Positions 1-64,000 of a stretch of DNA of 64,000 nt are shown here, one piece after another. The stretch covers positions 124,001 through 188,000 of the forward strand of contig NZ_JANYMP010000002.1 of the NCBI RefSeq assembly GCF_025061645.1, written 5' to 3'. Source of the DNA: Umezawaea endophytica. Its GTDB lineage: Bacteria > Actinomycetota > Actinomycetes > Mycobacteriales > Pseudonocardiaceae. Under the pieces are notes generated by a model, which saw nothing but the letters and a program-made list of their open reading frames with translations, did no database searches and had not been told where the DNA came from. Numbering within the stretch: position 1 is the first letter of the stretch; each line of letters opens with the position of its first letter. Both the position numbers and the translations under genes were made by a program.

Positions 1-732
1 CGCCTCGTCGATCACGACGACGTCGTGCTCCGGGAGCACCTGGAAGCCCTCGAGCGCGTCGATGGCGAGCATCGCGTGGTTCGTCACCACCACGTCGGCC
101 TTGCCCGCCTCGGCTCGGGCGCGTTCGGCGAAGCAGTCGACGCCGATGGGGCACTTGGCGACGCCCAGGCACTCGCGGGCGGTGACGGACACCTGCTTCC
201 AGGCCTGCTCCGTGACGCCGGGCACCAGCTCGTCGCGGTCGCCGGTCTCGGTCTCCGACGACCACTCGTGGAGGCGCTTCACCTCGCGGCCCAGCCGGGA
301 CACGGCGAAGGGGTCGAAGAGGGCGCCGTTGTCCGGCTCGTCCGGGGCACCGGAGTGCAGCCGGTGCATGCACAGGTAGTTGCGCCTGCCCTTGAGGATC
401 GCGAAGTCGGGTTCGCGGCCCAGTTCCTTCTTGAGGGCCTTGGACAGGCGGGGGAGGTCGCGGTCGACCAGTTGCCGCTGGAGGGCGATGGTCGCCGTGG
501 AGATCACGACGGTGGCCTCCTCGGCCACCGCGTGGCGCAGGGAGGGCACCAGGTACGCCAAGGACTTGCCGGTACCGGTACCCGCCTGGACCGCCAGGTG
601 CTCACCCGTGCGGATCGAGTGGTCGACCGCCTCGGCCATCTCCACCTGGCCCGACCGCTCGGCTCCGCCCACCGACTCCACGGCGGTGGCTAGCAGGGCG
701 CGGGTGTCGGGAATCGCGGTCTTGGCGGGCAC
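1..732 (-). CDS. dinG: DinG/XPD-family ATP-dependent DNA helicase, N-terminal part
   Basis: Superfamily 2 DNA helicase of the DinG/XPD type, expected to unwind damaged or recombining DNA 5'-3' in the cytoplasm. The gene runs off the left edge, so only about 244 N-terminal residues are present. The Walker A motif AGTGTGKS is at residues 50-57. Four cysteines spaced as a 4Fe-4S cluster follow (C121, C188, C194, C200), and the DEAH box (VVVIDEA) is cut by the window edge. GTG at 732 is the first start that keeps the motif frame; no clear Shine-Dalgarno precedes it, so the start is tentative. In Mycobacterium dinG also lies next to pncB and clpS, as it nearly does here. Confidence 0.88.
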   Translation of the reverse strand, partial: MPAKTAIPDTRALLATAVESVGGAERSGQVEMAEAVDHSIRTGEHLAVQAGTGTGKSLAYLVPSLRHAVAEEATVVISTATIALQRQLVDRDLPRLSKALKKELGREPDFAILKGRRNYLCMHRLHSGAPDEPDNGALFDPFAVSRLGREVKRLHEWSSETETGDRDELVPGVTEQAWKQVSVTARECLGVAKCPIGVDCFAERARAEAGKADVVVTNHAMLAIDALEGFQVLPEHDVVVIDEA

Positions 733-826
733 ACCCGAGAAGGTACCCGGAGGGTCCGACGGTTTCGCACGCCAGTGGCAGGCGGGCGGTGGCACCGGTG
801 TGCGCCGGTGCCCACTCGCCCGGCGG

Positions 827-1402
827 TCACCTGGAGCGGCGGACCAGCGCCCATCCCGCAGGCAGCAGGCCCGCTGCCAGCGCGACCTTCAGCGCGTCAC
901 CCAGGAGGAACGGCACGACGCCCACGGCCAGCGCCTGGCCGAAGCCGAGGCCCGCGGCGGTCATCAGCCACGGCACGCCGAACGCGTAGATGACCAGGCT
1001 GCCGACGACCATCGTGCCGACCGTGCGCAACGGGGTGCGGTCACCGCCCCGGCTGGCGAGGGTGCCCACCAGCGCGCCCGCGAAGACGAAGCCGACGACG
1101 TAGCCGAGCGACGCGGGGGCGCCGGACGCGCCGCCCTGGAACCAGGGCACGCCCGCCACGCCCGCGATCAGGTAGAGGAGCATCGACGTCGCCCCGCGCT
1201 GCCAGCCAAGCGACGCGCCCACCAGGAGCGCGGCGAACGTCTGGCCCGTGATCGGGACCGGGCTGCCCGGCACCGGGAACGCGACCTGGGCGGCCACGCC
1301 CGTCAGCACGGCACCGCCGATGACCAGCGCGACGTCGCGCGCGATCGAGCCGGGCACGAAGTCGGCCAGCACCGCACGGCGGGGAATGGCTAGCACGGAC
1401 AC
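827..1402 (-). CDS. bioY: BioY biotin transporter substrate-binding (S) component
   Basis: Integral membrane S component of an ECF-type biotin importer. About six hydrophobic segments are visible, with the BioY-like signature VPGSPVPITGQTFAALLVGASLG near residues 43-66 and a second conserved stretch around GVPWFQGG. The length of 191 residues matches the family. GTG at 1402 was chosen because GGGAGG (1413-1408) lies 5 nt upstream; a second GTG six bases on is possible. No EcfA or EcfT gene is adjacent, so it either works alone, as some BioY proteins do, or uses shared energising subunits. It is divergent from the TetM-like gene. Confidence 0.9.
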   Translation of the reverse strand: MSVLAIPRRAVLADFVPGSIARDVALVIGGAVLTGVAAQVAFPVPGSPVPITGQTFAALLVGASLGWQRGATSMLLYLIAGVAGVPWFQGGASGAPASLGYVVGFVFAGALVGTLASRGGDRTPLRTVGTMVVGSLVIYAFGVPWLMTAAGLGFGQALAVGVVPFLLGDALKVALAAGLLPAGWALVRRSR

Positions 1403-1605
1403 GGAGACCTCCCGGTGTGGTCGCGGCAACTCCACAGCAGGCTAACCGGGGGTGGTGCCCAGCGGCGTCGTCCGTATCGACAAGTTGCGAACCTCACGCT
1501 CGTCAACGTCACCCGGTCGCCGGACGGGGCCGGTCCGCCGTCGGGTTAATCGGTTGCCCCCGTTGCTACGTTCGAACCCTGGTCGCCGATTCGAGGAGAG
1601 ACGGC

Positions 1606-1710
1606 ATGTCCCGGAAGACCTGTGTTGCGCCGGTTCCGCACGTGAAGACCGAACACAGGGGACGAGCACGTCATGAAGACCGTGAACATCGGGATCCTCG
1701 CCCATGTTGA
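1606..1710 (+). CDS. Possible leader peptide upstream of the TetM-like gene
   Basis: A 34-codon reading frame begins at ATG 1606 and has a better ribosome-binding site than the resistance gene itself (GAGGAGAG at 1593-1600, 5-nt spacer). It ends at 1710 and overlaps the first 38 bases of the TetM-like gene in another frame. The peptide is Arg/His/Lys rich and resembles nothing I know. A nine-base direct repeat, TGAAGACCG, occurs at 1643-1651 within it and again at 1674-1682 over the downstream start. Leader-peptide control is established for tet(M)-type and other ribosome-targeting resistance genes; its use here is inferred. Confidence 0.4.
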   Translation: MSRKTCVAPVPHVKTEHRGRARHEDREHRDPRPC

Positions 1711-3538
1711 CGCCGGGAAGACCAGCCTGACCGAACGGCTGCTGCACGCCACGGGGGTCATCGACCACGTGGGCAGCGTCGACCGCGGCGACACCCAGAC
1801 CGACACGGATGACCTGGAGCGGCGGCGGGGCATCACGATCCGCTCGGCGGTCGTGAGCTTCACCGTCGACGACGTCAAGGTCAACCTGATCGACACACCC
1901 GGCCACCCGGACTTCATCTCCGAGGTGGAACGGGCCCTCGCCGTGCTCGACGGGGTGGTCCTCGTCGTCTCCGCGGTCGAGGGCGTCCAGGCCCACACCA
2001 GGCTCCTCATGCGCACCCTGGCCAGGCTAGGCATGCCCGTGGTGGTGTTCGTCAACAAGATCGACCGCCGCGGCGCCCGGTACCTGGTGAACGACCTCCG
2101 GCTGCTCGCGCCGGGGATCGTCCCGCTCGGCACCGTGTCCGACATCGGGTGCGCCGACGCCTCGCCGGTGCCGCGCGGTTTCGCCGCCGACCTGGCCGAG
2201 CACGACGACACGTTCCTGGCCAGGTACCTCGACACCACCCTCACCTACGACGACTGCCGGGCCGAGCTGGCCAGGCAGTCCACCACCGGCCGCCTGCACC
2301 CGGTGTTCTTCGGCTCGGCCGTGACCGGCGCGGGCATCCCGGAACTGGTGGACGGCATCACCCGCTACTTCCCGCTGAACACCGCGTCGGACGGCCTGCG
2401 CGCCACCGTGTTCAAGATCGACCGCGACGGCACCGCCTACGTGCGCCTGCACTCCGGCACGCTGGCGGCCCGCACCCAGGTCGACCACTACCGGGGCGAG
2501 GTCCGCTCCACCGGCCGCGTCGTCGACGTCGCGGTGTTCGACCACGGCGCCCGCGCCCGTCCGGGCCCGGCTTCGACGGGTGACATCGCCAAGGTCCGGG
2601 GACTGCGCGGCATCCGCATCGGCGACCAGCTCGGCGGCCCGCACGCCTTCACCGACCACGGCCTCTTCGCCCCGCCCACGTTGGAAACCGTGGTCACCTC
2701 GCCCTCACCGGGCCTGTACGAGGCGCTGGAACGACTGTCCGAACAGGACCCGTTCATCAACGTCCGCAAGGGAGCGGACATCGTCGTGTCGCTGTACGGC
2801 GAGGTCCAGAAGGAGGTCATCGCCGCGACCCTCCTCGACGAGTACGGCATCGCCGTGGACTTCGCCCCCACCACCGTCGTGTGCGTGGAAAACCCTTCCG
2901 GCACAGGCGAATCGCTGCACGAGATGGGCCCGTCGAACCCGTTCGTGGCCACCATCGGCCTCCGCGTGGAACCCGGTCCGGGCCGCGCGTACGGCCTGGA
3001 GGTCGAGTTGGGCTGCCTGCCCCTCGCGTTCCACAAGGCCGTCGAGGACACCGTCCTCGCCACCCTCGACCAGGGATTGCACGGCTGGGCCGTCCACGAC
3101 GTCCGAGTCACCCTCACCCACGCCGCCTACTCCAGCCCCGTGTCGGTCGCGGCCGACTTCCGCAACCTCACCCCGCTGGTGCTGCTGGAAGCCCTGCGCC
3201 GCGCGGGAACCACCGTCCTGGAACCGGTCGCCCACTTCGACCTGGAGGTCCCGGCCGACACCGCGGGCCCCACCCTGGCCGCACTGGCGGCTCACGGCGC
3301 CATCCCCGAAACCGTCACCACCCACCACCCGACGTGCCTCGTGGACGGCACCATCCCCCTGCGCACCATCCAGGCCTTCACCACCGTCCTACCGGGCCTG
3401 AGCCACGGCTCGGGCGTCCTGGTCAGCCGCTTCGACAACCACCGGCCCGTGGCGGGCGTCGCGCCGCGGCGACCACGAACCGACGGCAACCCGTTGGACA
3501 GCAAGGAATACCTGCTGCACGTGGTCAGAAGGGTCTAG
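1673..3538 (+). CDS. TetM/Otr(A)-like ribosomal protection GTPase
   Basis: EF-G-like translational GTPase of the tetracycline ribosomal-protection family, which dislodges tetracycline from the 30S A site. GTPase motifs are intact: G1 AHVDAGKT (residues 10-17), G2 RGIT (52-55), G3 DTPGH (74-78), G4 NKID (128-131). The 621 residues compare with about 640-660 for TetM and Otr(A), and no break is visible. ATG 1673 is preceded by AGGGGA at a rather long 10-nt spacing. Its 3' end overlaps the convergent NACHT gene by four bases. Actinomycetes often carry such genes for self-protection, but no tetracycline biosynthesis gene is in the window, so the true substrate is unknown. Confidence 0.85.
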   Translation: MKTVNIGILAHVDAGKTSLTERLLHATGVIDHVGSVDRGDTQTDTDDLERRRGITIRSAVVSFTVDDVKVNLIDTPGHPDFISEVERALAVLDGVVLVVSAVEGVQAHTRLLMRTLARLGMPVVVFVNKIDRRGARYLVNDLRLLAPGIVPLGTVSDIGCADASPVPRGFAADLAEHDDTFLARYLDTTLTYDDCRAELARQSTTGRLHPVFFGSAVTGAGIPELVDGITRYFPLNTASDGLRATVFKIDRDGTAYVRLHSGTLAARTQVDHYRGEVRSTGRVVDVAVFDHGARARPGPASTGDIAKVRGLRGIRIGDQLGGPHAFTDHGLFAPPTLETVVTSPSPGLYEALERLSEQDPFINVRKGADIVVSLYGEVQKEVIAATLLDEYGIAVDFAPTTVVCVENPSGTGESLHEMGPSNPFVATIGLRVEPGPGRAYGLEVELGCLPLAFHKAVEDTVLATLDQGLHGWAVHDVRVTLTHAAYSSPVSVAADFRNLTPLVLLEALRRAGTTVLEPVAHFDLEVPADTAGPTLAALAAHGAIPETVTTHHPTCLVDGTIPLRTIQAFTTVLPGLSHGSGVLVSRFDNHRPVAGVAPRRPRTDGNPLDSKEYLLHVVRRV

Positions 3539-6500
3539 GGCCAGTCGACCTCGTCGGACCACCCCTGCTCCTGAGCGGCGTAGCGGGCGCGTTTGACGAG
3601 GTCGGGGCGGGCTGCGGCGAGCCGGGGCAGGTCGACGATGTGCACTGATTGGCGAACGGTGAGCTCGTGCAACTCCTCGCCCCGTTCGCACATCCGCAGA
3701 ACAGCGTCGAACGCGGGTACCTGCGCCTCGAAGTCCGCGGGAAATTCCAGGATTGGAGGCGTGATCCCGTCGCTCTTGCCCAAGCGGTCGAAGAGCAGGT
3801 CGATGGCGTCGTCGTAGGGGAGGCGGTCGAACAGCACGGGGAGCACCCGGTCGATCTCGGGATCGGGTCGCAGGATTCTGGCCAGCAGCCTCGGGATGTT
3901 CGCGCTCTGTGGAAAACGACCACGCGCGAGCGCGTTCCAGAGCAGCTCGCGTTCAGGATCTTCGTGGTCGCCCAGCAGCAAGCGGAGCACGGCGTGCGTG
4001 GTGGTGAAGGTGGCACCACCCACCTGGACCAGCCAGGTGACGTCACCCTCGTTCATGGGCGCCAGGGAGTTCCTGTCCAGGTCCGCCTCGGTGTCGAACA
4101 GGAACCGCGAGTCCCTGATGCGTGCCAAGCCGAACGCGCTTTCGTCCACGCGGTGCCGGAAGTGCCAGTCCAGGTCCGGCAGGGGTGTGTCGGAGCTGGA
4201 ATCCTTCATGTGGAGCAGGAGTTCCTTCTTCCCGTCCCGAACGACCTTGCTCAACTGGATGGTGTCGATCAACTGTCCCCAGGCGGTGTCGACGATCTTC
4301 GACTTCCAGAAGAGGGCGTGGCGCCTCCAGCCGATGGCGATGGGCCGGAGGAGTTCACCCACGTCCAGTTCACCGCTGGTGATGACCGCCATGACCATGA
4401 CGTTGACGCTGTACATCGCGTACCGGGACGTCACGGGCAGCGCGACCGGTTCGTAGTCCGACTTCTCGCGGTGGCGGTCGGAGTCCTGGAACACGCGGAT
4501 GAGCATCTTCGCCAGGTGGGGGCGATCGGGGTCGGTGTCGGCCATCTCGGTCAGGAAGCGGACGACCGGTTGCCGGGTCGTCAGCGGCGCGAACGACAGG
4601 AGGCTGTGCAGCGTGCTGTCGTCCAGCGCGCGACCGCGGGACAGGCGAGGGGCCGACCTCTCGACGGCGAGCAGCCCCCTGAGGGTGTGCCAGGTCAGCC
4701 TGGCCACCAGGTACTCGCTGAAGGTGGCGTGCAGGAACTCGTAGGTGCGCAGGGTTTTCGCGTCGCGGGTGGCCTCGGCGCGCTGGATGAAGAAGAACCT
4801 GCCGAGCACGGCCTCACCCGCTCCCAGCGGCTCCCGGACGCCGTCCTTCTGCGGCACGCCGCCGAGCAGCGCGGCCATGTCGCGGTCCAGCTCGTGTTCC
4901 TTGATCCACTGGGCCCCTCGGTTGAACATCGCGAACGCCACGAGCGACAGCCGTTCGAGTTCCCCCTCGACCTCCTCGGCCAGTTGCCCCTCCGACCGGT
5001 CCTCCCCGTCCTTCTCGACCTCGCGGGCGGCGAACCTCCTGAGGAGCCGTTCGTACAGGTCGGCCTCGCTGATCGAGTCCGTGCTGTTCTGCAGCGCGTT
5101 CCGGTCTGCGTCGTACAGCGCGAGCATCAGCAGGAGCAGCGGCTGTTCCGCCAGGTCCGGGTAGGCGAGAACGGCGCTGAGGGGGAGCGGCTTCAGCGCG
5201 GTCGAGAAGTACCGGTGGTTGGTGTCGTTCCACGCCCGCACCCACTGGCCGGTCTGGTCGGGGTCGAACGGCGCCAGGCGCATGACCACGGCGTCGTCGG
5301 GGAGGTCCGCGCGGTCGGCCACGCTGATGCGGCTGGTGACCACGACGGCGACCGGTCGGCCCAACTCGGCGTTCTCCCGCTGGAACCGCTCGACCTTCTT
5401 CAGGTACCCGGTCTGGCTGACGCCAGTGGCCTGGAGCAGTTCGTCGAACCCGTCCAGGATCACCACCGGCAGCGCCCCGTCCGCCGACCTGGCGAACGCG
5501 GCCCAGCTCACGGTCTCGTGCAGGGCCAGCCAGAGGCCGTGCTCGATCTGCTGGAGCAGTTCCGCCTCGGTCGGCGCCGTGCGGAGTTCGACCCGCAGCG
5601 GCAGGAAGTCCGTCGAGGGCAGGCGGGCCGCCAGGACCTTGGTCAACACGGACTTGCCGGAGCCGGGGTCGCCCAGTACCAGCAGCGGGGACCGGGTCGC
5701 GAGGGGCGAGGTGAGGTGGCCGATGAGGAAGTCGTGGACGTCGTCCCGGACGGGGACGTCCTCCCACGAGCCGGTCCGCGCCGGGTGTTCCGGTCTGCCG
5801 ACCTGGAAGCGCGGGTCGACGTAGCAGTCGCGGACGAGCGGGATGGTCAGGCCGTCCGGCACCTGGTCGGGCTTGATGATTCCCTGGTCGAGCACCGACC
5901 GGTAGCGAGCGGTCAGTTCCGTGCGGCGCACCGCCGACGGGCTGCCGACGGTGACCGTCGCGAAGAGCCGTTCCACCTCCGCCAACGCCGTTCGCACGAC
6001 GACCCGCGTGGCCTGGTGGTCCTGTGACGACGACCAGAACGCGAACTCCGGGCAGTCGGTCGCGAGCCTGCGGATGTTCTCCTCGTACCGGCGGCACGCC
6101 AGGTCGTGGAGGGTGTCGAGCAGGCCGCGCTGCCGGTCGTCCATGTCGTCCCATACGGCGAGTCCGGTCAGGAACGAGCGCAATCCCGTGGCCAGGCCCG
6201 CGTAGTACTCCGACAGCGCGGTCAGGTTGGCCTCGTACGGTCTGTCCGGCGTCACCAGCGGGACCGGCGCGGAGGCGAGGCCGAGCAGTTCCGCGGGTAC
6301 CTTCGGCAGGATCCCGTCGGGTTTCAGGCCGAGGTCCTCGGTGCTGGTGGGGACACCGGACTCGTCCAGCGCCTCGAAGAACGACGCCAGCACGATCATC
6401 GTGTGCGCCGCGTGCAGGCGTTGGGTGCGGTCGTGGCGGGAGATCCCGCTGCGCCTCTCCGACCAGCGGACGGCGTACTCGTGCGAGAGCCGGACGAAGT

Positions 6501-6705
6501 CCGCCTTGGCGTCGAACCACCCCAGCAGGTCCAGCGCGCCCATCGCCGTCCCGGCGAGCAGTCCACCGCCGAGCGCCTTGTCCAGCACGGCGACGGCCCT
6601 GTGCTCCGACGCGCCCATGATCTTGACGGCGTCGCGGTAGCTGAACGTGCTCATGCCCGGCTTGTCGAAGATCAGCTCCGAGTCGTTAGCCCGCCGGCCT
6701 GCCAC
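3535..6705 (-). CDS. Large NACHT-domain NTPase (bacterial NLR-like)
   Basis: STAND-class NTPase of 1,056 residues. An N-terminal helical domain (about residues 18-300, including the FSYRDAVKIMG stretch) resembles the NACHT N-terminal helical domains common in actinobacteria. The NACHT core follows: Walker A GDPGSGKS (345-352), Walker B VVILDGFDEL (414-423) and a VVVTSR sensor-like motif near 460. The last roughly 450 residues carry no repeat family I recognise and may sense a trigger. Some bacterial NACHT proteins protect against phages, so immunity is plausible but unproven. The start is uncertain: GTG 6705 is the longest frame, ATG 6654 also fits, and neither has a good Shine-Dalgarno. It is monocistronic, convergent with the TetM-like gene. 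Confidence 0.83.
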   Translation of the reverse strand: MAGRRANDSELIFDKPGMSTFSYRDAVKIMGASEHRAVAVLDKALGGGLLAGTAMGALDLLGWFDAKADFVRLSHEYAVRWSERRSGISRHDRTQRLHAAHTMIVLASFFEALDESGVPTSTEDLGLKPDGILPKVPAELLGLASAPVPLVTPDRPYEANLTALSEYYAGLATGLRSFLTGLAVWDDMDDRQRGLLDTLHDLACRRYEENIRRLATDCPEFAFWSSSQDHQATRVVVRTALAEVERLFATVTVGSPSAVRRTELTARYRSVLDQGIIKPDQVPDGLTIPLVRDCYVDPRFQVGRPEHPARTGSWEDVPVRDDVHDFLIGHLTSPLATRSPLLVLGDPGSGKSVLTKVLAARLPSTDFLPLRVELRTAPTEAELLQQIEHGLWLALHETVSWAAFARSADGALPVVILDGFDELLQATGVSQTGYLKKVERFQRENAELGRPVAVVVTSRISVADRADLPDDAVVMRLAPFDPDQTGQWVRAWNDTNHRYFSTALKPLPLSAVLAYPDLAEQPLLLLMLALYDADRNALQNSTDSISEADLYERLLRRFAAREVEKDGEDRSEGQLAEEVEGELERLSLVAFAMFNRGAQWIKEHELDRDMAALLGGVPQKDGVREPLGAGEAVLGRFFFIQRAEATRDAKTLRTYEFLHATFSEYLVARLTWHTLRGLLAVERSAPRLSRGRALDDSTLHSLLSFAPLTTRQPVVRFLTEMADTDPDRPHLAKMLIRVFQDSDRHREKSDYEPVALPVTSRYAMYSVNVMVMAVITSGELDVGELLRPIAIGWRRHALFWKSKIVDTAWGQLIDTIQLSKVVRDGKKELLLHMKDSSSDTPLPDLDWHFRHRVDESAFGLARIRDSRFLFDTEADLDRNSLAPMNEGDVTWLVQVGGATFTTTHAVLRLLLGDHEDPERELLWNALARGRFPQSANIPRLLARILRPDPEIDRVLPVLFDRLPYDDAIDLLFDRLGKSDGITPPILEFPADFEAQVPAFDAVLRMCERGEELHELTVRQSVHIVDLPRLAAARPDLVKRARYAAQEQGWSDEVDWP

Positions 6706-7003
6706 ACGGGCAGCACCGGCGCCGCCGAGCAGTTTTCATCAGCCGTTGGAGAATGACCAAAAGAGCTATCCAGAGCGCCATCGGCCAGGTTGGTAAAGGT
6801 CAAGATCCCCGGATCGGGTGACGAAATACCGCTTTTCCTGGCAGTTCCTCGACTTTGGGTGGGCTCGATTGGGCGAATTGGGTGGAGGCCATCACTCCTT
6901 ACGGTCAGCAACTCTTAATCCCACGGGGTGTCCACCGATGGTGAGTTGTGGCCAGGCGAGTTATGGGGAGGGCTGTCCCGCCCCGGCTCCCCGCCCAGTA
7001 GCC
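6706..7003. other. Divergent intergenic region between the NACHT and wecB genes
   Basis: About 300 bases with lower GC than the flanks, especially 6725-6930, between two divergent genes. It should hold the promoters for both. TTGACC occurs on the minus strand at 6804-6799, but I see no properly spaced -10 partner, and I could not assign a plus-strand promoter. No small open frame with a convincing ribosome-binding site was found. Confidence 0.4.
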
Positions 7004-7041
7004 CGCGGACGGTCCGGCCCGCCCCCGCCGGACCGTCCGCG
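7004..7041 (+). repeat. Perfect 15-bp inverted repeat in the wecB leader
   Basis: CGCGGACGGTCCGGC (7004-7018) pairs perfectly with 7027-7041 across an 8-nt loop. The very GC-rich hairpin ends 10 bases before the AAGGAG ribosome-binding site of the epimerase gene. No T tract follows and no plus-strand gene precedes it, so a plain terminator is unlikely. It may be an mRNA 5' stabiliser, an operator or an attenuating structure. Confidence 0.75.
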
Positions 7042-7062
7042 ACCTCTTCGGTAAGGAGAACG

Positions 7063-8235
7063 GTGACCAAGGAAATCCTGCTGCTGGCCGGTACGAGGCC
7101 GGAAGCCGTGAAGATCGCCCCCGTCGCGCTCGCGCTGGCGGACCACGCGGTGCTCAGGCCGACGATCGTCCACAGCGGACAGCACGCCGACATGGTCGTC
7201 CAGGCGCTGGAGGCCTTCGGGCTCGCGCCGGACGTGGTGCTGGACGTGCCGCGGTCGCACGGCGGCCAGGCGGAGCTGATCGCGGGCCTGCTGCCGAGGT
7301 TCGACCGGGTGCTGGCCGAACGGGCGCCCGCCGCCGTCGTGGTGCAGGGCGACACGTCGACCACGCTGGCGGGCGCGCTCGCCGCGTTCTGGCGCGGGAT
7401 TCCCGTGGCGCACCTGGAAGCCGGCCTGCGGACCGGCGACCTGGCAGGCCCGTTCCCCGAGGAGGGGACCCGGCAGATGATCTCCCGGATCGCGTCCCTG
7501 CACCTCGCGCCGACGGACGAGGCGGCCAGCGCGCTGAGCGCGGAACGCCCGCCGGGCAACGACATCGTGGTCACCGGCAACACCGTCGTCGACGCCGTGC
7601 TGAGGGTCGCCGCGGCCGGGCTGCCCGCCAGGGACCCCGACCTGGCGGCGCTGGAGGAGGACCTGGACGCGACCGGTGGCAGGCTCGTGCTGGTCACCGC
7701 GCACCGCCGGGAGTCCTGGGGCGCGCCGCTGCACCGCGTGCTGACGGCCGTGCGCTCCATCGCCGACCGGCACCCCGACGTGGTCGTCCTGCTGCCCGCG
7801 CACCCGAACCCCGTGGTGCGCGCCCAGGTCCGCGAGGTGCTCGGCGGCCACCACCGGATCGTGATCACCGAGCCGCTGGACTACTCCGACCTGGTCCGCG
7901 CACTGGCGCGCGCCTCGCTCGTGCTGACCGACTCCGGCGGCATCCAGGAGGAGGCCCCGTCGTTCGGCGTGCCCGTCCTGGTGCTGCGCGACTCGACCGA
8001 GCGCGCCGCCGCCGTCGACGCGGGCAGCGCGTGGGTGGTCGGCACCGACCCGACCCGCATCCTGGCCGAGGCGGGCTGGGTGCTCGGCTCGCGGCTGCGG
8101 CTCCCGCTGGGCCGCAACCCGTTCGGCGACGGCCTCGCGGCCGGGCGCGTGCGGGCGGCGCTGGAGCGGCTGCTGGGGCTCGCCCCGGCCACCAGGCCGA
8201 TCCGCTGGCGGGACCAGTTGGTCGTCAGCGGGTGA
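7063..8235 (+). CDS. wecB: UDP-N-acetylglucosamine 2-epimerase (non-hydrolysing)
   Basis: Interconverts UDP-GlcNAc and UDP-ManNAc, a precursor for cell-envelope polysaccharides. Diagnostic motifs are present: GTRPEAVKIAP at the N terminus, QGDTSTTLAG, HLEAGLRTGD, FPEEGTRQM, VTAHRRESWG and the C-terminal UDP-binding LTDSGGIQEEAP. The 390 residues match the family. GTG 7063 was preferred over an upstream ATG at 6928 because TAAGGAGA (7052-7059) sits just before it and homology begins at TKEILLLAGTRPE. It stands alone, with no glycosyltransferase cluster nearby, so the polymer served is not evident. Confidence 0.93.
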   Translation: MTKEILLLAGTRPEAVKIAPVALALADHAVLRPTIVHSGQHADMVVQALEAFGLAPDVVLDVPRSHGGQAELIAGLLPRFDRVLAERAPAAVVVQGDTSTTLAGALAAFWRGIPVAHLEAGLRTGDLAGPFPEEGTRQMISRIASLHLAPTDEAASALSAERPPGNDIVVTGNTVVDAVLRVAAAGLPARDPDLAALEEDLDATGGRLVLVTAHRRESWGAPLHRVLTAVRSIADRHPDVVVLLPAHPNPVVRAQVREVLGGHHRIVITEPLDYSDLVRALARASLVLTDSGGIQEEAPSFGVPVLVLRDSTERAAAVDAGSAWVVGTDPTRILAEAGWVLGSRLRLPLGRNPFGDGLAAGRVRAALERLLGLAPATRPIRWRDQLVVSG

Positions 8236-8494
8236 GGACTCCGTCAGGTCCCGTTCCCCGTGCCCGGAAAGAGAGGTGATCATTCACGTTTTGCCTCGAC
8301 AGCAATCCGTGACAACCAGCTCGCTATGAACTCGGTCGGGTACTGCACTTGCCCCAACGAGTGACATGGGGTGCCGAGCTGTTACCGGCGGACCCCATCC
8401 CGATCGATCATTCAACGAGGGGTGGATCCGCCGGTGTTCGGCATTTCGAGAACCTGACCGGCTTTCGGGGGAAACTGTGGAAGGGGAGCACCTG
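8236..8494 (+). other. Intergenic region upstream of the secreted protein gene
   Basis: About 260 bases, moderately AT-rich at 8280-8430, between wecB and the gene at 8495. It probably contains the promoter of that gene, but no -35/-10 pair is convincing. AAGGGGAG at 8481-8488 is the ribosome-binding site for ATG 8495. Confidence 0.35.
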
Positions 8495-9154
8495 ATGAAC
8501 AGCACCACCGCACGCCGTGCGGGAGTGGTGGCGCTCGGGATCGTCGCCGGACTCGTCGCGTCGGCCGCGCCCGCGCTGGCTGCCAACCCGGCCGGGGCCG
8601 CCTCGCTGGGCTTCGTCGAGTTCACCAAGGCGGGGAAGAAGACCTCGGTGCCGGTGCAGGCGCCGTGCGCCGTGGACGGCGCGACGTCCAACTCCGCGCC
8701 TGCCGTGAACGACCAGCCGGGCCTCAAGTTCGGCGGCGGCACGTCGTCCTGCACGACCAAGGCCGTGGACGGCGGCAACACCGAGTCGACCTCGGAGGCG
8801 TCCGGGCAGAAGTTCGAGCTGTCCGCGCTGGCCTCCGACGGCGGCCCGACGCTGAGGGTCGGGACCTGGAAGGCCGTGTGCGTCGGCACCGAGAAGGGCA
8901 CGGACGCGGGCTGGCAGGCAGGCGGACTGGTCGGCTTCCCCGACCTGCCCGCCCAGATCCCGTCCAACTACGTGCACCAGGTCAAGTCGTCCACGGGCGT
9001 CGTGCTCGCGACCGCGACGTTCAGCGAGGTTGTCCTGCCCGAGCCGAACGACGGCAGCCTCTCGATCACCGCGCTGCACATCCGCTTCACGCCCGAGTCG
9101 AGCGTGAGCGGCGAGGTCGTCCTCGGCTCGGCGGCCTGCTCGCCGACGCCGTAG
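8495..9154 (+). CDS. Secreted protein of unknown function (choice-of-anchor P-like)
   Basis: A Sec-type signal peptide is clear: charged start MNSTTARR, hydrophobic core to about residue 26, and cleavage after APALA. The mature protein of about 190 residues is rich in Gly, Ser and Thr and has four cysteines (in PCAV, SSCT, AVCV and AACS) that could form two disulfides. The C-terminal pattern [23 protein letters not shown] resembles actinobacterial choice-of-anchor P proteins, an assignment from memory and tentative. ATG 8495 has AAGGGGAG at a 6-nt spacing. Convergent with pncA; no functional link to neighbours is visible. Confidence 0.75.
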
Positions 9155-9155
9155 G

Positions 9156-9725
9156 TCAGCCGACGCGGGGGTCGCCGCGCAGGACGACCCCCGCGTCGCG
9201 CAGCTTCTCCAGCGCACCGTCCACGGTGGCCGCGGAGACGCCCGCGGTCAGGTCCAGCAGGACGGTCGTCGCGAACCCGGCCTGGACGGCGTCGACGGCG
9301 GTCGCCCGCACGCAGTGGTCCGTCGCGATGCCGACGACGTCGACCTGCTCGACGCCCCGCTCCCGCAGCCAGTCCGTGAGCTGCTCGCCGCCGCCGCTGC
9401 TGCCCTCGAAACCGGAGTACGCGGCCTCGTACGCGCCCTTGGAGAACACCGCCTGCACGGCCGTGACGTCCAGTTCCGGGTGGAACGACGCGCCCGCCGT
9501 GCCCGCGACGCAGTGCACCGGCCACGAGTCGACGAAGTCCGGCGTCTCGCTGAAGTGCCCGCCGGGGTCGACGTGGTAGTCCCTGGTCGCCACGACGTGG
9601 TCGTAGCCGCCCGCCGCGATGTGCGCGGACACCGCCGCCGCGACGGCCGCGCCACCGGCCACCGCCAGCGACCCGCCCTCGCAGAAGTCGTTCTGCACGT
9701 CCACGACGATCAGCGCCTTGGTCAC
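9156..9725 (-). CDS. pncA: Nicotinamidase
   Basis: Hydrolyses nicotinamide to nicotinate in NAD salvage. The 189-residue isochorismatase-fold enzyme keeps the catalytic triad D9, K96 (SKGAYE) and C138 (TDHCVRAT), and the metal ligands D49, H51 and H57 in [11 protein letters not shown]. It follows pncB by 12 bases on the same strand, giving an operon that converts nicotinamide to nicotinate mononucleotide. By family knowledge it would also activate pyrazinamide. Confidence 0.96.
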
Positions 9726-9737
9726 CGGAGCACTCCT

Positions 9738-11012
9738 CTACAGAAACGTCGTCGGGATGGCGGGTTCGCCGCGGGACAGCTTCAAGCCCTCCCACGGCAC
9801 GGTCACGAGCGCCGCCCGCAGCCGTTCACGGCTCTGGGCCAGCGTGGGCACCTCGTCGGTCGGCTGTCCAGCGCGCAACAGGGGGATTTGCAGCAGCCGG
9901 TCGTGCTCGCCCGTCTCCGGCTGCTCGCCGAACGGGAACACGACCTCCTCGAGCGCAGTGCCGGTCTCCTTGTGCCTGCGCAGCACGCCCTTCCGGCCGC
10001 CGCGCGACTCCTTGTGCGAGCTGCGCTTCGCGACCGGGCGGCCGTCGACCTCGACCAGCTTGTAGACCATGCCCGCCGTCGGCGCCCCGGACCCGGTCAC
10101 CAGCGACGTGCCGACGCCGTACGAGTCGACCGGCTCGGCCCGCAGCGCGGCGATCGAGTACTCGTCGAGGTCGCCGGACACGACGATCCGGGTGTTCTTG
10201 GCCCCCAGCGAGTCCAGTTGCTCACGGGCCTGGCGGGCGAGCACGCCGAGGTCGCCGGAGTCGATCCGCACCGCCCCCAGCTCGGGGCCCGCCGCCTTCA
10301 CCGCGAGTGCGATGCCGTTGGTGATGTCGTAGGTGTCGACCAGCAGCGTGGTGTCCGCGCCGAGCGCCTCGACCTGGCTGCGGAACGCCTCTTCCTCCGT
10401 GTCGTGCAGCAGCGTGAACGCGTGCGCGCACGTGCCCGCGGTCGGGATGCCGTGGCGGCGCCCGGCCTCCAGGTTCGACGTGGCGGTGAACCCGGCCAGG
10501 TACGCGGCCCGCGCGGACGCCACGGCGGCTTCCTCGTGCGTGCGCCGGGAGCCCATCTCGATCATCCGGCGGCCGTTCGCGGCGCCGACCATCCGCGCCG
10601 CGGCCGACGCGATGGCGCTGTCGTGGTTCAGGATCGACAGCGCCAGCGTCTCCAGCACGACGCCCTCGCCGAACGACGCCCGCACGGACAGCAGCGGCGA
10701 GCCGGGGAAGTACAGCTCGCCCTCGGGGTAGCCGTCGACCTCGCCGGTGAACCGGTAGTCCGCCAGCCACGCCAGCGTCCGCTCGTCCACCACGTTCGCC
10801 TCGGCGAGCTGCGCCAGCTCCGCCTCGTCGAAGCGGAAGTCGCGGATCGCGTCCAGCAGGCGGCCCGTCCCGGCGACCACGCCGTAGCGCCTGCCCTCGG
10901 GGAGCCTCCTGGCGAACACCTCGAAGACGCAGGGCCGGTCCGCCGTCCCGTCGCGCAGCGCGGCGGCCAGCATCGTCAGCTCGTAGTGGTCGGTGAGCAG
11001 CGCGGTCGACAT
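9738..11012 (-). CDS. pncB: Nicotinate phosphoribosyltransferase
   Basis: Converts nicotinate and PRPP to nicotinate mononucleotide, the entry step of Preiss-Handler NAD salvage. The protein opens with the characteristic [17 protein letters not shown] and contains the phosphoribosyl-binding region [14 protein letters not shown]; 424 residues is the usual length. ATG 11012 is supported by homology. A -10-like TAGGCT (11025-11020) lies 7 nt upstream, suggesting a leaderless transcript. It is the first gene of the pncB-pncA operon and is divergent from clpS, the order known in Mycobacterium. Confidence 0.96.
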
Positions 11013-11129
11013 GGTCAGGAGCCTAAGCGGGTCGTGCTCCGCGGCGCAGCGGATGGCTCTATGGAGTGCGCCACGGTTAGTCGCCCCTCGGGGCGCCACC
11101 GGAGCGTGGGCCATGACACCATTGGCGGT

Positions 11130-11429
11130 ATGACCACGCCCGTCGAGCATGAACGGACGCAGGTTGAGCCGGAAGGCGTGGAGGTCCGCGCCGAGGACAG
11201 ACCATGGCAGGCCGTGGTCTGGAACGACCCGGTGAACCTGATGTCCTACGTGACGTACGTGTTCCAGAAGCTGTTCGGCTACAGCAGGGACCAGGCGACC
11301 AAGTTGATGTTGGACGTGCACCACAAGGGCCGCGCGATCGTGTCCTCGGGCACCAAGGACAAGGTCGAGGTGGACGTGAAGAAGCTGCACGCCGCCGGCC
11401 TCTGGGCGACCATGCAGCGCGCGTCGTGA
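11130..11429 (+). CDS. clpS: ClpS adaptor protein
   Basis: ATP-dependent Clp protease adaptor that delivers N-end-rule substrates to ClpA/ClpC. The 99-residue protein has the conserved core [21 protein letters not shown] with the substrate-binding WNDPVN, followed by [15 protein letters not shown] 11130 begins TTPVEHE. The stop overlaps the GTG of the DUF2017 gene, so the two are translationally coupled, as in most actinobacteria. Confidence 0.96.
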
Positions 11430-11983
11430 AGAAGTGGAGCCGCGACGGCGACATCGTTGTCGGCCGTTTCGACCGCCAGGAGGCGGCCGTGGTGCGCGGT
11501 CTGGTCAGCCAGATCCAGGACATGCTGCTGGCACGTGCCGAGGAAGCGCCGCAGGACGAGCTGTCCGAGCTGACGGGCATCCGAACGGGCCCGTCGACAG
11601 CACCGGACGACCCGATCCTGGGCAGGCTGCTGCCGGACTTCCACCGCCTGGACGACGACGCGCCCGACCCCGGCGACCTCGACTCGGCCGCCGCGCTGCG
11701 ATCGCTGCACGAGCCGGAGCTGCTGGACATCAAGACCGGTGTCGCGGGCGTCGTGCTGGACACCTGCCCGCCGGACGGCGGTGAGGTCCGGCTGCGGCCG
11801 GACGAGGCCGAGGCGTGGCTGGCGTCGCTCAACGACGTGCGGCTCGCGCTGGGCACGGCGCTGGACGTGAACGACGAGATGCCGGAGGAACTGCCCCCGG
11901 ACGACCCGCGTTCACCGCACCTCGGCGTCTACCACTGGCTGACGTGGGTGCAGGAGACGCTCGTCGAAGCCGTCATGTCGTGA
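11426..11983 (+). CDS. DUF2017 family protein
   Basis: Cytoplasmic acidic protein of 185 residues belonging to the actinobacterial DUF2017 family, nearly always found immediately downstream of clpS. The frame opens [15 protein letters not shown] and closes with the conserved [16 protein letters not shown] segment. No catalytic motif is visible. GTG 11426 overlaps the clpS stop, and its own stop overlaps the next gene's GTG. A role tied to Clp proteolysis is suggested by position only. Confidence 0.9.
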
Positions 11984-12594
11984 TCGCCGGGGTGGCCGTG
12001 GGCCGCTCCGGCGGTGTGGTGGTCGTGCTTGTGCCCGAGGGCGCGGTGGCCGGTGCGGACACCCGCGGCGCTCCGCTCGGCACGCGCGAACTCGACCTGC
12101 TCGACCCGCCGAACCTCGTCCAGCGGGTCCACGCCGTGTGCGTGCCGAGCGGCGGCACGCGGGGCCTGGCCGCCGTGGACGGCGTCGTCCGTTGGCTGGC
12201 CGAGCGGCACCACGGCTTCCCGGTCGGCGCCGAACCGCACCAGGTCGTGCCGCTCGTGCCCGCCGCCGTCGTGTTCGACGGGGACCCGTCGACCCCGGAC
12301 GACGGGTACGCCGCGTGCTCGACCCCGGTCGACCTGGGAACGTCCACCCAGGTCGGCGAGCACACCATCGGCGGGCTGGCGCTGCCCGGCGTCGGGATCG
12401 TCGTCACGGACGCCCCGCTGACCAAGGCCGAGTGCCGCCGGATCGCCCTCTCCGCCCACGACGGCCTGGTCCGCGCGGGCCACCGGGGTCCGGCCACGGT
12501 GTTCGCCCTGGCCACCGGGCACCGGGGGACCACATCGCCGGTCGACCTCGACCGGCTCTGCTCGGCGGCCGCGGACCTGCTCGACCCGGTGTAG
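11980..12594 (+). CDS. Compact P1 (DmpA/S58-like) peptidase homologue lacking the central region
   Basis: Related to P1-family aminopeptidases, which mature by self-cleavage at an internal Ser/Thr. The start (GVAVGRSGGVVVVLVPEGAVAGADTRG, GTRELDLLDP, then GLAAVDGVVRWL) and the end (LTKAECRRIALSAHDGLVRA) match the family, but the protein is only 204 residues against roughly 340. About 90 residues between the GYAAC block and the GIVVTDAPL block, where the autocleavage Thr/Ser normally lies, are replaced by a short linker. It is likely inactive as a canonical P1 peptidase. GTG 11980 overlaps the DUF2017 stop. Confidence 0.8.
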   Translation: MIAGVAVGRSGGVVVVLVPEGAVAGADTRGAPLGTRELDLLDPPNLVQRVHAVCVPSGGTRGLAAVDGVVRWLAERHHGFPVGAEPHQVVPLVPAAVVFDGDPSTPDDGYAACSTPVDLGTSTQVGEHTIGGLALPGVGIVVTDAPLTKAECRRIALSAHDGLVRAGHRGPATVFALATGHRGTTSPVDLDRLCSAAADLLDPV

Positions 12595-12645
12595 TGCGGC
12601 TTCTCACAAGGCGGGACACCTTCCCCCACCACGTAGGATGGGGGC

Positions 12646-14378
<1,733 letters not shown>

Positions 14379-14399
14379 CCTGCGGGTTATCCTCCTCCG

Positions 14400-15164
14400 A
14401 TGAAGATCACCGTGCTCGGCTGCTCGGGCAGCGTGCCCGGTCCCGGTCTCCCGACGTCGGGTTACCTCGTCGAGGTCGACGGCTTCCGCATCGTGGCCGA
14501 CCTCGGCGCGGGCACGTTCGGGAAGCTCCAGACCCGCTGCTCGCCGTTCGAGGTGGACGCCGTGGTGCTGTCGCACCTGCACCTGGACCACTGCGCGGAC
14601 TTCGCCGCGCTCACCACGTTCCGAAGACACCACCCCCGCCCGCCGTACGACCCCCGCGTGCGCAAGCTGCCCGTGCACGCCCCCTCCGGCGCGTCGGCGA
14701 GGTTGGCCAACGCGCACGCGGCGACCCGTTCCGAACCCGAGTCGCTGGAAGACGTCTTCGAGTTCTCCACGCTGCGCCCCGGCACCTTCCGGCTCGGCCC
14801 CGTCACCGTCACGGTCGCGCAGATGCGGCACATCTGCGAGGCGTACGGGTTCCGCTTCGAGGCGGGCGGCCGGTCACTGGTGTTCTCCGGCGACACGGCC
14901 GCCTGCCGCGAGCTGGTGGAACTGGCCCGCGGCGCGGACGTGCTGATGGCCGACACCGCGTGGCAGGACCGCGGGTCGCGGCCGGACAACCTGCACATGA
15001 GCGGCCGGGAGGCGGCGGAGATCGCGGCCGAGGCCGGTGTCGGACGCCTGCTGCTCACGCACGTGCTGCCGTGGTCGAACCGCGACGCCGTGCTGGCCGA
15101 CGCGGTCCACGTGTTCCCCGGCCGGTCGTCGCTGGTCGAGCAGGACGCCGTCTACGACGTGTAG
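14400..15164 (+). CDS. MBL-fold metallohydrolase with intact metal site (Rv1339-like)
   Basis: Metallo-beta-lactamase-fold hydrolase of 254 residues, close to the actinobacterial family that includes Rv1339, reported as an atypical class II cyclic-nucleotide phosphodiesterase. The metal site is complete: HLHLDH at 59-64, H144, D165 in FSGDTA, and H221 in LLLTHVLPW. A TATCCT -10-like box (14388-14393) lies six bases before ATG 14400, pointing to a leaderless mRNA. In Mycobacterium the homologue follows murI; here an intact copy follows cysM and a degenerate one follows murI at 19421. Confidence 0.9.
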   Translation: MKITVLGCSGSVPGPGLPTSGYLVEVDGFRIVADLGAGTFGKLQTRCSPFEVDAVVLSHLHLDHCADFAALTTFRRHHPRPPYDPRVRKLPVHAPSGASARLANAHAATRSEPESLEDVFEFSTLRPGTFRLGPVTVTVAQMRHICEAYGFRFEAGGRSLVFSGDTAACRELVELARGADVLMADTAWQDRGSRPDNLHMSGREAAEIAAEAGVGRLLLTHVLPWSNRDAVLADAVHVFPGRSSLVEQDAVYDV

Positions 15165-15167
15165 CCG

Positions 15168-16364
15168 TCACACCGCGACGGGCCGGTCCCAGTCGATGCG
15201 GTGGCGCTGCTCCAGCCCGAGCATCTTCTCCGGCGTCAGGAACGTCTTCAGCGCCAGCGGCATCACCACCCCCATGAGCGCACTCGCGACGGGCCCGAAG
15301 CCCTTGGTGCCGTTGGTCTTCGCGGCCCGTGCGGCGACCTTCTCCACCCGCGGCCTGCGCAACCGCTCGTACGCGGCGAAGGCGCTCGGCACGTCCGGCA
15401 GGTCCCGCAGGCACCGGGCGAGCTGCACCGCGCTCTCCGCGGCCAGCGACGCGCCCTGGCCGGAACTGGACGACGGCGCGTGCGCGGAGTCACCGACGAG
15501 CACCATCCGGCCGCGGTGCCACGTCGGGACCTTCGGCAGGACCTCCATGGACCCGAACGCGGACAGCATCGCCGGATCGGTGTGCGCCAGCAGGTCCCGG
15601 CCCGGCACGTCGTCGGCGTACACCTCGCGCAACCGCCGGAGCCACTCCGCAGCAGGCACTTCGCGGGCCTGCGCGGACGTCATCCGGGCCTGGTGCGGCA
15701 GGTTCCCGAACCACGACGTGCGCCCGTCGGGCTGGATCCAGTAGCCGAGGAACGCCCGCCTGCCGAACACGAAGTGCGTGGCGTCCGGCTCCACGTCCAC
15801 CGCGAGGTCCGCCGCCGCGCCGAAGTTCAGCAGCGGCACGTGCGACGGGCCGGGCGCGGTCGGGTCGATCAGCGTCCGCACGGTCGAGTTCACGCCGTCC
15901 GCGCCGACCAGGACGTCGGCGGACGCGGTGGTGCCGTCGGCGAACCGGGCGGTCACGCCGTCGGGGCTCTCGTCCACGCCCACCAGCCGCTTGCCGAGTT
16001 CGGTGCGCACGCCCTCGGCGTCCGCGTGGTCGTGCAGCGCCCGGTACAGCTCGGACCGCCACATCGTCCGGCTCGGCGCCAGGTCCGGCAGCGCGTCGAA
16101 CTCGACGAGCACCTTGCCCCGGCCGTTGGCCATGACGGTCCGCCGCATCGGCAGCCCGACCGCCTCCACGACCTCCCGCGCGCCGACGGCCTCCAGCGCG
16201 TCCAACCCGTTCGGCGCCACCGTGAGCTGGCCGCCGATGCCGTCGGCGGTCGTCCCGTACGCCTCGTACACCGTCGCCTCGACGCCCACCCTGCGCAGCG
16301 CCAGCGCCGTGACCGGTCCCGCCAGTCCGCCGCCAATGACCAGTGCCGTTCTCGCTCGGCTCAT
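15168..16364 (-). CDS. FAD-dependent (class A) monooxygenase
   Basis: Flavoprotein aromatic hydroxylase-like enzyme of 398 residues. The Rossmann motif GGGLAGPVTALAL is at about residues 10-23, the central motif GADGVNSTVR near 165, and the FAD ribityl-binding GDSAHAPSSSSGQGAS near 293. ATG 16364 follows an AGGGGA ribosome-binding site and overlaps the padR stop as ATGA, so it is translationally coupled to the regulator. The substrate is unknown; co-regulation with PadR suggests a drug or phenolic compound. Confidence 0.9.
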   Translation of the reverse strand: MSRARTALVIGGGLAGPVTALALRRVGVEATVYEAYGTTADGIGGQLTVAPNGLDALEAVGAREVVEAVGLPMRRTVMANGRGKVLVEFDALPDLAPSRTMWRSELYRALHDHADAEGVRTELGKRLVGVDESPDGVTARFADGTTASADVLVGADGVNSTVRTLIDPTAPGPSHVPLLNFGAAADLAVDVEPDATHFVFGRRAFLGYWIQPDGRTSWFGNLPHQARMTSAQAREVPAAEWLRRLREVYADDVPGRDLLAHTDPAMLSAFGSMEVLPKVPTWHRGRMVLVGDSAHAPSSSSGQGASLAAESAVQLARCLRDLPDVPSAFAAYERLRRPRVEKVAARAAKTNGTKGFGPVASALMGVVMPLALKTFLTPEKMLGLEQRHRIDWDRPVAV

Positions 16365-16957
16365 GTCTTCCCCTCGAACATCTCCTGCCACTTCCGGACG
16401 TACTCCGGCTCCCCGAGACGCGTGACGAGGGTCGTGACGAAGCGGGCTTCGGCGTCGAGCACGGCGAGGCGGTACTCCTCCTCCACCACGAACACCCACT
16501 CCAGGCCGCCGTCGACGGCCTGCCGGACGTCCGCGCGGATCTGCTCGGCCTCCTCGGTCAGCGCCACCAGGCGCCTGCCGAGCAGGTCGACCGCGTCGGC
16601 CGGGGCCAGCACGACCAGCAGCGACAGCGCGACCCCGAACTTCGGGAACTCGTGCTCCGGTTTCGCGACCAGGTCCCGCAGCCAGTCGTACAGCTCGGCC
16701 CTGCCGTCCTCGGTGAGCGCGTAGATCGTCCGTTCCGGCCGCTGGGTGTCCCGCACCGTCCCGTCCTCGGCGATGAAACCGGCCTTGAGGAGCTGCTCCA
16801 CGACCATGTACAGCGAGCCGCGGGTGTACTTGACGTTCCGGCCCTTGTCCTGGGCCGTCAGCCGCCTGCCGATCTCGTACGGGTGCGTCGGCCCCATCAA
16901 GAGCTGGGCGAGCACCGCCAAGGCCAGTGGGTTCGACACCTTCCGCCGCTTCGCCAC
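16361..16957 (-). CDS. PadR family transcriptional regulator
   Basis: PadR repressor of 198 residues: a winged helix at about 8-80 (NPLALAVLAQLLMGPTHPYEIGRRL, then the wing RPERTIYALTEDG) and a C-terminal dimerisation domain (Vir_act_alpha_C-like) with two long helices. GTG 16957 has GAGGA upstream. Its promoter at 17013-16985 carries a 9-bp inverted repeat across the spacer and -10 box, a good autorepression operator. It heads a two-gene operon with the flavin monooxygenase. Confidence 0.93.
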   Translation of the reverse strand: MAKRRKVSNPLALAVLAQLLMGPTHPYEIGRRLTAQDKGRNVKYTRGSLYMVVEQLLKAGFIAEDGTVRDTQRPERTIYALTEDGRAELYDWLRDLVAKPEHEFPKFGVALSLLVVLAPADAVDLLGRRLVALTEEAEQIRADVRQAVDGGLEWVFVVEEEYRLAVLDAEARFVTTLVTRLGEPEYVRKWQEMFEGKT

Positions 16958-16980
16958 GACATCCTCATCTCGTAGTCAGG

Positions 16981-17013
16981 ATCGACTATCCATGCTCGAA
17001 TAGTCGATGTCAA
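16981..17013 (-). promoter_or_regulatory. padR promoter with overlapping palindromic operator
   Basis: On the minus strand a consensus -35 TTGACA (17013-17008) is followed after exactly 17 bp by -10 GATAGT (16990-16985). The 9-bp arms ATCGACTAT (16981-16989) and ATAGTCGAT (17000-17008) are perfect inverted repeats separated by 10 bp, covering the -10 box and most of the spacer. A further half-site-like CAACTATT is at 17011-17018. PadR or another repressor bound here would block RNA polymerase. Confidence 0.8.
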
Positions 17014-17059
17014 CTATTTAGGTGGCCGCGCTCGACCACCGGAAGACCAGGGGGAGGGG

Positions 17060-17920
17060 TCAGCCCGCGAACGCGAACGACGGCAGGCCGACACCCACAC
17101 CGGGCAGCACCAGCACCGAGCCGGACAGCGGACGCGCCGCCAGCGCCGACTCGTCCAGGCCGGTCCGGGCGGTCGTGACGTACAGGTCGGTCAGGTCGTC
17201 ACCGCCGAAGCAGCACGCGGTCGGCTGGTCCACCGGCAGCGCGATCTCCCGGTCCAGCACGCCCTCGGGGGTGTAGCGGCGCACGGCCGCCCCGCCCCAC
17301 AGCGCCACCCACACGCAGCCGTCGGCGTCCACGGTCAACCCGTCCGGGCTCCCCGACGTGCCCTCGACCGAGCACAGCGGCCGCCGCCCGGTGGCCTCAC
17401 CGGTGTCGGAGTCGTAGTCCAGCACGTCGATCCGCTGCTCCGGTGTGTCGATGTAGTACATCCGCGAGTGGTCCGGGCTCCAGCCGATGCCGTTGCTGAT
17501 GGTCACCTTGTCCAGCACCACCTTCGCCGCGCCGGACGGCTCCACGCGCGCCAGCCAGCCGCCGCCGGGCGCCGTGTCGTAGCGCATGGTGCCCGCCCAC
17601 AGCCTGCCCGCCGGGTCGACCGCCGCGTCGTTGCCGCGGACCCCGTCGCGGGCCCAGTAGACGAGCCACGTCTTGCCGCCGTCGCGGTCGACCAGCGCGA
17701 TCCCGTCGCGCAGGTTCAACACCAGCCCGCCCATCGACCGCGGTTTCGCCGCGCCCACGTGCTGGGGCACCGACAGCACCGCGTCGTCGTCCCTGGCGGG
17801 CGCGTACCGGTGCACCTCGCTGGCGAGGACGTCCACCCACACGAGGGTGGAGCTCGCCCGGTCCCAGGTCGGTCCTTCGCCCAGTTCGGCCTGGATGCGC
17901 ACCGCTACTTCGATCGACAC
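17060..17920 (-). CDS. SMP-30/gluconolactonase/LRE family protein
   Basis: Six-bladed beta-propeller lactonase of 286 residues. The likely divalent-metal ligands are E15 in GEGPTW, N in RGNDA, N in ISNGIGWS and D in SPDGLTVD, all in family positions. It probably hydrolyses a sugar or aryl lactone. GTG 17920 has a TAAGGT -10-like box (17932-17927) six bases upstream and no Shine-Dalgarno, so it is probably leaderless. Divergent from the rhomboid gene with only 55 bases between them. Confidence 0.92.
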   Translation of the reverse strand: MSIEVAVRIQAELGEGPTWDRASSTLVWVDVLASEVHRYAPARDDDAVLSVPQHVGAAKPRSMGGLVLNLRDGIALVDRDGGKTWLVYWARDGVRGNDAAVDPAGRLWAGTMRYDTAPGGGWLARVEPSGAAKVVLDKVTISNGIGWSPDHSRMYYIDTPEQRIDVLDYDSDTGEATGRRPLCSVEGTSGSPDGLTVDADGCVWVALWGGAAVRRYTPEGVLDREIALPVDQPTACCFGGDDLTDLYVTTARTGLDESALAARPLSGSVLVLPGVGVGLPSFAFAG

Positions 17921-17975
17921 GGGACCACCTTAGGCGGCCACCCCGTTTTCGCGTTCCCGCACGTAACCTGGACGG

Positions 17976-18611
17976 GTGGACCCGACCCAGGTGCAGGCGC
18001 CGAAGCAGCTCTCCAAGCGGATCGTCCCGCCGAAGCCGCTGTTGTCCGCGGCCGTCGTCGTGGGGTTCGTCGCGCTCCTCTTCGTGATCGAGGGCGTCGA
18101 CACCGCGCTCGGCCACTCGCTGGACGACGACGGCGTGATCCCGCGCGACTTCAGCCAGTGGGACAACCTGATCTGGTACCCGCTGCTGCACGCGGGCTGG
18201 AGCCACCTGACCGGCAACGCGGTGCCGCTGCTGGTGCTCGGCTTCCTCGCCACCTCCGGCGGTCTCAAGCAGTTCGCGCAGGTCACCGCCGTCATCTGGC
18301 TGGCGAGCGGGCTCGGGATCTGGCTCGTCGGCTCGACCGCCAGCCACATCGGCGCGTCCGGGCTGATCTTCGGCTACCTCGCGTTCCTGCTGGTGCGCGG
18401 CATCTTCGCGCGCGCCCCGTGGCAGATCGTGGTGGCCGTCCTGGTGTTCGTCGCGTACGGCTGGGCGCTCTGGGGCGTGCTCCCCGGCCAGCCCGGCGTG
18501 TCCTGGGAAGGCCACCTGTTCGGCGCGGTCGGCGGCGTGCTCGCGGCGTGGGGAGTGGCCAGGGACGCCCGCCGGGTGCCGACGCCCACCCCGGCTAGTC
18601 TGCCGATGTGA
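17976..18611 (+). CDS. Rhomboid family intramembrane serine protease
   Basis: Six-helix rhomboid protease of 211 residues. The catalytic serine is in [14 protein letters not shown], the histidine in [11 protein letters not shown], and the fold signature [12 protein letters not shown] is present. It cleaves membrane proteins within the bilayer; substrates are unknown. GTG 17976 lies six bases after a TAACCT -10-like box (17964-17969), again leaderless in appearance. Its stop overlaps the murI start, preserving the actinobacterial rhomboid-murI coupling. Confidence 0.94.
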
Positions 18612-19402
18612 CTTCCGCGGACGCCCCGATCGGCATCTTCGACTCCGGAGCGGGCGGTCTCACCGTCGCGCGGGCGATCATGGACCAGTTGCCCGGCGAG
18701 CGGATCCGGTACATCGGCGACACCGCGAACGGCCCGTACGGACCGCTGCCGATCGCCGAGGTCCGCAAGCACGCGCTGGCGCTCGCGGACCGGCTCGTGG
18801 CGGACGGCGCCAAGATGATCGTGATGGCCTGCAACACCGCGTCCGCCGCCTGCCTGCGCGACGCCCGTGAGCGCTACGACGTGCCGGTGGTCGAGGTGAT
18901 CGTCCCGGCCGTGCGGCGCGCGGTCGCCACCACCCGCAGCGGCCGCGTCGGCGTGATCGGCACCGTCAGCACGATCACCTCCGAGGCGTACCAGGACTCG
19001 TTCGCCGCCGCCCGCGGCGTCGAGGTGACCGCGGTGGCGTGCCCGAGGTTCGTCGACTTCGTGGAACGCGGCACCACGTCCGGCCGCCAGGTGCTCGGCC
19101 TCGCGCAGGCGTACCTGGAGCCGTTGCAGCAGGCGGACGTGGACACCGTCGTCCTCGGCTGCACGCACTACCCGCTGCTGACCGGCGTCCTCCAGATCGT
19201 GATGGGGGAGGGCGTGACGCTGGTGTCCAGCGCCGAGGAGACGGTGAAGGACGTCATGCGCGTCCTGAACGAACGCGACCAGTTCCGCGAGGGTGAACCC
19301 GATCAGCGGTTCAGCTCCACCGGCGACCTGCCGACGTTCGCCAGGTTGGCCCGCCGGTTCCTACCCCAACTGGGTGTTTCCGCGTTTCACGCCCTGGGGT
19401 GA
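18608..19402 (+). CDS. murI: Glutamate racemase
   Basis: Makes D-glutamate for peptidoglycan. The 264-residue protein has both catalytic cysteines, in ACNTAS and GCTHYPLL, and the substrate-binding [11 protein letters not shown] and [11 protein letters not shown] motifs. GTG 18608 overlaps the rhomboid stop. It relates functionally to MurT/GatD at 46-48 kb, which amidate the D-glutamate residue of lipid II. Confidence 0.97.
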
Positions 19403-19420
19403 CGTGCGAGGCTCGCACGC

Positions 19421-20119
19421 GTGCAACTGACGATCCTCGGCTGCTCAGGCCGCTTACCGGGGCCCGACGCCGCGGCCTCCGGCTACCTCGTGGAGGCCGA
19501 CGGCTTCCGCCTCGTGCTCGATTTCGGCAGCGGCGTCCTCGCCGCGCTGCAAACGCGGTGCGACCCCTTCGCCATCGACGCGCTCGTCCTGACGAGGCTG
19601 TGGCCGGACCATTGCAGCGACGTCACCGCGCTGACCGTGCTGCGCCGGTACCACTCGAACCCGCCGTACGACACGACCGCGCGGAAGCTGGAGGTGCACG
19701 CGCCGCGCGGGGCGCCGGACCGGTTCGCCAGGGCGTACGCCGAGAACGACGAGGAACTCGCGATCACCGACCTGTCCGACGTGTACGACTTCCAGCCGCT
19801 CGTGGAGGGCACGATCCGGCGGGGGCCGTTCGAGATCAGCGCCGTGCGGATCGGCGAGGCCTTCGGCCTGCGGATCGCCACCTCCGAGGCGTCGCTGGTC
19901 TACGGGTCCGCGCCGGAGCTGGCGTCGGGCGCGGACGTCCTGCTGGCCGAAGCCGACCTCGTAGCGGGGGCCGTGGCGACCACCGCGGGCGTCGGGATGC
20001 TGATCCTCACGCACATCGCGCCGTGGGACGACCCGGCCCCGCTGCTCGACGCGGCGCGGGCCGCGTTCACCGGACCGGTCGAACTCGCGCGGCAGGGCAC
20101 CAGCTATCGGATTGGCTAG
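19421..20119 (+). CDS. Degenerate MBL-fold protein (metal ligands lost)
   Basis: A 232-residue paralogue of the hydrolase at 14400, alignable from the start (LGCSG-x-PGP, SGYLVE-DGFR, LQTRC-PF). The catalytic ligands are gone: H59 is Arg, H61 is Trp, the H144 and D165 equivalents are absent, and the segment with the NLHMSG histidine is deleted. D63, H64 and the LTH histidine near 198 remain. The frame is open with normal codon use, so it is a maintained pseudoenzyme rather than a recent pseudogene. It follows murI, where the active homologue sits in Mycobacterium. GTG 19421 is the first start in frame. Confidence 0.82.
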   Translation: MQLTILGCSGRLPGPDAAASGYLVEADGFRLVLDFGSGVLAALQTRCDPFAIDALVLTRLWPDHCSDVTALTVLRRYHSNPPYDTTARKLEVHAPRGAPDRFARAYAENDEELAITDLSDVYDFQPLVEGTIRRGPFEISAVRIGEAFGLRIATSEASLVYGSAPELASGADVLLAEADLVAGAVATTAGVGMLILTHIAPWDDPAPLLDAARAAFTGPVELARQGTSYRIG

Positions 20120-20165
20120 CGGCGGTGGTGGGTATCCGCAGCTACCCACCACTTGGAGGATGAAG

Positions 20166-20669
20166 ATGCCCACCGACGTCGTCGAGCTGATCCTGGCCGA
20201 CCACCGCCGGTTCGAGGAGCTGTTCCGCGACCTGCGCGACCGCACCTCGGACCGCACCGCGCTCCTCGGCGACCTCGCCGAGCTGCTCGTCGCCCACGCC
20301 GAGGCCGAGGAGACGAAGGTCTACCCGGCGCTCAAGCGGTACAAGGAGGTCGACGACGACGAGGTCGACCACGGCGCCGAGGAGCACGCGGAGGGCCACC
20401 AGGCCCTGCTCGCGCTGATGGAGGTCTCCGACACCGAGTCGGAGGAGTGGGAGGAGAAGCTCGAGGAGCTGGTCGAAGCCCTCAACCACCACGTCGACGA
20501 GGAGGAGCGGACCATCCTCAACGACGCCCGCTCCGAGGTCGCCGACGAGCGCCGCGACGAACTGGGCAATGAGTTCCTGGAGGCGCGGCAGGAGCGGATC
20601 TCCGACGGCTGCGGCGACATCGAGTACGTCCGACGGCTCGCGAAGGCCACCGCCGACCGCATCGACTAG
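20166..20669 (+). CDS. Hemerythrin HHE-domain protein
   Basis: Four-helix hemerythrin-like protein of 167 residues with di-iron ligand candidates in order: H in LADHRRFEELF, H and E in LLVAHAEAEETKVYP, E and H in EEHAEGHQAL, and H and E in LNHHVDEEERTIL. Such proteins bind oxygen or NO or sense redox state. GGAGG at 20156-20160 favours ATG 20166 over the ATG six bases earlier. It stands between the degenerate MBL gene and osmC. Confidence 0.92.
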   Translation: MPTDVVELILADHRRFEELFRDLRDRTSDRTALLGDLAELLVAHAEAEETKVYPALKRYKEVDDDEVDHGAEEHAEGHQALLALMEVSDTESEEWEEKLEELVEALNHHVDEEERTILNDARSEVADERRDELGNEFLEARQERISDGCGDIEYVRRLAKATADRID

Positions 20670-20726
20670 CCACCGGGTCCCCGCCGCGCCGGTACGGGCG
20701 CGGCGGGGATCGGCTAGCTTCGCGGG

Positions 20727-21134
20727 GTGTCGAACATCGAGGTCCGCCAGGCGGGTCAGCACGTCTTCGTCGCGTCGAACGGCAGGGGCGCCGAGGTCCG
20801 GATCGGGCGCAAGGACCAGGACGGCTCGTTCAGCCCGGTAGAACTCCTGCTCGCCGCCGCGGCCGGGTGCGTCGCCGTCACGGCGGAAACCCTGCTCACG
20901 CGCCGGGTCGGGGAGTTCACCGCGCACGCGGAGCACGTGAGCGTCGAGGGCGCCCACGAGGTGGCGACGGTGCCGGTCTCGCTCGACTACGACCTGTCCG
21001 GTTTGGACGACGCCCAGCGCGAAGCGCTGGAGGTGGTCGTGCGCCGGGCCGTGGAGCAGTTGTGCACCGTCACCCGGACCTTGAAGAGGTCCGCCACGAC
21101 GCCGCTGACGTTGCCGGGCGCGGCGACCGATTAG
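20727..21134 (+). CDS. OsmC/Ohr family protein
   Basis: Thiol peroxidase-like protein of 135 residues. The two family cysteines are present, in LLAAAAGCVAVTAE and VEQLCTVTRTL, consistent with reduction of organic hydroperoxides. A TAGCTT -10-like box at 20715-20720 ends six bases before GTG 20727, with no Shine-Dalgarno between, so the mRNA is probably leaderless. Convergent with the abiE operon, eight bases apart. Confidence 0.92.
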   Translation: MSNIEVRQAGQHVFVASNGRGAEVRIGRKDQDGSFSPVELLLAAAAGCVAVTAETLLTRRVGEFTAHAEHVSVEGAHEVATVPVSLDYDLSGLDDAQREALEVVVRRAVEQLCTVTRTLKRSATTPLTLPGAATD

Positions 21135-21141
21135 GTCCGGA

Positions 21142-21966
21142 TCACGTGGGGCGCGACCGCTTGATCTCCGCCGCGGCGTCGCGGACACCCTGGCCCACGG
21201 CCCGCACCAGGAGTTCGGGGCGATGGCCGCCCATGTCCCTCGCCAGTAGCCCCATCAGCTCCTGGTCGTCCAGGACGCGGAGCAGCGTGGCGACGCCTTC
21301 GTCGTCGAGCAGACCCGGTACGCGCGATCCCAGGAGCCACGCCCCTGCCTGCGTCGGCTCGTAGTCGAACCGCTCGAGCGTGGCGAAGTGCTCGTCGTAG
21401 AGCTGGTCGAGGTGATTCTCGGACGAGTACCACTCGATCATCGTCCTCAGGTCGAGCGCGTCGCGGACGTCGTCGTGGTGGCGGTCCTGCCAGGCGAAGA
21501 CCTTCAACAGCACGAGCGCCGGTATCGACGGGACCTTGACGGAGAGGTCGCCCGGCAGGATCACCGTGAGCGCCGAGTCGACCGCCTCGCGAAGGCCGAG
21601 GGCGTTCATGACGTGGTCGTCCGGCCACCTGATCGTCCGGTCCGCCTGCTCGACGCCGCCGTAGGGCAGCACGTCGACCTCGGTCCCCTCGACGATGAAC
21701 CTGTGCTCGTGGCGGCCGTGCCGCTCCAGGTTCCGCACCAGGTCGGCGAAGGCGTCCCAGGACTCGACCTCGGTCGCGATGTCGACGTCCCTGGTCCGGC
21801 GTTCCGGGCTCGCGCCCCGCAGACCGGTCGAGATCAGGGACCGCGCGGTCGCACCCACGACCAGGTAGGTGACGCCTGCTTCCCTTGCCGTGTCATCGAT
21901 CCGGGCCAGCACCCTAGCGGCCCGGAGGACCTCAAAGTCGGTCGAGGCCCGCAAGTCGATCGTCAT
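21142..21966 (-). CDS. AbiEii-like nucleotidyltransferase (type IV toxin)
   Basis: A 274-residue protein with an N-terminal nucleotidyltransferase fold: VVGATARSLI takes the place of the glycine-rich loop, RDVDIATE (about 60-67) holds the paired Asp, and a third Asp is in EVDVLPYGG. It then has the basic KVPSIPALVLLKVFAWQDR segment typical of AbiEii/MenA-like enzymes. Known AbiEii toxins inhibit growth, and related MenT toxins add nucleotides to tRNA. Its start lies 35 bases inside the abiEi gene, so the pair is co-translated. Classical AbiE systems abort phage infection. Confidence 0.82.
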   Translation of the reverse strand: MTIDLRASTDFEVLRAARVLARIDDTAREAGVTYLVVGATARSLISTGLRGASPERRTRDVDIATEVESWDAFADLVRNLERHGRHEHRFIVEGTEVDVLPYGGVEQADRTIRWPDDHVMNALGLREAVDSALTVILPGDLSVKVPSIPALVLLKVFAWQDRHHDDVRDALDLRTMIEWYSSENHLDQLYDEHFATLERFDYEPTQAGAWLLGSRVPGLLDDEGVATLLRVLDDQELMGLLARDMGGHRPELLVRAVGQGVRDAAAEIKRSRPT

Positions 21967-22945
21967 TGGTCCTGATCCTGTCCGCGTGCTCGCGCTGACG
22001 GGGGTCGCCGGACGCGAGCAGGTCAGCGTAGATCAACGTGGACGGCACGATCCACGACTGGCCCTCCATCGTCCAGAACCGCCGTCGCACGTGGACGTTG
22101 CCGACCTGTTCCGCGCGCACCATCCGGTGCCTGCCGATGAGCGAGCGCGGCTGCTCGTCGACGTAGAGGGTGAGGGTGGACGAGACGAGGTGCCGGTCCA
22201 GCAGGCTCGCACCGGCTTCGCCGCCCACCTGGGCGTTCGACCGCGTCAACTCGTCCTCCGAGTCCCGCCACCACGAGAGGTCGGGGACCTGGAAGTCGCC
22301 GAGGGGCAACGCGGGCGAGAGCCTGGTCGAGTAGGCCTCCGACCACCGGTCGAGCAGTTCTCCGGCCCTGCCCAGCCTGCGTTCTCCGGCCACGTCGTGC
22401 AGGTAGCCCGCCTTGGTCAGGTCGTCGACGACGGCCTGGGCCGTGCCGAGCGAGACCCCACTGGCCCTCGCGAGCCCGCGCAGCGGTGCTGCGGCCGTGG
22501 ACGGCCAGGTGAGCAGGACGAACCCGACCTGCAACCCCGCGCGGCTGAACGCCTTGATCCCGCGCGCCGAGGACCTGGTCGTGTTCCCGCTGGCCCTGCG
22601 GCGACCCCGGACGTCGATGAGCACGTTGTCCCAAGCGATGTGCGCGTTGCCCGCCTCGTCGACGTAGTCGACGCCCCGCTCGCGCAACAGGCGTGCGGCC
22701 TCCTCGGTGATCGAACCGGCCACGACCAGGGTGGGCAGCGAGGGGTGCGGGTGGAGCGCTGTCGCGAGTTCGGCGGGCACGGACCGCTGGACCACGACGG
22801 CGTACCGCCGAGCCGCGCCCGACGCGCGGCTGATCCGGACCACCAGGTCGGTGGCGTGCTCCTCCACGGCGACCTGGAGGCCGACCTCACGCAGCCGGTC
22901 GCCCAGTTCGTTCAGAATTCCGCCATGTTCATTTTTTCTGAACAT
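21932..22945 (-). CDS. AbiEi-like antitoxin/transcriptional repressor
   Basis: A 337-residue protein of the AbiEi type IV antitoxin family. An N-terminal domain (about 10-135) includes LPTLVVAGSITEEAARLLRERGVDYVDEAGN. A winged-helix segment follows near 145-200 (LRGLARASGVSLGTAQAVVDDLTKAGYL), and the C-terminal part closes with YADLLASGDPRQREHADRI. AbiEi represses its own operon and neutralises AbiEii. ATG 22945 lies inside a 23-bp perfect inverted repeat, and a -10-like box ends six bases upstream, so translation is probably leaderless. The operon has only 46 bases before the DUF2231 gene. Confidence 0.8.
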   Translation of the reverse strand: MFRKNEHGGILNELGDRLREVGLQVAVEEHATDLVVRISRASGAARRYAVVVQRSVPAELATALHPHPSLPTLVVAGSITEEAARLLRERGVDYVDEAGNAHIAWDNVLIDVRGRRRASGNTTRSSARGIKAFSRAGLQVGFVLLTWPSTAAAPLRGLARASGVSLGTAQAVVDDLTKAGYLHDVAGERRLGRAGELLDRWSEAYSTRLSPALPLGDFQVPDLSWWRDSEDELTRSNAQVGGEAGASLLDRHLVSSTLTLYVDEQPRSLIGRHRMVRAEQVGNVHVRRRFWTMEGQSWIVPSTLIYADLLASGDPRQREHADRIRTNDDRLAGLDRL

Positions 22946-22961
22946 GGCGGAATTCTGAACG
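22909..22961 (-). promoter_or_regulatory. 23-bp perfect inverted repeat across the abiE promoter and start codon
   Basis: Arms 22909-22931 and 22939-22961 are perfectly complementary over 23 bp with a 7-nt loop (TTTTTTC on the plus strand). The core of each arm is CAGAATTCCGCCATG or its complement, much richer in AT than the surroundings. On the minus strand TTGCGC (22980-22975), a 17-bp spacer and CAGAAT (22957-22952) form a promoter whose expected start is the A of the abiEi ATG at 22945. The -10 box, start site and first twelve codons therefore all lie within the repeat. Confidence 0.85.
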
Positions 22962-22991
22962 CGAAGTCCGGTCGGCGCAAGTTCCCGTGGT

Positions 22992-23510
22992 TCAGCTCGT
23001 TCCCACGCCGTCCCACACGGCCGTCGCGCCGCTGTGCCCGATCCGCACGGTCTGCACCGTGCTGGCGACGCCGGTGCACACGACGAGGACCGCGATGACG
23101 ATGGCGACGCGCCGCCACGTCTTCGGGATCTCCGGCGTCTCGGCCGCCGCCGTCCGCTCGCGGTCGGCCAACCGGCCCGCGACCACCAGCAGCACGACCG
23201 CGACGCCGAAGCCCAGCGCGAACGGCATCAGGTCGTTGCCCAGGTCGGCGTGCCGCTGGATCAGCGGGTTCTCCAGGTTCGCCATCCTGGCTTCCAGTTG
23301 TTCGCCCGCCTTCTGCGCCAGCGGGACCGAGCCGACGCCCACCAGCGTCAGGCCCAGCACCGGCCACGCGTACTTCTGCCGCCACCCCGGCCGGACCGCG
23401 ACCGCGATGGCGCCCGCCGCCGCCAGCGGCAGGAGGACCACCACCGCGTGCACCAGGAGCGGGTGGGCCGGGATCCCTGCGATCGTCCACAGGTCGTCTG
23501 CGAGTGCCAT
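22992..23510 (-). CDS. DUF2231 family membrane protein
   Basis: Integral membrane protein of 172 residues with four predicted helices (about 18-40, 50-68, 92-112 and 134-155) and the DUF2231 opening GIPAHPLLVHAVVVLLPLA. Function is unknown; family members are sometimes linked to haem or redox proteins. The gap to abiEi is 46 bases. Its own promoter lies in the 62 bases shared with the divergent rph gene. Confidence 0.88.
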   Translation of the reverse strand: MALADDLWTIAGIPAHPLLVHAVVVLLPLAAAGAIAVAVRPGWRQKYAWPVLGLTLVGVGSVPLAQKAGEQLEARMANLENPLIQRHADLGNDLMPFALGFGVAVVLLVVAGRLADRERTAAAETPEIPKTWRRVAIVIAVLVVCTGVASTVQTVRIGHSGATAVWDGVGTS

Positions 23511-23572
23511 GCCTCTCCCTACGCCGGTGGGCCGTCCCTTGGTTCACCTGGCGTGCACCTTAGGGTAGAAGC

Positions 23573-24343
23573 GTGCTGAGGACCGATGGCAGGAACGACG
23601 ACGTGCTGCGCGACATCCGGATCACCCGCGGCTACCAGCAGTGGCCCGCGGGATCGGTGCTGGTGGAGTTCGGCAACACCAGGGTGCTGTGCGCCGCGAG
23701 CGTGACCGAGGGCGTGCCCCGGTGGCGCGCGGGCTCCGGCCTGGGGTGGGTGACCGCCGAGTACGCGATGCTCCCGTCCGCGACCCACACCCGCGGCGAC
23801 CGCGAGGCGGTGAAGGGCCGGATCGGTGGTCGGACCCACGAGATCAGCAGGCTGATCGGCCGTTCCCTGCGCGCGTGCATCGACCTGGCCGCGCTGGGCG
23901 AGAACACCATCGTCATCGACTGCGACGTCATCCAGGCCGACGGCGGGACGCGCACCGCGGCCGTGACCGGCGGTTACGTCGCACTCGCCGACGCCATCAC
24001 GTGGCTCGGCGCGGCGGGCAGGCTGGCCGACCCGAAGCCGTTGGCGTGCGCCGTGTCCGCCGTCTCGGTCGGCGTCGTGGACGGTCGCGTCCGCCTGGAC
24101 CTCCCGTACGAGGAGGACTCGCGCGCGGAGGTCGACATGAACGTCGTCGCCACCGACGCCGGAACGCTGATCGAGGTCCAGGGCACCGGCGAGGGCGCCA
24201 CCTTCGCCAGGTCCACCCTGGACAAGATGCTCGACTTCGCCCTGGAGGGCTGCGCCGAGCTGAACCGCCTCCAGGCCGAAGCCCTGGCCCTCCCGTACCC
24301 CGGCGTCCTGCCGGAGCCGAAGCCGAAGAAGTCGCGCTCATGA
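23573..24343 (+). CDS. rph: Ribonuclease PH
   Basis: Phosphorolytic 3'-5' exoribonuclease that trims tRNA 3' ends. The 256-residue protein has [36 protein letters not shown] and [16 protein letters not shown], all diagnostic. GTG 23573 follows TAGGGT (23561-23566) by six bases, with TTGGTT (23539-23544) 16 bp further up, so the mRNA is probably leaderless. The stop overlaps rdgB. Confidence 0.97.
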
Positions 24344-24942
24344 CGAAGCTCCTGCTGGCGTCCCGCAACGCCAAGAAGTTGGCAGAACTTCGCCGCATCC
24401 TGGCCGCGGAGGGCTTGGACGGCATCGAGGTCATCGGCCTGGACGACGTGCCGGAGTTCCCGGAAGCCCCGGAGACCGATCCCACCTTCGAGGGCAACGC
24501 ACTGGCGAAGGCCCGCGACGCCGCCGCCGCGACCGGCCTGCCGTCCGTGGCGGACGACTCCGGCATCGCGATCGACGCCCTGAACGGCATGCCCGGCGTC
24601 CTGTCGGCCCGCTGGTCCGGCGCGCACGGCGACGACCAGGCCAACGTGGACCTAGTCCTGGCCCAGCTCGGCGACGTCCCGGACGACCGCCGCGGCGGCG
24701 GCTTCGTCTGCGCCGCGGCCTTCGTGGTGCCCGGCGGCGAGTCGACGGTGGTCCGCGGCGAGTGGCGCGGCACCATCATCCGCGCCATGAGGGGCACCAA
24801 CGGCTTCGGCTACGACCCGATCTTCGTGCCCGAGGGCCACGAGGTCACGTCGGCGGAACTCAGCCCGGAGGAGAAGGACCTGCTCTCCCACCGCGGGCGG
24901 GCGCTGCGGCTGCTGCTGCCGAACCTGAGGGCGTTGGCCTAG
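24340..24942 (+). CDS. rdgB: dITP/XTP pyrophosphatase (RdgB/HAM1)
   Basis: House-cleaning nucleoside triphosphate pyrophosphatase that removes dITP and XTP. The 200-residue enzyme has the substrate-binding start [18 protein letters not shown], the motif FEGNALAKA, the catalytic [13 protein letters not shown] and the C-terminal [17 protein letters not shown] 24340 overlaps the rph stop as ATGA. A hairpin at 24949-24980 ends the operon. Confidence 0.96.
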
Positions 24943-24948
24943 CCCGGT

Positions 24949-24980
24949 GCGGTGACTCCCCGGACCGGAGGAGTCACCGC
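24949..24980. terminator. Hairpin between convergent rdgB and bcp
   Basis: GCGGTGACTCC (24949-24959) pairs perfectly with 24970-24980 across a 10-nt loop, between two converging stop codons. No T tract follows on either side, typical of actinobacterial terminators. It probably acts in both directions. Confidence 0.75.
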
Positions 24981-24991
24981 CGCACGGGTGA

Positions 24992-25465
24992 TCAGGCGGG
25001 CAGTTCGCGCAGCAGCTTGGCGACGTGGCCGGTGGCGCGGACGTTGTACATCGCCTTCGCGATCTTGCCCTCGGCGTCCACGAGGAACGTCGAGCGGATC
25101 ACGCCGACCACCGTCCTGCCGTAGTTCTGCTTCTCGCCGTACGCGCCCCACGCCGCCAGGACCGAACGGTCCACATCGGACAGCAGCGGGAAGTTGAGGC
25201 CCTCTGCGGTCGCGAACTTCGCGAGCTTCTCCGGCTTGTCGGGGGAGATGCCGACGACGTCGTAGCCGGACTCGCCGAGCGCGCCGACGCTGTCGCGGAA
25301 GTCGCACGCCTGCTTGGTGCAGCCGGGCGTGCTCGCCGCCGGGTAGAAGTAGACGACGACGGACCTGCCCAGGTAGTCCGACAGGGAGACCGGCTTGCCC
25401 TCGCTGTCGGGGAGGGTGAACGCCGGCGCCTGGTCGCCGGGGGAGAGGCGCTTCTGCTCGCTCAT
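24992..25465 (-). CDS. bcp: Thioredoxin-dependent peroxiredoxin (BCP/PrxQ)
   Basis: Reduces hydrogen peroxide and organic peroxides with thioredoxin. The 157-residue protein has FYPAASTPGCTKQACDFRD, in which the first cysteine is peroxidatic and the second, five residues on, is the PrxQ-type resolving cysteine. It closes with the normal STFLVDAEGKI and NVRATGHV segments. It starts 16 bases downstream of the lipoprotein gene stop and may be read with it. Confidence 0.95.
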   Translation of the reverse strand: MSEQKRLSPGDQAPAFTLPDSEGKPVSLSDYLGRSVVVYFYPAASTPGCTKQACDFRDSVGALGESGYDVVGISPDKPEKLAKFATAEGLNFPLLSDVDRSVLAAWGAYGEKQNYGRTVVGVIRSTFLVDAEGKIAKAMYNVRATGHVAKLLRELPA

Positions 25466-25480
25466 GCCAGCAGACGGTAC

Positions 25481-26029
25481 TCAGGCCTGGCCTTCGAAGG
25501 TGGCGCTGGGTTCCTGGCCCGCCCCGTTCGGTTCCACGACGAGCCGCATGGTGGCGGGCTCCTTCGGGGCCACGAACGCGAGGGTGAACGTGGTGTCGCG
25601 GCCCGGTGGGAGTTCGCGGACCGCGGTGGCGATGCCGTTGAGGCCCTGCACGGAGTCGATGACCTCCTGGGAGGCCTTGCCGTTGGTGAGCGCGCGGATC
25701 GAGAGCTGGGTCGGGCGGTACTCGGCCTTGCTGCCGTTGGTGATCGTCACGGTGAACACGGCCATGCGGGGCGCCTGCGGGAACGCCGTGTCGCTGGGTT
25801 GCAGCGACTTCGGCTGGGCGATCGTGATCGACAGGCCGGTGGTCCACACGTGCTGCGCGCCGAAGGCGGTGGAGGGGCCGTCCGAGGGGGCCCCGGCGAC
25901 GCCGCCCTGGCGCACGGACGGGGTTTCGCCCGCTTGGGCCACGGGTGCGCTGACGAGATCGGGGGCGCCCGCACATCCCGCCACGGCCAAGGTCAGGCAG
26001 ATGCCGACGGCCAGTTTGGCGAACTTCAC
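25481..26029 (-). CDS. Secreted lipoprotein (DUF4352-like immunoglobulin-fold)
   Basis: Lipoprotein of 182 residues: signal peptide with the lipobox LAVAGC, Cys19 being lipidated. The mature part carries a beta-rich domain (WTTGLSITIAQPKSL, RMAVFTVTITNGSKAEYRPTQLSI, PPGRDTTFTLAFVAPKEP) resembling DUF4352. Function is unknown. GTG 26029 is favoured over longer frames because AAGGGGAG precedes it and the signal peptide begins there. Anchored outside the membrane; no partner is evident. Confidence 0.85.
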   Translation of the reverse strand: MKFAKLAVGICLTLAVAGCAGAPDLVSAPVAQAGETPSVRQGGVAGAPSDGPSTAFGAQHVWTTGLSITIAQPKSLQPSDTAFPQAPRMAVFTVTITNGSKAEYRPTQLSIRALTNGKASQEVIDSVQGLNGIATAVRELPPGRDTTFTLAFVAPKEPATMRLVVEPNGAGQEPSATFEGQA

Positions 26030-26241
26030 GAACTCCCCTTTCCGCCCCGGCGGTGGGCGCGACTGCGACTGCCACCACCATGACGGTGTTTTGGGACGCG
26101 CGGGGCCGATTCGGGTGCTTGATTCGCACCTGGTGCCGGGATGTGGCCAAGCCGTGATGACCAGCGGCCGACGGCGTGGGCGGCACCACAGGGGCACCAC
26201 CCACGCCGATCGCGGCGGCGGCCGATATCTCGTGCTGCACT
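26030..26241. other. Intergenic region upstream of the lipoprotein gene
   Basis: About 210 bases between the lipoprotein start and the paired hairpins downstream of the LLM oxidoreductase gene. The minus-strand promoter of the lipoprotein gene must lie here; no consensus pair stands out. I see no additional gene. Confidence 0.4.
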
Positions 26242-26299
26242 CCGGGCCCGAAAGCCCGGCAGTAGTTGAGCGCGTCGGGGGGCGTGCGCGCTCAACTAC
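26242..26299 (-). terminator. Two consecutive hairpins downstream of the LLM oxidoreductase
   Basis: GTAGTTGAGCGCG (26262-26274) pairs perfectly with 26287-26299 over 13 bp with a 12-nt loop. Beside it CCGGGC (26242-26247) pairs with GCCCGG (26254-26259). They lie 65-120 bases past the stop of the minus-strand gene at 26365 and probably terminate it; a T tract is absent. Confidence 0.6.
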
Positions 26300-26364
26300 C
26301 ACATCGCACGGTGTGCCAAAGGTGCTACAGCCCGTCCACCGATTCACCCGTTCGGGCTAGTTGA

Positions 26365-27372
26365 TCACACGGCGACCGACCGGCCCGCCAGCTCCTTGAC
26401 CAGCTCGTACGACCGGATCCGGTCGGCGTTGGAGTGCACCATCGTCGTGATCATCAGCTCGTCCGCCAGCGTCTCGTCGAGCAGTTCCTCCAGCCCGGCC
26501 TCGACGGTCGCGGGGTCGCCGATGACCATGGACGACGCGCGGCTCTCGATGAACATCCGTTCGATGTCGCTGTACGGGTACTCCGCGGCTTCCTCCGGCG
26601 ACGGGAACAGGCCGGGGTTGCCGCCGCGCAGCCGCAGGAACGCCAGACCGGACGGGCCCGCGATCCACCGGGCGTGCTCGGCGGTGTCGGCCGCGATCAC
26701 GGCGGCGCAGACCATCGCGTACGGCTCCTGGAGCACGGCGGAAGGCCGGAAGTTCTGCCGGTACAGCGCGAGCGCGGGCAGCGTGTTCTCCGCGCTGAAG
26801 TGGTGGGCGAACGCGAAGGGCAGGCCGAGCAGGCCCGCGACTTGGGCGCTGTAGCCGCTGGAACCCAGCAGCCACACCGGCGGCTTGTTGCCCGTGCTGG
26901 GCACCGCGGTGATGTCCTCGGTCCCGTCGAAGTAGCCCATCAGCTCGCTCAACTGCTGCGGGAAGTCCTCCGCCGACAGGGAACCCGCCGACCGGCGCAG
27001 CGCGCGGGCCGTCTTCTGGTCCGTGCCGGGCGCCCGGCCGATGCCGAGGTCGATGCGGTCCGGGTGCAGCGCGGTGAGCGTGCCGAACTGCTCGGCGACG
27101 ACGAGCGGGGCGTGGTTGGGCAGCATCACGCCGCCGGAGCCGACGCGCAGCGTGGTGGTGGCGGCCGCGACGTGGCCGATGAGGATCGCCGGGGCCGAAC
27201 TGGCGATGCCCGGCATGCTGTGGTGCTCGGCGAGCCAGAACCGCTGGTAGCCAAGGCGTTCGACGTGCTGGGCGAGCTCGGTGGTGCCCCGCAGCGCCTC
27301 TGTCGCGTTCGAGCCGCTGCCGATCGTGGCCAGGTCGAGAACGGACAGCGGGACGTCGCGGAGTCGGCTCAT
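26365..27372 (-). CDS. LLM class flavin-dependent oxidoreductase
   Basis: Bacterial luciferase-like monooxygenase of 335 residues (FMN-dependent group). Signatures include [41 protein letters not shown] and [16 protein letters not shown]. The fold is a TIM barrel that binds reduced FMN; the substrate is unknown. ATG 27372 starts at the homology boundary ([13 protein letters not shown]). It lies 60 bases downstream of the serine hydrolase gene on the same strand and may be co-transcribed. Confidence 0.93.
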
Positions 27373-27432
27373 GCCAAGGGCAACCGCGCGCACGGGCGGG
27401 AACATTCCCGCCCGTGCCGCCGGTCACAGCGC

Positions 27433-28302
27433 TCAGCCGCCGATGATGCGGTCCGCGAGGTAGACGGCGCCGGTCAGGGCCGTGATCCGACGTGCGGACT
27501 CGTCCCACGTCGTGCCCTCGGGCTCCAGCGTCAGCACGGCCATGATCTTGTGGCCGTACGTGCCGGTCGTGTGCATCGCGGGCCGGGTGAGGTCCGGGGT
27601 CGCGGCGCGCTCGGGGCCGTCCTTCGACGCGCCGAGGTCCCGGCGCGGCTTCGGTTCGACGCACGGGCGCGGCGGCACGTCGCCGAACCGCGACCAGCCC
27701 TGCTTGAACGCCACCCGGCCGGGCACCGCGGACGGGATGCCGAACGACTGGTCGAACCCGTCGGTGGCGCACTTGGTCGCCTCGGACAGGTTGCCCATCA
27801 CGAAGTCGCGCACGGGCGCGGGGGCGTCTTCCAGGACGTGCCGGTAGATCGTCACGACGTCCGCCGCGCTGAGGGCCGTGTACCCCCAGAAGCCGACGTT
27901 CACCGGCGGCGCGGAGTCGCGCAGGTTGAGCCGCACGACCGCGCGTTCGACGATCTTCTCCCAGCCCAGCCGGACCCACAGCTCGCTGGCCGCGTCGTCG
28001 TCGCTGGAGCGCAGCATCGGCACCAGCAGCGCGAGGTCCGCCTCCGGGATCGGCGTGGTGGCGCCGTAGGTCTCGAAGTAGTCCAGCGCGATCAGGATCT
28101 TCACGATCGACGCGGACCGGATCTGCTGGTGCTCGTTGAAGCGGAGGGTCGTGCGGGCGGAATCCCGGTCGTACACGGCGAACGCCACCGTCACGTCCGG
28201 CGGTGCCGCGGCACGGGCGTCGGTGGCCGGGTCGGCCTGGGCGGGAACCGCCGCGGCCGTCACGAGCGCGAGCGCTAGGACGGTTGAAAGGATCTTGTGC
28301 AC
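27433..28302 (-). CDS. Secreted serine hydrolase, class A beta-lactamase-like
   Basis: Exported protein of 289 residues with a signal peptide ending near AQADP. The penicillin-binding-fold motifs are recognisable: SASIVK (SxxK), SSDDDAASE where SDN is expected, and KQGW in place of KTG. These changes make a true beta-lactamase less likely than a D-peptidase-like or lipoprotein-type hydrolase. GTG 28302 has TAGGTT (28315-28310) seven bases upstream, suggesting a leaderless start. Divergent from the FAD oxidoreductase gene. Confidence 0.82.
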   Translation of the reverse strand: MHKILSTVLALALVTAAAVPAQADPATDARAAAPPDVTVAFAVYDRDSARTTLRFNEHQQIRSASIVKILIALDYFETYGATTPIPEADLALLVPMLRSSDDDAASELWVRLGWEKIVERAVVRLNLRDSAPPVNVGFWGYTALSAADVVTIYRHVLEDAPAPVRDFVMGNLSEATKCATDGFDQSFGIPSAVPGRVAFKQGWSRFGDVPPRPCVEPKPRRDLGASKDGPERAATPDLTRPAMHTTGTYGHKIMAVLTLEPEGTTWDESARRITALTGAVYLADRIIGG

Positions 28303-28369
28303 GCGGCCGAACCTAGCCCTGTGACGCAGGCGACGGAAGCGACTTCGGGTCCCGCGCGTTCTACCGGTT

Positions 28370-29419
28370 GTGATCAGCGTGGACGTCGTGGTGATCGGGG
28401 CGGGGCAGGCGGGGCTGTCCGCCGGGTACTTCCTGCGGCGGGCCGGGATCGACCACGTCGTCCTGGACGCCGACCGCGGCCCCGGCGGCGCGTGGCAGCA
28501 CCGCTGGCCGACGCTGCGGATGGCGACCGTCCACGGCATCCACGACCTGCCCGCGATGCCCTTCGAGGTCGTGGACGACCTCGCGCCCGCCAACGAGGTG
28601 CTGCCCGCGTACTTCGCGGACTTCGAGCGCCGCAACGACATCCACGTCGAACGACCCGTGTCCGTGACCGCCGTCCGGAACGGCGACGACGGCAGGCTGC
28701 TGGTCGAGAGCGCCGACGAGACGTGGTCCGCCCGCGCGGTGATCAACGCCACCGGCACGTGGACCCACCCGTTCTGGCCGCACTACCCCGGCCAGGAGCT
28801 GTTCCGGGGCCGCCAGTTGCACACCGCGAACTACGGGGGACCCGAGGAGTTCGCCGGGCAGCACGTCATCGTCGTCGGCGGTGGCTCGTCGGCGATCCAG
28901 CTCCAGTTGGAGATCCAGCAGGTCGCCACGACCACGTGGGTGACCCGGCGCGAGCCGCTGTTCACCGACGAGCCGTTCACCCACGACATCGGCCGGGCCG
29001 TGGTCGCCCGCGTCGACGAGGCCGTGCGGGCGGGCCGTCCGCCCGCCAGCGTCGTCAGCGTCACCGGCCTGTTCCGCACGCCCCAGGTGCGCGCCGCGCA
29101 GGAGGCGGGCCTGATGGACCGGCTGCCGATGTTCGACCGGATCACCCCGACCGATGTCGCCTGGGACGACGGTCGGGAGGTGCGCGCCGACGCGATCCTG
29201 TGGGCCACCGGGTTCCGGGCCGCGATCGACCACCTGGCGCCGTTGAGGCTGCGCGGCCCCGGCGGCGGCATCAAGCTCGACGGCACCCGCGTGGTCGCCG
29301 ATCCCCGGATCCACCTGGTCGGCTACGGGCCCTCCGCGAGCACCGTCGGCGCGTCGCGCGCGGGCCGTGCCGCCGTGCGCGAGCTGAAGGACCTGCTGGC
29401 CCCCGTGCCGGTCGGCTGA
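28370..29419 (+). CDS. FAD/NAD(P)-binding oxidoreductase (flavin monooxygenase-like)
   Basis: A 349-residue single-component flavoprotein. The FAD motif is VIGAGQAGLSAGYFL (residues 7-21), the NADPH Rossmann motif IVVGGGSSAIQLQLEI is near 165, and the ATGFRAAIDHL motif of flavin monooxygenases is near 280. It is related to CzcO-type monooxygenases; the substrate is unknown. GTG 28370 is used because the motif begins seven codons later. The next gene pair is a two-component system, with no sign of shared function. Confidence 0.9.
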   Translation: MISVDVVVIGAGQAGLSAGYFLRRAGIDHVVLDADRGPGGAWQHRWPTLRMATVHGIHDLPAMPFEVVDDLAPANEVLPAYFADFERRNDIHVERPVSVTAVRNGDDGRLLVESADETWSARAVINATGTWTHPFWPHYPGQELFRGRQLHTANYGGPEEFAGQHVIVVGGGSSAIQLQLEIQQVATTTWVTRREPLFTDEPFTHDIGRAVVARVDEAVRAGRPPASVVSVTGLFRTPQVRAAQEAGLMDRLPMFDRITPTDVAWDDGREVRADAILWATGFRAAIDHLAPLRLRGPGGGIKLDGTRVVADPRIHLVGYGPSASTVGASRAGRAAVRELKDLLAPVPVG

Positions 29420-29482
29420 TCCCGCCCGTGTCACGCTTGTCCCCGGCTGCGCGGGGGACGGTGACGGGCGGGGGAACGGCCG

Positions 29483-30553
29483 GTGGGGAAAGCACTTCGG
29501 GTGGTCGTCGGTCTGATGCTGGGCTTCTTCGGCGCCGTCGTCGAACTCCCGCTGCTCGCCGTCGCCTGGTCGTCGGACCGGGTCGTGGCGCGGCTCGCGG
29601 ACCTGGAACGCCGACGGCTGCTGGTGTTCCTCGGGATCGACAGCGCGGAACCGCTGGACCGGCAGGCGCGGCGGTTCGTGGCGGTGCGGGCACCGGTCGG
29701 GCTGCTCGGCGGGTTCGTGCTGGTGTGGCTGTTCTACGGCCTGTACTTCGCGGTGGTCATCGGCTGGCGGGTGGCCACCGGTGTGCTCGGCCCGTCGACC
29801 TTCGTCGAGGTCGGGTGGACGGCGCTGGTCGGCGTGGTCCTGCTGTTCGTGGAGGCGCAGGGGATCCTGGGGGTCGTCGCGCTGGAGCGCGGGGTGGCGC
29901 ACCGGTTCCTCGGGCCCGGCGAGCGGGAACTGCTGCGGCGGCGGATCGACCAGTTGGCGCTGAGCCGCGCGGGCATCGTGGAGGCGGTGGACGCCGAGCG
30001 GCGGCGCATCGAGCGGGACCTGCACGACGGTGTCCAACAGCGACTGGTGACGCTGGGGATGCTCCTCGGTCGGGCCCGGCGGAACCCGGCGAAGGCGGAA
30101 GACCTGCTGCGCCAAGCGCACGAGGAGTCCTCGCGGGTGCTGGAGGACCTGCGCGAGGTCGCGTGGCGGGTGTACCCGACGGCGCTGGACTCGCTGGGGC
30201 TGCGCGAGGCGCTGGCCGCCGTGGCGGACCGGTCGGCGATCCCGGTGCGGATCGACGTCGAGCTGGCCGGGGACGTGGCCGCGCCCGTGGAGACGGCGGC
30301 GTACTTCGTGGTGTGCGAGGCGGTGACGAACGCGGCGAAGCACTCCGGCGCGGGCGTGATCACCGTGGAGGTGGGACGGGACGAGGAGGTCGTGCGCGTG
30401 CGGGTGGAGGACGACGGGCGCGGGGGCGCGGACCCGGACGGCGGAGGGCTCGCAGGCCTGGCGCGGCGGGTGTCCGCGCTGGACGGGCGGTTCGCCGTGA
30501 CCAGCCCGGTCGGCGGACCGACCGAGATCACCGCGGAGTTGCCGTGCGGGTGA
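29483..30553 (+). CDS. Sensor histidine kinase (LiaS/DesK/NarX-like)
   Basis: Membrane sensor kinase of 356 residues. Three or four hydrophobic segments occupy residues 6-30, 72-98 and 110-135, then the HisKA_3 dimerisation helix has the phospho-acceptor H181 in RIERDLHDGVQQRLV, and an HATPase domain follows with an N box (CEAVTNAAKHSGA, near 275) and G box (DDGRGGADPDGGGLAGL). No large sensor domain is present, so it may sense membrane state. GTG 29483. It overlaps the response regulator gene by ten bases. Confidence 0.94.
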   Translation: MGKALRVVVGLMLGFFGAVVELPLLAVAWSSDRVVARLADLERRRLLVFLGIDSAEPLDRQARRFVAVRAPVGLLGGFVLVWLFYGLYFAVVIGWRVATGVLGPSTFVEVGWTALVGVVLLFVEAQGILGVVALERGVAHRFLGPGERELLRRRIDQLALSRAGIVEAVDAERRRIERDLHDGVQQRLVTLGMLLGRARRNPAKAEDLLRQAHEESSRVLEDLREVAWRVYPTALDSLGLREALAAVADRSAIPVRIDVELAGDVAAPVETAAYFVVCEAVTNAAKHSGAGVITVEVGRDEEVVRVRVEDDGRGGADPDGGGLAGLARRVSALDGRFAVTSPVGGPTEITAELPCG

Positions 30554-31182
30554 TCCTGGCCGAGGACTCGACCCTGCTGCGCGAAGGACTGGCGCGCCTG
30601 CTGGCCGAGGAGGGGCACGAGGTCGTCGCGGCGGTGGGCGACGGCGGCGCGCTGGTGAGCGCGGTCGCCGCCCACCGGCCGGACGTGGTGGTGGCGGACG
30701 TCCGGATGCCCCCGACGAACACCGACGAGGGCTTGCGCGCGGCGTTGGAGATCCGCCGCTGCTGGCCTGCCGTCGGGGTGCTGGTGCTGTCGCAGTACGT
30801 GGAGAAGCGGTACGCCGTCGACCTGCTCACCGGGCCCTCCGACGGCGTCGGCTACCTGCTCAAGGACCGGGTCGTGCGGGTGGACGAGTTCCTCGACGCC
30901 CTGCACCGCGTCGGGTCGGGCGGCGCCGCGTTCGACCCCGAGGTCGTGCGGCAACTGCTGTCCCGCACGACCCGCGAGATCGGGGCGCTGACACCGCGCG
31001 AACGGGAGGTGCTGTCCGCGATGGCGGAGGGCTGCACGAACGCGACCATCGCCGCGCGGCTGCACGTGTCGCTGAGCGCCGTGGAGAAGCACGTCGCGAG
31101 CGTCTTCGACAAGCTCGGGCTGTCGGGTGTGGACGGTTACAGCCGGAGGGTCCTCGCGGTGCTGCGCTACCTGGGGTCGTGA
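30544..31182 (+). CDS. NarL/LuxR-type response regulator
   Basis: Cognate regulator of the preceding kinase, 212 residues. The receiver domain has acidic E7 and D8, phospho-acceptor D52 (VVVADVRMPP) and K107 (YLLKDRV). The LuxR helix-turn-helix is at about 144-190 (LTPREREVLSAMAEG through VEKHVASVFDKLGL). GTG 30544 lies within the kinase 3' end, ensuring coupled translation. The receiver has a small insertion (PTNTDE) after the phosphorylation loop, common in this subfamily. Confidence 0.95.
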   Translation: MRVILAEDSTLLREGLARLLAEEGHEVVAAVGDGGALVSAVAAHRPDVVVADVRMPPTNTDEGLRAALEIRRCWPAVGVLVLSQYVEKRYAVDLLTGPSDGVGYLLKDRVVRVDEFLDALHRVGSGGAAFDPEVVRQLLSRTTREIGALTPREREVLSAMAEGCTNATIAARLHVSLSAVEKHVASVFDKLGLSGVDGYSRRVLAVLRYLGS

Positions 31183-31802
31183 CTGTCCTGCTTGCGCCTG
31201 TTCACCCTGGAGACGACGAACCAGACGAGCGCGACGCCGACCGCCACGAGCACGCCGGTGGACACGAAGCCGGCGTACTGCTCGACCAGGTGCCACTTCT
31301 CGCCGAGCAGGAAGCCCGCCATGATCAGCGCGGTGTTCCAGATGAGGCTGCCCGCCGCCGTCAACCCGATGAACTTGGGCAGCGGCATCCGCTCGATGCC
31401 CGCCGGGATCGAGATCAGGCTGCGGAACACCGGGATCATCCGCCCGAAGAACACGGCTTTGGAGCCGTGCTTGCCGAACCACGCCTCGGACCGGTCCACG
31501 TCGGACACGTCGACCAGCGGCAGCTTCCTCACGATGGCCCGGATCCGCTCCCGCCCCAGCAGCGCGCCCAGCCAGTACAGGGCCAGCGCGCCCACCACGG
31601 ACCCGGCCGTGGTCCACGCGATGGCGGCGACCAGGCTCATCCCGCCGCGGCTGGCGGTGAAACCTGCCAGTGGCAGGAACAGTTCGCTGGGCAGCGGCGG
31701 GAACAGGTTCTCCAGGGCGATGGCGATGCCCGCGCCCGGCGCGCCGAGCGTCGTCATCAGCCCGGTGACCCACTCGATGACCGCTGTTACGGGGTTGCTC
31801 AT
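31167..31802 (-). CDS. DedA family membrane protein
   Basis: Polytopic membrane protein of 211 residues of the DedA/VTT family, implicated in lipid-carrier flipping and membrane homeostasis. The signatures ENLFPPLPSELFLPLAGF and FGRMIPVFRSLISIPAG are present, including the conserved Glu and Arg residues needed for function. ATG 31802 has GGAGG upstream. Its 3' end overlaps that of the convergent response regulator gene by 16 bases. Confidence 0.94.
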   Translation of the reverse strand: MSNPVTAVIEWVTGLMTTLGAPGAGIAIALENLFPPLPSELFLPLAGFTASRGGMSLVAAIAWTTAGSVVGALALYWLGALLGRERIRAIVRKLPLVDVSDVDRSEAWFGKHGSKAVFFGRMIPVFRSLISIPAGIERMPLPKFIGLTAAGSLIWNTALIMAGFLLGEKWHLVEQYAGFVSTGVLVAVGVALVWFVVSRVNRRKQDSHDPR

Positions 31803-31873
31803 GGCCTCCAAGCTAGGGAAAGGACCCTGAGGCCCGCACTGGAGGCGACCGCACGGTCGGGGTGGGGTTCTCC

Positions 31874-32329
31874 TCAGGTGGTACCCGCGGCGCGGTCGGC
31901 CAAACCGCGCACGCACCGTTCCATGATCCGCTGCAACGCCCGCCGGTAGAGCCACCCGGTGCCGGGGACGACCGGTCGGAACGACGAGTGCCAGCGGATC
32001 CGCGTGCCCTCCCCGTCCGGTTCGAGGTCGACGGACGCCCGGTAGTCCCGCACCGCCAGCCCGGACAGCAGCACGTACCCCAGCCTGCGGTTCGGCACCA
32101 GTTCCACGATCTCCTCGCGGCTCACGACGGGCTTCGGGAACCGGTTCGTGCGGAACACCCGGACCGCGCCGATCCCTTCGCGCTCGGTGGCGCCCTCCCG
32201 CTCCAGTGCGAACGAGTCCAGCGGCGACCAGCCCGGCCAGGAGGCCCCGTCCCTCACCAGCGCGTACACCCGTTCAGGGGCGGCCGTCGTCCGCGCGGTG
32301 GCGTCCACTCTCTGTACCATGTGGTACAT
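31874..32329 (-). CDS. SRPBCC (polyketide cyclase/START-like) family protein
   Basis: A 151-residue helix-grip protein with a hydrophobic ligand cavity: the start VDATARTTAAPERVYALVRDGASWPGWSP is typical of the polyketide_cyc2 group. The function is probably binding or detoxifying a small lipophilic molecule. ATG 32329 lies inside the first of two tandem palindromes shared with the divergent TetR gene. An internal ATG (32320) or GTG could be the actual start. Confidence 0.87.
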   Translation of the reverse strand: MYHMVQRVDATARTTAAPERVYALVRDGASWPGWSPLDSFALEREGATEREGIGAVRVFRTNRFPKPVVSREEIVELVPNRRLGYVLLSGLAVRDYRASVDLEPDGEGTRIRWHSSFRPVVPGTGWLYRRALQRIMERCVRGLADRAAGTT

Positions 32330-32343
32330 GTACCATCTGGTAC
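32314..32343. promoter_or_regulatory. Twin palindromic operators between the SRPBCC and TetR genes
   Basis: Two copies of GTACCA-N2-TGGTAC occur at 32314-32327 and 32330-32343, 16 bp centre to centre. The first runs into the SRPBCC start codon (ATG 32329, minus strand) and the second ends at ATG 32344 of the TetR gene. Each is a 14-bp palindrome with a two-base centre. The layout suggests the TetR protein represses both genes from one 30-bp site. Confidence 0.85.
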
Positions 32344-32904
32344 ATGTCAGGACAAGGGGATCGCCTGCTGGCCGCCGTGATCGAGCACATCGCCGAGCAC
32401 GGCCTGGCCGACCAGAGCCTCCGCTCGCTCGCGACCGCCGTCGGCACCAGCCACCGCATGCTCAGCTACCACTTCGGCAACAAGGAGGGCCTGCTGGTCG
32501 CCGTGGTCCGCGCCGTCGAGGAGAACCAGCGCCGAGCGCTGGCCGACCTCACCGCCGACCGCGACAGCAGCCCCGCCGACCTGGCCCGCCGGTTCTGGGA
32601 ACGCCTGACCGACCCCGCCCTGCGGGCCCACGAACGCCTCTTCTTCGAGCTGTACGGCCAGGCCGTCCAGGGCCGCCCCGGCACGAGCGCGCTGCTAGAC
32701 GGCATCGTCGACTCCTGGATCGACCCACTGGCCGCCTACGAGCACAGCACCGGTGTCCCGCTCCCGGAGGCCCGCGCCCGTGCCCGCCTCGGCTTGGCCG
32801 TGTCGCGGGGCCTCCTGCTGGACCTGGTGGCCACCAACGACCTGGACGGCGTGAACGCGGCCATGGAGCAGTTCATCGCCTTCCACGAACGATCTCGCGC
32901 GTGA
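32344..32904 (+). CDS. TetR family transcriptional regulator
   Basis: TetR-type regulator of 186 residues. Helix-turn-helix at about 27-46 (QSLRSLATAVGTSHRMLSYHFGNKEGLLVAV) and an all-helical ligand domain. The predicted start codon abuts a GTACCA-N2-TGGTAC palindrome, so it probably autoregulates and controls the divergent SRPBCC gene. Its 3' end overlaps the convergent SDR gene by 32 bases. Confidence 0.93.
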   Translation: MSGQGDRLLAAVIEHIAEHGLADQSLRSLATAVGTSHRMLSYHFGNKEGLLVAVVRAVEENQRRALADLTADRDSSPADLARRFWERLTDPALRAHERLFFELYGQAVQGRPGTSALLDGIVDSWIDPLAAYEHSTGVPLPEARARARLGLAVSRGLLLDLVATNDLDGVNAAMEQFIAFHERSRA

Positions 32905-33631
32905 GCTCGTCCAACCGCGCGGCGTCGCCGGGGTCGAACGTCCTCAGCGACAGGTCGACCGGCCTGCCCCGGTCGTTCGGGTGGAACCCGACGGGAGGCG
33001 GCTCCTCGATCAGGGGCAGCAACGGCCCGATCGCCTTGGCGACCGGCTGCGCGAAGAGCTTCTCCACCGTCCTGATCACCGCGCGCATCGGTTGCCGGTA
33101 CTGCGAGATCGCGTTGGTCTCGGTGAATCCGGGGTGGAACAGCACGTACGCCTTCTCCGCCCCGACCGAGACGCCGAGCAGGTCGTTCATCCGCCCGGCC
33201 TGCATCTGCGCCTTCACGGCCGAGTACCCGCGTTCGAGCTGCGGGTCCTCCCAGCGCACCCGACCGACGGTCGTGCCCGGCGCGGAGAACGCCACCACCA
33301 GCCCCGCGTCCACGCCGTGCGCCAACAGGTACCGGCTCAGGTAGTACAGCGCGAACGTCGCCTCCAGCCCGTCGGCGGTGACGATCCGCCTCGGGTTGAA
33401 CCGGGCGGCGGTGAGCACCAGCACGTCCACCCGGTCGGGCAGCGCGGCCACCACCCGGTCCACCTCCGCGATCAGGCTCAGGTCGGCCCTGATGAACTCG
33501 ATGTCCTCCGACAGCCCCTTCCGGGTGCTGCTGCCGACGGCGATCACGCTGTCCCCGGCCGCCGCCCGCGCTTCGGCGATGCCGCGCCCCATGCCGTCGG
33601 TGCCACCGGCGACCACGATCGTTTTTCCCAT
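32873..33631 (-). CDS. Short-chain dehydrogenase/reductase-like protein
   Basis: NAD(P)-binding Rossmann protein of 252 residues. The nucleotide motif VVAGGTDGMGRGIA is at about 5-18, the catalytic Tyr/Lys pair is in GYSAVKAQM (YxxxK with an apparently shortened spacing), and the NNAG region is replaced by LVLTAARFNP. It belongs to the light-dependent protochlorophyllide reductase-like SDR group. ATG 33631 begins at the motif. Divergent from an HxlR regulator 47 bases away, the likely controller. Confidence 0.88.
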   Translation of the reverse strand: MGKTIVVAGGTDGMGRGIAEARAAAGDSVIAVGSSTRKGLSEDIEFIRADLSLIAEVDRVVAALPDRVDVLVLTAARFNPRRIVTADGLEATFALYYLSRYLLAHGVDAGLVVAFSAPGTTVGRVRWEDPQLERGYSAVKAQMQAGRMNDLLGVSVGAEKAYVLFHPGFTETNAISQYRQPMRAVIRTVEKLFAQPVAKAIGPLLPLIEEPPPVGFHPNDRGRPVDLSLRTFDPGDAARLDELTREIVRGRR

Positions 33632-33678
33632 AGGCTCACTGTCGAACAGCCTCCCGTGCGGCGGAAGGAGGCACATCA

Positions 33679-34044
33679 ATGTGCCCACCAGCCATGACCC
33701 TGTCCACGCCGGTGCCGCTGGCGGAACACCGCGCGTGCCCCGTCACCGACGTGCTGAACCGCGTCGGCGACCGCTGGAGCGTCGTCGTCATCGTGCTGCT
33801 CGGTGGGAAACCCTTCCGCTTCAACGAGTTGCACCGCTCGATCGAGGGCATCAGCCAGCGCATGCTCACCCGCACCCTGCGCGGCCTGGAACACGAGGGC
33901 CTGGTGAGCCGCGAGGTCTTCCCGACGAACCCGCCCGGCGTCGAGTACGCGCTGACGGCGCTGGGCGAGTCCCTCCTGGTGCCGCTGTCCGCACTGGCGC
34001 GGTGGGCGGTGGAGCACCACGGGGAACTCGCCGCGAAGCCGTAG
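33679..34044 (+). CDS. HxlR family transcriptional regulator
   Basis: Winged-helix HxlR regulator of 121 residues with the family opening CPVTDVLNRVGDRWSVVVIVLLGGKPFRFNEL (Cys at about 20, a possible redox or electrophile sensor) and the recognition helix ISQRMLTRTLRGLEHEGLV. AAGGAGG at 33665-33671 precedes ATG 33679. It probably controls the divergent SDR gene, the usual arrangement for HxlR regulators. Confidence 0.93.
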   Translation: MCPPAMTLSTPVPLAEHRACPVTDVLNRVGDRWSVVVIVLLGGKPFRFNELHRSIEGISQRMLTRTLRGLEHEGLVSREVFPTNPPGVEYALTALGESLLVPLSALARWAVEHHGELAAKP

Positions 34045-34046
34045 CG

Positions 34047-34610
34047 CTAACGGACCAGCAACCCCCTGAGGGCCGCCTCGGCGATCGACTCGGCCTCCCC
34101 GAGCCCCAACGGCGCGTGCCCGCTGACCAACCGGAACACCAGGGGGCCGAACAGGAGGTCGGTGGCCGTGTCCACGTCGACCTCCTCGCGGACCTCCCCG
34201 CGTTCCACCGCCCGCCGCCACAGCACCGCCACCGCCTCCCGCCGCCCGGTCAGGAAGAACTCGCGGAAGTAGGGCGCCCCGGCGGGATCCGTCACGCAGG
34301 CGGCCAGCAGTTGGGCGAACGTGCCCCCGGCCGGGCTGGCGTAGAACTCGCTCACCAGCCGCACCTGTTCGGTGAAGTCGCCGACGGCACTACCGGTGTC
34401 CGGCAGCGGAACCGCGCCCGCCATCCTGATCCCGAAGGCCTCCGCCGCGACCGCCGTCCTGCTGGGCCAGTGCTTGTAGATCGTCGCCTTGCTGACGCCG
34501 GACCGGGCGCTGATCGCGTCCACGGTCGCCGCGGGCAGCCCTCCTTCGGCGAGCAGCGCGCAGGTGGCCGTGAGGACGGACTCCCGCGCCCGGACGCTCT
34601 GCGGTCGCAT
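34047..34610 (-). CDS. TetR family transcriptional regulator (aldo/keto reductase operon)
   Basis: TetR-type regulator of 187 residues with a helix-turn-helix at about 25-50 (PAATVDAISARSGVSKATIYKHWPSRTAV) and a TetR_C_11-like ligand domain. ATG 34610 is ten bases after the aldo/keto reductase stop, so the two form an operon. A palindrome upstream of the reductase (35476-35490) is the probable operator. Confidence 0.92.
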   Translation of the reverse strand: MRPQSVRARESVLTATCALLAEGGLPAATVDAISARSGVSKATIYKHWPSRTAVAAEAFGIRMAGAVPLPDTGSAVGDFTEQVRLVSEFYASPAGGTFAQLLAACVTDPAGAPYFREFFLTGRREAVAVLWRRAVERGEVREEVDVDTATDLLFGPLVFRLVSGHAPLGLGEAESIAEAALRGLLVR

Positions 34611-34620
34611 CACCCGGCGC

Positions 34621-35454
34621 TCACGACGACAGCGAGGCGAACTCGTCGTCCGCCAGTTCGACGGACCGCGCGCCCAGGTTGTCCTCCAGGTGCGCGATCG
34701 AGGCCGTGCCGGGGATGGGCAGCACCACGGGGGAGCGCTTGAGCAGCCACGCGAGCGCGAGCTGCGACCGGCCGGCTCCATGCCGCGCGGCGAGGACGTC
34801 GAACGGGCCGCCGTCCTCGAGGAGCTTGCCCTTGGCGAGCGGGCTGTACGGGATGAAGGCGATGCCGTTGGCCGTGCAGTGGTCGAGGACCGGTTCGGAC
34901 GTCCGCAGGGTCAGGTTGTAGCGGTTCTGCACCGACGCGATGGTCGCGAACTCGCCCGCGGCCTCGACCTCGTCGACGGTCACCTCGCTCAGCCCGATGT
35001 GTCGGATCTTGCCCTCCTGCTGGAGCAGCGCGAGTTCGCCGATCTGGTCGGCCAGCGGGACCTCGGGGTCGACGCGGTGGAGCTGCAGCAGGTCGATCCG
35101 CTCCAGGCCGAGGTGGCGCAGGCTCAGCTCGACCTGCTGGCGCAGGTACTCGGGGCGGCCGACGGCGGTCCACCGGCCGGGGCCCTGGCGGGTGAAGCCG
35201 ACCTTGGTGGCGATGACCAGGTCGTCGGCGTAGGGGTGCAGCGCCTGCTTGATGAGCAGGTCGGCGACGTTCGGGCCGTACGCGTCAGCGGTGTCGATCA
35301 GCGTCACGCCCAGCTCGACCGCGCGCCGCAGCACGGCGACCGCGCCTTCCGGGTCGAGGGACTCGCCCCACACGCCGGGGCCGGGGAGCTGCATCGCGCC
35401 GTAGCCGAGGCGGGACACTTCGAGGTCGCCGCCGATGGAGAACGTGCTGGTCAT
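34621..35454 (-). CDS. Aldo/keto reductase
   Basis: NADPH-dependent oxidoreductase of 277 residues with a TIM barrel. The catalytic tetrad is visible: Asp and Tyr in DTADAYGP, Lys in IATKVGF and His in LLQLHRVD. The C-terminal cofactor site PIPGTASIAHLEDN is intact. ATG 35454 has GGGAG at a good distance. It leads an operon with the TetR gene; the substrate is unknown, probably a xenobiotic carbonyl. Confidence 0.94.
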   Translation of the reverse strand: MTSTFSIGGDLEVSRLGYGAMQLPGPGVWGESLDPEGAVAVLRRAVELGVTLIDTADAYGPNVADLLIKQALHPYADDLVIATKVGFTRQGPGRWTAVGRPEYLRQQVELSLRHLGLERIDLLQLHRVDPEVPLADQIGELALLQQEGKIRHIGLSEVTVDEVEAAGEFATIASVQNRYNLTLRTSEPVLDHCTANGIAFIPYSPLAKGKLLEDGGPFDVLAARHGAGRSQLALAWLLKRSPVVLPIPGTASIAHLEDNLGARSVELADDEFASLSS

Positions 35455-35475
35455 CGTGATCTCCCAAAAGTAAAC

Positions 35476-35490
35476 TGAACGTACAGTTCA
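35476..35490 (-). promoter_or_regulatory. Palindromic operator upstream of the aldo/keto reductase
   Basis: TGAAC (35476-35480) and GTTCA (35486-35490) flank GTACA, 22 bases before ATG 35454 and within an AT-rich patch. It also reads as AACTG-N6-CAGTT. It is probably bound by the operon's own TetR regulator. Confidence 0.6.
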
Positions 35491-35515
35491 CCTTACGCCG
35501 ACCCGCGGCCGTGCG

Positions 35516-35944
35516 CTACAGCCACGCCTCGTCGTCGGTCGCGCGCGCCAGCACCCGCTGGAGCAGCACGCGCAGCGCCTCCCGGTCCCGCGCCGACACC
35601 CCGCGCAGGAACTCGGCCTCGGCGCGGGCCAGCGGACCGTGCGCGTCGGCCAGCAGCCGTTCGGTGCCGGGGGTCAGCGAGAGCCTGCGGGTGCGCCCGG
35701 ACGCGCCCGCCTCGCGCACGAGGTGCCCGCCGCGCTCCAGGTCGTCCACCATCCCGTGCAGCGACTGCCGGGTGATCCCGAGCTGCCGGGACAACTCCGT
35801 GATCGTCAGCTCCGGCTCGACGCGGAGCTGCGCGAGCAGCCCGAACTGCCGGACGGTCAGCCCGTACCGGCGGAGTTCGGCGTCGGCCAGGCGGGACGCG
35901 ATCGTGTGGGCGTAGGCGAGCAGGTACGGAACGGGGGGCCGCAT
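35516..35944 (-). CDS. MarR family transcriptional regulator
   Basis: MarR-type winged helix-turn-helix protein of 142 residues. The recognition region is LTITELSRQLGITRQSLHGMVDDLERGGHLVRE and the wing SGRTRRLSLTPGTERLL. It is divergent from a DrrAB-like exporter, the standard MarR-exporter layout. ATG 35944; a palindrome at 35955-35969 covers a possible -10 box (GACAAT), suggesting autorepression. Confidence 0.92.
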   Translation of the reverse strand: MRPPVPYLLAYAHTIASRLADAELRRYGLTVRQFGLLAQLRVEPELTITELSRQLGITRQSLHGMVDDLERGGHLVREAGASGRTRRLSLTPGTERLLADAHGPLARAEAEFLRGVSARDREALRVLLQRVLARATDDEAWL

Positions 35945-35954
35945 GGCGTCGATT

Positions 35955-35969
35955 GTCAGGCACCCTGAC
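35955..35969. promoter_or_regulatory. Palindromic operator between the MarR gene and exporter
   Basis: GTCAGG (35955-35960) and CCTGAC (35964-35969) are perfect inverted arms around CAC, eleven bases before the marR start. On the minus strand GACAAT (35957-35952) is a plausible -10 for a leaderless marR mRNA. On the plus strand TGACGG (35966-35971) and TATTCT (35990-35995), 18 bp apart, could drive the exporter. One MarR dimer would control both directions. Confidence 0.65.
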
Positions 35970-36074
35970 GGAAACGTGAAATGTTGCCCTATTCTTCTCG
36001 GGCTCTCACCGCCAATCCATCGTCGAACCGGCTCTCCAGCGTGGCTGGCGCATGTCCGGAATCAGGAGGTTTCG

Positions 36075-37031
36075 TTGATCCGCACACGGGGGTTGACCAG
36101 GAATTTCAAGGTAAAACGTCAGATCGTGGAGGCGGTGAGGGGGCTCGACCTCGACGTCGAGAAAGGAGAACTGGTCGCCTTTCTCGGCCCGAACGGCGCG
36201 GGCAAGTCGACGTCCCTCCGAATGTTGACCACCCTCCTCCGGCCGACGTCCGGTGAAGCCCGGATCGCGGGCCACGACGTCCTCTCCGACGCGGCCGCCG
36301 TGCGCAGGCGCATCGGGTACGTCGGGCAGGGCAACGGCGCCGGACCGTACTTCCGGGTCCGCGACGAACTGGTGACCCAGGGCCGCTGCTACGGGTTCAG
36401 CGCCGAGGTGTCCCGGCGGCGCGCGGACGACCTGCTCGGCACGATGGAACTGGAGGACCTGGCGAACCGGGACGCGGGCTCGCTGTCCGGCGGCCAGCGG
36501 CGGCGGCTCGACATCGCGCTCGGCCTGGTGCACCAGCCGGACCTGCTGTTCCTGGACGAGCCGTCGTCCGGCCTCGACCCGCAGAACCGGGCGAACCTGT
36601 GGGAGCACATCCTGCGGCTGCGCGACCTGCTCGGCACGACCGTCTTCCTCACCACGCACTACCTCGAGGAGGCGGACACCAAGGCGGAACGGGTCGTCGT
36701 GATCGACCACGGCCGGATCATCGCCGACGACACGGCCGAGCGCCTCAAGGCCGACCTCGCGGGCGACCACGTCACCGTCCGGACCGACAACCCGGCGCGG
36801 ACCGCGCGGATCGCCGACCGGATCCCGTCGACGCGCGGCGTGACCGTCGACGGCGACGCGGTGCGGATGGCCGTGCCAGACGGCGCGGCCGTGCTGCCCG
36901 TGCTGCTGCGGGCGCTGGACGCCGCCACGGTGGACGTGCGGAGTGCGGAGGTCCAGCGGCCGACGCTCGACGACGTCTTCCTCGCCCTCACCGGGCGCAG
37001 CCTGCGCGAAGCGGAAGGGGTGCCCGCGTGA
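36075..37031 (+). CDS. DrrA-like ABC transporter ATP-binding protein
   Basis: ATPase of a two-gene drug-export system, 318 residues. Walker A GPNGAGKS, Q-loop VGQGN, signature LSGGQRRRLDIA, Walker B LLFLDEPSSGLD and switch His in TTHYLEEA are all present, followed by a DrrA-type C-terminal domain. TTG 36075 was chosen because AGGAGG (36064-36069) lies five bases upstream and LIRTRGLTRNF begins the family homology. The stop overlaps the permease start. Confidence 0.93.
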   Translation: MIRTRGLTRNFKVKRQIVEAVRGLDLDVEKGELVAFLGPNGAGKSTSLRMLTTLLRPTSGEARIAGHDVLSDAAAVRRRIGYVGQGNGAGPYFRVRDELVTQGRCYGFSAEVSRRRADDLLGTMELEDLANRDAGSLSGGQRRRLDIALGLVHQPDLLFLDEPSSGLDPQNRANLWEHILRLRDLLGTTVFLTTHYLEEADTKAERVVVIDHGRIIADDTAERLKADLAGDHVTVRTDNPARTARIADRIPSTRGVTVDGDAVRMAVPDGAAVLPVLLRALDAATVDVRSAEVQRPTLDDVFLALTGRSLREAEGVPA

Positions 37032-37783
37032 GGTTCGCGACCGAGACCGGGATCGTGTTCGCCAGGGAGGTGCGGCCGAACCTCCGCAACCCCGTCGCGA
37101 TCCTGTTCGGCATGGCCCAGCCGGTGGTGTTCCTGGTCCTGTTCGGCTCGCTGCTGTCCGGCGTCCCCTGGGGTGGTGACGGCGCCGCCTGGCAGTGGTT
37201 CGTGCCGGGGATGCTGATCATGCTCGGGCTGGGCGGCACGGTCTCCGCGGGCTACATGCTCATGACGGAGATGACCGGCGGCTCGCTCGACCGGATGCTC
37301 GTCACGCCGGTCAGCCGGTCGGCGATGCTGGTCGGCCGCACGGCGAAGGAGGTCGTGATGCTGGTCGCGCAGTCCGTGCTGATCATCCTCGTGGTGCTGC
37401 CGTTCGGCTTCGAGCTGCACGTCGTCGGCGCGCTGGTCGCGATGCTGCTGCTGGCCGTCATCGGCGTCGGCCTCGGCGCGTTCTCCTGCGCGTTGGCGGT
37501 CGTCGCCCGCAAGCAGGAGTCGGCGTTCTACGTCGTCCAGCAGACCCTGATGTTCCCGCTGCTCATGCTCTCCGGCGTCCTGCTGCCGTTGGACAACGCG
37601 CCGTCGTGGATGCGCGCGCTGTCGCGGGTGAACCCGCTGACCTACGTCGTCGAAGCCGAGCGGGCCCTGTTCGCGGGGCAGCTCACCGGGACGTCCGTGC
37701 TCTACGGCGTGCTCAGCGCGGTCGGCTTCGCGGTGGCGGGGGTCCTGGTCGGGGCCCGCGCGATGCGGCTCACCGGCGACTAG
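37028..37783 (+). CDS. DrrB-like ABC-2 type transporter permease
   Basis: ABC-2 permease of 251 residues with six hydrophobic segments and the family motif LMLSGVLLPLDNAPSWMRALSRVNPLTYVVEAERALF near the C terminus. With the preceding ATPase it forms a DrrAB-type exporter for amphipathic drugs; the actual substrate is unknown. GTG 37028 overlaps the ATPase stop. Its end overlaps the convergent EEP gene by four bases. Confidence 0.93.
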   Translation: MRFATETGIVFAREVRPNLRNPVAILFGMAQPVVFLVLFGSLLSGVPWGGDGAAWQWFVPGMLIMLGLGGTVSAGYMLMTEMTGGSLDRMLVTPVSRSAMLVGRTAKEVVMLVAQSVLIILVVLPFGFELHVVGALVAMLLLAVIGVGLGAFSCALAVVARKQESAFYVVQQTLMFPLLMLSGVLLPLDNAPSWMRALSRVNPLTYVVEAERALFAGQLTGTSVLYGVLSAVGFAVAGVLVGARAMRLTGD

Positions 37784-38760
37784 ACCAGCGCCAGCTCGGC
37801 GAAGACCAACCGGTGGTCCGAGCCGGGCAGGGTGTGCTCGCCGGTCGCGACGGCCACCAGCCCGCGCCCGTGCAGCACGTGGTCCAACTGCACGACCGGC
37901 ACGCTGTCGGCGGGCCAGGTAGGCGCCCACCCGTTCCCGAGTTCGGCGTGGGAGTCGACCAGGCCCGCCGCCAGCAGCTCCCGCATCGGCGCGTGGTCCA
38001 GCGTGGCGTTGAAGTCGCCCAGCACCACCGAGTTCTCGCCCGCGGTGGCCCTCAACGCCGTCATGTCGTTCGCCCAGAGCCCGGCGTCACCCGCCGGGTA
38101 GTAGGTGTGCACGGCGACGACCACGACCGCGCGACCGTCGACGTCGATCGTGCCGGTCGTCTGGGGCCACGTCGTGGGCGCGGCCAGCGGGCCGCTCGCG
38201 GTGAACGGCAGTCGCGAGTAGAGCGACGAGTCGTCCTGCGGCCGAAGCTCCCGGTACGGCAGCAACTCGCGCAACCCGGCGTCGTCCAGCGCCGGGATCG
38301 CGTCGGACGTCAACTCCTCCACCGCCAACACGTCCACCCGCCGCTCCCGCACGAAGTCGACCACCGCCTGAGCGTCCACCCCACCGACGTGCGCGTTGAT
38401 CGTCGCTACCCGCAACCGCGCCGCCGCGGCAGGCACCTCACCCCCGTCGGCCACGAACCGCGGCGCCAACCACACCACCTGGAGCACCAACAACACCACT
38501 GCGACCCCGAACAACCACCGCGCCTTCAGCACGGCGAGCACCACACCCACCACGACCGTGACCACAGCGGCGTACGGCACCCCCACCACCACAACCGCGA
38601 ACACCGTGCCCGCGTCGAGCCCGGTGGCACGCACGACGGCCAACGCCCCGATCCCCACCAGCACCACCGCACACACCCCGAGCAGCACCGAGCGCGTGCG
38701 TGGTCGGGGAGGGGTGGTGAGGTCGTGGCCGGGCGGTCGCGGAGGGTCTTGGATCGACAC
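37780..38760 (-). CDS. Membrane-anchored endonuclease/exonuclease/phosphatase family protein
   Basis: EEP-fold phosphodiesterase of 326 residues with three N-terminal membrane helices (about 24-44, 52-75 and 80-100) and the catalytic domain probably outside. Active-site motifs: INAH, VEELTSD, VVVAVHTYYP, LGDFNAT and SDHRLVF. GTG 38760 is supported by a TACCCT -10-like box (38773-38768) seven bases upstream, a leaderless pattern. Substrate (lipid, nucleic acid or phosphoester) is unknown. Confidence 0.88.
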   Translation of the reverse strand: MSIQDPPRPPGHDLTTPPRPRTRSVLLGVCAVVLVGIGALAVVRATGLDAGTVFAVVVVGVPYAAVVTVVVGVVLAVLKARWLFGVAVVLLVLQVVWLAPRFVADGGEVPAAAARLRVATINAHVGGVDAQAVVDFVRERRVDVLAVEELTSDAIPALDDAGLRELLPYRELRPQDDSSLYSRLPFTASGPLAAPTTWPQTTGTIDVDGRAVVVVAVHTYYPAGDAGLWANDMTALRATAGENSVVLGDFNATLDHAPMRELLAAGLVDSHAELGNGWAPTWPADSVPVVQLDHVLHGRGLVAVATGEHTLPGSDHRLVFAELALV

Positions 38761-38873
38761 CCGGAGGAGGGTATCCGCAGGCGACGTGGACCTGTTCCCG
38801 GTCGGTCCCGACAGGACGGAGCGCACGCCGATCACCACGCCGGAGGGCGAGCTGTCACACCTTCGGGTGGAGG

Positions 38874-39176
38874 TCAGGTGTGCAGGTCGAGGGCTAGCTG
38901 GCCTGGTTTGTCGGTGTCGTCGGTGGTGCCGCGCATGCCGGACTTCGCGCACCGGCCGCAGTCGACCGGTGAGCGGGTCGGTTTGAAGCGGGTGAAGTCC
39001 CAGCCGCCGGTGCCGACGTGGCAGCCGGGGCCGGGGACGGAGACGCCCAGCCAGTCCTGAAGGCGGACGGCGTGCACGACGGTCGAGCCCTGGAGGTAGC
39101 CGTTGTCGTCCCTGGCGAACCGCGAGCGCGCGTCGGCCGCCGGGCCGGCGAGCGTGTCGTGCAGCGAGGTGCTCAC
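38874..39176 (-). CDS. Small conserved-looking protein with a CxxC motif, unknown function
   Basis: A 100-residue protein I do not recognise. It has three cysteines, one in GPGCHVGTGGW and two in VDCGRCAKSG, the latter a possible zinc-binding or redox pair. It ends in the hydrophilic tail DDTDKPGQLALDLHT. GTG 39176 has GAGGAGGA upstream, supporting translation. It lies between the EEP gene and the tRNA. Confidence 0.65.
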   Translation of the reverse strand: MSTSLHDTLAGPAADARSRFARDDNGYLQGSTVVHAVRLQDWLGVSVPGPGCHVGTGGWDFTRFKPTRSPVDCGRCAKSGMRGTTDDTDKPGQLALDLHT

Positions 39177-39257
39177 GTCCTGATCCTCCTCGAAGCGCGC
39201 GGCTCGCGCCGAGCGGCCGCCCCGCCCGCCGGGAGTCCGGTGGGCGGGGTGCCGGGA

Positions 39258-39331
39258 TGGGGCCGGAGAGACTCGAACTCTCACTGGCACGGACCTAAAC
39301 CGTGTGCCTCTGCCAATTGGGCTACGGCCCC
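39258..39331 (-). tRNA. tRNA-Leu (anticodon UAG), class I-like short variable loop
   Basis: A complete cloverleaf of 73 nt plus discriminator A at 39258. Acceptor GGGGCCG/CGGCCCC (39331-39325 with 39265-39259), D arm 39322-39306 with a 3-bp stem and G18G19, anticodon stem CACGG/CCGTG, loop UUUAGGU giving anticodon UAG (39297-39295), T stem GAGAG/CTCTC with loop TTCGAGT. The variable region is only five bases (CCAGT, 39287-39283), whereas bacterial leucine tRNAs have a long variable arm. CCA is not encoded. It is next to DUF3618, as I recall for other actinobacteria. Confidence 0.85.
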
Positions 39332-39413
39332 CTTCGGCAAGCCTATCGACACGCCTCGGCCTCTGACCAACTACGGTGGGGCAAGCCCTAGGGCACCGCT
39401 GACAGGAGGACAT

Positions 39414-39635
39414 GTGGCTCGCGACCCCGACACCATCCAGCGTGAGATCGAGCAGGCCCGCGACGCGCTGGCCACGACCCTGGACGAGCTGGGCACGAGG
39501 GCCAACCCCCAGCGCTTCGTCGACGAGGGCAAGGCCACCGTGCGCGCCAAGTTCGACGACCCGAAGGTCCGCTACGCGCTCATCGCGGTGGGCGTCGTGG
39601 TCGGGCTGCTGGTCGTGCGCAAGCTGTTCCGCTGA
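39414..39635 (+). CDS. DUF3618 family membrane protein
   Basis: Small protein of 73 residues: an amphipathic start ARDPDTIQREIEQARDALATTLDELGTRANPQRFVDEGKA, diagnostic of DUF3618, and one C-terminal membrane helix (YALIAVGVVVGLLVVRKLF). AGGAGG at 39404-39409 fixes GTG 39414. Function is unknown; family members are often near bcp and a tRNA in actinobacteria. Confidence 0.92.
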   Translation: MARDPDTIQREIEQARDALATTLDELGTRANPQRFVDEGKATVRAKFDDPKVRYALIAVGVVVGLLVVRKLFR

Positions 39636-39641
39636 CGCGCC

Positions 39642-39673
39642 GGTCCAGCGAGCCGGAGGGCTCGCTGGACCGC
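39642..39673. terminator. Hairpin between DUF3618 and the cyclase-like gene
   Basis: CGGTCCAGCGAGCC (39642-39655) pairs perfectly with 39660-39673 around a GGAG tetraloop, between two converging stop codons. Probably a bidirectional terminator. Confidence 0.8.
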
Positions 39674-39680
39674 GTGCGCG

Positions 39681-40262
39681 TCACGGCCGCTTCCGCGGCA
39701 CGTGGATCCAGGCGTGGTCGTCGACCTCCTTCACCACGAACGGCACCCGGCGGAACGCGAAGTGCTCCACCAGGACGGGGTCCGGGCGGACGACGCTGCG
39801 GTACCACTCGTCGGACACGACGACCACCAGGTTCGCGTCGGGTTCCGCGGCCAGCGCCTCGCGCGCGGCGGGCAGGTCGGCGAGCCTGCACGCGGTGTTC
39901 AGGTCCCGGCCGATCCAGCCGCGCCCGTCCCGCGCGACCTCGCCCGCGTGCAGGGCGAGCCGCAGCCGCATCCGCGCGGGCTCGCTGCTGCGGCGGGCGT
40001 GCCTGGTCAGCTCCCGGTCCAACTGCTGGACCAGCGCGTCGCCGATGTTGCGCTTCGGCTCGCTGCCCGGCACCAGCAGGATGACGCTGTCACCCCTGTC
40101 CTGGGTGAGCTTCGGCGCGAACGGGACGTCCGCCTTCATCAACGAGGTCTGGAAGACCCAGTAGAGCTCGTTGCGCAACCACCTCTGGTCCTCGTCGGAG
40201 CGCCGCCCGTATCCTTCGATGTCGGCGATGACGAACGAGTGGTGTGTCGGGTTTTCGTCCAT
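39681..40262 (-). CDS. Degenerate class III nucleotidyl cyclase-like protein
   Basis: A 193-residue protein whose plan follows the class III cyclase homology domain: FVIADIEGYG where the first metal Asp lies, DRGDSVILLVP at the second, and LRLALHAGEVARDGRGWIGRDLNTACRLADL at the base-binding helix. Several catalytic positions look altered, so activity is doubtful. It lies downstream of two Crp/Fnr genes on the same strand, hinting at a cyclic-nucleotide-related or partner role. ATG 40262 opens DENPTHHSF. Confidence 0.72.
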   Translation of the reverse strand: MDENPTHHSFVIADIEGYGRRSDEDQRWLRNELYWVFQTSLMKADVPFAPKLTQDRGDSVILLVPGSEPKRNIGDALVQQLDRELTRHARRSSEPARMRLRLALHAGEVARDGRGWIGRDLNTACRLADLPAAREALAAEPDANLVVVVSDEWYRSVVRPDPVLVEHFAFRRVPFVVKEVDDHAWIHVPRKRP

Positions 40263-40384
40263 GGAGAGACGCGAATCCCTTCGGCACGGGCTCGGTGCGT
40301 GCGAACGCGCCGCGCTGCTTGAGCTGACGCGGTTCACTGTCGCTGACGCGAAAGGCCTTCAGCCCGCATTTTGGCGGGACGGGA

Positions 40385-41071
40385 TCACGTCGATTCTGCT
40401 ATAAGCCGCAACGCGTCGGTGTCGAGCAGGGTGATCCGCTGCTGGTCGGCGGCCACCAGCCCCTCGACGATCAGCAGCCGCATCTGCTTCTCGGCGGTGC
40501 CCGCCTTCATCGAGGCCAACGAGCCCAGTTCGGCGCGCGTCAGCGGGATCTTCAGCTCCCACCGCGGCTCCGCCTGCCACCCGCCCATCGTGGCGATCTC
40601 GATCAGCACCCTGGCCAGCCGCGCGCGGGCGTTCCGGCCGAAGAAGTCGACCCTGAGCTGGTCGGACGACCGCCAGCGCTCGCTGACCATGCGCTGCACC
40701 TGGTGGTCGACGTCGGGCAGGCGCTTCAGCTCGTTGAGCGGGATGGTGCGGACCAGGACCTCGCCGCAGGCGATGACGCTCGCGGACCGCGGGTTCTTGT
40801 CGATGCCCGCCTGCTCGCCGACGAGGTCGCCGCGGACCCGGATCGCCAGCAGCGCCGGGCCGTACTCGCTGTAGGCGACGACCTTCACCGTGCCCCGCAG
40901 CACGACGACCACGTGGTCGTTGGAGGCGCCCTGCTCCAAGATCGGTTTGTCGTGCCCGTAAGTGCGAGCGGTGCCCAATTTCAGCAACTGCGCTCGGGTT
41001 TCGTTGCTCAACCTGCCCAGCAATGTCGTCTTCGGCCAATCGGGGGTACGGCCGTGTGGCTGCTGGGCTAT
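40385..41071 (-). CDS. Crp/Fnr family regulator A (apparent AUA start)
   Basis: Cyclic-nucleotide-binding-fold regulator of about 228 residues. The cassette near GDLVGEQAGIDKNPRSASVIA matches the phosphate-binding cassette, and a winged helix is at the C terminus (LTRAELGSLASMKAGTAEKQMRLL). The only canonical start is TTG 41023, but homology to regulator B extends 16 codons upstream (TPDWPKTTLLG) to an ATA at 41071 that follows AGGGGGG at normal spacing; no ATG, GTG or TTG lies in frame upstream. It is a tandem duplicate of the next gene and shares its promoter. Confidence 0.82.
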   Translation of the reverse strand: MAQQPHGRTPDWPKTTLLGRLSNETRAQLLKLGTARTYGHDKPILEQGASNDHVVVVLRGTVKVVAYSEYGPALLAIRVRGDLVGEQAGIDKNPRSASVIACGEVLVRTIPLNELKRLPDVDHQVQRMVSERWRSSDQLRVDFFGRNARARLARVLIEIATMGGWQAEPRWELKIPLTRAELGSLASMKAGTAEKQMRLLIVEGLVAADQQRITLLDTDALRLIAEST

Positions 41072-41136
41072 GGCCGTCCCCCCTTTCGCTGCGTTATTCG
41101 CAAGCGTTTTCGAGGGTACTGTGGAATGAGGTTGTT

Positions 41137-41149
41137 CGTGTCCGCAATA
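41137..41149 (-). promoter_or_regulatory. Conserved upstream element of Crp/Fnr gene A
   Basis: The 13-mer CGTGTCCGCAATA (plus-strand reading) also occurs at 41922-41934 before the paralogue, 78-79 bases from each ATA, and a second ATTC-N-ACAGTA block follows at identical spacing. On the minus strand it contains TTGCGG, a possible -35. It marks a duplicated promoter. Confidence 0.6.
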
Positions 41150-41153
41150 ATGC

Positions 41154-41855
41154 TCAGCGGGAATCGGCCACGCGCTGCAGTTCAGCCATGTTCAGCAGCG
41201 ACGTCCTGCGGTAGGCGGTCCGCACCAGGCCCGCCTCGATCAGCTTCCGCACCTGCTGCTCGACCGTGCGCCTGGCGATGCTCGCCAGGGACCCCAGCTC
41301 CTCCTGCGTGAGCGGGATGGTGATGTCCCAGGTCTCCTCGTCCTCCCAGCCGCACGTCTTGGCGACCTCCACCAGCACGCGGGCGACCCTGGCGTACGCC
41401 TTGAGCGCCAGGAAGTCGACCCGGCGCTGGTCGGCCCACCGCAGGCGTTCGCTCATCATGCTGCGCAACTGCTGGTCGGCGTCCGGCGTGCGCTTGAGGA
41501 ACGCCTCGAACTCGCTGCGGCCGATGGACTGGGCCCGCACGTCGCCGCAGGCGATGACGCTCGCCGAGCGCGTCTTGCGGTCGATGACGGACTGCTCGCC
41601 GACGAGGTCGCCGCGGATTCGGATCGCCAGCAGCGCCGTCGGCCCGTGCTCGCTGTGCACCACGACCTTGACCGCGCTGCTGAGCAGCAGCACCACGTTG
41701 TCGCCGGGCTCGCCGTGGGTGAGGATCACGTCGTTGTCCCGGTACACCACCGTCGTGCCGAGTGCCAGCAGCCGGTCGCGGGTGAGCGGGCGCAACTGGC
41801 CCAGCAACGTCGCCTTCGGCCAACCGGGCGTTCGTCGCTGCGGTGGCTGGACTAT
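41154..41855 (-). CDS. Crp/Fnr family regulator B (apparent AUA start)
   Basis: Paralogue of regulator A, about 233 residues: a cNMP-fold domain with GDLVGEQSVIDRKTRSASVIA and a winged helix LTQEELGSLASIARRTVEQQVRKL. GGGAGG lies five bases before an ATA at 41855-41853, and the protein homology with A begins there (ATA then Val/Ala-Gln). A GTG at 41882 is in frame but would place that ribosome-binding site inside the gene, so ATA seems the better candidate. Effector unknown. Confidence 0.82.
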   Translation of the reverse strand: MVQPPQRRTPGWPKATLLGQLRPLTRDRLLALGTTVVYRDNDVILTHGEPGDNVVLLLSSAVKVVVHSEHGPTALLAIRIRGDLVGEQSVIDRKTRSASVIACGDVRAQSIGRSEFEAFLKRTPDADQQLRSMMSERLRWADQRRVDFLALKAYARVARVLVEVAKTCGWEDEETWDITIPLTQEELGSLASIARRTVEQQVRKLIEAGLVRTAYRRTSLLNMAELQRVADSR

Positions 41856-41895
41856 GGCAGCCTCCCATGTGCGCGACACCATTCGCCGATCTTGC

Positions 41896-41934
41896 CGACA
41901 ATACTGTCGAATACCGCTCGGCGTGTCCGCAATA
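41896..41934 (-). promoter_or_regulatory. Upstream element and palindrome of Crp/Fnr gene B
   Basis: CGACA (41896-41900) and TGTCG (41905-41909) are perfect inverted arms around ATAC; the equivalent place in gene A is imperfect. The shared 13-mer is at 41922-41934. The palindrome may be an operator for autoregulation. Confidence 0.5.
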
Positions 41935-41946
41935 GTGCTGCCCTGA

Positions 41947-42591
41947 TCAGTTTTGCTTGCCCACCAGCGGGAGCAGGACCTGGTCCACGACCTTGTTCAC
42001 GAACGGCTGGTCCAGCGGGTCGCCGGTGAGCATGAGCCGGTAGATGAGCGCCGCTCCCGCGAGTTCGACGGTCAGGCCGAGCGGGGCGTGGGGGCGAATC
42101 TCGCCGCGTTCGAGAGCGCGTTCCAGAATTCCACGCAGCACGTCCCGCTGGGAAATGAGGAAAGTTTCGCGGAATGCCGCCGCGAGTTCCGGCTCGTGCG
42201 GGAGTTCACCGACGAGCGCCTGCGCCGCTTTCCCGATGGGGCCGGACAGGAATGCGGCGAACGAGCTGAGGAATTCGCGGAGGTCCTCGGCGAGCGAGCC
42301 GGTGTCCGGCGCGGCCAGGTTCTGGCTCGCGAGCTGGGCGCAGGTGTCGATCACCAGGTCCAGCTTGGACTCCCAGCGCCGGTAGATGGTCGCCTTGCCC
42401 GCACGGGCACGGGCGGCGACGGCGTCCATGGTCAGCGCGCGGTAGCCGACCTCCGCCATCACCTCCAGCGCGGCTTGGCGCAGCGCGTCGTCCCGGCTCG
42501 CGTCACGCGGCCGTCCACGTTGGGGTGAGCGGGATTCTTCGCTGAACGCGGGTGTGGCCAAAACCACGCCACCTTTCTCCTGCACGGGCAC
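41947..42591 (-). CDS. TetR family transcriptional regulator
   Basis: TetR-type regulator of up to 214 residues; helix-turn-helix at about 52-76 (LTMDAVAARARAGKATIYRRWESKLDLV) and a TetR_C-type ligand domain. GTG 42591 is the longest start; GTG 42567 is an alternative. It is divergent from a zinc alcohol dehydrogenase, and the ACGAAT-N3-ATTCGT palindrome between them is a probable operator. Confidence 0.92.
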   Translation of the reverse strand: MPVQEKGGVVLATPAFSEESRSPQRGRPRDASRDDALRQAALEVMAEVGYRALTMDAVAARARAGKATIYRRWESKLDLVIDTCAQLASQNLAAPDTGSLAEDLREFLSSFAAFLSGPIGKAAQALVGELPHEPELAAAFRETFLISQRDVLRGILERALERGEIRPHAPLGLTVELAGAALIYRLMLTGDPLDQPFVNKVVDQVLLPLVGKQN

Positions 42592-42660
42592 GGTTGAAAC
42601 ATCCTAGGCGTGTTCTTCCGTTCCGCGTGTGCCTCCCTCGTTCCCGAACACGACCCGAAC

Positions 42661-42675
42661 ACGAATGCGATTCGT
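42661..42675. promoter_or_regulatory. Palindrome between the TetR and alcohol dehydrogenase genes
   Basis: ACGAAT (42661-42666), GCG and ATTCGT (42670-42675) form a perfect 6-bp inverted repeat in the 162-base divergent region, in its most AT-rich part. Typical size for a TetR operator. Confidence 0.65.
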
Positions 42676-42753
42676 AAAAGCGGGCCACCTGCGCGTGAAC
42701 CGTTCGGAAGGGTCAGGATGAGCGGACGAAGTCAGTCGACACGAGGGGGAACG

Positions 42754-43788
42754 GTGCGCGCGACCACCATCCACGGACCCGGTGACATCCGCGTCGAAGA
42801 CGTGCCCGACGCCGTTCTGGCGGAACCGACCGACGCCGTGGTCCGGGTCGAACTGGCCTGCGTCTGCGGCAGCGACCTCTGGGCCTACCGGGGCGTCTCC
42901 AAGCGCAAGCCCGGCCAGCGGATCGGGCACGAGTTCGTCGGCGAGGTGGTCGACGTCGGCTCCGAGGTCACGTCCGTGCGCGTCGGCGACCGGGTCATCG
43001 CGCCGTTCACGTGGAGCGACGGCACCTGCGAGTACTGCGCGGCCGGCGTCCAGACCTCGTGCCGCCGGGGTGGCATCTGGGGCCAGACCGGGCACGACGG
43101 CGGCCAGGGCGAGGCCGTTCGGGTCCCGCAGGCGGACGGCACGCTGGTCGCCGTGCCCAGGGACGCCGACGCGAAGCTGCTGCCCGCGTTCCTGTCGCTC
43201 TCGGACGTGATGGGCACGGGCCACCACGCCGCGCTCTCCGCCGGTGTCGTACCGGGCTCGGTGGTCGCCGTGGTCGGCGACGGCGCGGTGGGCCTCTGCG
43301 GCGTCCTGGCCGCCTCCAGGCTCGGTGCCGAGCGCGTCATCGCGATGGGGCGCCACGAGGACCGCGCCGCCGTCGCCAGGCTGTTCGGCGCCACCGACCA
43401 GGTGTCCGAACGCGGTGAGGCGGCGGTCCAGCGGGTCCGCGAGCTGACCGGCGGGCTCGGCGCGTCGGCGGTGCTGGAGTGCGTGGGCACCGCGCCGTCG
43501 TGGGAGACCGCGCTCGGCATCGTGCGCGACGGCGGCCGGATCGGCTACGTGGGCGTCCCGCACGGTCCGGACGGCCTGTCGCTCAAGGACCTGTTCAACC
43601 GCAACGTCGGCGTGGGCGGTGGCGTCGCTCCGGTGCGCCAGTACCTGCCGGAGCTGCTGGCGGACGTCCTGGCGGGCCGCCTGGACCCCTCCCCGGTGTT
43701 CGACCGCACGATGCCGCTGGAGGACGTCGCCGACGCCTACCGGGCGATGGAGGACCGCAAGGCGCTGAAGGTGGTCGTCAAGCCGTGA
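42754..43788 (+). CDS. Zinc-dependent alcohol dehydrogenase (MDR family)
   Basis: Medium-chain dehydrogenase of 344 residues. Catalytic zinc ligands: Cys in CVCGSDLWAYRG and His-Glu in GHEFVGEV. A structural-zinc loop is partly retained (CEYCAAGVQTSC). The NAD(P)-binding motif is VVGDGAVGLCGV. GTG 42754 follows GAGGGGGA. The divergent TetR gene is the probable regulator. It overlaps the convergent TetR gene by 11 bases. Confidence 0.94.
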   Translation: MRATTIHGPGDIRVEDVPDAVLAEPTDAVVRVELACVCGSDLWAYRGVSKRKPGQRIGHEFVGEVVDVGSEVTSVRVGDRVIAPFTWSDGTCEYCAAGVQTSCRRGGIWGQTGHDGGQGEAVRVPQADGTLVAVPRDADAKLLPAFLSLSDVMGTGHHAALSAGVVPGSVVAVVGDGAVGLCGVLAASRLGAERVIAMGRHEDRAAVARLFGATDQVSERGEAAVQRVRELTGGLGASAVLECVGTAPSWETALGIVRDGGRIGYVGVPHGPDGLSLKDLFNRNVGVGGGVAPVRQYLPELLADVLAGRLDPSPVFDRTMPLEDVADAYRAMEDRKALKVVVKP

Positions 43789-44389
43789 GGCGGGACGCCA
43801 CGCCCTGCCACACCACGGTCATCACGTAGTCGGTCGCGAGCGTGGGCCCCACCTCGGGCCTGCGCTCGCACCACAGCGCGAGCCGTTCGCACGACCCGAC
43901 GACGATCTCCGCGAACGCCTCCGCCTCCAGCGGTTCGAGGCTGGGGGAGAACCCGGCGATCACCGCGCTGATCAGCGCCGTCTGCTGGGTCCGGATGCCC
44001 TCGATCTCCTCCTCGGCGGACGGCACGCTGATCGCCGCCTCCTGCCGCAGCAGCGCCCACGACCGGCTGTGGTCGACGATGAACTCGAAGAACGCCAGCA
44101 AACCCCTGCGCAGCAGGTCTTCCGGACCCTCCGCGCCGACGATCGCCGTCTCGGTCTTCGTCCGCAGCTCGGTCCGCGCCCGCTGGATGCACCCGATGAG
44201 CAGGCCCTCCTTGGAGCCGAAGTACTCGTAGAGCATCGGCTTGGAGACGCCGACGCGCTCGGCGATCTCGTCCATGGACGTCGCCAGGTAGCCCTGCTCG
44301 GCGAAGACCACCTCGGCCACGTCGAGCATCTGGGCCTTGCGCTCCGCCTTGGGCATGCGACGGCGGGGCACCGGCTGGGTGCTGGTCAC
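43778..44389 (-). CDS. TetR family transcriptional regulator (monooxygenase-linked)
   Basis: TetR-type regulator of 203 residues with a helix-turn-helix at about 36-62 (YLATSMDEIAERVGVSKPMLYEYFGSKEGLL). It is divergent from a Baeyer-Villiger monooxygenase gene, with two AGTAAC(T/C)TACT repeats in the 82-base gap, and probably represses it. GTG 44389. Confidence 0.93.
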   Translation of the reverse strand: MTSTQPVPRRRMPKAERKAQMLDVAEVVFAEQGYLATSMDEIAERVGVSKPMLYEYFGSKEGLLIGCIQRARTELRTKTETAIVGAEGPEDLLRRGLLAFFEFIVDHSRSWALLRQEAAISVPSAEEEIEGIRTQQTALISAVIAGFSPSLEPLEAEAFAEIVVGSCERLALWCERRPEVGPTLATDYVMTVVWQGVASRLTA

Positions 44390-44409
44390 GGTCGAAGGGT
44401 ACTACCGCG

Positions 44410-44434
44410 AGTAACTTACTTCGAGTAACCTACT
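44410..44434. promoter_or_regulatory. Two operator repeats upstream of the BVMO gene
   Basis: AGTAACTTACT (44410-44420) is a near-perfect 11-bp palindrome, repeated as AGTAACCTACT at 44424-44434, 14 bp further. A third partial copy (GAGTACTTAG) follows at 44438-44447. Probable binding sites of the adjacent TetR regulator. Confidence 0.7.
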
Positions 44435-44471
44435 GGCGAGTACTTAGCCGGACGGCGGAGGTTGCGCACTG

Positions 44472-45953
44472 ATGGGCACGCACCGGGACACCGAAGTAGT
44501 GGTCGTGGGCACCGGATTCTCGGGGCTGGGCATGGCGATCGAACTCAAGCGCACGGGCAGGCACGACTTCGTCGTCCTGGAGAAGGCGTCCGACCTCGGC
44601 GGCACCTGGCGCGACAACCGGTACCCCGGCTGCGCGTGCGACGTGCAGTCCCACATGTACTCGTACTCCTTCGAGCTGAACCCGAACTGGTCGCGCGCCT
44701 TCGCCGAGCAGCCGGAGATCTGGGCCTACCTCCAAGGCGTGGCGGACAAGTACGACCTGCGGCGGCACATCCGGTTCAACACCGAGTTCACCGGGGCGCG
44801 GTGGGACGAGGCCGCCAAGGTCTGGCACGTCTCGACCGGCACGGGCGACACGTACACGGCCAAGGCGCTGGTGATGGGCGTCGGCGCGCTGCACATCCCC
44901 AACGTGCCGGAGCTGCCCGGCGTGGAGCGGTTCCGCGGCGAGGTCTTCCACTCGGCGCGGTGGGACCACTCGTACGACCTGGCGGGCAAGAAGGTGGCCG
45001 TGGTCGGGACCGGCGCCAGCGCCATCCAGTTCGTGCCCAAGATCGCCGACCAGGTGGAGTCGCTGGCGATCTTCCAGCGGACGCCGCCGTGGATCATGCC
45101 GAAGGGCGACCGGCCCATCAGCGAGCGCGAGCACCGGGTGTTCGCGCGGGTGCCCTTCGCGCAGCGGCTGTACCGCGACCTCGTCTACTGGACGAGGGAG
45201 TCCACCGCGCTGGGGTTCGCGGTGAACCCGAGGATCATGAAGCTGGCCCAGACCATCGCCAAGCGGCACATGGCCCGGCAGGTCCCGGACCGCGCCCTGC
45301 GGGAGAAGCTGACCCCGGACTACACGATGGGGTGCAAGCGGGTGCTGATCTCGAACGACTACTACCCCGCCCTGGCGCGCCCCAACGTGGACCTGGTCAC
45401 CGACGGGATCGCCGAGGTGCGCGAGAACTCCGTCGTGGACTCCGCGGGCGTGGAGCACGAGGTGGACGCGATCATCTACGGCACGGGCTTCCACGTGATC
45501 GACGCGTTCGGGTACCTGTCGATCACCGGCAAGGACGGTCGGGACCTGGCGGGCGAGTGGAAGCAGGAGGGGATCCAGAGCCACTTCGGGATCACCGTCG
45601 CGGGCTTCCCCAACTTCTTCTTCCTGCTGGGGCCCAACACCGGGCTGGGGCACAACTCCGTGGTGTTCATGGCCGAGTCGCAGATCAAGTACGTCTCGCA
45701 GTGCCTTGGCCTGCTGGCGGACGCCGACGAGCTGGAGGTCCGGCCGGAGGTCCAGCGCCGGTTCAACGAGGAGATCCAGCGGAAGCTGAGCCGCGGGGTG
45801 TGGACCGAGGGCGGCTGCCGGAGCTGGTACCTGGACGCGCAGGGGGTGAACCGGACGATCTGGCCGGGCTTCACCTGGCGGTACTGGATGCGCACCAGGA
45901 AGGTCCGGGCGGACGACTTCGTGCTCTCGTCGAAGGCCCGCGTGCCCGTGTGA
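44472..45953 (+). CDS. Flavin-containing Baeyer-Villiger-type monooxygenase
   Basis: NADPH/FAD monooxygenase of 493 residues. FAD motif GTGFSGLGMAIEL (about 13-25), BVMO fingerprint FRGEVFHSARW (FxGxxxHxxxW) near 158-168, and second Rossmann motif VVGTGASAIQFV near 178. It inserts oxygen into ketones or related substrates. ATG 44472. It ends before a 17-bp hairpin and is controlled, by layout, by the divergent TetR gene. Confidence 0.94.
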   Translation: MGTHRDTEVVVVGTGFSGLGMAIELKRTGRHDFVVLEKASDLGGTWRDNRYPGCACDVQSHMYSYSFELNPNWSRAFAEQPEIWAYLQGVADKYDLRRHIRFNTEFTGARWDEAAKVWHVSTGTGDTYTAKALVMGVGALHIPNVPELPGVERFRGEVFHSARWDHSYDLAGKKVAVVGTGASAIQFVPKIADQVESLAIFQRTPPWIMPKGDRPISEREHRVFARVPFAQRLYRDLVYWTRESTALGFAVNPRIMKLAQTIAKRHMARQVPDRALREKLTPDYTMGCKRVLISNDYYPALARPNVDLVTDGIAEVRENSVVDSAGVEHEVDAIIYGTGFHVIDAFGYLSITGKDGRDLAGEWKQEGIQSHFGITVAGFPNFFFLLGPNTGLGHNSVVFMAESQIKYVSQCLGLLADADELEVRPEVQRRFNEEIQRKLSRGVWTEGGCRSWYLDAQGVNRTIWPGFTWRYWMRTRKVRADDFVLSSKARVPV

Positions 45954-45957
45954 GACG

Positions 45958-45996
45958 GCGGAGGGGGCGTGTCCGGTGTGGACACGCCCCCTCCGC
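45958..45996. terminator. 17-bp hairpin between convergent BVMO and gatD
   Basis: GCGGAGGGGGCGTGTCC (45958-45974) pairs perfectly with 45980-45996 around a 5-nt loop, just beyond the BVMO stop and before the gatD stop. A strong bidirectional terminator. Confidence 0.88.
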
Positions 45997-46004
45997 GCGG
46001 AAGA

Positions 46005-46727
46005 TCAGGCGTCGGCGCGCTGCCCGGCCGCCTTGGAGCGCTCCGCCCGCAGGAGCGTGACGGCGGGCAGGTCAAGCGGGGCGGGCTTGGTGCCCGTCGC
46101 CCACTCGATCAGCAGGTCGGCGATCTGCGGGTTGCGCGGCAGGACGGGCCCGTGGAGGTACGTGCACAGGATCTTGCCCTGCACCGCGCCCTCGACCTTC
46201 CCGTCGTTGCCGGTCCCCACCGTCACGTGGGCCAGCGGCTGGGCCGCCGGACCGAGTTCCGTGCGGCCCTGGTGGTTCTCGAAGCCCGTGAGGAACCCCT
46301 CGAACAACCCGTTGGCGGGCTTGGCGAGCACCTCGCCGATGGCCCGCGAGCCACCCGCGTACGAGACGGAGTCGATCAACCCGAGACCGGGGTGGGTCAC
46401 GTCGTCCGCGCGGGTGAACTTCTCGCCGAAGATCTGGATACCGGCGCACACCCCGAGCACCACGGCACCGCGAGCCGCGGCGCGCTGGAGACCGGGGTTG
46501 TCACGCAGGTGGCGCACGGCCAGCGTCTGCGCCGTGTCCTCGCCACCGCCGACGACGTAGATGTCGCAGGAGTCCGGGACGGAGTCGCCGAAGTTGACCG
46601 TCACGATCTCCGAGGAGATCCCGCGCCAGGCGAGGCGCTTGTCCAGCACCACCGCGTTGCCGAAGTCCCCGTACGTGCCCAGCAGGTCGGGCAGCACCAA
46701 CGCGATCCGAACAGCGGAGTCATTCAC
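46005..46727 (-). CDS. gatD: Lipid II isoglutaminyl synthase, glutaminase subunit
   Basis: Class I-type glutamine amidotransferase of 240 residues that feeds ammonia to MurT for amidation of D-glutamate in lipid II. The nucleophile is Cys in GVCAGIQIFG and the His is in CTYLHGPVLP; VVGGGEDTAQT starts the active region. GTG 46727 lies inside the murT 3' end (8-base overlap), so the two are co-translated. Confidence 0.95.
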   Translation of the reverse strand: MNDSAVRIALVLPDLLGTYGDFGNAVVLDKRLAWRGISSEIVTVNFGDSVPDSCDIYVVGGGEDTAQTLAVRHLRDNPGLQRAAARGAVVLGVCAGIQIFGEKFTRADDVTHPGLGLIDSVSYAGGSRAIGEVLAKPANGLFEGFLTGFENHQGRTELGPAAQPLAHVTVGTGNDGKVEGAVQGKILCTYLHGPVLPRNPQIADLLIEWATGTKPAPLDLPAVTLLRAERSKAAGQRADA

Positions 46728-47985
46728 CGGTGGACCTCGCGTTCAGGTCGCGGAACGCCGTGTAGTTCGCGATCACCTCGACCGCCCCCTTGGGGAGCGC
46801 GTCGATGGCCAGCAGCGGGTCGGGCACGATCTGGTGCTCCACCTCGGCGTAGGTCAGGCGCACGGCCAGGTCGGTGGCCCGCTCGCCGGAGGCGATGACG
46901 GTCCGACCGCGCAGCCGCTCGAACGGCACGTCCCACAGCCACGACAGGTCGCGGCCGTCGGCCTCGTTGGCGTTGATCACCAGTACCGCGGGGTGGTCGG
47001 ACTCCTTGACCACGGTCAGGGTCTCGCTCCACCCGGCCGGGTTCTTCGACAGCAGCAGCCTGGCGGTGTGCCCGCTGCGCTGGATCGTCCGGTACCGGCC
47101 CGCGACGTTGGAGACGCCCCGCAGGCGGCGGACGGCCTCCTCGATCTGCACGCCCATCGTCGCGGCGGCGGCCGTGGCCATCACCGCGTTCGCCTGGTTG
47201 AACTTGCCGGGCAGGCGGAGCTGGAGCGCGACCTTGCTGGCGTTCGGCGCGATCAGGAAGCCGTCCGTCGTCACCCAGTCCGGCTTGGGCCGGGCCAGGT
47301 CGCAGGTGCTGCACGTCCAGTGCTCGCCCTGCCAGCGGATCGGCTCGCCGCACCTCGGGCACGACGCCGAGTCGTGGTGCCAGCCGGTGCCGGTGGCGAC
47401 CCACACGACGCGGTGGGCGTCCTTGGCCGCCGACGTCACCATGATGTCGTCGCAGTTCGCGATCACCGTGCAGCCGCGCAGCCTGGAGATCACGTCGCGC
47501 AGGGAGCGCTCGATCGTGCGCACCTCGCCGACGCGGTCCAACTGGTCGCGGCTGAGGTTCAGCAGCACCACGACGTCCGGCTGGGCGGCCGCGGCGACGG
47601 CGGGGAAGTACCCCTCGTCGACCTCCAGCACCGCGTACGGCGCGTCGGGCTGCTTGCTCAACGCCGTCACGTGCCCGTCGGGCATGTTGGCGCCGCTGTG
47701 GTTGGTGGCCACCTCGCCGAGAGCGGTCACGGCGCGGCTGAGCATCATGGTGCTGGTGGTCTTGCCGTTGGTGCCGGTCACCAGTGCGACCCGCCTGCCG
47801 GACGTCAGGCGCCGGAGCGCCTGCGGATCCAGCTTCAACGCCACCCGGCCACCGATCATGCCGCCTGCGCCGAGACCCATCTTCTGGGACAGCTTCGAAC
47901 TCATGTTGCCCAAGCGCACGGCAGCCGCGGTCCGCAAAGGCAGACGGGCTGGGGAGGCTGGATCGTCATTAGCGTTGTTAGGCAA
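46720..47985 (-). CDS. murT: Lipid II isoglutaminyl synthase, MurT ligase subunit
   Basis: Mur-ligase-like subunit of 421 residues. The ATP loop is TGTNGKTTST, and a zinc ribbon lies near 205-225 (CPRC and CSTC), characteristic of MurT. The domain DUF1727 is at the C terminus. TTG 47985 was chosen because AGGAAG lies four bases upstream and the N-terminal LPNNANDDPAS reads into the homology region. Partner of GatD; together they amidate peptidoglycan precursors. Confidence 0.95.
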   Translation of the reverse strand: MPNNANDDPASPARLPLRTAAAVRLGNMSSKLSQKMGLGAGGMIGGRVALKLDPQALRRLTSGRRVALVTGTNGKTTSTMMLSRAVTALGEVATNHSGANMPDGHVTALSKQPDAPYAVLEVDEGYFPAVAAAAQPDVVVLLNLSRDQLDRVGEVRTIERSLRDVISRLRGCTVIANCDDIMVTSAAKDAHRVVWVATGTGWHHDSASCPRCGEPIRWQGEHWTCSTCDLARPKPDWVTTDGFLIAPNASKVALQLRLPGKFNQANAVMATAAAATMGVQIEEAVRRLRGVSNVAGRYRTIQRSGHTARLLLSKNPAGWSETLTVVKESDHPAVLVINANEADGRDLSWLWDVPFERLRGRTVIASGERATDLAVRLTYAEVEHQIVPDPLLAIDALPKGAVEVIANYTAFRDLNARSTGE

Positions 47986-48050
47986 GCGACTTCCTGCATT
48001 TGGAACGGGCGCGCCCCTGGTCACGGCGGCGAGTCTAGCTTGGTGCCCCG

Positions 48051-48533
48051 CTACCTCCGCGCGGTCCCGCCCAGATCGCGCAGCGCCCGGATGAGCTCGA
48101 CCGTGCTGAGCTGGCACAACTGGGCCATGTACTCCAGCGCGGGCAGATCGAGGTGCACCTGCGGGGTCTGGCCGAGCGGCAGCGTGTGCAGCCGCCCCTG
48201 CGCCCAGCGCCGCAACGGCTGGAGCTCGGGGCGCTCGTCCGCGACGATCGCGACGAGGTTCAGCGAGAGGTGTCCCGTGGGTGTGTCCCCGAACACACGT
48301 TCGTGCACGCGCGCCAGCACCTCGTGCGCCGGCACGGCCAGCGCCGCGCAGATCTCGACCAGGCGCACGACGGACACCTGGCGCGTGCCGAGCTCGTACG
48401 TCGCCAGCGTCTGGAGCGAGATCTCGCTCTGGAGCCGGCTGTTCAACTCCTTGCGGGTCCATCCGCGCTGCTTGCGAAGGCTGCGCAGCTCATCACCGAG
48501 CACGCGCTGGTACGCCGCTGTGTCGATCTGCAC
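48051..48533 (-). CDS. XRE family helix-turn-helix regulator
   Basis: DNA-binding protein of 160 residues with an N-terminal XRE helix-turn-helix (LGDELRSLRKQRGWTRKELNSRL, then LQTLATYELGTRQVSV) and a C-terminal helical region with PLRRWAQGRL. GTG 48533 was selected because GGAGG precedes it at a normal distance; an upstream GTG six bases away is closer. A 12-bp palindrome (GCCCGATCGGGC, 48629-48640) about 100 bases upstream could be its own operator. Targets are unknown. Confidence 0.87.
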   Translation of the reverse strand: MQIDTAAYQRVLGDELRSLRKQRGWTRKELNSRLQSEISLQTLATYELGTRQVSVVRLVEICAALAVPAHEVLARVHERVFGDTPTGHLSLNLVAIVADERPELQPLRRWAQGRLHTLPLGQTPQVHLDLPALEYMAQLCQLSTVELIRALRDLGGTARR

Positions 48534-48678
48534 CGTCACTTCCTCCACCTGTTCACGTGGGGTGTTCGGCCCCAACGCAGAGGAAAGGTGCAAAAAGTGG
48601 GTTGATTACGTGACTTGCCCGGTTTATCGCCCGATCGGGCTAACCGAGTAGTACTGTCAGTAGTCCTTTTGGGCTTCT
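48534..48678 (-). other. Upstream region of the XRE gene with a 12-bp palindrome
   Basis: Control region for the XRE gene. GCCCGATCGGGC at 48629-48640 is a perfect palindrome. On the minus strand CTGACA (48652-48647) is a -35-like element but has no obvious -10 partner. No small gene was found. Confidence 0.45.
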
Positions 48679-48780
48679 GGGGTTTGGGGTGGGTTGGGCG
48701 GGAGGGTGGGTTTGGGGTGGGTTTTGGGGGGCTGCTGTTGTCCGGTTGGGGTGGAATTGGGGTGGTGGGTGGGGCCTCTG
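48679..48780 (+). repeat. G-rich tract with quadruplex potential
   Basis: More than a dozen runs of three or more G on the plus strand separated by one to four bases, densest at 48679-48731 (for example GGGGTTTGGGGTGGG), continuing to 48774. A shorter run GGGTTTAGGGCAGGGGGG lies at 48939-48957. The strand asymmetry is extreme for the window. Such sequence can form G-quadruplexes on the template strand of XRE-ward transcription. Confidence 0.75.
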
Positions 48781-48809
48781 TTCCTCACCCCGCTCGCGTG
48801 ATTGTCTCG

Positions 48810-48868
48810 ATAGTCGATCTTGGTTTGTCAAGGCGGGAAAGATGCCTTGACAAACCAAGATCGACTAT
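48810..48868. repeat. 25-bp perfect inverted repeat, intergenic
   Basis: Arms 48810-48834 and 48844-48868 are perfectly complementary over 25 bp, with loop GGGAAAGAT. The arms begin ATAGTCGATCTTGG and are AT-richer than the flanks. It lies between the XRE gene and the LCP gene (both minus strand), 145 bases after the LCP stop. No T tract follows, so a simple intrinsic terminator is not certain; a dispersed hairpin repeat is an alternative. Confidence 0.85.
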
Positions 48869-49013
48869 GAGGGCGCTTCGGATCGGGGCGGCGGGGGAGG
48901 AGTGCTCGGAAGGGCCGGAGGCTCGGTGAGGCGGTGGTTGGGTTTAGGGCAGGGGGGAGCGCTCGGTTGGGCCGGTGGGCGGCTTTAGGGCGGGTTGGGG
49001 CGGTGGCTGGTGG

Positions 49014-50819
49014 TCAGTTCACGCAGCGGACGCCGTCGGCCGTGATGGGGGCCTCGCCTGAGGGCTGTTGGTGGGCGCCGTCCAGGCCGATCTGTGTGCC
49101 GCCCGCGAAGTTCTGGGCGCCCGGTCCCGAGTAGTCGGAGCCCACGAAGACCCGTACGTAGCCCGCTTGCAGGTTGTTGTCCTGCTCGGTCTCGATGCTG
49201 CCGCCCAGTGCTTTCGCGACCGCCGCGCCGCCTTCGTCGCCGCCCTTGCCGAACTTGACCACGGAGGTCTTCGTGTTCTGGTCCGCGTTGGCCGCGTCGC
49301 CGGACGTGAAGCCCTTCGCCGTCAAGGACTGGAGGACCTGGCCCGCCAGGCCCGGTACGCCGGAGGCGTTCCGGACCTCGACGGTCACGGTGCTGTTGTC
49401 GAACGGCTTGGCCGGGGTGGAGGAGGTGCCGGAGGGGTTGGGTTCCTCGGTGAGGCTCTTGACGAAGCGCTTGACCTCGGCCTCGTTGATCTCGATCGCC
49501 TGGCCGTCCTCCGGGGTTTCCAGTTCCGGGTTGCCGGTCGGGATGGTCTGGAACTCCATGGCGCCGCCGGACAGGCTCTTCATCTGGTTGGCGAAGTTCA
49601 GGATGTCCCAGTCCTGGTCCAGCACGATGGACTTGGTGACGGCGTTGATCAGGTTCTTCGTCTTCGTCTGGTCGGAGAGGACGCCAGCCGAGAGCATCTT
49701 CTTCGCCAGGCCCGCCATGAACACCTGCTGGCGGACGACCCGGTCCAGGTCGCCGCGCAGGAGGCCGTGGCGCTGCCTGACGAACGCCAGCGCGGCCTTG
49801 CCCTCGATGGTCTGCGGACCTGCGGCGAAGTCGGCGCCGGAGAAGTCGTCCTGGGTGGCCTCGGCGAGGCACACGTCGACGCCGCCGACGGCCTTGGTGA
49901 TCTCGTAGAACCCGACGAGGTTGATCTCGGCGTAGTGGTCGATGGTGACGCCGGTGAGGTCCTGGATGGTCGCGATCAGGTTCTTCGCGCCCTCCTTCTT
50001 CGACTGGACCGTGATCTGGGCCGCGTCGAGGCCGCCCTTCGCCGTCAGCTCCTCCGCCGCGTCGTTCATGCCGTAGGAGAACGCCGAGTTGATCTTGTGC
50101 CTGCCGTAGCCGTTCGCGATCTTGACGTAGGAGTCGCGCGGGAACGACATCGCGACGGCCTTCTTCCCGTCGTTCGGGATGTGCATCAGGATCAGGGTGT
50201 CCGTGTTGAGGCCGCCGTCGTCGCTGCCACCGGCCTGCAACTCGTCCAGGATCTGCTGCGGCAGCGGGTTGCCCTTGGCGTCGGTCCGGCTGTCCATGCC
50301 GACCATCAGGATGTCGATCGCGCCGTCGGCCGGCTTCTCGCCGCCCGCGCCCTCGGCGATGACGTCCGTGGTCGTCAGGTTGTCCTCGAACGACTTCAGG
50401 TTCTGCCACGCGTAGCCGGTGCCCAGCAGGACCGCGACCGACAGCATCGACAGGATGGCCTTGCCGGTGGCCGACGCGCCGCCCACCGCTCTGCGCGGGG
50501 GCGGAGGAGGGGGCGTGCGGCGGACCCGCGGGCGTTCGGGCTGGCGGGGCGGACGGGCGGGCTCGACGCGTTCCGTCGGGGCCGTGGCCGAGATCGGCTT
50601 GCGGCGCGGCTCGGCCCGCTTCACCGGTTCGTGGCGCACCGGCGGCGGGAGGGACGGCTCGCGGCGGGCAGGCGGCGGCTGGCGGCGCGCGGGATCCGGT
50701 CGGCCTGCTCTGCCCTGCGGGCGACCCGGCTGACCTGCGGCGGGACGACGTGGAGGCACGGGTCGGTCGCGGGGGTCCCCCGCGTCACCTGGCCGTGGCG
50801 GCCGCTTGTCCACACCCAT
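49014..50819 (-). CDS. LytR-CpsA-Psr (LCP) family cell-wall polymer ligase
   Basis: A 601-residue membrane enzyme attaching undecaprenyl-linked polymers to peptidoglycan. A cytoplasmic Pro/Arg-rich tail (about 1-115), one membrane helix (about 120-138), the LCP domain (about 165-400, with VGMDSRTDAKG, the NTDTLILMHIP motif, SFPRDSYVKI and VRQRHGLLRGDLDRVVRQQ) and a LytR_C domain at the C terminus (about 460-560). The long disordered tail may be phosphorylated. Divergent from glyQS, 207 bases apart. Confidence 0.95.
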   Translation of the reverse strand: MGVDKRPPRPGDAGDPRDRPVPPRRPAAGQPGRPQGRAGRPDPARRQPPPARREPSLPPPVRHEPVKRAEPRRKPISATAPTERVEPARPPRQPERPRVRRTPPPPPPRRAVGGASATGKAILSMLSVAVLLGTGYAWQNLKSFEDNLTTTDVIAEGAGGEKPADGAIDILMVGMDSRTDAKGNPLPQQILDELQAGGSDDGGLNTDTLILMHIPNDGKKAVAMSFPRDSYVKIANGYGRHKINSAFSYGMNDAAEELTAKGGLDAAQITVQSKKEGAKNLIATIQDLTGVTIDHYAEINLVGFYEITKAVGGVDVCLAEATQDDFSGADFAAGPQTIEGKAALAFVRQRHGLLRGDLDRVVRQQVFMAGLAKKMLSAGVLSDQTKTKNLINAVTKSIVLDQDWDILNFANQMKSLSGGAMEFQTIPTGNPELETPEDGQAIEINEAEVKRFVKSLTEEPNPSGTSSTPAKPFDNSTVTVEVRNASGVPGLAGQVLQSLTAKGFTSGDAANADQNTKTSVVKFGKGGDEGGAAVAKALGGSIETEQDNNLQAGYVRVFVGSDYSGPGAQNFAGGTQIGLDGAHQQPSGEAPITADGVRCVN

Positions 50820-51026
50820 CTCCTACTCGTGAGCGCTGCTCCGACGGTCGCGCGGGTACGTCACAGTAGGACGCCCGTACGGTCCGCGAGGTTGCGCAAA
50901 GGGTGACACAGGCGTGTTTCGGCCGTGGTGATACGGGTCGGTCGGGTAGCTGACCAGCGGCGTCCCCCGCGCACCGGCTTTCGTAGACTGCGACCGGCCC
51001 CACACCCCCCATCCAAGGTTGTCACC

Positions 51027-54002
<2,976 letters not shown>

Positions 54003-54009
54003 TCCACCG

Positions 54010-54046
54010 CCCCTGGTGCGCGTCACGCCGTGGCGCGCACCAGGGG
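54010..54046. terminator. Hairpin downstream of glyQS
   Basis: CCCCTGGTGCGCG (54010-54022) pairs perfectly with 54034-54046 across an 11-nt loop, immediately after the glyQS stop and before the convergent gene's stop. A bidirectional terminator. Confidence 0.85.
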
Positions 54047-54048
54047 GC

Positions 54049-54648
54049 CTACGGCAGCCAGGCCAGGGCCGCGGCGGACAGCAGCAGGCAGACGGCGAAG
54101 ATGGCGAACGCGTAGCCCCACACCGCCGTCGTGGGCTCCTTGCGCCGGTTGAACGGCTTCCACAGCGCGTACACGCCGATCGGCACCAGCACCGCTCCCA
54201 CGAGCGCGCCGAGGAAGCCGATCCGCAGGCCCGAGTAGTAGTCGTCGCTCAACGGCGGCGAGTTGACGTCGATCGGCATCGTGGCCAGCGCCAGCACGCC
54301 CCACACCCCGAGCACCCACGCCAGCTTCACCCGCGTCTTGGGCAGCAGGTCGTCGCGGAGGACCAGGTAGAACCCGACGGCGGCCACGAGCCCGCCCACG
54401 GGTAGCCAGCCCGCGATGACCGCGAGGACCGGCACCGGGCCGACGAGGTCGCTGATCGCGGGGGCGATCCAGTACCAGAACGCGGGCACCAGCCCGATGA
54501 ACGCGAAGACGCCCAGGGTGGTCCAGAGCGTCACCTTGCCCGCGGACCACGTCTGCCGCGGCTGCCGAGGTGCGTACGGGCGGGCGTTCCGCGCCTGCAC
54601 CTGCCGCCGCTGCTTGCGCCGCCTCTTCTGAGCTGCCGATTTCGCCAC
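54049..54648 (-). CDS. Multi-pass membrane protein of unknown function
   Basis: A 199-residue protein with a very basic N terminus (AKSAAQKRRRKQRRQVQARNAR) and five predicted membrane helices (about 40-60, 70-95, 108-125, 142-162 and 175-197). I recognise no family. ATG 54648 is the only start upstream of the basic segment. Convergent with glyQS and downstream of the subtilase gene, from which a strong terminator separates it. Confidence 0.8.
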   Translation of the reverse strand: MAKSAAQKRRRKQRRQVQARNARPYAPRQPRQTWSAGKVTLWTTLGVFAFIGLVPAFWYWIAPAISDLVGPVPVLAVIAGWLPVGGLVAAVGFYLVLRDDLLPKTRVKLAWVLGVWGVLALATMPIDVNSPPLSDDYYSGLRIGFLGALVGAVLVPIGVYALWKPFNRRKEPTTAVWGYAFAIFAVCLLLSAAALAWLP

Positions 54649-54663
54649 GGCCGGAGTTTACGA

Positions 54664-54691
54664 AAGGGCCCCCGGCGCACCGGGGGCCCTT
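54664..54691 (-). terminator. Intrinsic terminator of the subtilase gene
   Basis: AAGGGCCCCCGG (54664-54675) pairs perfectly with 54680-54691 around CGCA. On the minus strand, the direction of the subtilase gene, TTTCGT follows. It lies just after that gene's stop. Confidence 0.88.
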
Positions 54692-54704
54692 CGGGTGGAG
54701 CGGA

Positions 54705-56456
54705 CTAGATGAAGTTGCCGCCGCGGGTGACCGCGCCGTAGGCGTCCACGATGCCGTAGCCGTAGAAGCCGTTGAACTTGGTGTCACCCTCGCAGGTGGC
54801 GTCGAACTCCGGCGTGCGGCCGACCGGCACGTACGACACGGTCCGGGGGACCGGGCAGGCGCGGGCGGTCGCGGTCTTGGTGAGGACCTTCTCGACCTTG
54901 TCCGGCGCCAGGGTCAGCGTGCCGGGGTGCTTCGCGTCCCGCTTGCCGTACTGGCTGACGATGAGCGCCGCGACGCCGGTGGCGTGCGGGGCGGCCATCG
55001 AGGTGCCCTGGAGGAACTGGTAGTAGCCGCAGGTGGTGTCCTTGCAGGCCTTCTTGACACCCGCGGCGAGACCGGCGGGCGTGATCTCGCCCGCGGCGTC
55101 GATCGCGCCGTCGGCCAGCGCCACGTTGCGCGGGTACGTGGACAGGATCAGGTTCTCGTTGGTCCGGTACCAGTCGGTGCCCAGACCGTCGCGGAAGTAC
55201 CCGCCGGGAGCGGACACGGAGGCCTGCTCCAGGCCGTAGTTGGAGTAGTCGGCCTTGGCGGTCGACGGGCCGAGCGCGGACACGGAGATGACGTGGTCGC
55301 CCTCGGTCGGCAGGTTGAGGCAGGTGGCGTTGTCGATCGCGCGGTCACGGGCGTGGCCGGGCGGGTAGTTCGGGCTCACCACGTCGGTGCGCGGCTTGCC
55401 GAGGTCCTCGTGGTTGTTGCCGCCCGCGCCGATCAGCGTGACGCCCTTGCGGTGCGCGTAGTTCAGCGCGCGCTGCACGGCGGCGATGATCGCCTTCTGC
55501 TCGATCTGCTCCTCGGCGCTGTCGGCCGGGTTCGCCTTGCAGTTCATGTACCACGGGTCGACGTAGAACGACATGTTGATCACGTCGAGGCCGACGTCGG
55601 CGCCGTAGGTGAGCGCGTCGACGACGGGCTGGAGGAAGAACGAGCCCGCGTCCTGGCCGCCGCGGATGTTGACCAGCGACACGTTGGGGGCGACACCGGA
55701 CACGCCGAAGCCGTTGGCCGCCGCGCCGATGGTGCCCGCGACGTGCGTGCCGTGGCCGCCGTCGTCGTGGTTGGCGGGGTCGACGCAGCCGCGGAACTCG
55801 CACGGGCCGTCGAACTCGCCGCCGTCCGAGTCGAACGGGATGTCGATGGTGAAGTTGCGCGACAGCGCGTTGTTGAAGTTCGGCGCGATGTCCGGGTGGG
55901 TGCCGTCGACACCGGTGTCCAGGATGCCGACGTACACGCGCTTGTCACCGGCCTGCTTGGCGCGCGCGATGTCCGAGCGGACCATCTTCAGGCCCCACAG
56001 GTCGCCGTCGAGCGGGTCGAGACCGGCGGTGTTGGCCTTGCTGCCCTTCGGGGAGGCGTTCGGCGTGGTGGTCTTGTTCTCGGACTCGACCTCCGCGCGC
56101 TTCACCTGCTCCTGCGTCACCTTGGGCTGCGCGGGGGAGTGGCCGACCGGCTTCACGTGGGCCGCGCCGAGAACGGCGTCCGACGCCGACACCTTCTCGA
56201 TGAACCCGGACGCCGGGGCCTTCACCGTCAGCACGCCGACGGCGTCGTTCGCGCGGGTGACCTCGCCGCCCGCGGCGCGGATGGCCCCGATCGCCATGTC
56301 GCGGTTGCGGCCCTCCTCCAGGATCACCGTGTAGTCGGTGGTGCCCTGCTGGACGGAGGTGGCGGGAGCCCCGCCCGCCGCGGGCGCCCCCGCCGCGAGC
56401 AGTGCCACGGTGGTGGCCACCACCAGCGCTGAAGGAACGATCTTCCTAGTTCTCAC
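54705..56456 (-). CDS. Secreted S8 family serine peptidase (subtilase)
   Basis: Exported subtilisin-like protease of 583 residues. Signal peptide (about 1-30), an I9-like propeptide (about 40-105) and the catalytic domain with Asp in GILDTGVDGTHPDI, His in DGGHGTHVAGTIG and Ser in QGTSMAAPHATG, all intact. Eight or so cysteines suggest disulfides. GTG 56456 is preferred because GAGGAG lies nine bases upstream and the signal peptide starts there. Probably a nutrient or developmental protease. Confidence 0.94.
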   Translation of the reverse strand: MRTRKIVPSALVVATTVALLAAGAPAAGGAPATSVQQGTTDYTVILEEGRNRDMAIGAIRAAGGEVTRANDAVGVLTVKAPASGFIEKVSASDAVLGAAHVKPVGHSPAQPKVTQEQVKRAEVESENKTTTPNASPKGSKANTAGLDPLDGDLWGLKMVRSDIARAKQAGDKRVYVGILDTGVDGTHPDIAPNFNNALSRNFTIDIPFDSDGGEFDGPCEFRGCVDPANHDDGGHGTHVAGTIGAAANGFGVSGVAPNVSLVNIRGGQDAGSFFLQPVVDALTYGADVGLDVINMSFYVDPWYMNCKANPADSAEEQIEQKAIIAAVQRALNYAHRKGVTLIGAGGNNHEDLGKPRTDVVSPNYPPGHARDRAIDNATCLNLPTEGDHVISVSALGPSTAKADYSNYGLEQASVSAPGGYFRDGLGTDWYRTNENLILSTYPRNVALADGAIDAAGEITPAGLAAGVKKACKDTTCGYYQFLQGTSMAAPHATGVAALIVSQYGKRDAKHPGTLTLAPDKVEKVLTKTATARACPVPRTVSYVPVGRTPEFDATCEGDTKFNGFYGYGIVDAYGAVTRGGNFI

Positions 56457-56720
56457 CTGTGTTGTCTCCTCACACCCGAACCATGGTCGAACCACGACAC
56501 GGCCCCCGACACCCTGTCAAGGGCGACACCCTGACACAGAAGTGTGGTTCGCGTTAGCACCGTTGGTAGGAGTCTTCTCCAAACCCCGAAGAAGCGAACC
56601 GTAGTCGATCACGTGCGCTCCGTGATGGAGGTTTGGTGGAAAGTGCTACGCAGTCCCTGCGAAAAAGGTTCAGAACCGTGGCCAAGATGCGCTTCTTTCC
56701 CACTTGCGCAGGCGTGAGGC
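56457..56720. other. Divergent region between the subtilase and sugar-binding genes
   Basis: About 260 bases with promoters in both directions. The subtilase promoter is not obvious. GGTTCGC near 56544 and GCGAACC near 56594 form a loose inverted pair of unknown relevance. No additional gene is supported. Confidence 0.4.
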
Positions 56721-56748
56721 TTGACTAACGCACCCTCGGCGTTATGAA
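56721..56748 (+). promoter_or_regulatory. Promoter of the sugar-binding lipoprotein gene
   Basis: TTGACT (56721-56726) and TATGAA (56743-56748) are separated by 16 bp in an AT-rich stretch, 57 bases before ATG 56805. A good sigma-70-type promoter. Confidence 0.6.
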
Positions 56749-56804
56749 CTTTCGCATTCTCATATTTGGGGTCACAGACGACTTCAGTTGCAAGGGACTG
56801 GCGA

Positions 56805-57908
56805 ATGCGAAGACTTGCACGTGCGGCCTCATGCGGTCTTTTGGTGCTGCTCGTCGCGTCCTGTGGAACGGCGACCGACGACACCACCAACTCGACCGGG
56901 CAGTCCAAGGCGAAGCCGACGGTCGGTGTGATCCTCCCCGACCGGACGTCCTCCGCGCGCTGGGAGGACCAGGACCGGCCCCTGCTCTCCCAGGCGCTGG
57001 GCTTCGCGGGCATCGAGCCGATCATCGAGAACGCCGACGGTGACGAGGCGAAGTTCGCGAGCATCGCGGACGACATGATCAGGCGCGGGGTGAAGGTCCT
57101 GATGACCACCCCGCTGAGCCCCGAGGGCGGCGCCGCGGTCGAGCGGAAGGCGCAGGCCGCCAAGATCCCGGTGATCAACTACGACCGCGTCACGCTCGGC
57201 GGCACCGCCGAGTTCTACGTGTCGTTCGACAACGTCGCCGTGGGGGAACTCCAGGCCGAGGGCCTGCTGTCCTGCCTCGGGGACAAGCCGGGCGGCCAGA
57301 TCATCGAGATCCAGGGCGCCCCCACGGACAACAATGCGACGCTGTTCGCCGACGGCCAGCGGCGCAAGATGGGCGCCAAGTACGACTCCGGGGCGTTGAA
57401 GCTGGTCAAGAGCCAGGCCATCGACAAGTGGGACCCCGTCATCGGGAGGCAGCAGTTCGAGCAGATCCTCACCGGCAACGCCGACAAGGTCGACGGCGTC
57501 ATCGCCGCGAACGACGGCCTCGCGGGCGCGGTGATCGAGGTGCTCAAGGAGAAGGGCATCAAGGTGCCCGTGACCGGCCAGGACGCCACCCTGGCGGGGT
57601 TGCAGGCCATCCTGCGCGGTGAGCAGTGCATGACCGTCTACAAGCCCATCAGGGACGAGGCGGAGGCCGCCGCGAGGCTCGCCATCGCCGTGGCCAAGGG
57701 TGACCTCGACGGCGCGGACGACCTGGCCACCGGCAACCTCAGGGACCTGGTCGCCAAGCGCGACGTGAAGTCGGTGCTCCTGGGTGCCGACCTGATCACG
57801 AAGCCGACCGTGCGCCGCCTCGTGGCCGAGGGTGTCGTCAAATCCGCGGAGCTGTGCGTGAACGATCTTGTCGCCATCTGCGCGGCCAACAACATCGTTA
57901 TCAATTAA
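56805..57908 (+). CDS. Sugar ABC transporter substrate-binding lipoprotein (XylF/RbsB-like)
   Basis: Periplasmic-binding-protein type 1 lipoprotein of 367 residues with a lipobox at LVASC (Cys20). The mature part shows the sugar-binding plan: VGVILPDRTSSARWEDQDRP, ADDMIRRGVKVLMTTPL, IPVINYDRVTLGG and VDGVIAANDGLAGAVIEVL. No ABC ATPase or permease is nearby, so it is an orphan: it may share a transporter or act as a sensor. ATG 56805 is chosen for its signal peptide; an upstream ATG at 56766 would put extra residues before it. Confidence 0.92.
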   Translation: MRRLARAASCGLLVLLVASCGTATDDTTNSTGQSKAKPTVGVILPDRTSSARWEDQDRPLLSQALGFAGIEPIIENADGDEAKFASIADDMIRRGVKVLMTTPLSPEGGAAVERKAQAAKIPVINYDRVTLGGTAEFYVSFDNVAVGELQAEGLLSCLGDKPGGQIIEIQGAPTDNNATLFADGQRRKMGAKYDSGALKLVKSQAIDKWDPVIGRQQFEQILTGNADKVDGVIAANDGLAGAVIEVLKEKGIKVPVTGQDATLAGLQAILRGEQCMTVYKPIRDEAEAAARLAIAVAKGDLDGADDLATGNLRDLVAKRDVKSVLLGADLITKPTVRRLVAEGVVKSAELCVNDLVAICAANNIVIN

Positions 57909-57914
57909 TCGAGC

Positions 57915-57948
57915 GGCGATTGCTCCGGCGAAAGCCGGAGCGGTCGCC
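57915..57948. terminator. GAAA-loop hairpin between convergent genes
   Basis: GCTCCGGC (57922-57929) and GCCGGAGC (57934-57941) enclose GAAA, extended beyond a 2-nt mismatch by GGCGA (57915-57919) and TCGCC (57944-57948). It lies between the converging stops of the lipoprotein and membrane-protein genes. Confidence 0.85.
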
Positions 57949-57950
57949 AC

Positions 57951-58721
57951 TTAATCCGGTAGATCATGACGGCCGGAGATGAACTCCTGGATCCTGATCT
58001 TCATCCGAATGAGTGGTTGTCGGACGCGGGCCTCCCGCCGGTAGGCCCGCCGGAGTTTGCGGGAATCGTCCGCGTACCTCCACCGCGCCCACGGTGAACC
58101 GGGCCGCGCGAGTCGGATCGCCCCGATCTCCGGCAGCACCGGCACCAGCAGGCCGAGCAGGCCCGTCCAGATCTTCCCCTTCAGCAGCGAGACGATCGCG
58201 AAGCCGATGTTGACCAGGATCGCGAGCAGCCGGAGCAGCACGGTGTCGCCGCCCGTCTGGCCGGGGGTGAGGAAGTCGTCGTAGCCGAGCGGGCGCGCGC
58301 CGAGCAGCAGCAGGCCCGTCATGCCGATGGCGAGGAACACCGCGTCGACCGACAGCCTGCCGTTCTTGGTCCAGTAGACGTCCCTCAGGTGCAGGATGAG
58401 CGCGAACTCGTCCAGCACCAGCGCGGCCCCCACGCCGAGCAGCGCGGCGGCGGCCAGGCGCAGCCAGTGCACGTCGTCCGGCGCCGCCAGGCCCGCCACG
58501 CCGCCCACGAGCATGAAGACCGTGCCGAACACGACGTGGTGGATGTGCGTGCCGCCGGGCGTGATGTTGCCCGGCCACCAGCGGACCTTGGCCCGGATCA
58601 GCCGGACGCTGATCCGGATGAGGACGAACGTGACGACGAGCCCGACGAAGAAGAACAGCAGGCGCTCGCTGCCGGAGCTGACCAGGTCTGAGCCCGTCGA
58701 CTGCGACAGGGGCACGGGCAC
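57951..58721 (-). CDS. Integral membrane protein of unknown function
   Basis: A 256-residue protein with six or so predicted helices (about 20-42, 63-80, 88-108, 126-144, 163-180 and 185-200) and a basic cytoplasmic tail (DDSRKLRRAYRREARVRQ). A HIHHVVFGTVFML motif with clustered His is conserved-looking, but I do not know a function. GTG 58721 is tentative; a second GTG two codons on is possible. Confidence 0.78.
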   Translation of the reverse strand: MPVPLSQSTGSDLVSSGSERLLFFFVGLVVTFVLIRISVRLIRAKVRWWPGNITPGGTHIHHVVFGTVFMLVGGVAGLAAPDDVHWLRLAAAALLGVGAALVLDEFALILHLRDVYWTKNGRLSVDAVFLAIGMTGLLLLGARPLGYDDFLTPGQTGGDTVLLRLLAILVNIGFAIVSLLKGKIWTGLLGLLVPVLPEIGAIRLARPGSPWARWRYADDSRKLRRAYRREARVRQPLIRMKIRIQEFISGRHDLPD

Positions 58722-58808
58722 TGGCGGTGATCCCTTCCGGTTCGCACTGGGGAAGTGGACATTACGCCCACGGGTGCGGAGCCCGGTCGGTTCGGTCCGG
58801 TGGCGGGC

Positions 58809-59150
58809 CTAGAAGCTCACGCCGCCGTGGACGTCGCCCGCCTGGAGGACGTTGCCGTTCACGGTGCCCGACATCTGGTTCGTCACGTGGCCGGTCTGGG
58901 TCACGGTCACGGTGCTCTCCCACTGGCCGCGCAACCGCTCGCCGAACTCCGGGTCCTGCTCCTCGGCCTTCTCCAGCGCCTCGCCGAGCCGGGCGACCTC
59001 GGGGGAGTCGGGGGCCGCGTCCTGGGCCGCCTCCAGGACCCCGGTGGCCACCGGGTCGCCGGAGAACTTCGACTTCACCAGCTCGTAGAGCCCCTTCACG
59101 GCGTTCGTGGCAACCGCTACGGCGATGGACAGCAGGACGGGTTCCGGCAT
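58809..59150 (-). CDS. Small helical protein with a C-terminal amyloid-signalling-like motif
   Basis: A 113-residue protein. The first 30 residues form an amphipathic/hydrophobic helix region (LLSIAVAVATNAVKGLYELVKSKF), then an acidic helical stretch (about 45-78). The end is SGTVNGNVLQAGDVHGGVSF (94-113), which resembles the RHIM/PP-related bacterial amyloid signalling sequences found on NLR-associated effectors in actinobacteria. No NLR gene with a matching motif is adjacent; the NACHT protein at 3.5-6.7 kb carries none that I can see. ATG 59150 has GAGGAG upstream. Putative cell-death or defence effector, inferred. Confidence 0.68.
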   Translation of the reverse strand: MPEPVLLSIAVAVATNAVKGLYELVKSKFSGDPVATGVLEAAQDAAPDSPEVARLGEALEKAEEQDPEFGERLRGQWESTVTVTQTGHVTNQMSGTVNGNVLQAGDVHGGVSF

Positions 59151-59437
59151 GGCGTCGCTCCTCGGGCTCGGTCGGCTGTGGCTCGTGGCTGTCCACGTAC
59201 GTCGCAGAGTGACCGCGGATAGCCCAGGGTAGCAGTCGCGGGCGGCCAAAAAATCTCAGCTCGACGCGCGGAGGTCCCCCGTGGTTGACTGTCCGAGGTC
59301 GTAAAAAGTTTCTGTGTTCGTGTTTGACCACGCTCGCGGAACGACGTTGCGGGCGCGAAGCTTTCCTCCGGGTCAGGCGGGAGTTGCCGCAACTGCGACT
59401 TCGGTCCCAGCGCACCTGTTAGAGGAGAAGTAGCAAG
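59151..59437 (+). other. Divergent region with a long 5' leader of the cold-shock gene
   Basis: Almost 290 bases between the amyloid-motif gene and the cold-shock gene. TTGACT (59284-59289) and an AT-rich patch (GTAAAAAGTTTCT) suggest a promoter far upstream of ATG 59438, leaving a leader of roughly 100 bases; cspA leaders are thermosensing elements in other bacteria. I see no open frame. Confidence 0.45.
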
Positions 59438-59647
59438 ATGGCTGTAGAAGGCACCGTGAAGTGGTTCAACTCGGAGAAGGGCTTCGGCTTCATCTCCCCG
59501 GACAACGGTGGCGCCGACGTGTTCGTGCACTACTCGGAGATCCAGACCAGCGGCTACCGCAGCCTGGAGGAGAACCAGCGCGTGGAGTTCGAGATCGGAC
59601 AGGGCCAGAAGGGCCCGCAGGCCCAGTCTGTTCGTCCGCTCGGCTGA
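59438..59647 (+). CDS. Cold-shock protein (CspA family)
   Basis: A 69-residue cold-shock-domain RNA chaperone: [28 protein letters not shown] has both RNP motifs (KGFGFI and VFVHY). ATG 59438 has AGAGGAGA upstream. It ends just before a textbook terminator. Confidence 0.97.
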
Positions 59648-59684
59648 TCCGAGTCTCCTGACTCACACCGAGTCCCCAGGACTC

Positions 59685-59728
59685 GCGAGAGCCGCCAATC
59701 CCGCACGGGGTTGGCGGCTCTCGCTTTT
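59685..59728 (+). terminator. Intrinsic terminator of the cold-shock gene
   Basis: GCGAGAGCCGCCAA (59685-59698) pairs perfectly with 59711-59724, and TTTT follows at 59725-59728. One of the few terminators here with a T tract. Confidence 0.92.
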
Positions 59729-59800
59729 CCCGTTCCCGACGTGGTGTCCGGGCAAGGTACCGTCGAGTACGTCATCCGGACCTGCGGAGGGAGGTGCGCG

Positions 59801-60604
59801 GTGCGCGCTGTTCGTGCTTGTGCCGTTCTGCTCCTCCTCCTGGTCCTGACGCCCCCGGCGCACGCCGCCACCGGCACCTACATCCGGCTGGCGCACCTCT
59901 CGCCGGGCACGGGCAGCCAGGACATCACGCTCATCCCCGCGGCGGGCACGGCCGTGCGCACGACCGGCGTCGACTACGGCGACCTGCTGGACTACCGGCG
60001 GGTCGAGCCGGGGCCTTACACGGTCGAGTGGCGGCCACTGGGGTCGGACCCCGGTGGCAAGGCGACCGCCAGCACGACGGTGAACGCGGCCCAGGGCAAG
60101 GCGTACACGGTCGCGGGCCTCGGCAACGCCGACCGGCTGGCGCTGAAGGTCCTGGACGACGACATCACCCTCCCCGGCAGCGGCCAGGCCAGGATCAGGA
60201 TGGTCAACGCGGCCCCGCGCGCCGCGTCGGCCGACCTCGTCCGCGAGGGCACGGCGATCCTGCGGCAGGCCGTGTACGCCGAGCCGACGCTCTACACGTC
60301 GATCGCTCCCGAGACGGCCACGCTCCAGGTCGTGCCCCGCGGGGCCGAGCCCGCCAGCCTCACGGCGACCATCGAGCCCGGCGGCGTGTACACCGTGGTC
60401 GTGCTGGAGCTGGACGGCAAGGTCACCGCCACGATCCGGGCCGACGCGAAGGCGTCCGAGGTGGTGCCCGGCGGCGGCCAGGAGACCGGCTGGGGCGGCA
60501 TGGCCGACGGCGAGGGCTCGACCGAGTGGCCCGTGGTGCCGTTCGCCGCCGTGCTGGTGTGCGCGGCCGTCCTCTGGGCCCGCCGCGACCGGGTCGCGCC
60601 GTGA
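59801..60604 (+). CDS. DUF4397 domain secreted protein with C-terminal membrane anchor
   Basis: Exported protein of 267 residues: signal peptide ending PPAHA, a repeated beta-sandwich DUF4397 region (YIRLAHLSPGTGSQDITLI, then RIRMVNAAPRAASADLVREG), and a C-terminal helix (WPVVPFAAVLVCAAVLWARRDR). No LPXTG motif is evident. GTG 59801 has GGAGGGAGG six bases upstream. The stop overlaps a class F sortase start, so the two are probably a functional pair. Confidence 0.9.
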   Translation: MRAVRACAVLLLLLVLTPPAHAATGTYIRLAHLSPGTGSQDITLIPAAGTAVRTTGVDYGDLLDYRRVEPGPYTVEWRPLGSDPGGKATASTTVNAAQGKAYTVAGLGNADRLALKVLDDDITLPGSGQARIRMVNAAPRAASADLVREGTAILRQAVYAEPTLYTSIAPETATLQVVPRGAEPASLTATIEPGGVYTVVVLELDGKVTATIRADAKASEVVPGGGQETGWGGMADGEGSTEWPVVPFAAVLVCAAVLWARRDRVAP

Positions 60605-61137
60605 GCAAGGGCAAGGCCGTCCTGGCGATCGGCGTGCTGGTCCTCGCGGCGTACGCCGTGAAGTCCGGCGACGACGAGGCCGTCGCCGCGCCGCGTCCGG
60701 TGTCCGTGCGCATCCCGTCGATCGCGGTCGACAACGTGGTCACCCAGACGTCCGTGGACTCCGCGACGGGCGTGCTGGTGCCGCCGGACCGGGCGGACGT
60801 GCTGGGCTGGTTCGCCGACGGCGTCGCGCCCGGTGACGCGGGTCCCGCGGTGATCGCGGGCCACGTGGACTCCAAGACCGGGCCCGGCGTGTTCTTCCGG
60901 CTGGCCGACCTCAAGCCGGGCGACGAGGTGTTCGTGGACCGGGCGGACGGCAGCGCGGTCAAGTTCCTGGTGGACAGGACGTACTCGGTGGACAAGGCGG
61001 CGTTCCCCACCGACCTCGTCTACGGCCCGACGCCCGCGTCGGAGCTGAGGCTGGTGACCTGCGGCGGCACGTTCGACCAGACGGCGAGCAGCTACCGGGA
61101 CAACGTGATCGTCGAGGCCGTGCTCGCGCGCGCCTGA
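60601..61137 (+). CDS. Class F sortase
   Basis: Transpeptidase-fold protein of 178 residues: one N-terminal helix, then the catalytic triad His in VIAGHVDS, Cys in LRLVTCGGTF and Arg in SSYRDNVIVEAVL. The class F sequence pattern (short, no LPXTG partner nearby) matches actinobacterial enzymes. GTG 60601 overlaps the preceding DUF4397 stop. Substrate unknown; the DUF4397 protein is the obvious candidate. Confidence 0.93.
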   Translation: MSKGKAVLAIGVLVLAAYAVKSGDDEAVAAPRPVSVRIPSIAVDNVVTQTSVDSATGVLVPPDRADVLGWFADGVAPGDAGPAVIAGHVDSKTGPGVFFRLADLKPGDEVFVDRADGSAVKFLVDRTYSVDKAAFPTDLVYGPTPASELRLVTCGGTFDQTASSYRDNVIVEAVLARA

Positions 61138-61142
61138 AACCG

Positions 61143-61172
61143 TTGACCTGTCTTGATCCAGACCGTTAGCCT
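61143..61172 (+). promoter_or_regulatory. Promoter of the amino-acid importer operon
   Basis: TTGACC (61143-61148) and TAGCCT (61167-61172) are 18 bp apart, the latter ending eight bases before ATG 61181. Transcription would begin at or near the start codon, giving a leaderless mRNA. Confidence 0.65.
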
Positions 61173-61180
61173 CGGGTTTC

Positions 61181-62080
61181 ATGCGTTGGACAACGTTGTC
61201 GGTTGTGGTCCTGCTCGCGGTCGCCGGCTGTTCCGGCGGCGAGTCGGCGGTGCCGGGCGGCGCCCCGCCGTCGGCGATCGACCGGTTGCTGGCCAAGGCC
61301 CCGGTCGCGACGGCCATCCCGGCGGGTTCGGCGATGGCCCGGATCAAGGACCGCGGCGAGCTGCTGATCGGCGGCTCGCTCGACGCGCCCCTGCTGTCGC
61401 AGCAGAACCCCGGCACGGGCGAGCTGACCGGCTTCGACGCCGACCTCGGCAAGCTGCTGGCGAAGTACATCATCGGCGAGCCGAAGACGAAGCTGGTCAC
61501 CTCCACGTCGGAGACCAGGGAACCGCTGCTGGCCAACGGCACCGTCGACGTGATCCTCCAGACGTACACGATCACGCCGCAGCGGGCCGAACGCGTGGCG
61601 TTCGCCGGGCCGTACTACTCCTCCGGCCAGGCCATCGCGGTCCGGCGCGGCACCACGGGCATCGCGAAACCGGCGGACCTGGCCGGGCGCAAGGTGATCG
61701 CGGGCGCGAACACCCCGGCCATCGCGGCGATCAAGGCGGCCGCGCCGACCGCCGAGATCGTCGAGTTCGGGTCCGACCCGGAGTGCCTCACCGCGCTGCG
61801 GCAGGGCAGGGGCGAGGCGTACGTGCAGGACCAGGCGCTGCTGATCGCCGACGCCGCCCAGGACGGTGAGCTGGAGGTCGTCGGCGAGCCGTTCACCACC
61901 GACCCGTACGGCATCGGCCTCAAGCACGGTGACGAGCAGTTCAAGCAGTTCGTCAACGACTGGCTGCGCGAGATCCAGAAGTCCGGCCTGTGGCAGGACG
62001 TCTGGCGCGACTCCATCGGCACGGTGGTCAAGGGCGACCCGCCGACCCCGCCGGTGATCGGCTCCGCGCAGGGCTCGTGA
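61181..62080 (+). CDS. Amino-acid ABC transporter substrate-binding lipoprotein
   Basis: Polar amino-acid binding protein of 299 residues (SBP_bac_3 type), probably glutamate or aspartate. Lipobox LAVAGC (Cys17). The ligand domain shows IKDRGELLIGG, TGFDADLGKLLAKY, NGTVDVILQTYTITPQRAERVAFAGPY and the hinge AGRKVIAGANTP. First gene of a gluBCD-like operon; no ATPase gene precedes it. Confidence 0.93.
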   Translation: MRWTTLSVVVLLAVAGCSGGESAVPGGAPPSAIDRLLAKAPVATAIPAGSAMARIKDRGELLIGGSLDAPLLSQQNPGTGELTGFDADLGKLLAKYIIGEPKTKLVTSTSETREPLLANGTVDVILQTYTITPQRAERVAFAGPYYSSGQAIAVRRGTTGIAKPADLAGRKVIAGANTPAIAAIKAAAPTAEIVEFGSDPECLTALRQGRGEAYVQDQALLIADAAQDGELEVVGEPFTTDPYGIGLKHGDEQFKQFVNDWLREIQKSGLWQDVWRDSIGTVVKGDPPTPPVIGSAQGS

Positions 62081-62703
62081 GCCACCTCCCGGACCTCGTC
62101 GGCGGCTTCCTCACGACGCTCGCGCTGGTCGCGCTGTCCGCCGCGGGCGCGTTCGCGCTCGGCGTGGTCGTCGTGGTGCTGCGCGTCGGGCCGCTGCGGG
62201 TGCTGCGGGCCGTCGGCACCGGGTACGTGGAGACGTTCCAGAACATCCCGCTGCTGGTGTGGCTGGTGCTGTTCGTGTTCGGGCTGCCCGAGGTCGGCGT
62301 GCGGTTCCCGCTGTTCACGACGGCCGTCGTGGTGATCTCCCTGTACGAGGCCGCCTACGTCGCCGAAGCGCTGCGGTCCGGGGTCAACACCGTCGCGCAG
62401 GGGCAGGGCGAGGCCGCGCGGGCGCTCGGGCTGACGTTCGGGCAGACGCTGCGGCACGTGGTCGTCCCGCAGGCCGCGCGCCGGGTCGTGCAGCCGCTGG
62501 GGAACATCGGGATCGCGCTGACGATGAACACGTCGCTGGCCGCCGTCGCGGGGGTGGTGGAGCTGACCGCGTCGGCGAACCGGGTCAACCTCGTGGAAGC
62601 GCTGCCCATCCCCATCTTCGTGGGCGCCGGGCTCTGCTACGCGCTGCTGGCGGCCGGGATCGGCGGGCTCGCGGGCGTGCTGGAGCGGAGGCTGGCGACG
62701 TGA
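62077..62703 (+). CDS. Amino-acid ABC transporter permease 1
   Basis: HisM/GluC-type permease of 208 residues with five hydrophobic segments and the EAA loop AQGQGEAARALGLTFGQTLRHVVVPQA. GTG 62077 overlaps the binding-protein stop. Pairs with the next permease to form the membrane channel of a polar amino-acid importer. Confidence 0.93.
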   Translation: MSHLPDLVGGFLTTLALVALSAAGAFALGVVVVVLRVGPLRVLRAVGTGYVETFQNIPLLVWLVLFVFGLPEVGVRFPLFTTAVVVISLYEAAYVAEALRSGVNTVAQGQGEAARALGLTFGQTLRHVVVPQAARRVVQPLGNIGIALTMNTSLAAVAGVVELTASANRVNLVEALPIPIFVGAGLCYALLAAGIGGLAGVLERRLAT

Positions 62704-63482
62704 TGTTCGACCCGCCGGGCCCGCGCGGACGTCGCCGGAGCCGGATCGCCTCCGCGGTGGCCGTGGTCGTGGTGCTGGCGCTGGTCCTGGTCGCCGTCCG
62801 GAGGTTCGACGCCGCGGGTCAACTGGAGGTCGCGAAGTGGCGGCCGTTCCTGACGTGGCCGGTGTGGCGGTACCTGCTGACCGGGCTGTGGGCGACCGTG
62901 CTGGCCGCCGCGATGATCTTCCTGCTGGCGGCCGTGGCCGGGCTGGCGCTGGCCTTCGGCCGCATGTCGTCGTTCCCCTGGCCGTTCAAGGCCTACATCG
63001 AGGTCGTGCGCACGATCCCCGTGCTGCTGCTGATCTACGTGGTGCTGTTCGTGCTGCCCGCCTACGGGCTCGACCTGCCGCTGTTCTGGAAGCTCGTGCT
63101 GCCCCTGGCCGTCTCGCACGCCGCGCAGTTCGCCGAGGTCTTCCGCGCGGGCGTGCTGGCCGTCGACCGGGGCCAGGGCGAGGCGGGCGCGTCGCTCGGG
63201 CTGACGCACGCGCAGAACATGCGGCTGGTCGTGCTGCCGCAAGCGGTCCGGCACGTGCTGCCGTCGCTGGTGAGCCAGACCGTGGGACTGCTGAAGGACA
63301 CCGCGCTGGGGTACGTGGTGAGCTACCTGGAACTGCTCCAGAGCGGCCGGGTGCTGGCGAACTTCAACCACCTGCTGATCCAGACGTTCCTGGTGGTGGG
63401 GCTGGTCTACCTGGTCGTCAACGCGTCGCTGTCCAAGCTCGCCCGCCACCTGGAGGCCCGTGGTGCACGTTCCGCTCGCTGA
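62703..63482 (+). CDS. Amino-acid ABC transporter permease 2
   Basis: GluD-type permease of 259 residues with a basic N terminus and five or six helices; the EAA loop is DRGQGEAGASLGLTHAQNMRLVVLPQA. ATG 62703 shares its A with the stop of permease 1 (TGATG), so translation is coupled; GTG 62700 is also possible. Its end overlaps the asparaginase gene by 20 bases. Confidence 0.93.
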   Translation: MFDPPGPRGRRRSRIASAVAVVVVLALVLVAVRRFDAAGQLEVAKWRPFLTWPVWRYLLTGLWATVLAAAMIFLLAAVAGLALAFGRMSSFPWPFKAYIEVVRTIPVLLLIYVVLFVLPAYGLDLPLFWKLVLPLAVSHAAQFAEVFRAGVLAVDRGQGEAGASLGLTHAQNMRLVVLPQAVRHVLPSLVSQTVGLLKDTALGYVVSYLELLQSGRVLANFNHLLIQTFLVVGLVYLVVNASLSKLARHLEARGARSAR

Positions 63483-64000
63483 GGTCACGAGGTCCGGTTT
63501 CGTGGAGAGCAGGCACTTCGGCAGCGTCGTCGGGCTCGACCCGTCGGGTGCCGTGGCGCTCCGCCGCGGGCCGGTCGACGACCCGGTGCTGCCCCGGTCG
63601 AGCGCGAAACCCTTCCAGGCCCTGGCCTGTCTGGCCGCCGGTGCGCCGCTGGTCGGGCCCGCGCTGGCCATCGCGGCGGGCAGCCACACCGGTCTCGACC
63701 GGCACGTGGAGGTGGTCTCGCGGATGCTCGCCGACGCGGGCCTGACGGCGGACGCGTTGCGGTGCGTCGAATCGTGGCCGGAGGACGAGCCGACGCGGGA
63801 CGCGCTGATCCGGGCGGGCGGCTCGCCGTCGCGCATCCGGATGAACTGCTCCGGCAAGCACGCCGGGATGCTCGCGGGCTGCGTCGCGTCGGGCTGGTCG
63901 GTCGACGACTACCTCGACCCCGCGCACCCGTTCCAGGGGCTGGTGCGAGCCGGGGTAGAGGCGCTGGCGGGGGAGGGGTCGACGCACACGGCGGTCGACG
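63463..64000 (+). CDS. Asparaginase (Asparaginase_II, PF06089 type), truncated at the window edge
   Basis: First 179 residues of an asparaginase II-family protein: the start HVPLAEVTRSGFVESRHFGSVV, the LPRSSAKPFQALACLAAGA region and the signature RMNCSGKHAGMLAGC. It would hydrolyse asparagine to aspartate and ammonia. GTG 63463 lies seven bases after GGAGG, inside the permease gene end, so it belongs to the importer operon, suggesting import and use of acidic or amide amino acids. The gene continues to the right. Confidence 0.92.
   Translation, partial: MHVPLAEVTRSGFVESRHFGSVVGLDPSGAVALRRGPVDDPVLPRSSAKPFQALACLAAGAPLVGPALAIAAGSHTGLDRHVEVVSRMLADAGLTADALRCVESWPEDEPTRDALIRAGGSPSRIRMNCSGKHAGMLAGCVASGWSVDDYLDPAHPFQGLVRAGVEALAGEGSTHTAVD

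Follow-up and report, generated by a model that had tools for sequence, protein, structure and literature searches.

How an abiE toxin-antitoxin operon is controlled when its antitoxin start codon lies inside a long perfect palindrome is the question raised by a locus of Umezawaea endophytica. It is located in the stretch of 64,000 nucleotides analysed here (the window; contig NZ_JANYMP010000002.1, positions 124,001 to 188,000, all positions below being those of the window). The palindrome could be read by a protein as an operator in the DNA, it could fold in the mRNA and sequester the start codon, or it could be without function. Our comparison with related loci suggests that it is very probably the operator of this AbiE-type operon, composed of four half-sites and serving transcriptional autorepression by the antitoxin.

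The abiE operon and its palindrome

The locus comprises the following features:

21116..22991: block present here and absent at the same site in two genomes of the same genus, whose aligned flanks are separated by 57 and 102 nt
21142..21966, minus strand: toxin gene, AbiEii-type nucleotidyltransferase, 274 aa
21932..22945, minus strand: antitoxin and presumed autorepressor gene, AbiEi_2 family, 337 aa, ATG at 22945
22909..22961, minus strand: predicted operator, its architecture kept in relatives, two perfect 23-bp arms and a 7-nt spacer (CGTTCAGAATTCCGCCATGTTCA / GAAAAAA / TGAACATGGCGGAATTCTGAACG on the minus strand)
22956..22960, minus strand: half-site 1, outer left, GTTCA
22939..22943, minus strand: half-site 2, inner left, GTTCA, overlapping antitoxin codons 1-3
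22927..22931, plus strand: half-site 3, inner right, GTTCA on the plus strand
22910..22914, plus strand: half-site 4, outer right, GTTCA on the plus strand, overlapping codons 11-12
22975..22980, minus strand: -35-like TTGCGC, 17 bp before the -10, inside the AACTTGCG block that is invariant in three loci
22952..22957, minus strand: -10-like CAGAAT, 6 nt before the ATG, a leaderless geometry

The assignment as an AbiE toxin-antitoxin operon, made in a first-pass annotation of the sequence, holds. The two open reading frames overlap by 35 nt, the antitoxin belongs to PF09952 (AbiEi_2; E 1.2e-29, 103.9 bits, cut-off 21, residues 190-325) and the adjacent gene encodes a nucleotidyltransferase matching PF08843 (AbiEii; 29.8 bits, cut-off 22.5). 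The antitoxin gene is the only PF09952 gene of the genome. PADLOC matches the toxin weakly (PDC-M21B, E 0.00038; AbiEii, E 0.0012) and does not match the antitoxin; neither protein matched an NCBIfam family, the phage collection contained no relative at the limit used, searches of solved structures returned no credible relative, and a profile search of the PDB at E<=1 returned no AbiEi or Rv2827c chain.

In the two same-genus genomes devoid of the block at this site (G001 and G002) the flanking genes, which by eye we take to encode an OsmC-like protein and a membrane protein, are adjacent, the aligned parts being 102 and 57 nt apart compared to 1,886 and 1,876 nt in the window; G002 has an abiE pair about 0.15 Mb from that site. 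As the alignment of the window with a same-genus locus (L005) spans 21175-22996, i.e. from near the toxin 3' end to just past the -35, the genes seem to move together with their operator and promoter.

The inverted repeat is perfect as annotated, with 23 of 23 pairs between 22909-22931 and 22939-22961, the loop being seven nucleotides (TTTTTTC on the plus strand) and not the six thymines proposed. With 43.4% G+C in a window of 71.1%, the 53-mer is indeed the AT-rich island described, its G+C being matched or undercut by 28 of 63,948 window 53-mers. Among the best 15 perfect inverted repeats listed for the window (spacer 0-30), only the palindrome and 48810-48868 reach at least 18 bp. Due to the symmetry, both strands encode Glu-His-Gly-Gly-Ile-Leu-Asn, as had been noticed. 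On the minus strand the ATG at 22945 falls within the first arm, the -10-like box and codons 1-12 being likewise inside the palindrome. Each arm contains two xGTTCA half-sites forming a direct repeat 17 bp apart, and the arms are mirrored across the 7-bp spacer, giving four half-sites.

Within the genome of 11,023,148 bases the site is unique. A 67-mer matches at a single place, where the palindrome is hit on both strands. Allowing up to two mismatches, the inner repeat is likewise found at a single place, and the four-half-site pattern with up to three mismatches occurs once. The looser pattern TGTTCA-N7-TGAACA with one mismatch is present at two further places, compared to one for a reversed control pattern. 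The genome-wide search for copies that had been suggested as a check shows one copy in 11.0 Mb and not many unrelated ones, and a dispersed repeat is rejected on this ground.

Recurrence of the four-half-site architecture and covariation with the recognition helix

Relatives were collected by a plasmid tblastn search (22 records, all below 60% identity, all fetched), by three genome searches and by a scan of viral contigs, which added two loci. The genome searches gave matches in 9 of 200, 41 of 396 and 23 of 394 genomes, the own genome counted; the loci used from them represent 9 of 9, 30 of 44 and 25 of 25 matches. L005 is 74% identical to the window locus and one of two loci more than 70% alike; in L003 from Saccharothrix yanglingensis the best segment reaches 76%, the antitoxin frame being shifted midway and left uncorrected. 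Between -55 and +46, an alignment of the window with L005 and L003 has as its longer invariant stretches AACTTGCG, GTTCA, CATGTTCAG, ATGAACAT, ATT and TGAACGA. Conservation is lost in the middle of the arms, which pairs poorly, resulting in 14 of 23 pairs overall in L003 and 18 of 23 in L005.

The architecture that recurs in the start regions is xGTTCA-N11-xGTTCA, 7 bp and the mirror image, and it is found where antitoxin genes begin in Actinomycetota, Bacteroidota, Pseudomonadota and one cyanobacterium. Examples are TGTTCATTATTATTACGTGTTCATTACACATGAACATACGATAATAATGAACA in Hymenobacter (L057), TGTTCAGTTTTCTATTGTGTTCAGCTAAACTGAACGACACTGAAAACTGAACA in a same-class genome (L071) and CGTTCAATTTTTGCTAATGTTCAATAAAAATGAACAGTCAAAAATTTTGAACA in Synechococcus (L050). 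Two more perfect palindromes of 23/7/23 geometry, with a repeat step of 18 bp, are present in L053 (GTCTAC) and L065 (GTTCA).

We scored the palindrome alone in 56 loci (61 given, L009, L010 and L012 being without blastp hit and L025 and L038 having the start off the stretch). At spacer 7, 25 of 56 start regions reached at least 16 of 23 pairs, compared to none of the 55 control regions, one locus having no control region. Among spacers from 0 to 20 the mean is highest for 7, and odd spacers up to 15 exceed even ones. In the 36 of 56 loci with at least 15 pairs, the direct repeat within the arm shows 69% identity at offset 17 and 24-39% at the other offsets (11-16 and 18).

A score combining palindrome and direct repeat was applied to 82 loci (86 given, L010 and L012 without hit, L025 and L038 skipped), the repeat fetches L001, L002, L013, L014, L066 and L083 and the flank-gene loci L093-L098 having been left out beforehand. 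It reaches at least 24 in 37 of 82 start regions compared to none of 1080 control windows of equal length taken from these loci, at least 22 in 50 compared to 16 and at least 20 in 60 compared to 95; these counts are descriptive and not to be read as p-values, as the score was designed with the pattern already in view and the loci share common ancestry. The remaining 22 start regions score below 20, as do 985 of the 1080 control windows (91%), which may mean that the architecture is not universal or that shifted variants were missed.

That the palindrome is a functionless mutational accident or a mobile or scattered repeat is highly improbable. Template switching can perfect a quasi-palindrome, and this would give what is seen here, a perfect palindrome in the window and imperfect ones in both close relatives; the abiE block itself also looks mobile. 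However, the genome has one copy, and in 37 of 82 loci the antitoxin gene begins with the same architecture, for which reason a coincidental palindrome was rejected. Template switching may explain the perfection of this copy but not the presence of the site.

The half-sites point to a protein reader. They vary between loci, and the copies inside one locus largely agree. GTTCA is the commonest type, GTCCA being found in L049, L051, L055 and L092, GGTCA in L072, GTTTC in L074-L077 and GTTGCC in L011 and L086. The start of the recognition helix reads V[S/A][L/I/V/T]G or nearly so with GTTC, VSHG or VANG with GTCCA and VSKG with GGTCA. At its third position His or Asn is present in 4 of 4 GTCCA loci and in 0 of 29 GTTC loci (Fisher 2.4e-5, uncorrected for relatedness), the latter having Leu, Ile, Val or Thr in 29 of 29 and L072 having Lys. 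These helix counts were made by eye in rows scoring at least 22, drawn from the 60 of 82 loci scoring at least 20; the GTTC loci comprise 27 with exact xGTTCA as well as L065 and L091 (consensus shifted or GTTCG), and one of the four GTCCA loci, L055, has a ragged operator, which leaves three clear cases.

The AlphaFold model of the window antitoxin, built from 3 sequences, is poor overall (mean pLDDT 49.7) and confident only at about residues 131-210 (block means 74-89), so that only the winged helix was used. It comprises helices 135-146, 155-162 and 166-178 and strands 182-185 and 188-191, i.e. a winged helix at about 135-191 with Leu166 at the start of the modelled recognition helix 166-178. 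Profile matches to helix-turn-helix families at residues 155-190 are all below their cut-offs. From the covariation we infer that the antitoxin itself would read the half-sites. A much bolder generalisation, which we regard as possible though rather doubtful, is that AbiEi_2 antitoxins across phyla share a four-half-site operator for which one recognition-helix residue sets the base preference (Leu/Ile/Val/Thr for GTTCA, His/Asn for GTCCA, Lys for GGTCA), and that in some actinomycetes the operator overlaps a leaderless frame, a residual 5' hairpin adding a translational layer.

Position of the start codon and the mRNA hairpin

TTGCGC and CAGAAT are read here as -35-like and -10-like elements, and the SD labels used below likewise mean SD-like sequences. 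The window, L005 and L003 all keep TTGCGC/T, a spacer of 16-17 bp, CAGAAT/CAAAAT/CAGCAT, exactly 6 nt and the ATG. A promoter scan gave no sigma-70 match. According to the criterion of Cortes et al. 2013 (PMC3898074), as given in the part of that paper available, leaderless genes have TANNNT centred 7-12 bp before the start site, which CAGAAT fits imperfectly, its first base being C. The leaderless mRNA that had been proposed is nevertheless supported by the -35/-10 spacing and by the N-terminal length of the antitoxin in relatives.

Of the possible start codons (ATG/GTG/TTG) in the antitoxin frame, the one at 22945 comes first. In four same-class genomes (L067-L070) an in-frame ATG directly follows the operator, at operator position 54 and behind TAGAAT-N6. 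The proteins encoded there start MADEQVVRELLNEVVARL, MADELPEQGVLSEVAARL, MADQQLRRDLLDEVVARL and MADELLEREILDEVIARI, to which the window protein (MFRKNEHGGILNELGDRL) aligns gap-free. The N-terminal length is kept (MFRKNEHGGILNELGDRLREVGLQ in the window compared to MADEQVVRELLNEVVARLDEFGLQ in L067, likewise in L068-L070), residues 10-24 of the window antitoxin aligning without gaps and the start lying at equal distance. Because of this alignment 22945 is most likely the antitoxin start; if so, the protein would have an N-terminal peptide such as MFRK or FRKNEHGGILNE.

It is unlikely that translation starts downstream, at the codon-26 GTG or the codon-11 CTG, with the operator as an untranslated leader; this estimate concerns the start alone, and the operator reading is compatible with either start. 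Codon 26 of the window aligns with a start codon, being GTG here and ATG in L003 and L005, and the annotated start of L046 and L057 is the ATG of the last half-site, at which point the window has CTG. Codons 14-33, compared between L003 and L005, show no third-position bias (7:6:3, compared to 19:15:35 in codons 34-110), which taken by itself would permit a later start; the codon-position counts were mixed. The gap-free alignment at equal distance, the status of 22945 as first in-frame start and the leaderless spacing, which fits 22945, speak against a downstream start.

With 22945 as the start, the operator lies 38 bp deeper in the gene than in the four same-class relatives, the start being at operator position 16 instead of 54. 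The operator thus appears shifted into the gene in the Saccharothrix-type lineage relative to these relatives, no order of age being implied, and therefore the leaderless start codon would lie inside it and operator bases would double as codons 1-12. Window and relatives differ in codons 2-9, whereas ILNE at codons 10-13, compared to LLNE and ILDE, suits both operator and protein. A peptide motif MFxKNE...ILN seen in several phyla was rejected as protein conservation; it is the operator read in frame, since it precedes the annotated start in L046. Other families place the start differently: L074, L075 and L077 have an in-frame start at operator position 24, 7 nt after TATCAT, TAACAT or TACTAT, which is leaderless-looking and would be inside the operator, L050 has its annotated start at operator position 16 as in the window, and L048 and L071 have theirs 9-11 nt past the operator, behind an SD-like GGAG.

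These placements bear on the proposal that the palindrome folds as a 23-bp hairpin in the mRNA and sequesters the start codon. Translational control of this kind, alone or together with repression, is improbable. If transcription began upstream of the palindrome, the RNA would form a very stable fold (-47.4 kcal/mol for 91 nt, z -7.9). A 23-bp hairpin and a leaderless mRNA are, however, incompatible, because the 16 arm bases before 22945 would then be untranscribed. What a leaderless transcript can still pair, from nucleotide 1, is AUGUUCA/UGAACAU (7 bp, -5.5 kcal/mol, 21 nt), an inner repeat that is kept in L003 and L005. The closest relatives have imperfect arms with the 14 and 18 pairs given above. 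The start is found at operator positions 16, 24, 46 or 54 or 9-11 nt beyond the operator, so that sequestration is not the conserved function. The direct repeat within the arm, which an RNA hairpin does not need, and the covariation with the helix call for a protein reader. Of the dual control first envisaged, the transcriptional part is supported and the translational part, by a 23-bp hairpin, is not borne out; the 7-bp stem of the leaderless transcript may have a minor effect.

Predicted autorepression and comparison with known systems

Autorepression at the palindrome, as had been proposed, is backed by comparison, namely by the conserved architecture, the covariation of half-site and helix and the single genome site; that the antitoxin represses its own promoter is suggested by conservation and covariation. 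This supports a model according to which the winged helix of the antitoxin reads the four half-sites, and bound antitoxin would cover the -10, the transcription start and the first 12 codons, preventing RNA polymerase from starting. Falling antitoxin levels would relieve the repression and both proteins would be refilled, the 7-bp mRNA hairpin being at most a by-product. Binding, repression, stoichiometry, release and toxicity are all predicted steps of this model. Co-operative AbiEi binding was reportedly described in a study of 2018.

The locus is otherwise of an ordinary toxin-antitoxin operon type, its operator being of unusual clarity. New here would be the four-half-site operator of a family, its covariation with the helix and an operator doubling as codons 1-12. 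What began as a one-off palindrome thereby yields an operator model with predictive use for repressors of a widespread toxin-antitoxin group: the gene start leads to the operator, and the half-site may be predictable from the recognition helix. The window locus would be a clean case in which the site of a repressor is coding sequence of that repressor in a leaderless gene: if the model is true, one stretch of DNA binds the repressor, forms the core of the promoter, contains the start codon and encodes the N-terminus, and DNA binding would supply part of the constraint on the antitoxin N-terminus.

The prototype is the AbiEi of S. agalactiae, which binds two 23-bp inverted boxes with a 3-bp spacer over -35, -10 and +1 and represses its own operon (Dy et al. 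2014, PMC3985639). The prototype system is further characterised by a growth-arresting toxin, by its neutralisation through the antitoxin in the absence of a complex, and by phage resistance. Common to both are 23-bp inverted boxes over the promoter, the promoter of the window being predicted from spacing. In contrast to the perfect arms and 7-bp spacer described here, the S. agalactiae arms have 4 mismatches and only the outer 11 bp are perfect; by eye, the sequence as printed there has no direct repeat within the arm, compared to four half-sites here, and the figure legend names an RBS, whereas here the start codon would lie inside the operator. The paper cites its figure S8 as inverted repeats at other abiE loci. 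The likeness to the Streptococcus AbiEi drawn in the first-pass annotation thus extends to the autorepression reading but not to the protein layout, as the modelled winged helix at about 135-191 is central, behind an extra N-terminal region, and that of the prototype is N-terminal. Autorepression is also not general for proteins called AbiEi, because an abiEi insertion mutant of Mesorhizobium huakuii, according to the part of the report available (PMC8436566), has unchanged toxin mRNA.

The AbiEi-like M. tuberculosis antitoxin Rv2827c binds two pairs of inverted repeats (13 bp within the pair) and represses, with negative co-operativity (Beck et al. 2020, PMC7319586). The rv2827c-rv2826c promoter shares with the window 23-bp inverted repeats overlapping the promoter and bound there by the antitoxin; that paper places all four of its boxes before the start codon (-1 to -131), whereas the operator here would include the start. 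Leaderless transcripts of M. tuberculosis are over-represented among toxin-antitoxin modules (Cortes et al. 2013, PMC3898074), these genes having, as in the window, a -10 few bases before the start codon; the available part of that paper describes no operator overlap. Among the open-licence PMC matches listed, no title or abstract reports a four-half-site AbiEi operator or one containing the start codon.

Closest in architecture are the AbiEi_2-like antitoxins of plasmids, in which the operator is common, the score being at least 22 in 19 of 22 and at least 24 in 14 of 22. Half-sites differ in several of them and the placement of the start varies (L046, L057, L048, L050). An AbiEii-type neighbour is annotated in 14 of the 22 plasmid records, 4 records being unannotated there.

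The toxin-antitoxin block and its surroundings

At window positions 21116-22991 the toxin-antitoxin block appears to have been inserted between two genes that lie next to each other in two other members of the genus. The window contains another perfect inverted repeat at 48810-48868, with arms of 25 bp and a loop of 9 nt, which is apparently intergenic.

The probable operator read in frame and the annotated starts

Translated in frame, the operator, i.e. the predicted four-half-site palindrome at the antitoxin start, resembles a conserved N-terminal peptide, and this peptide-like appearance may mislead start calling. The annotated antitoxin starts of the related loci L045, L047 and L050 are not alike: they fall either at the inner half-site next to the spacer, with TTG or ATG as the start codon, or at a later ATG.

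Putative operators and gene integrity in related loci

Inspection by eye shows signs of two putative operators in tandem upstream of the antitoxin gene in loci L065 and L091, resembling, again by eye, the arrangement at M. tuberculosis rv2827c-rv2826c. In Hymenobacter volaticus (L053, 1528-2327) two overlapping CDS are annotated for the antitoxin, close to a perfect 23/7/23 palindrome (two 23-bp arms around a 7-nt spacer) with the half-site GTCTAC. The antitoxin gene of Saccharothrix yanglingensis (L003, 3001-4046) is split over two frames by a frameshift midway, reflecting either a sequencing error or decay.
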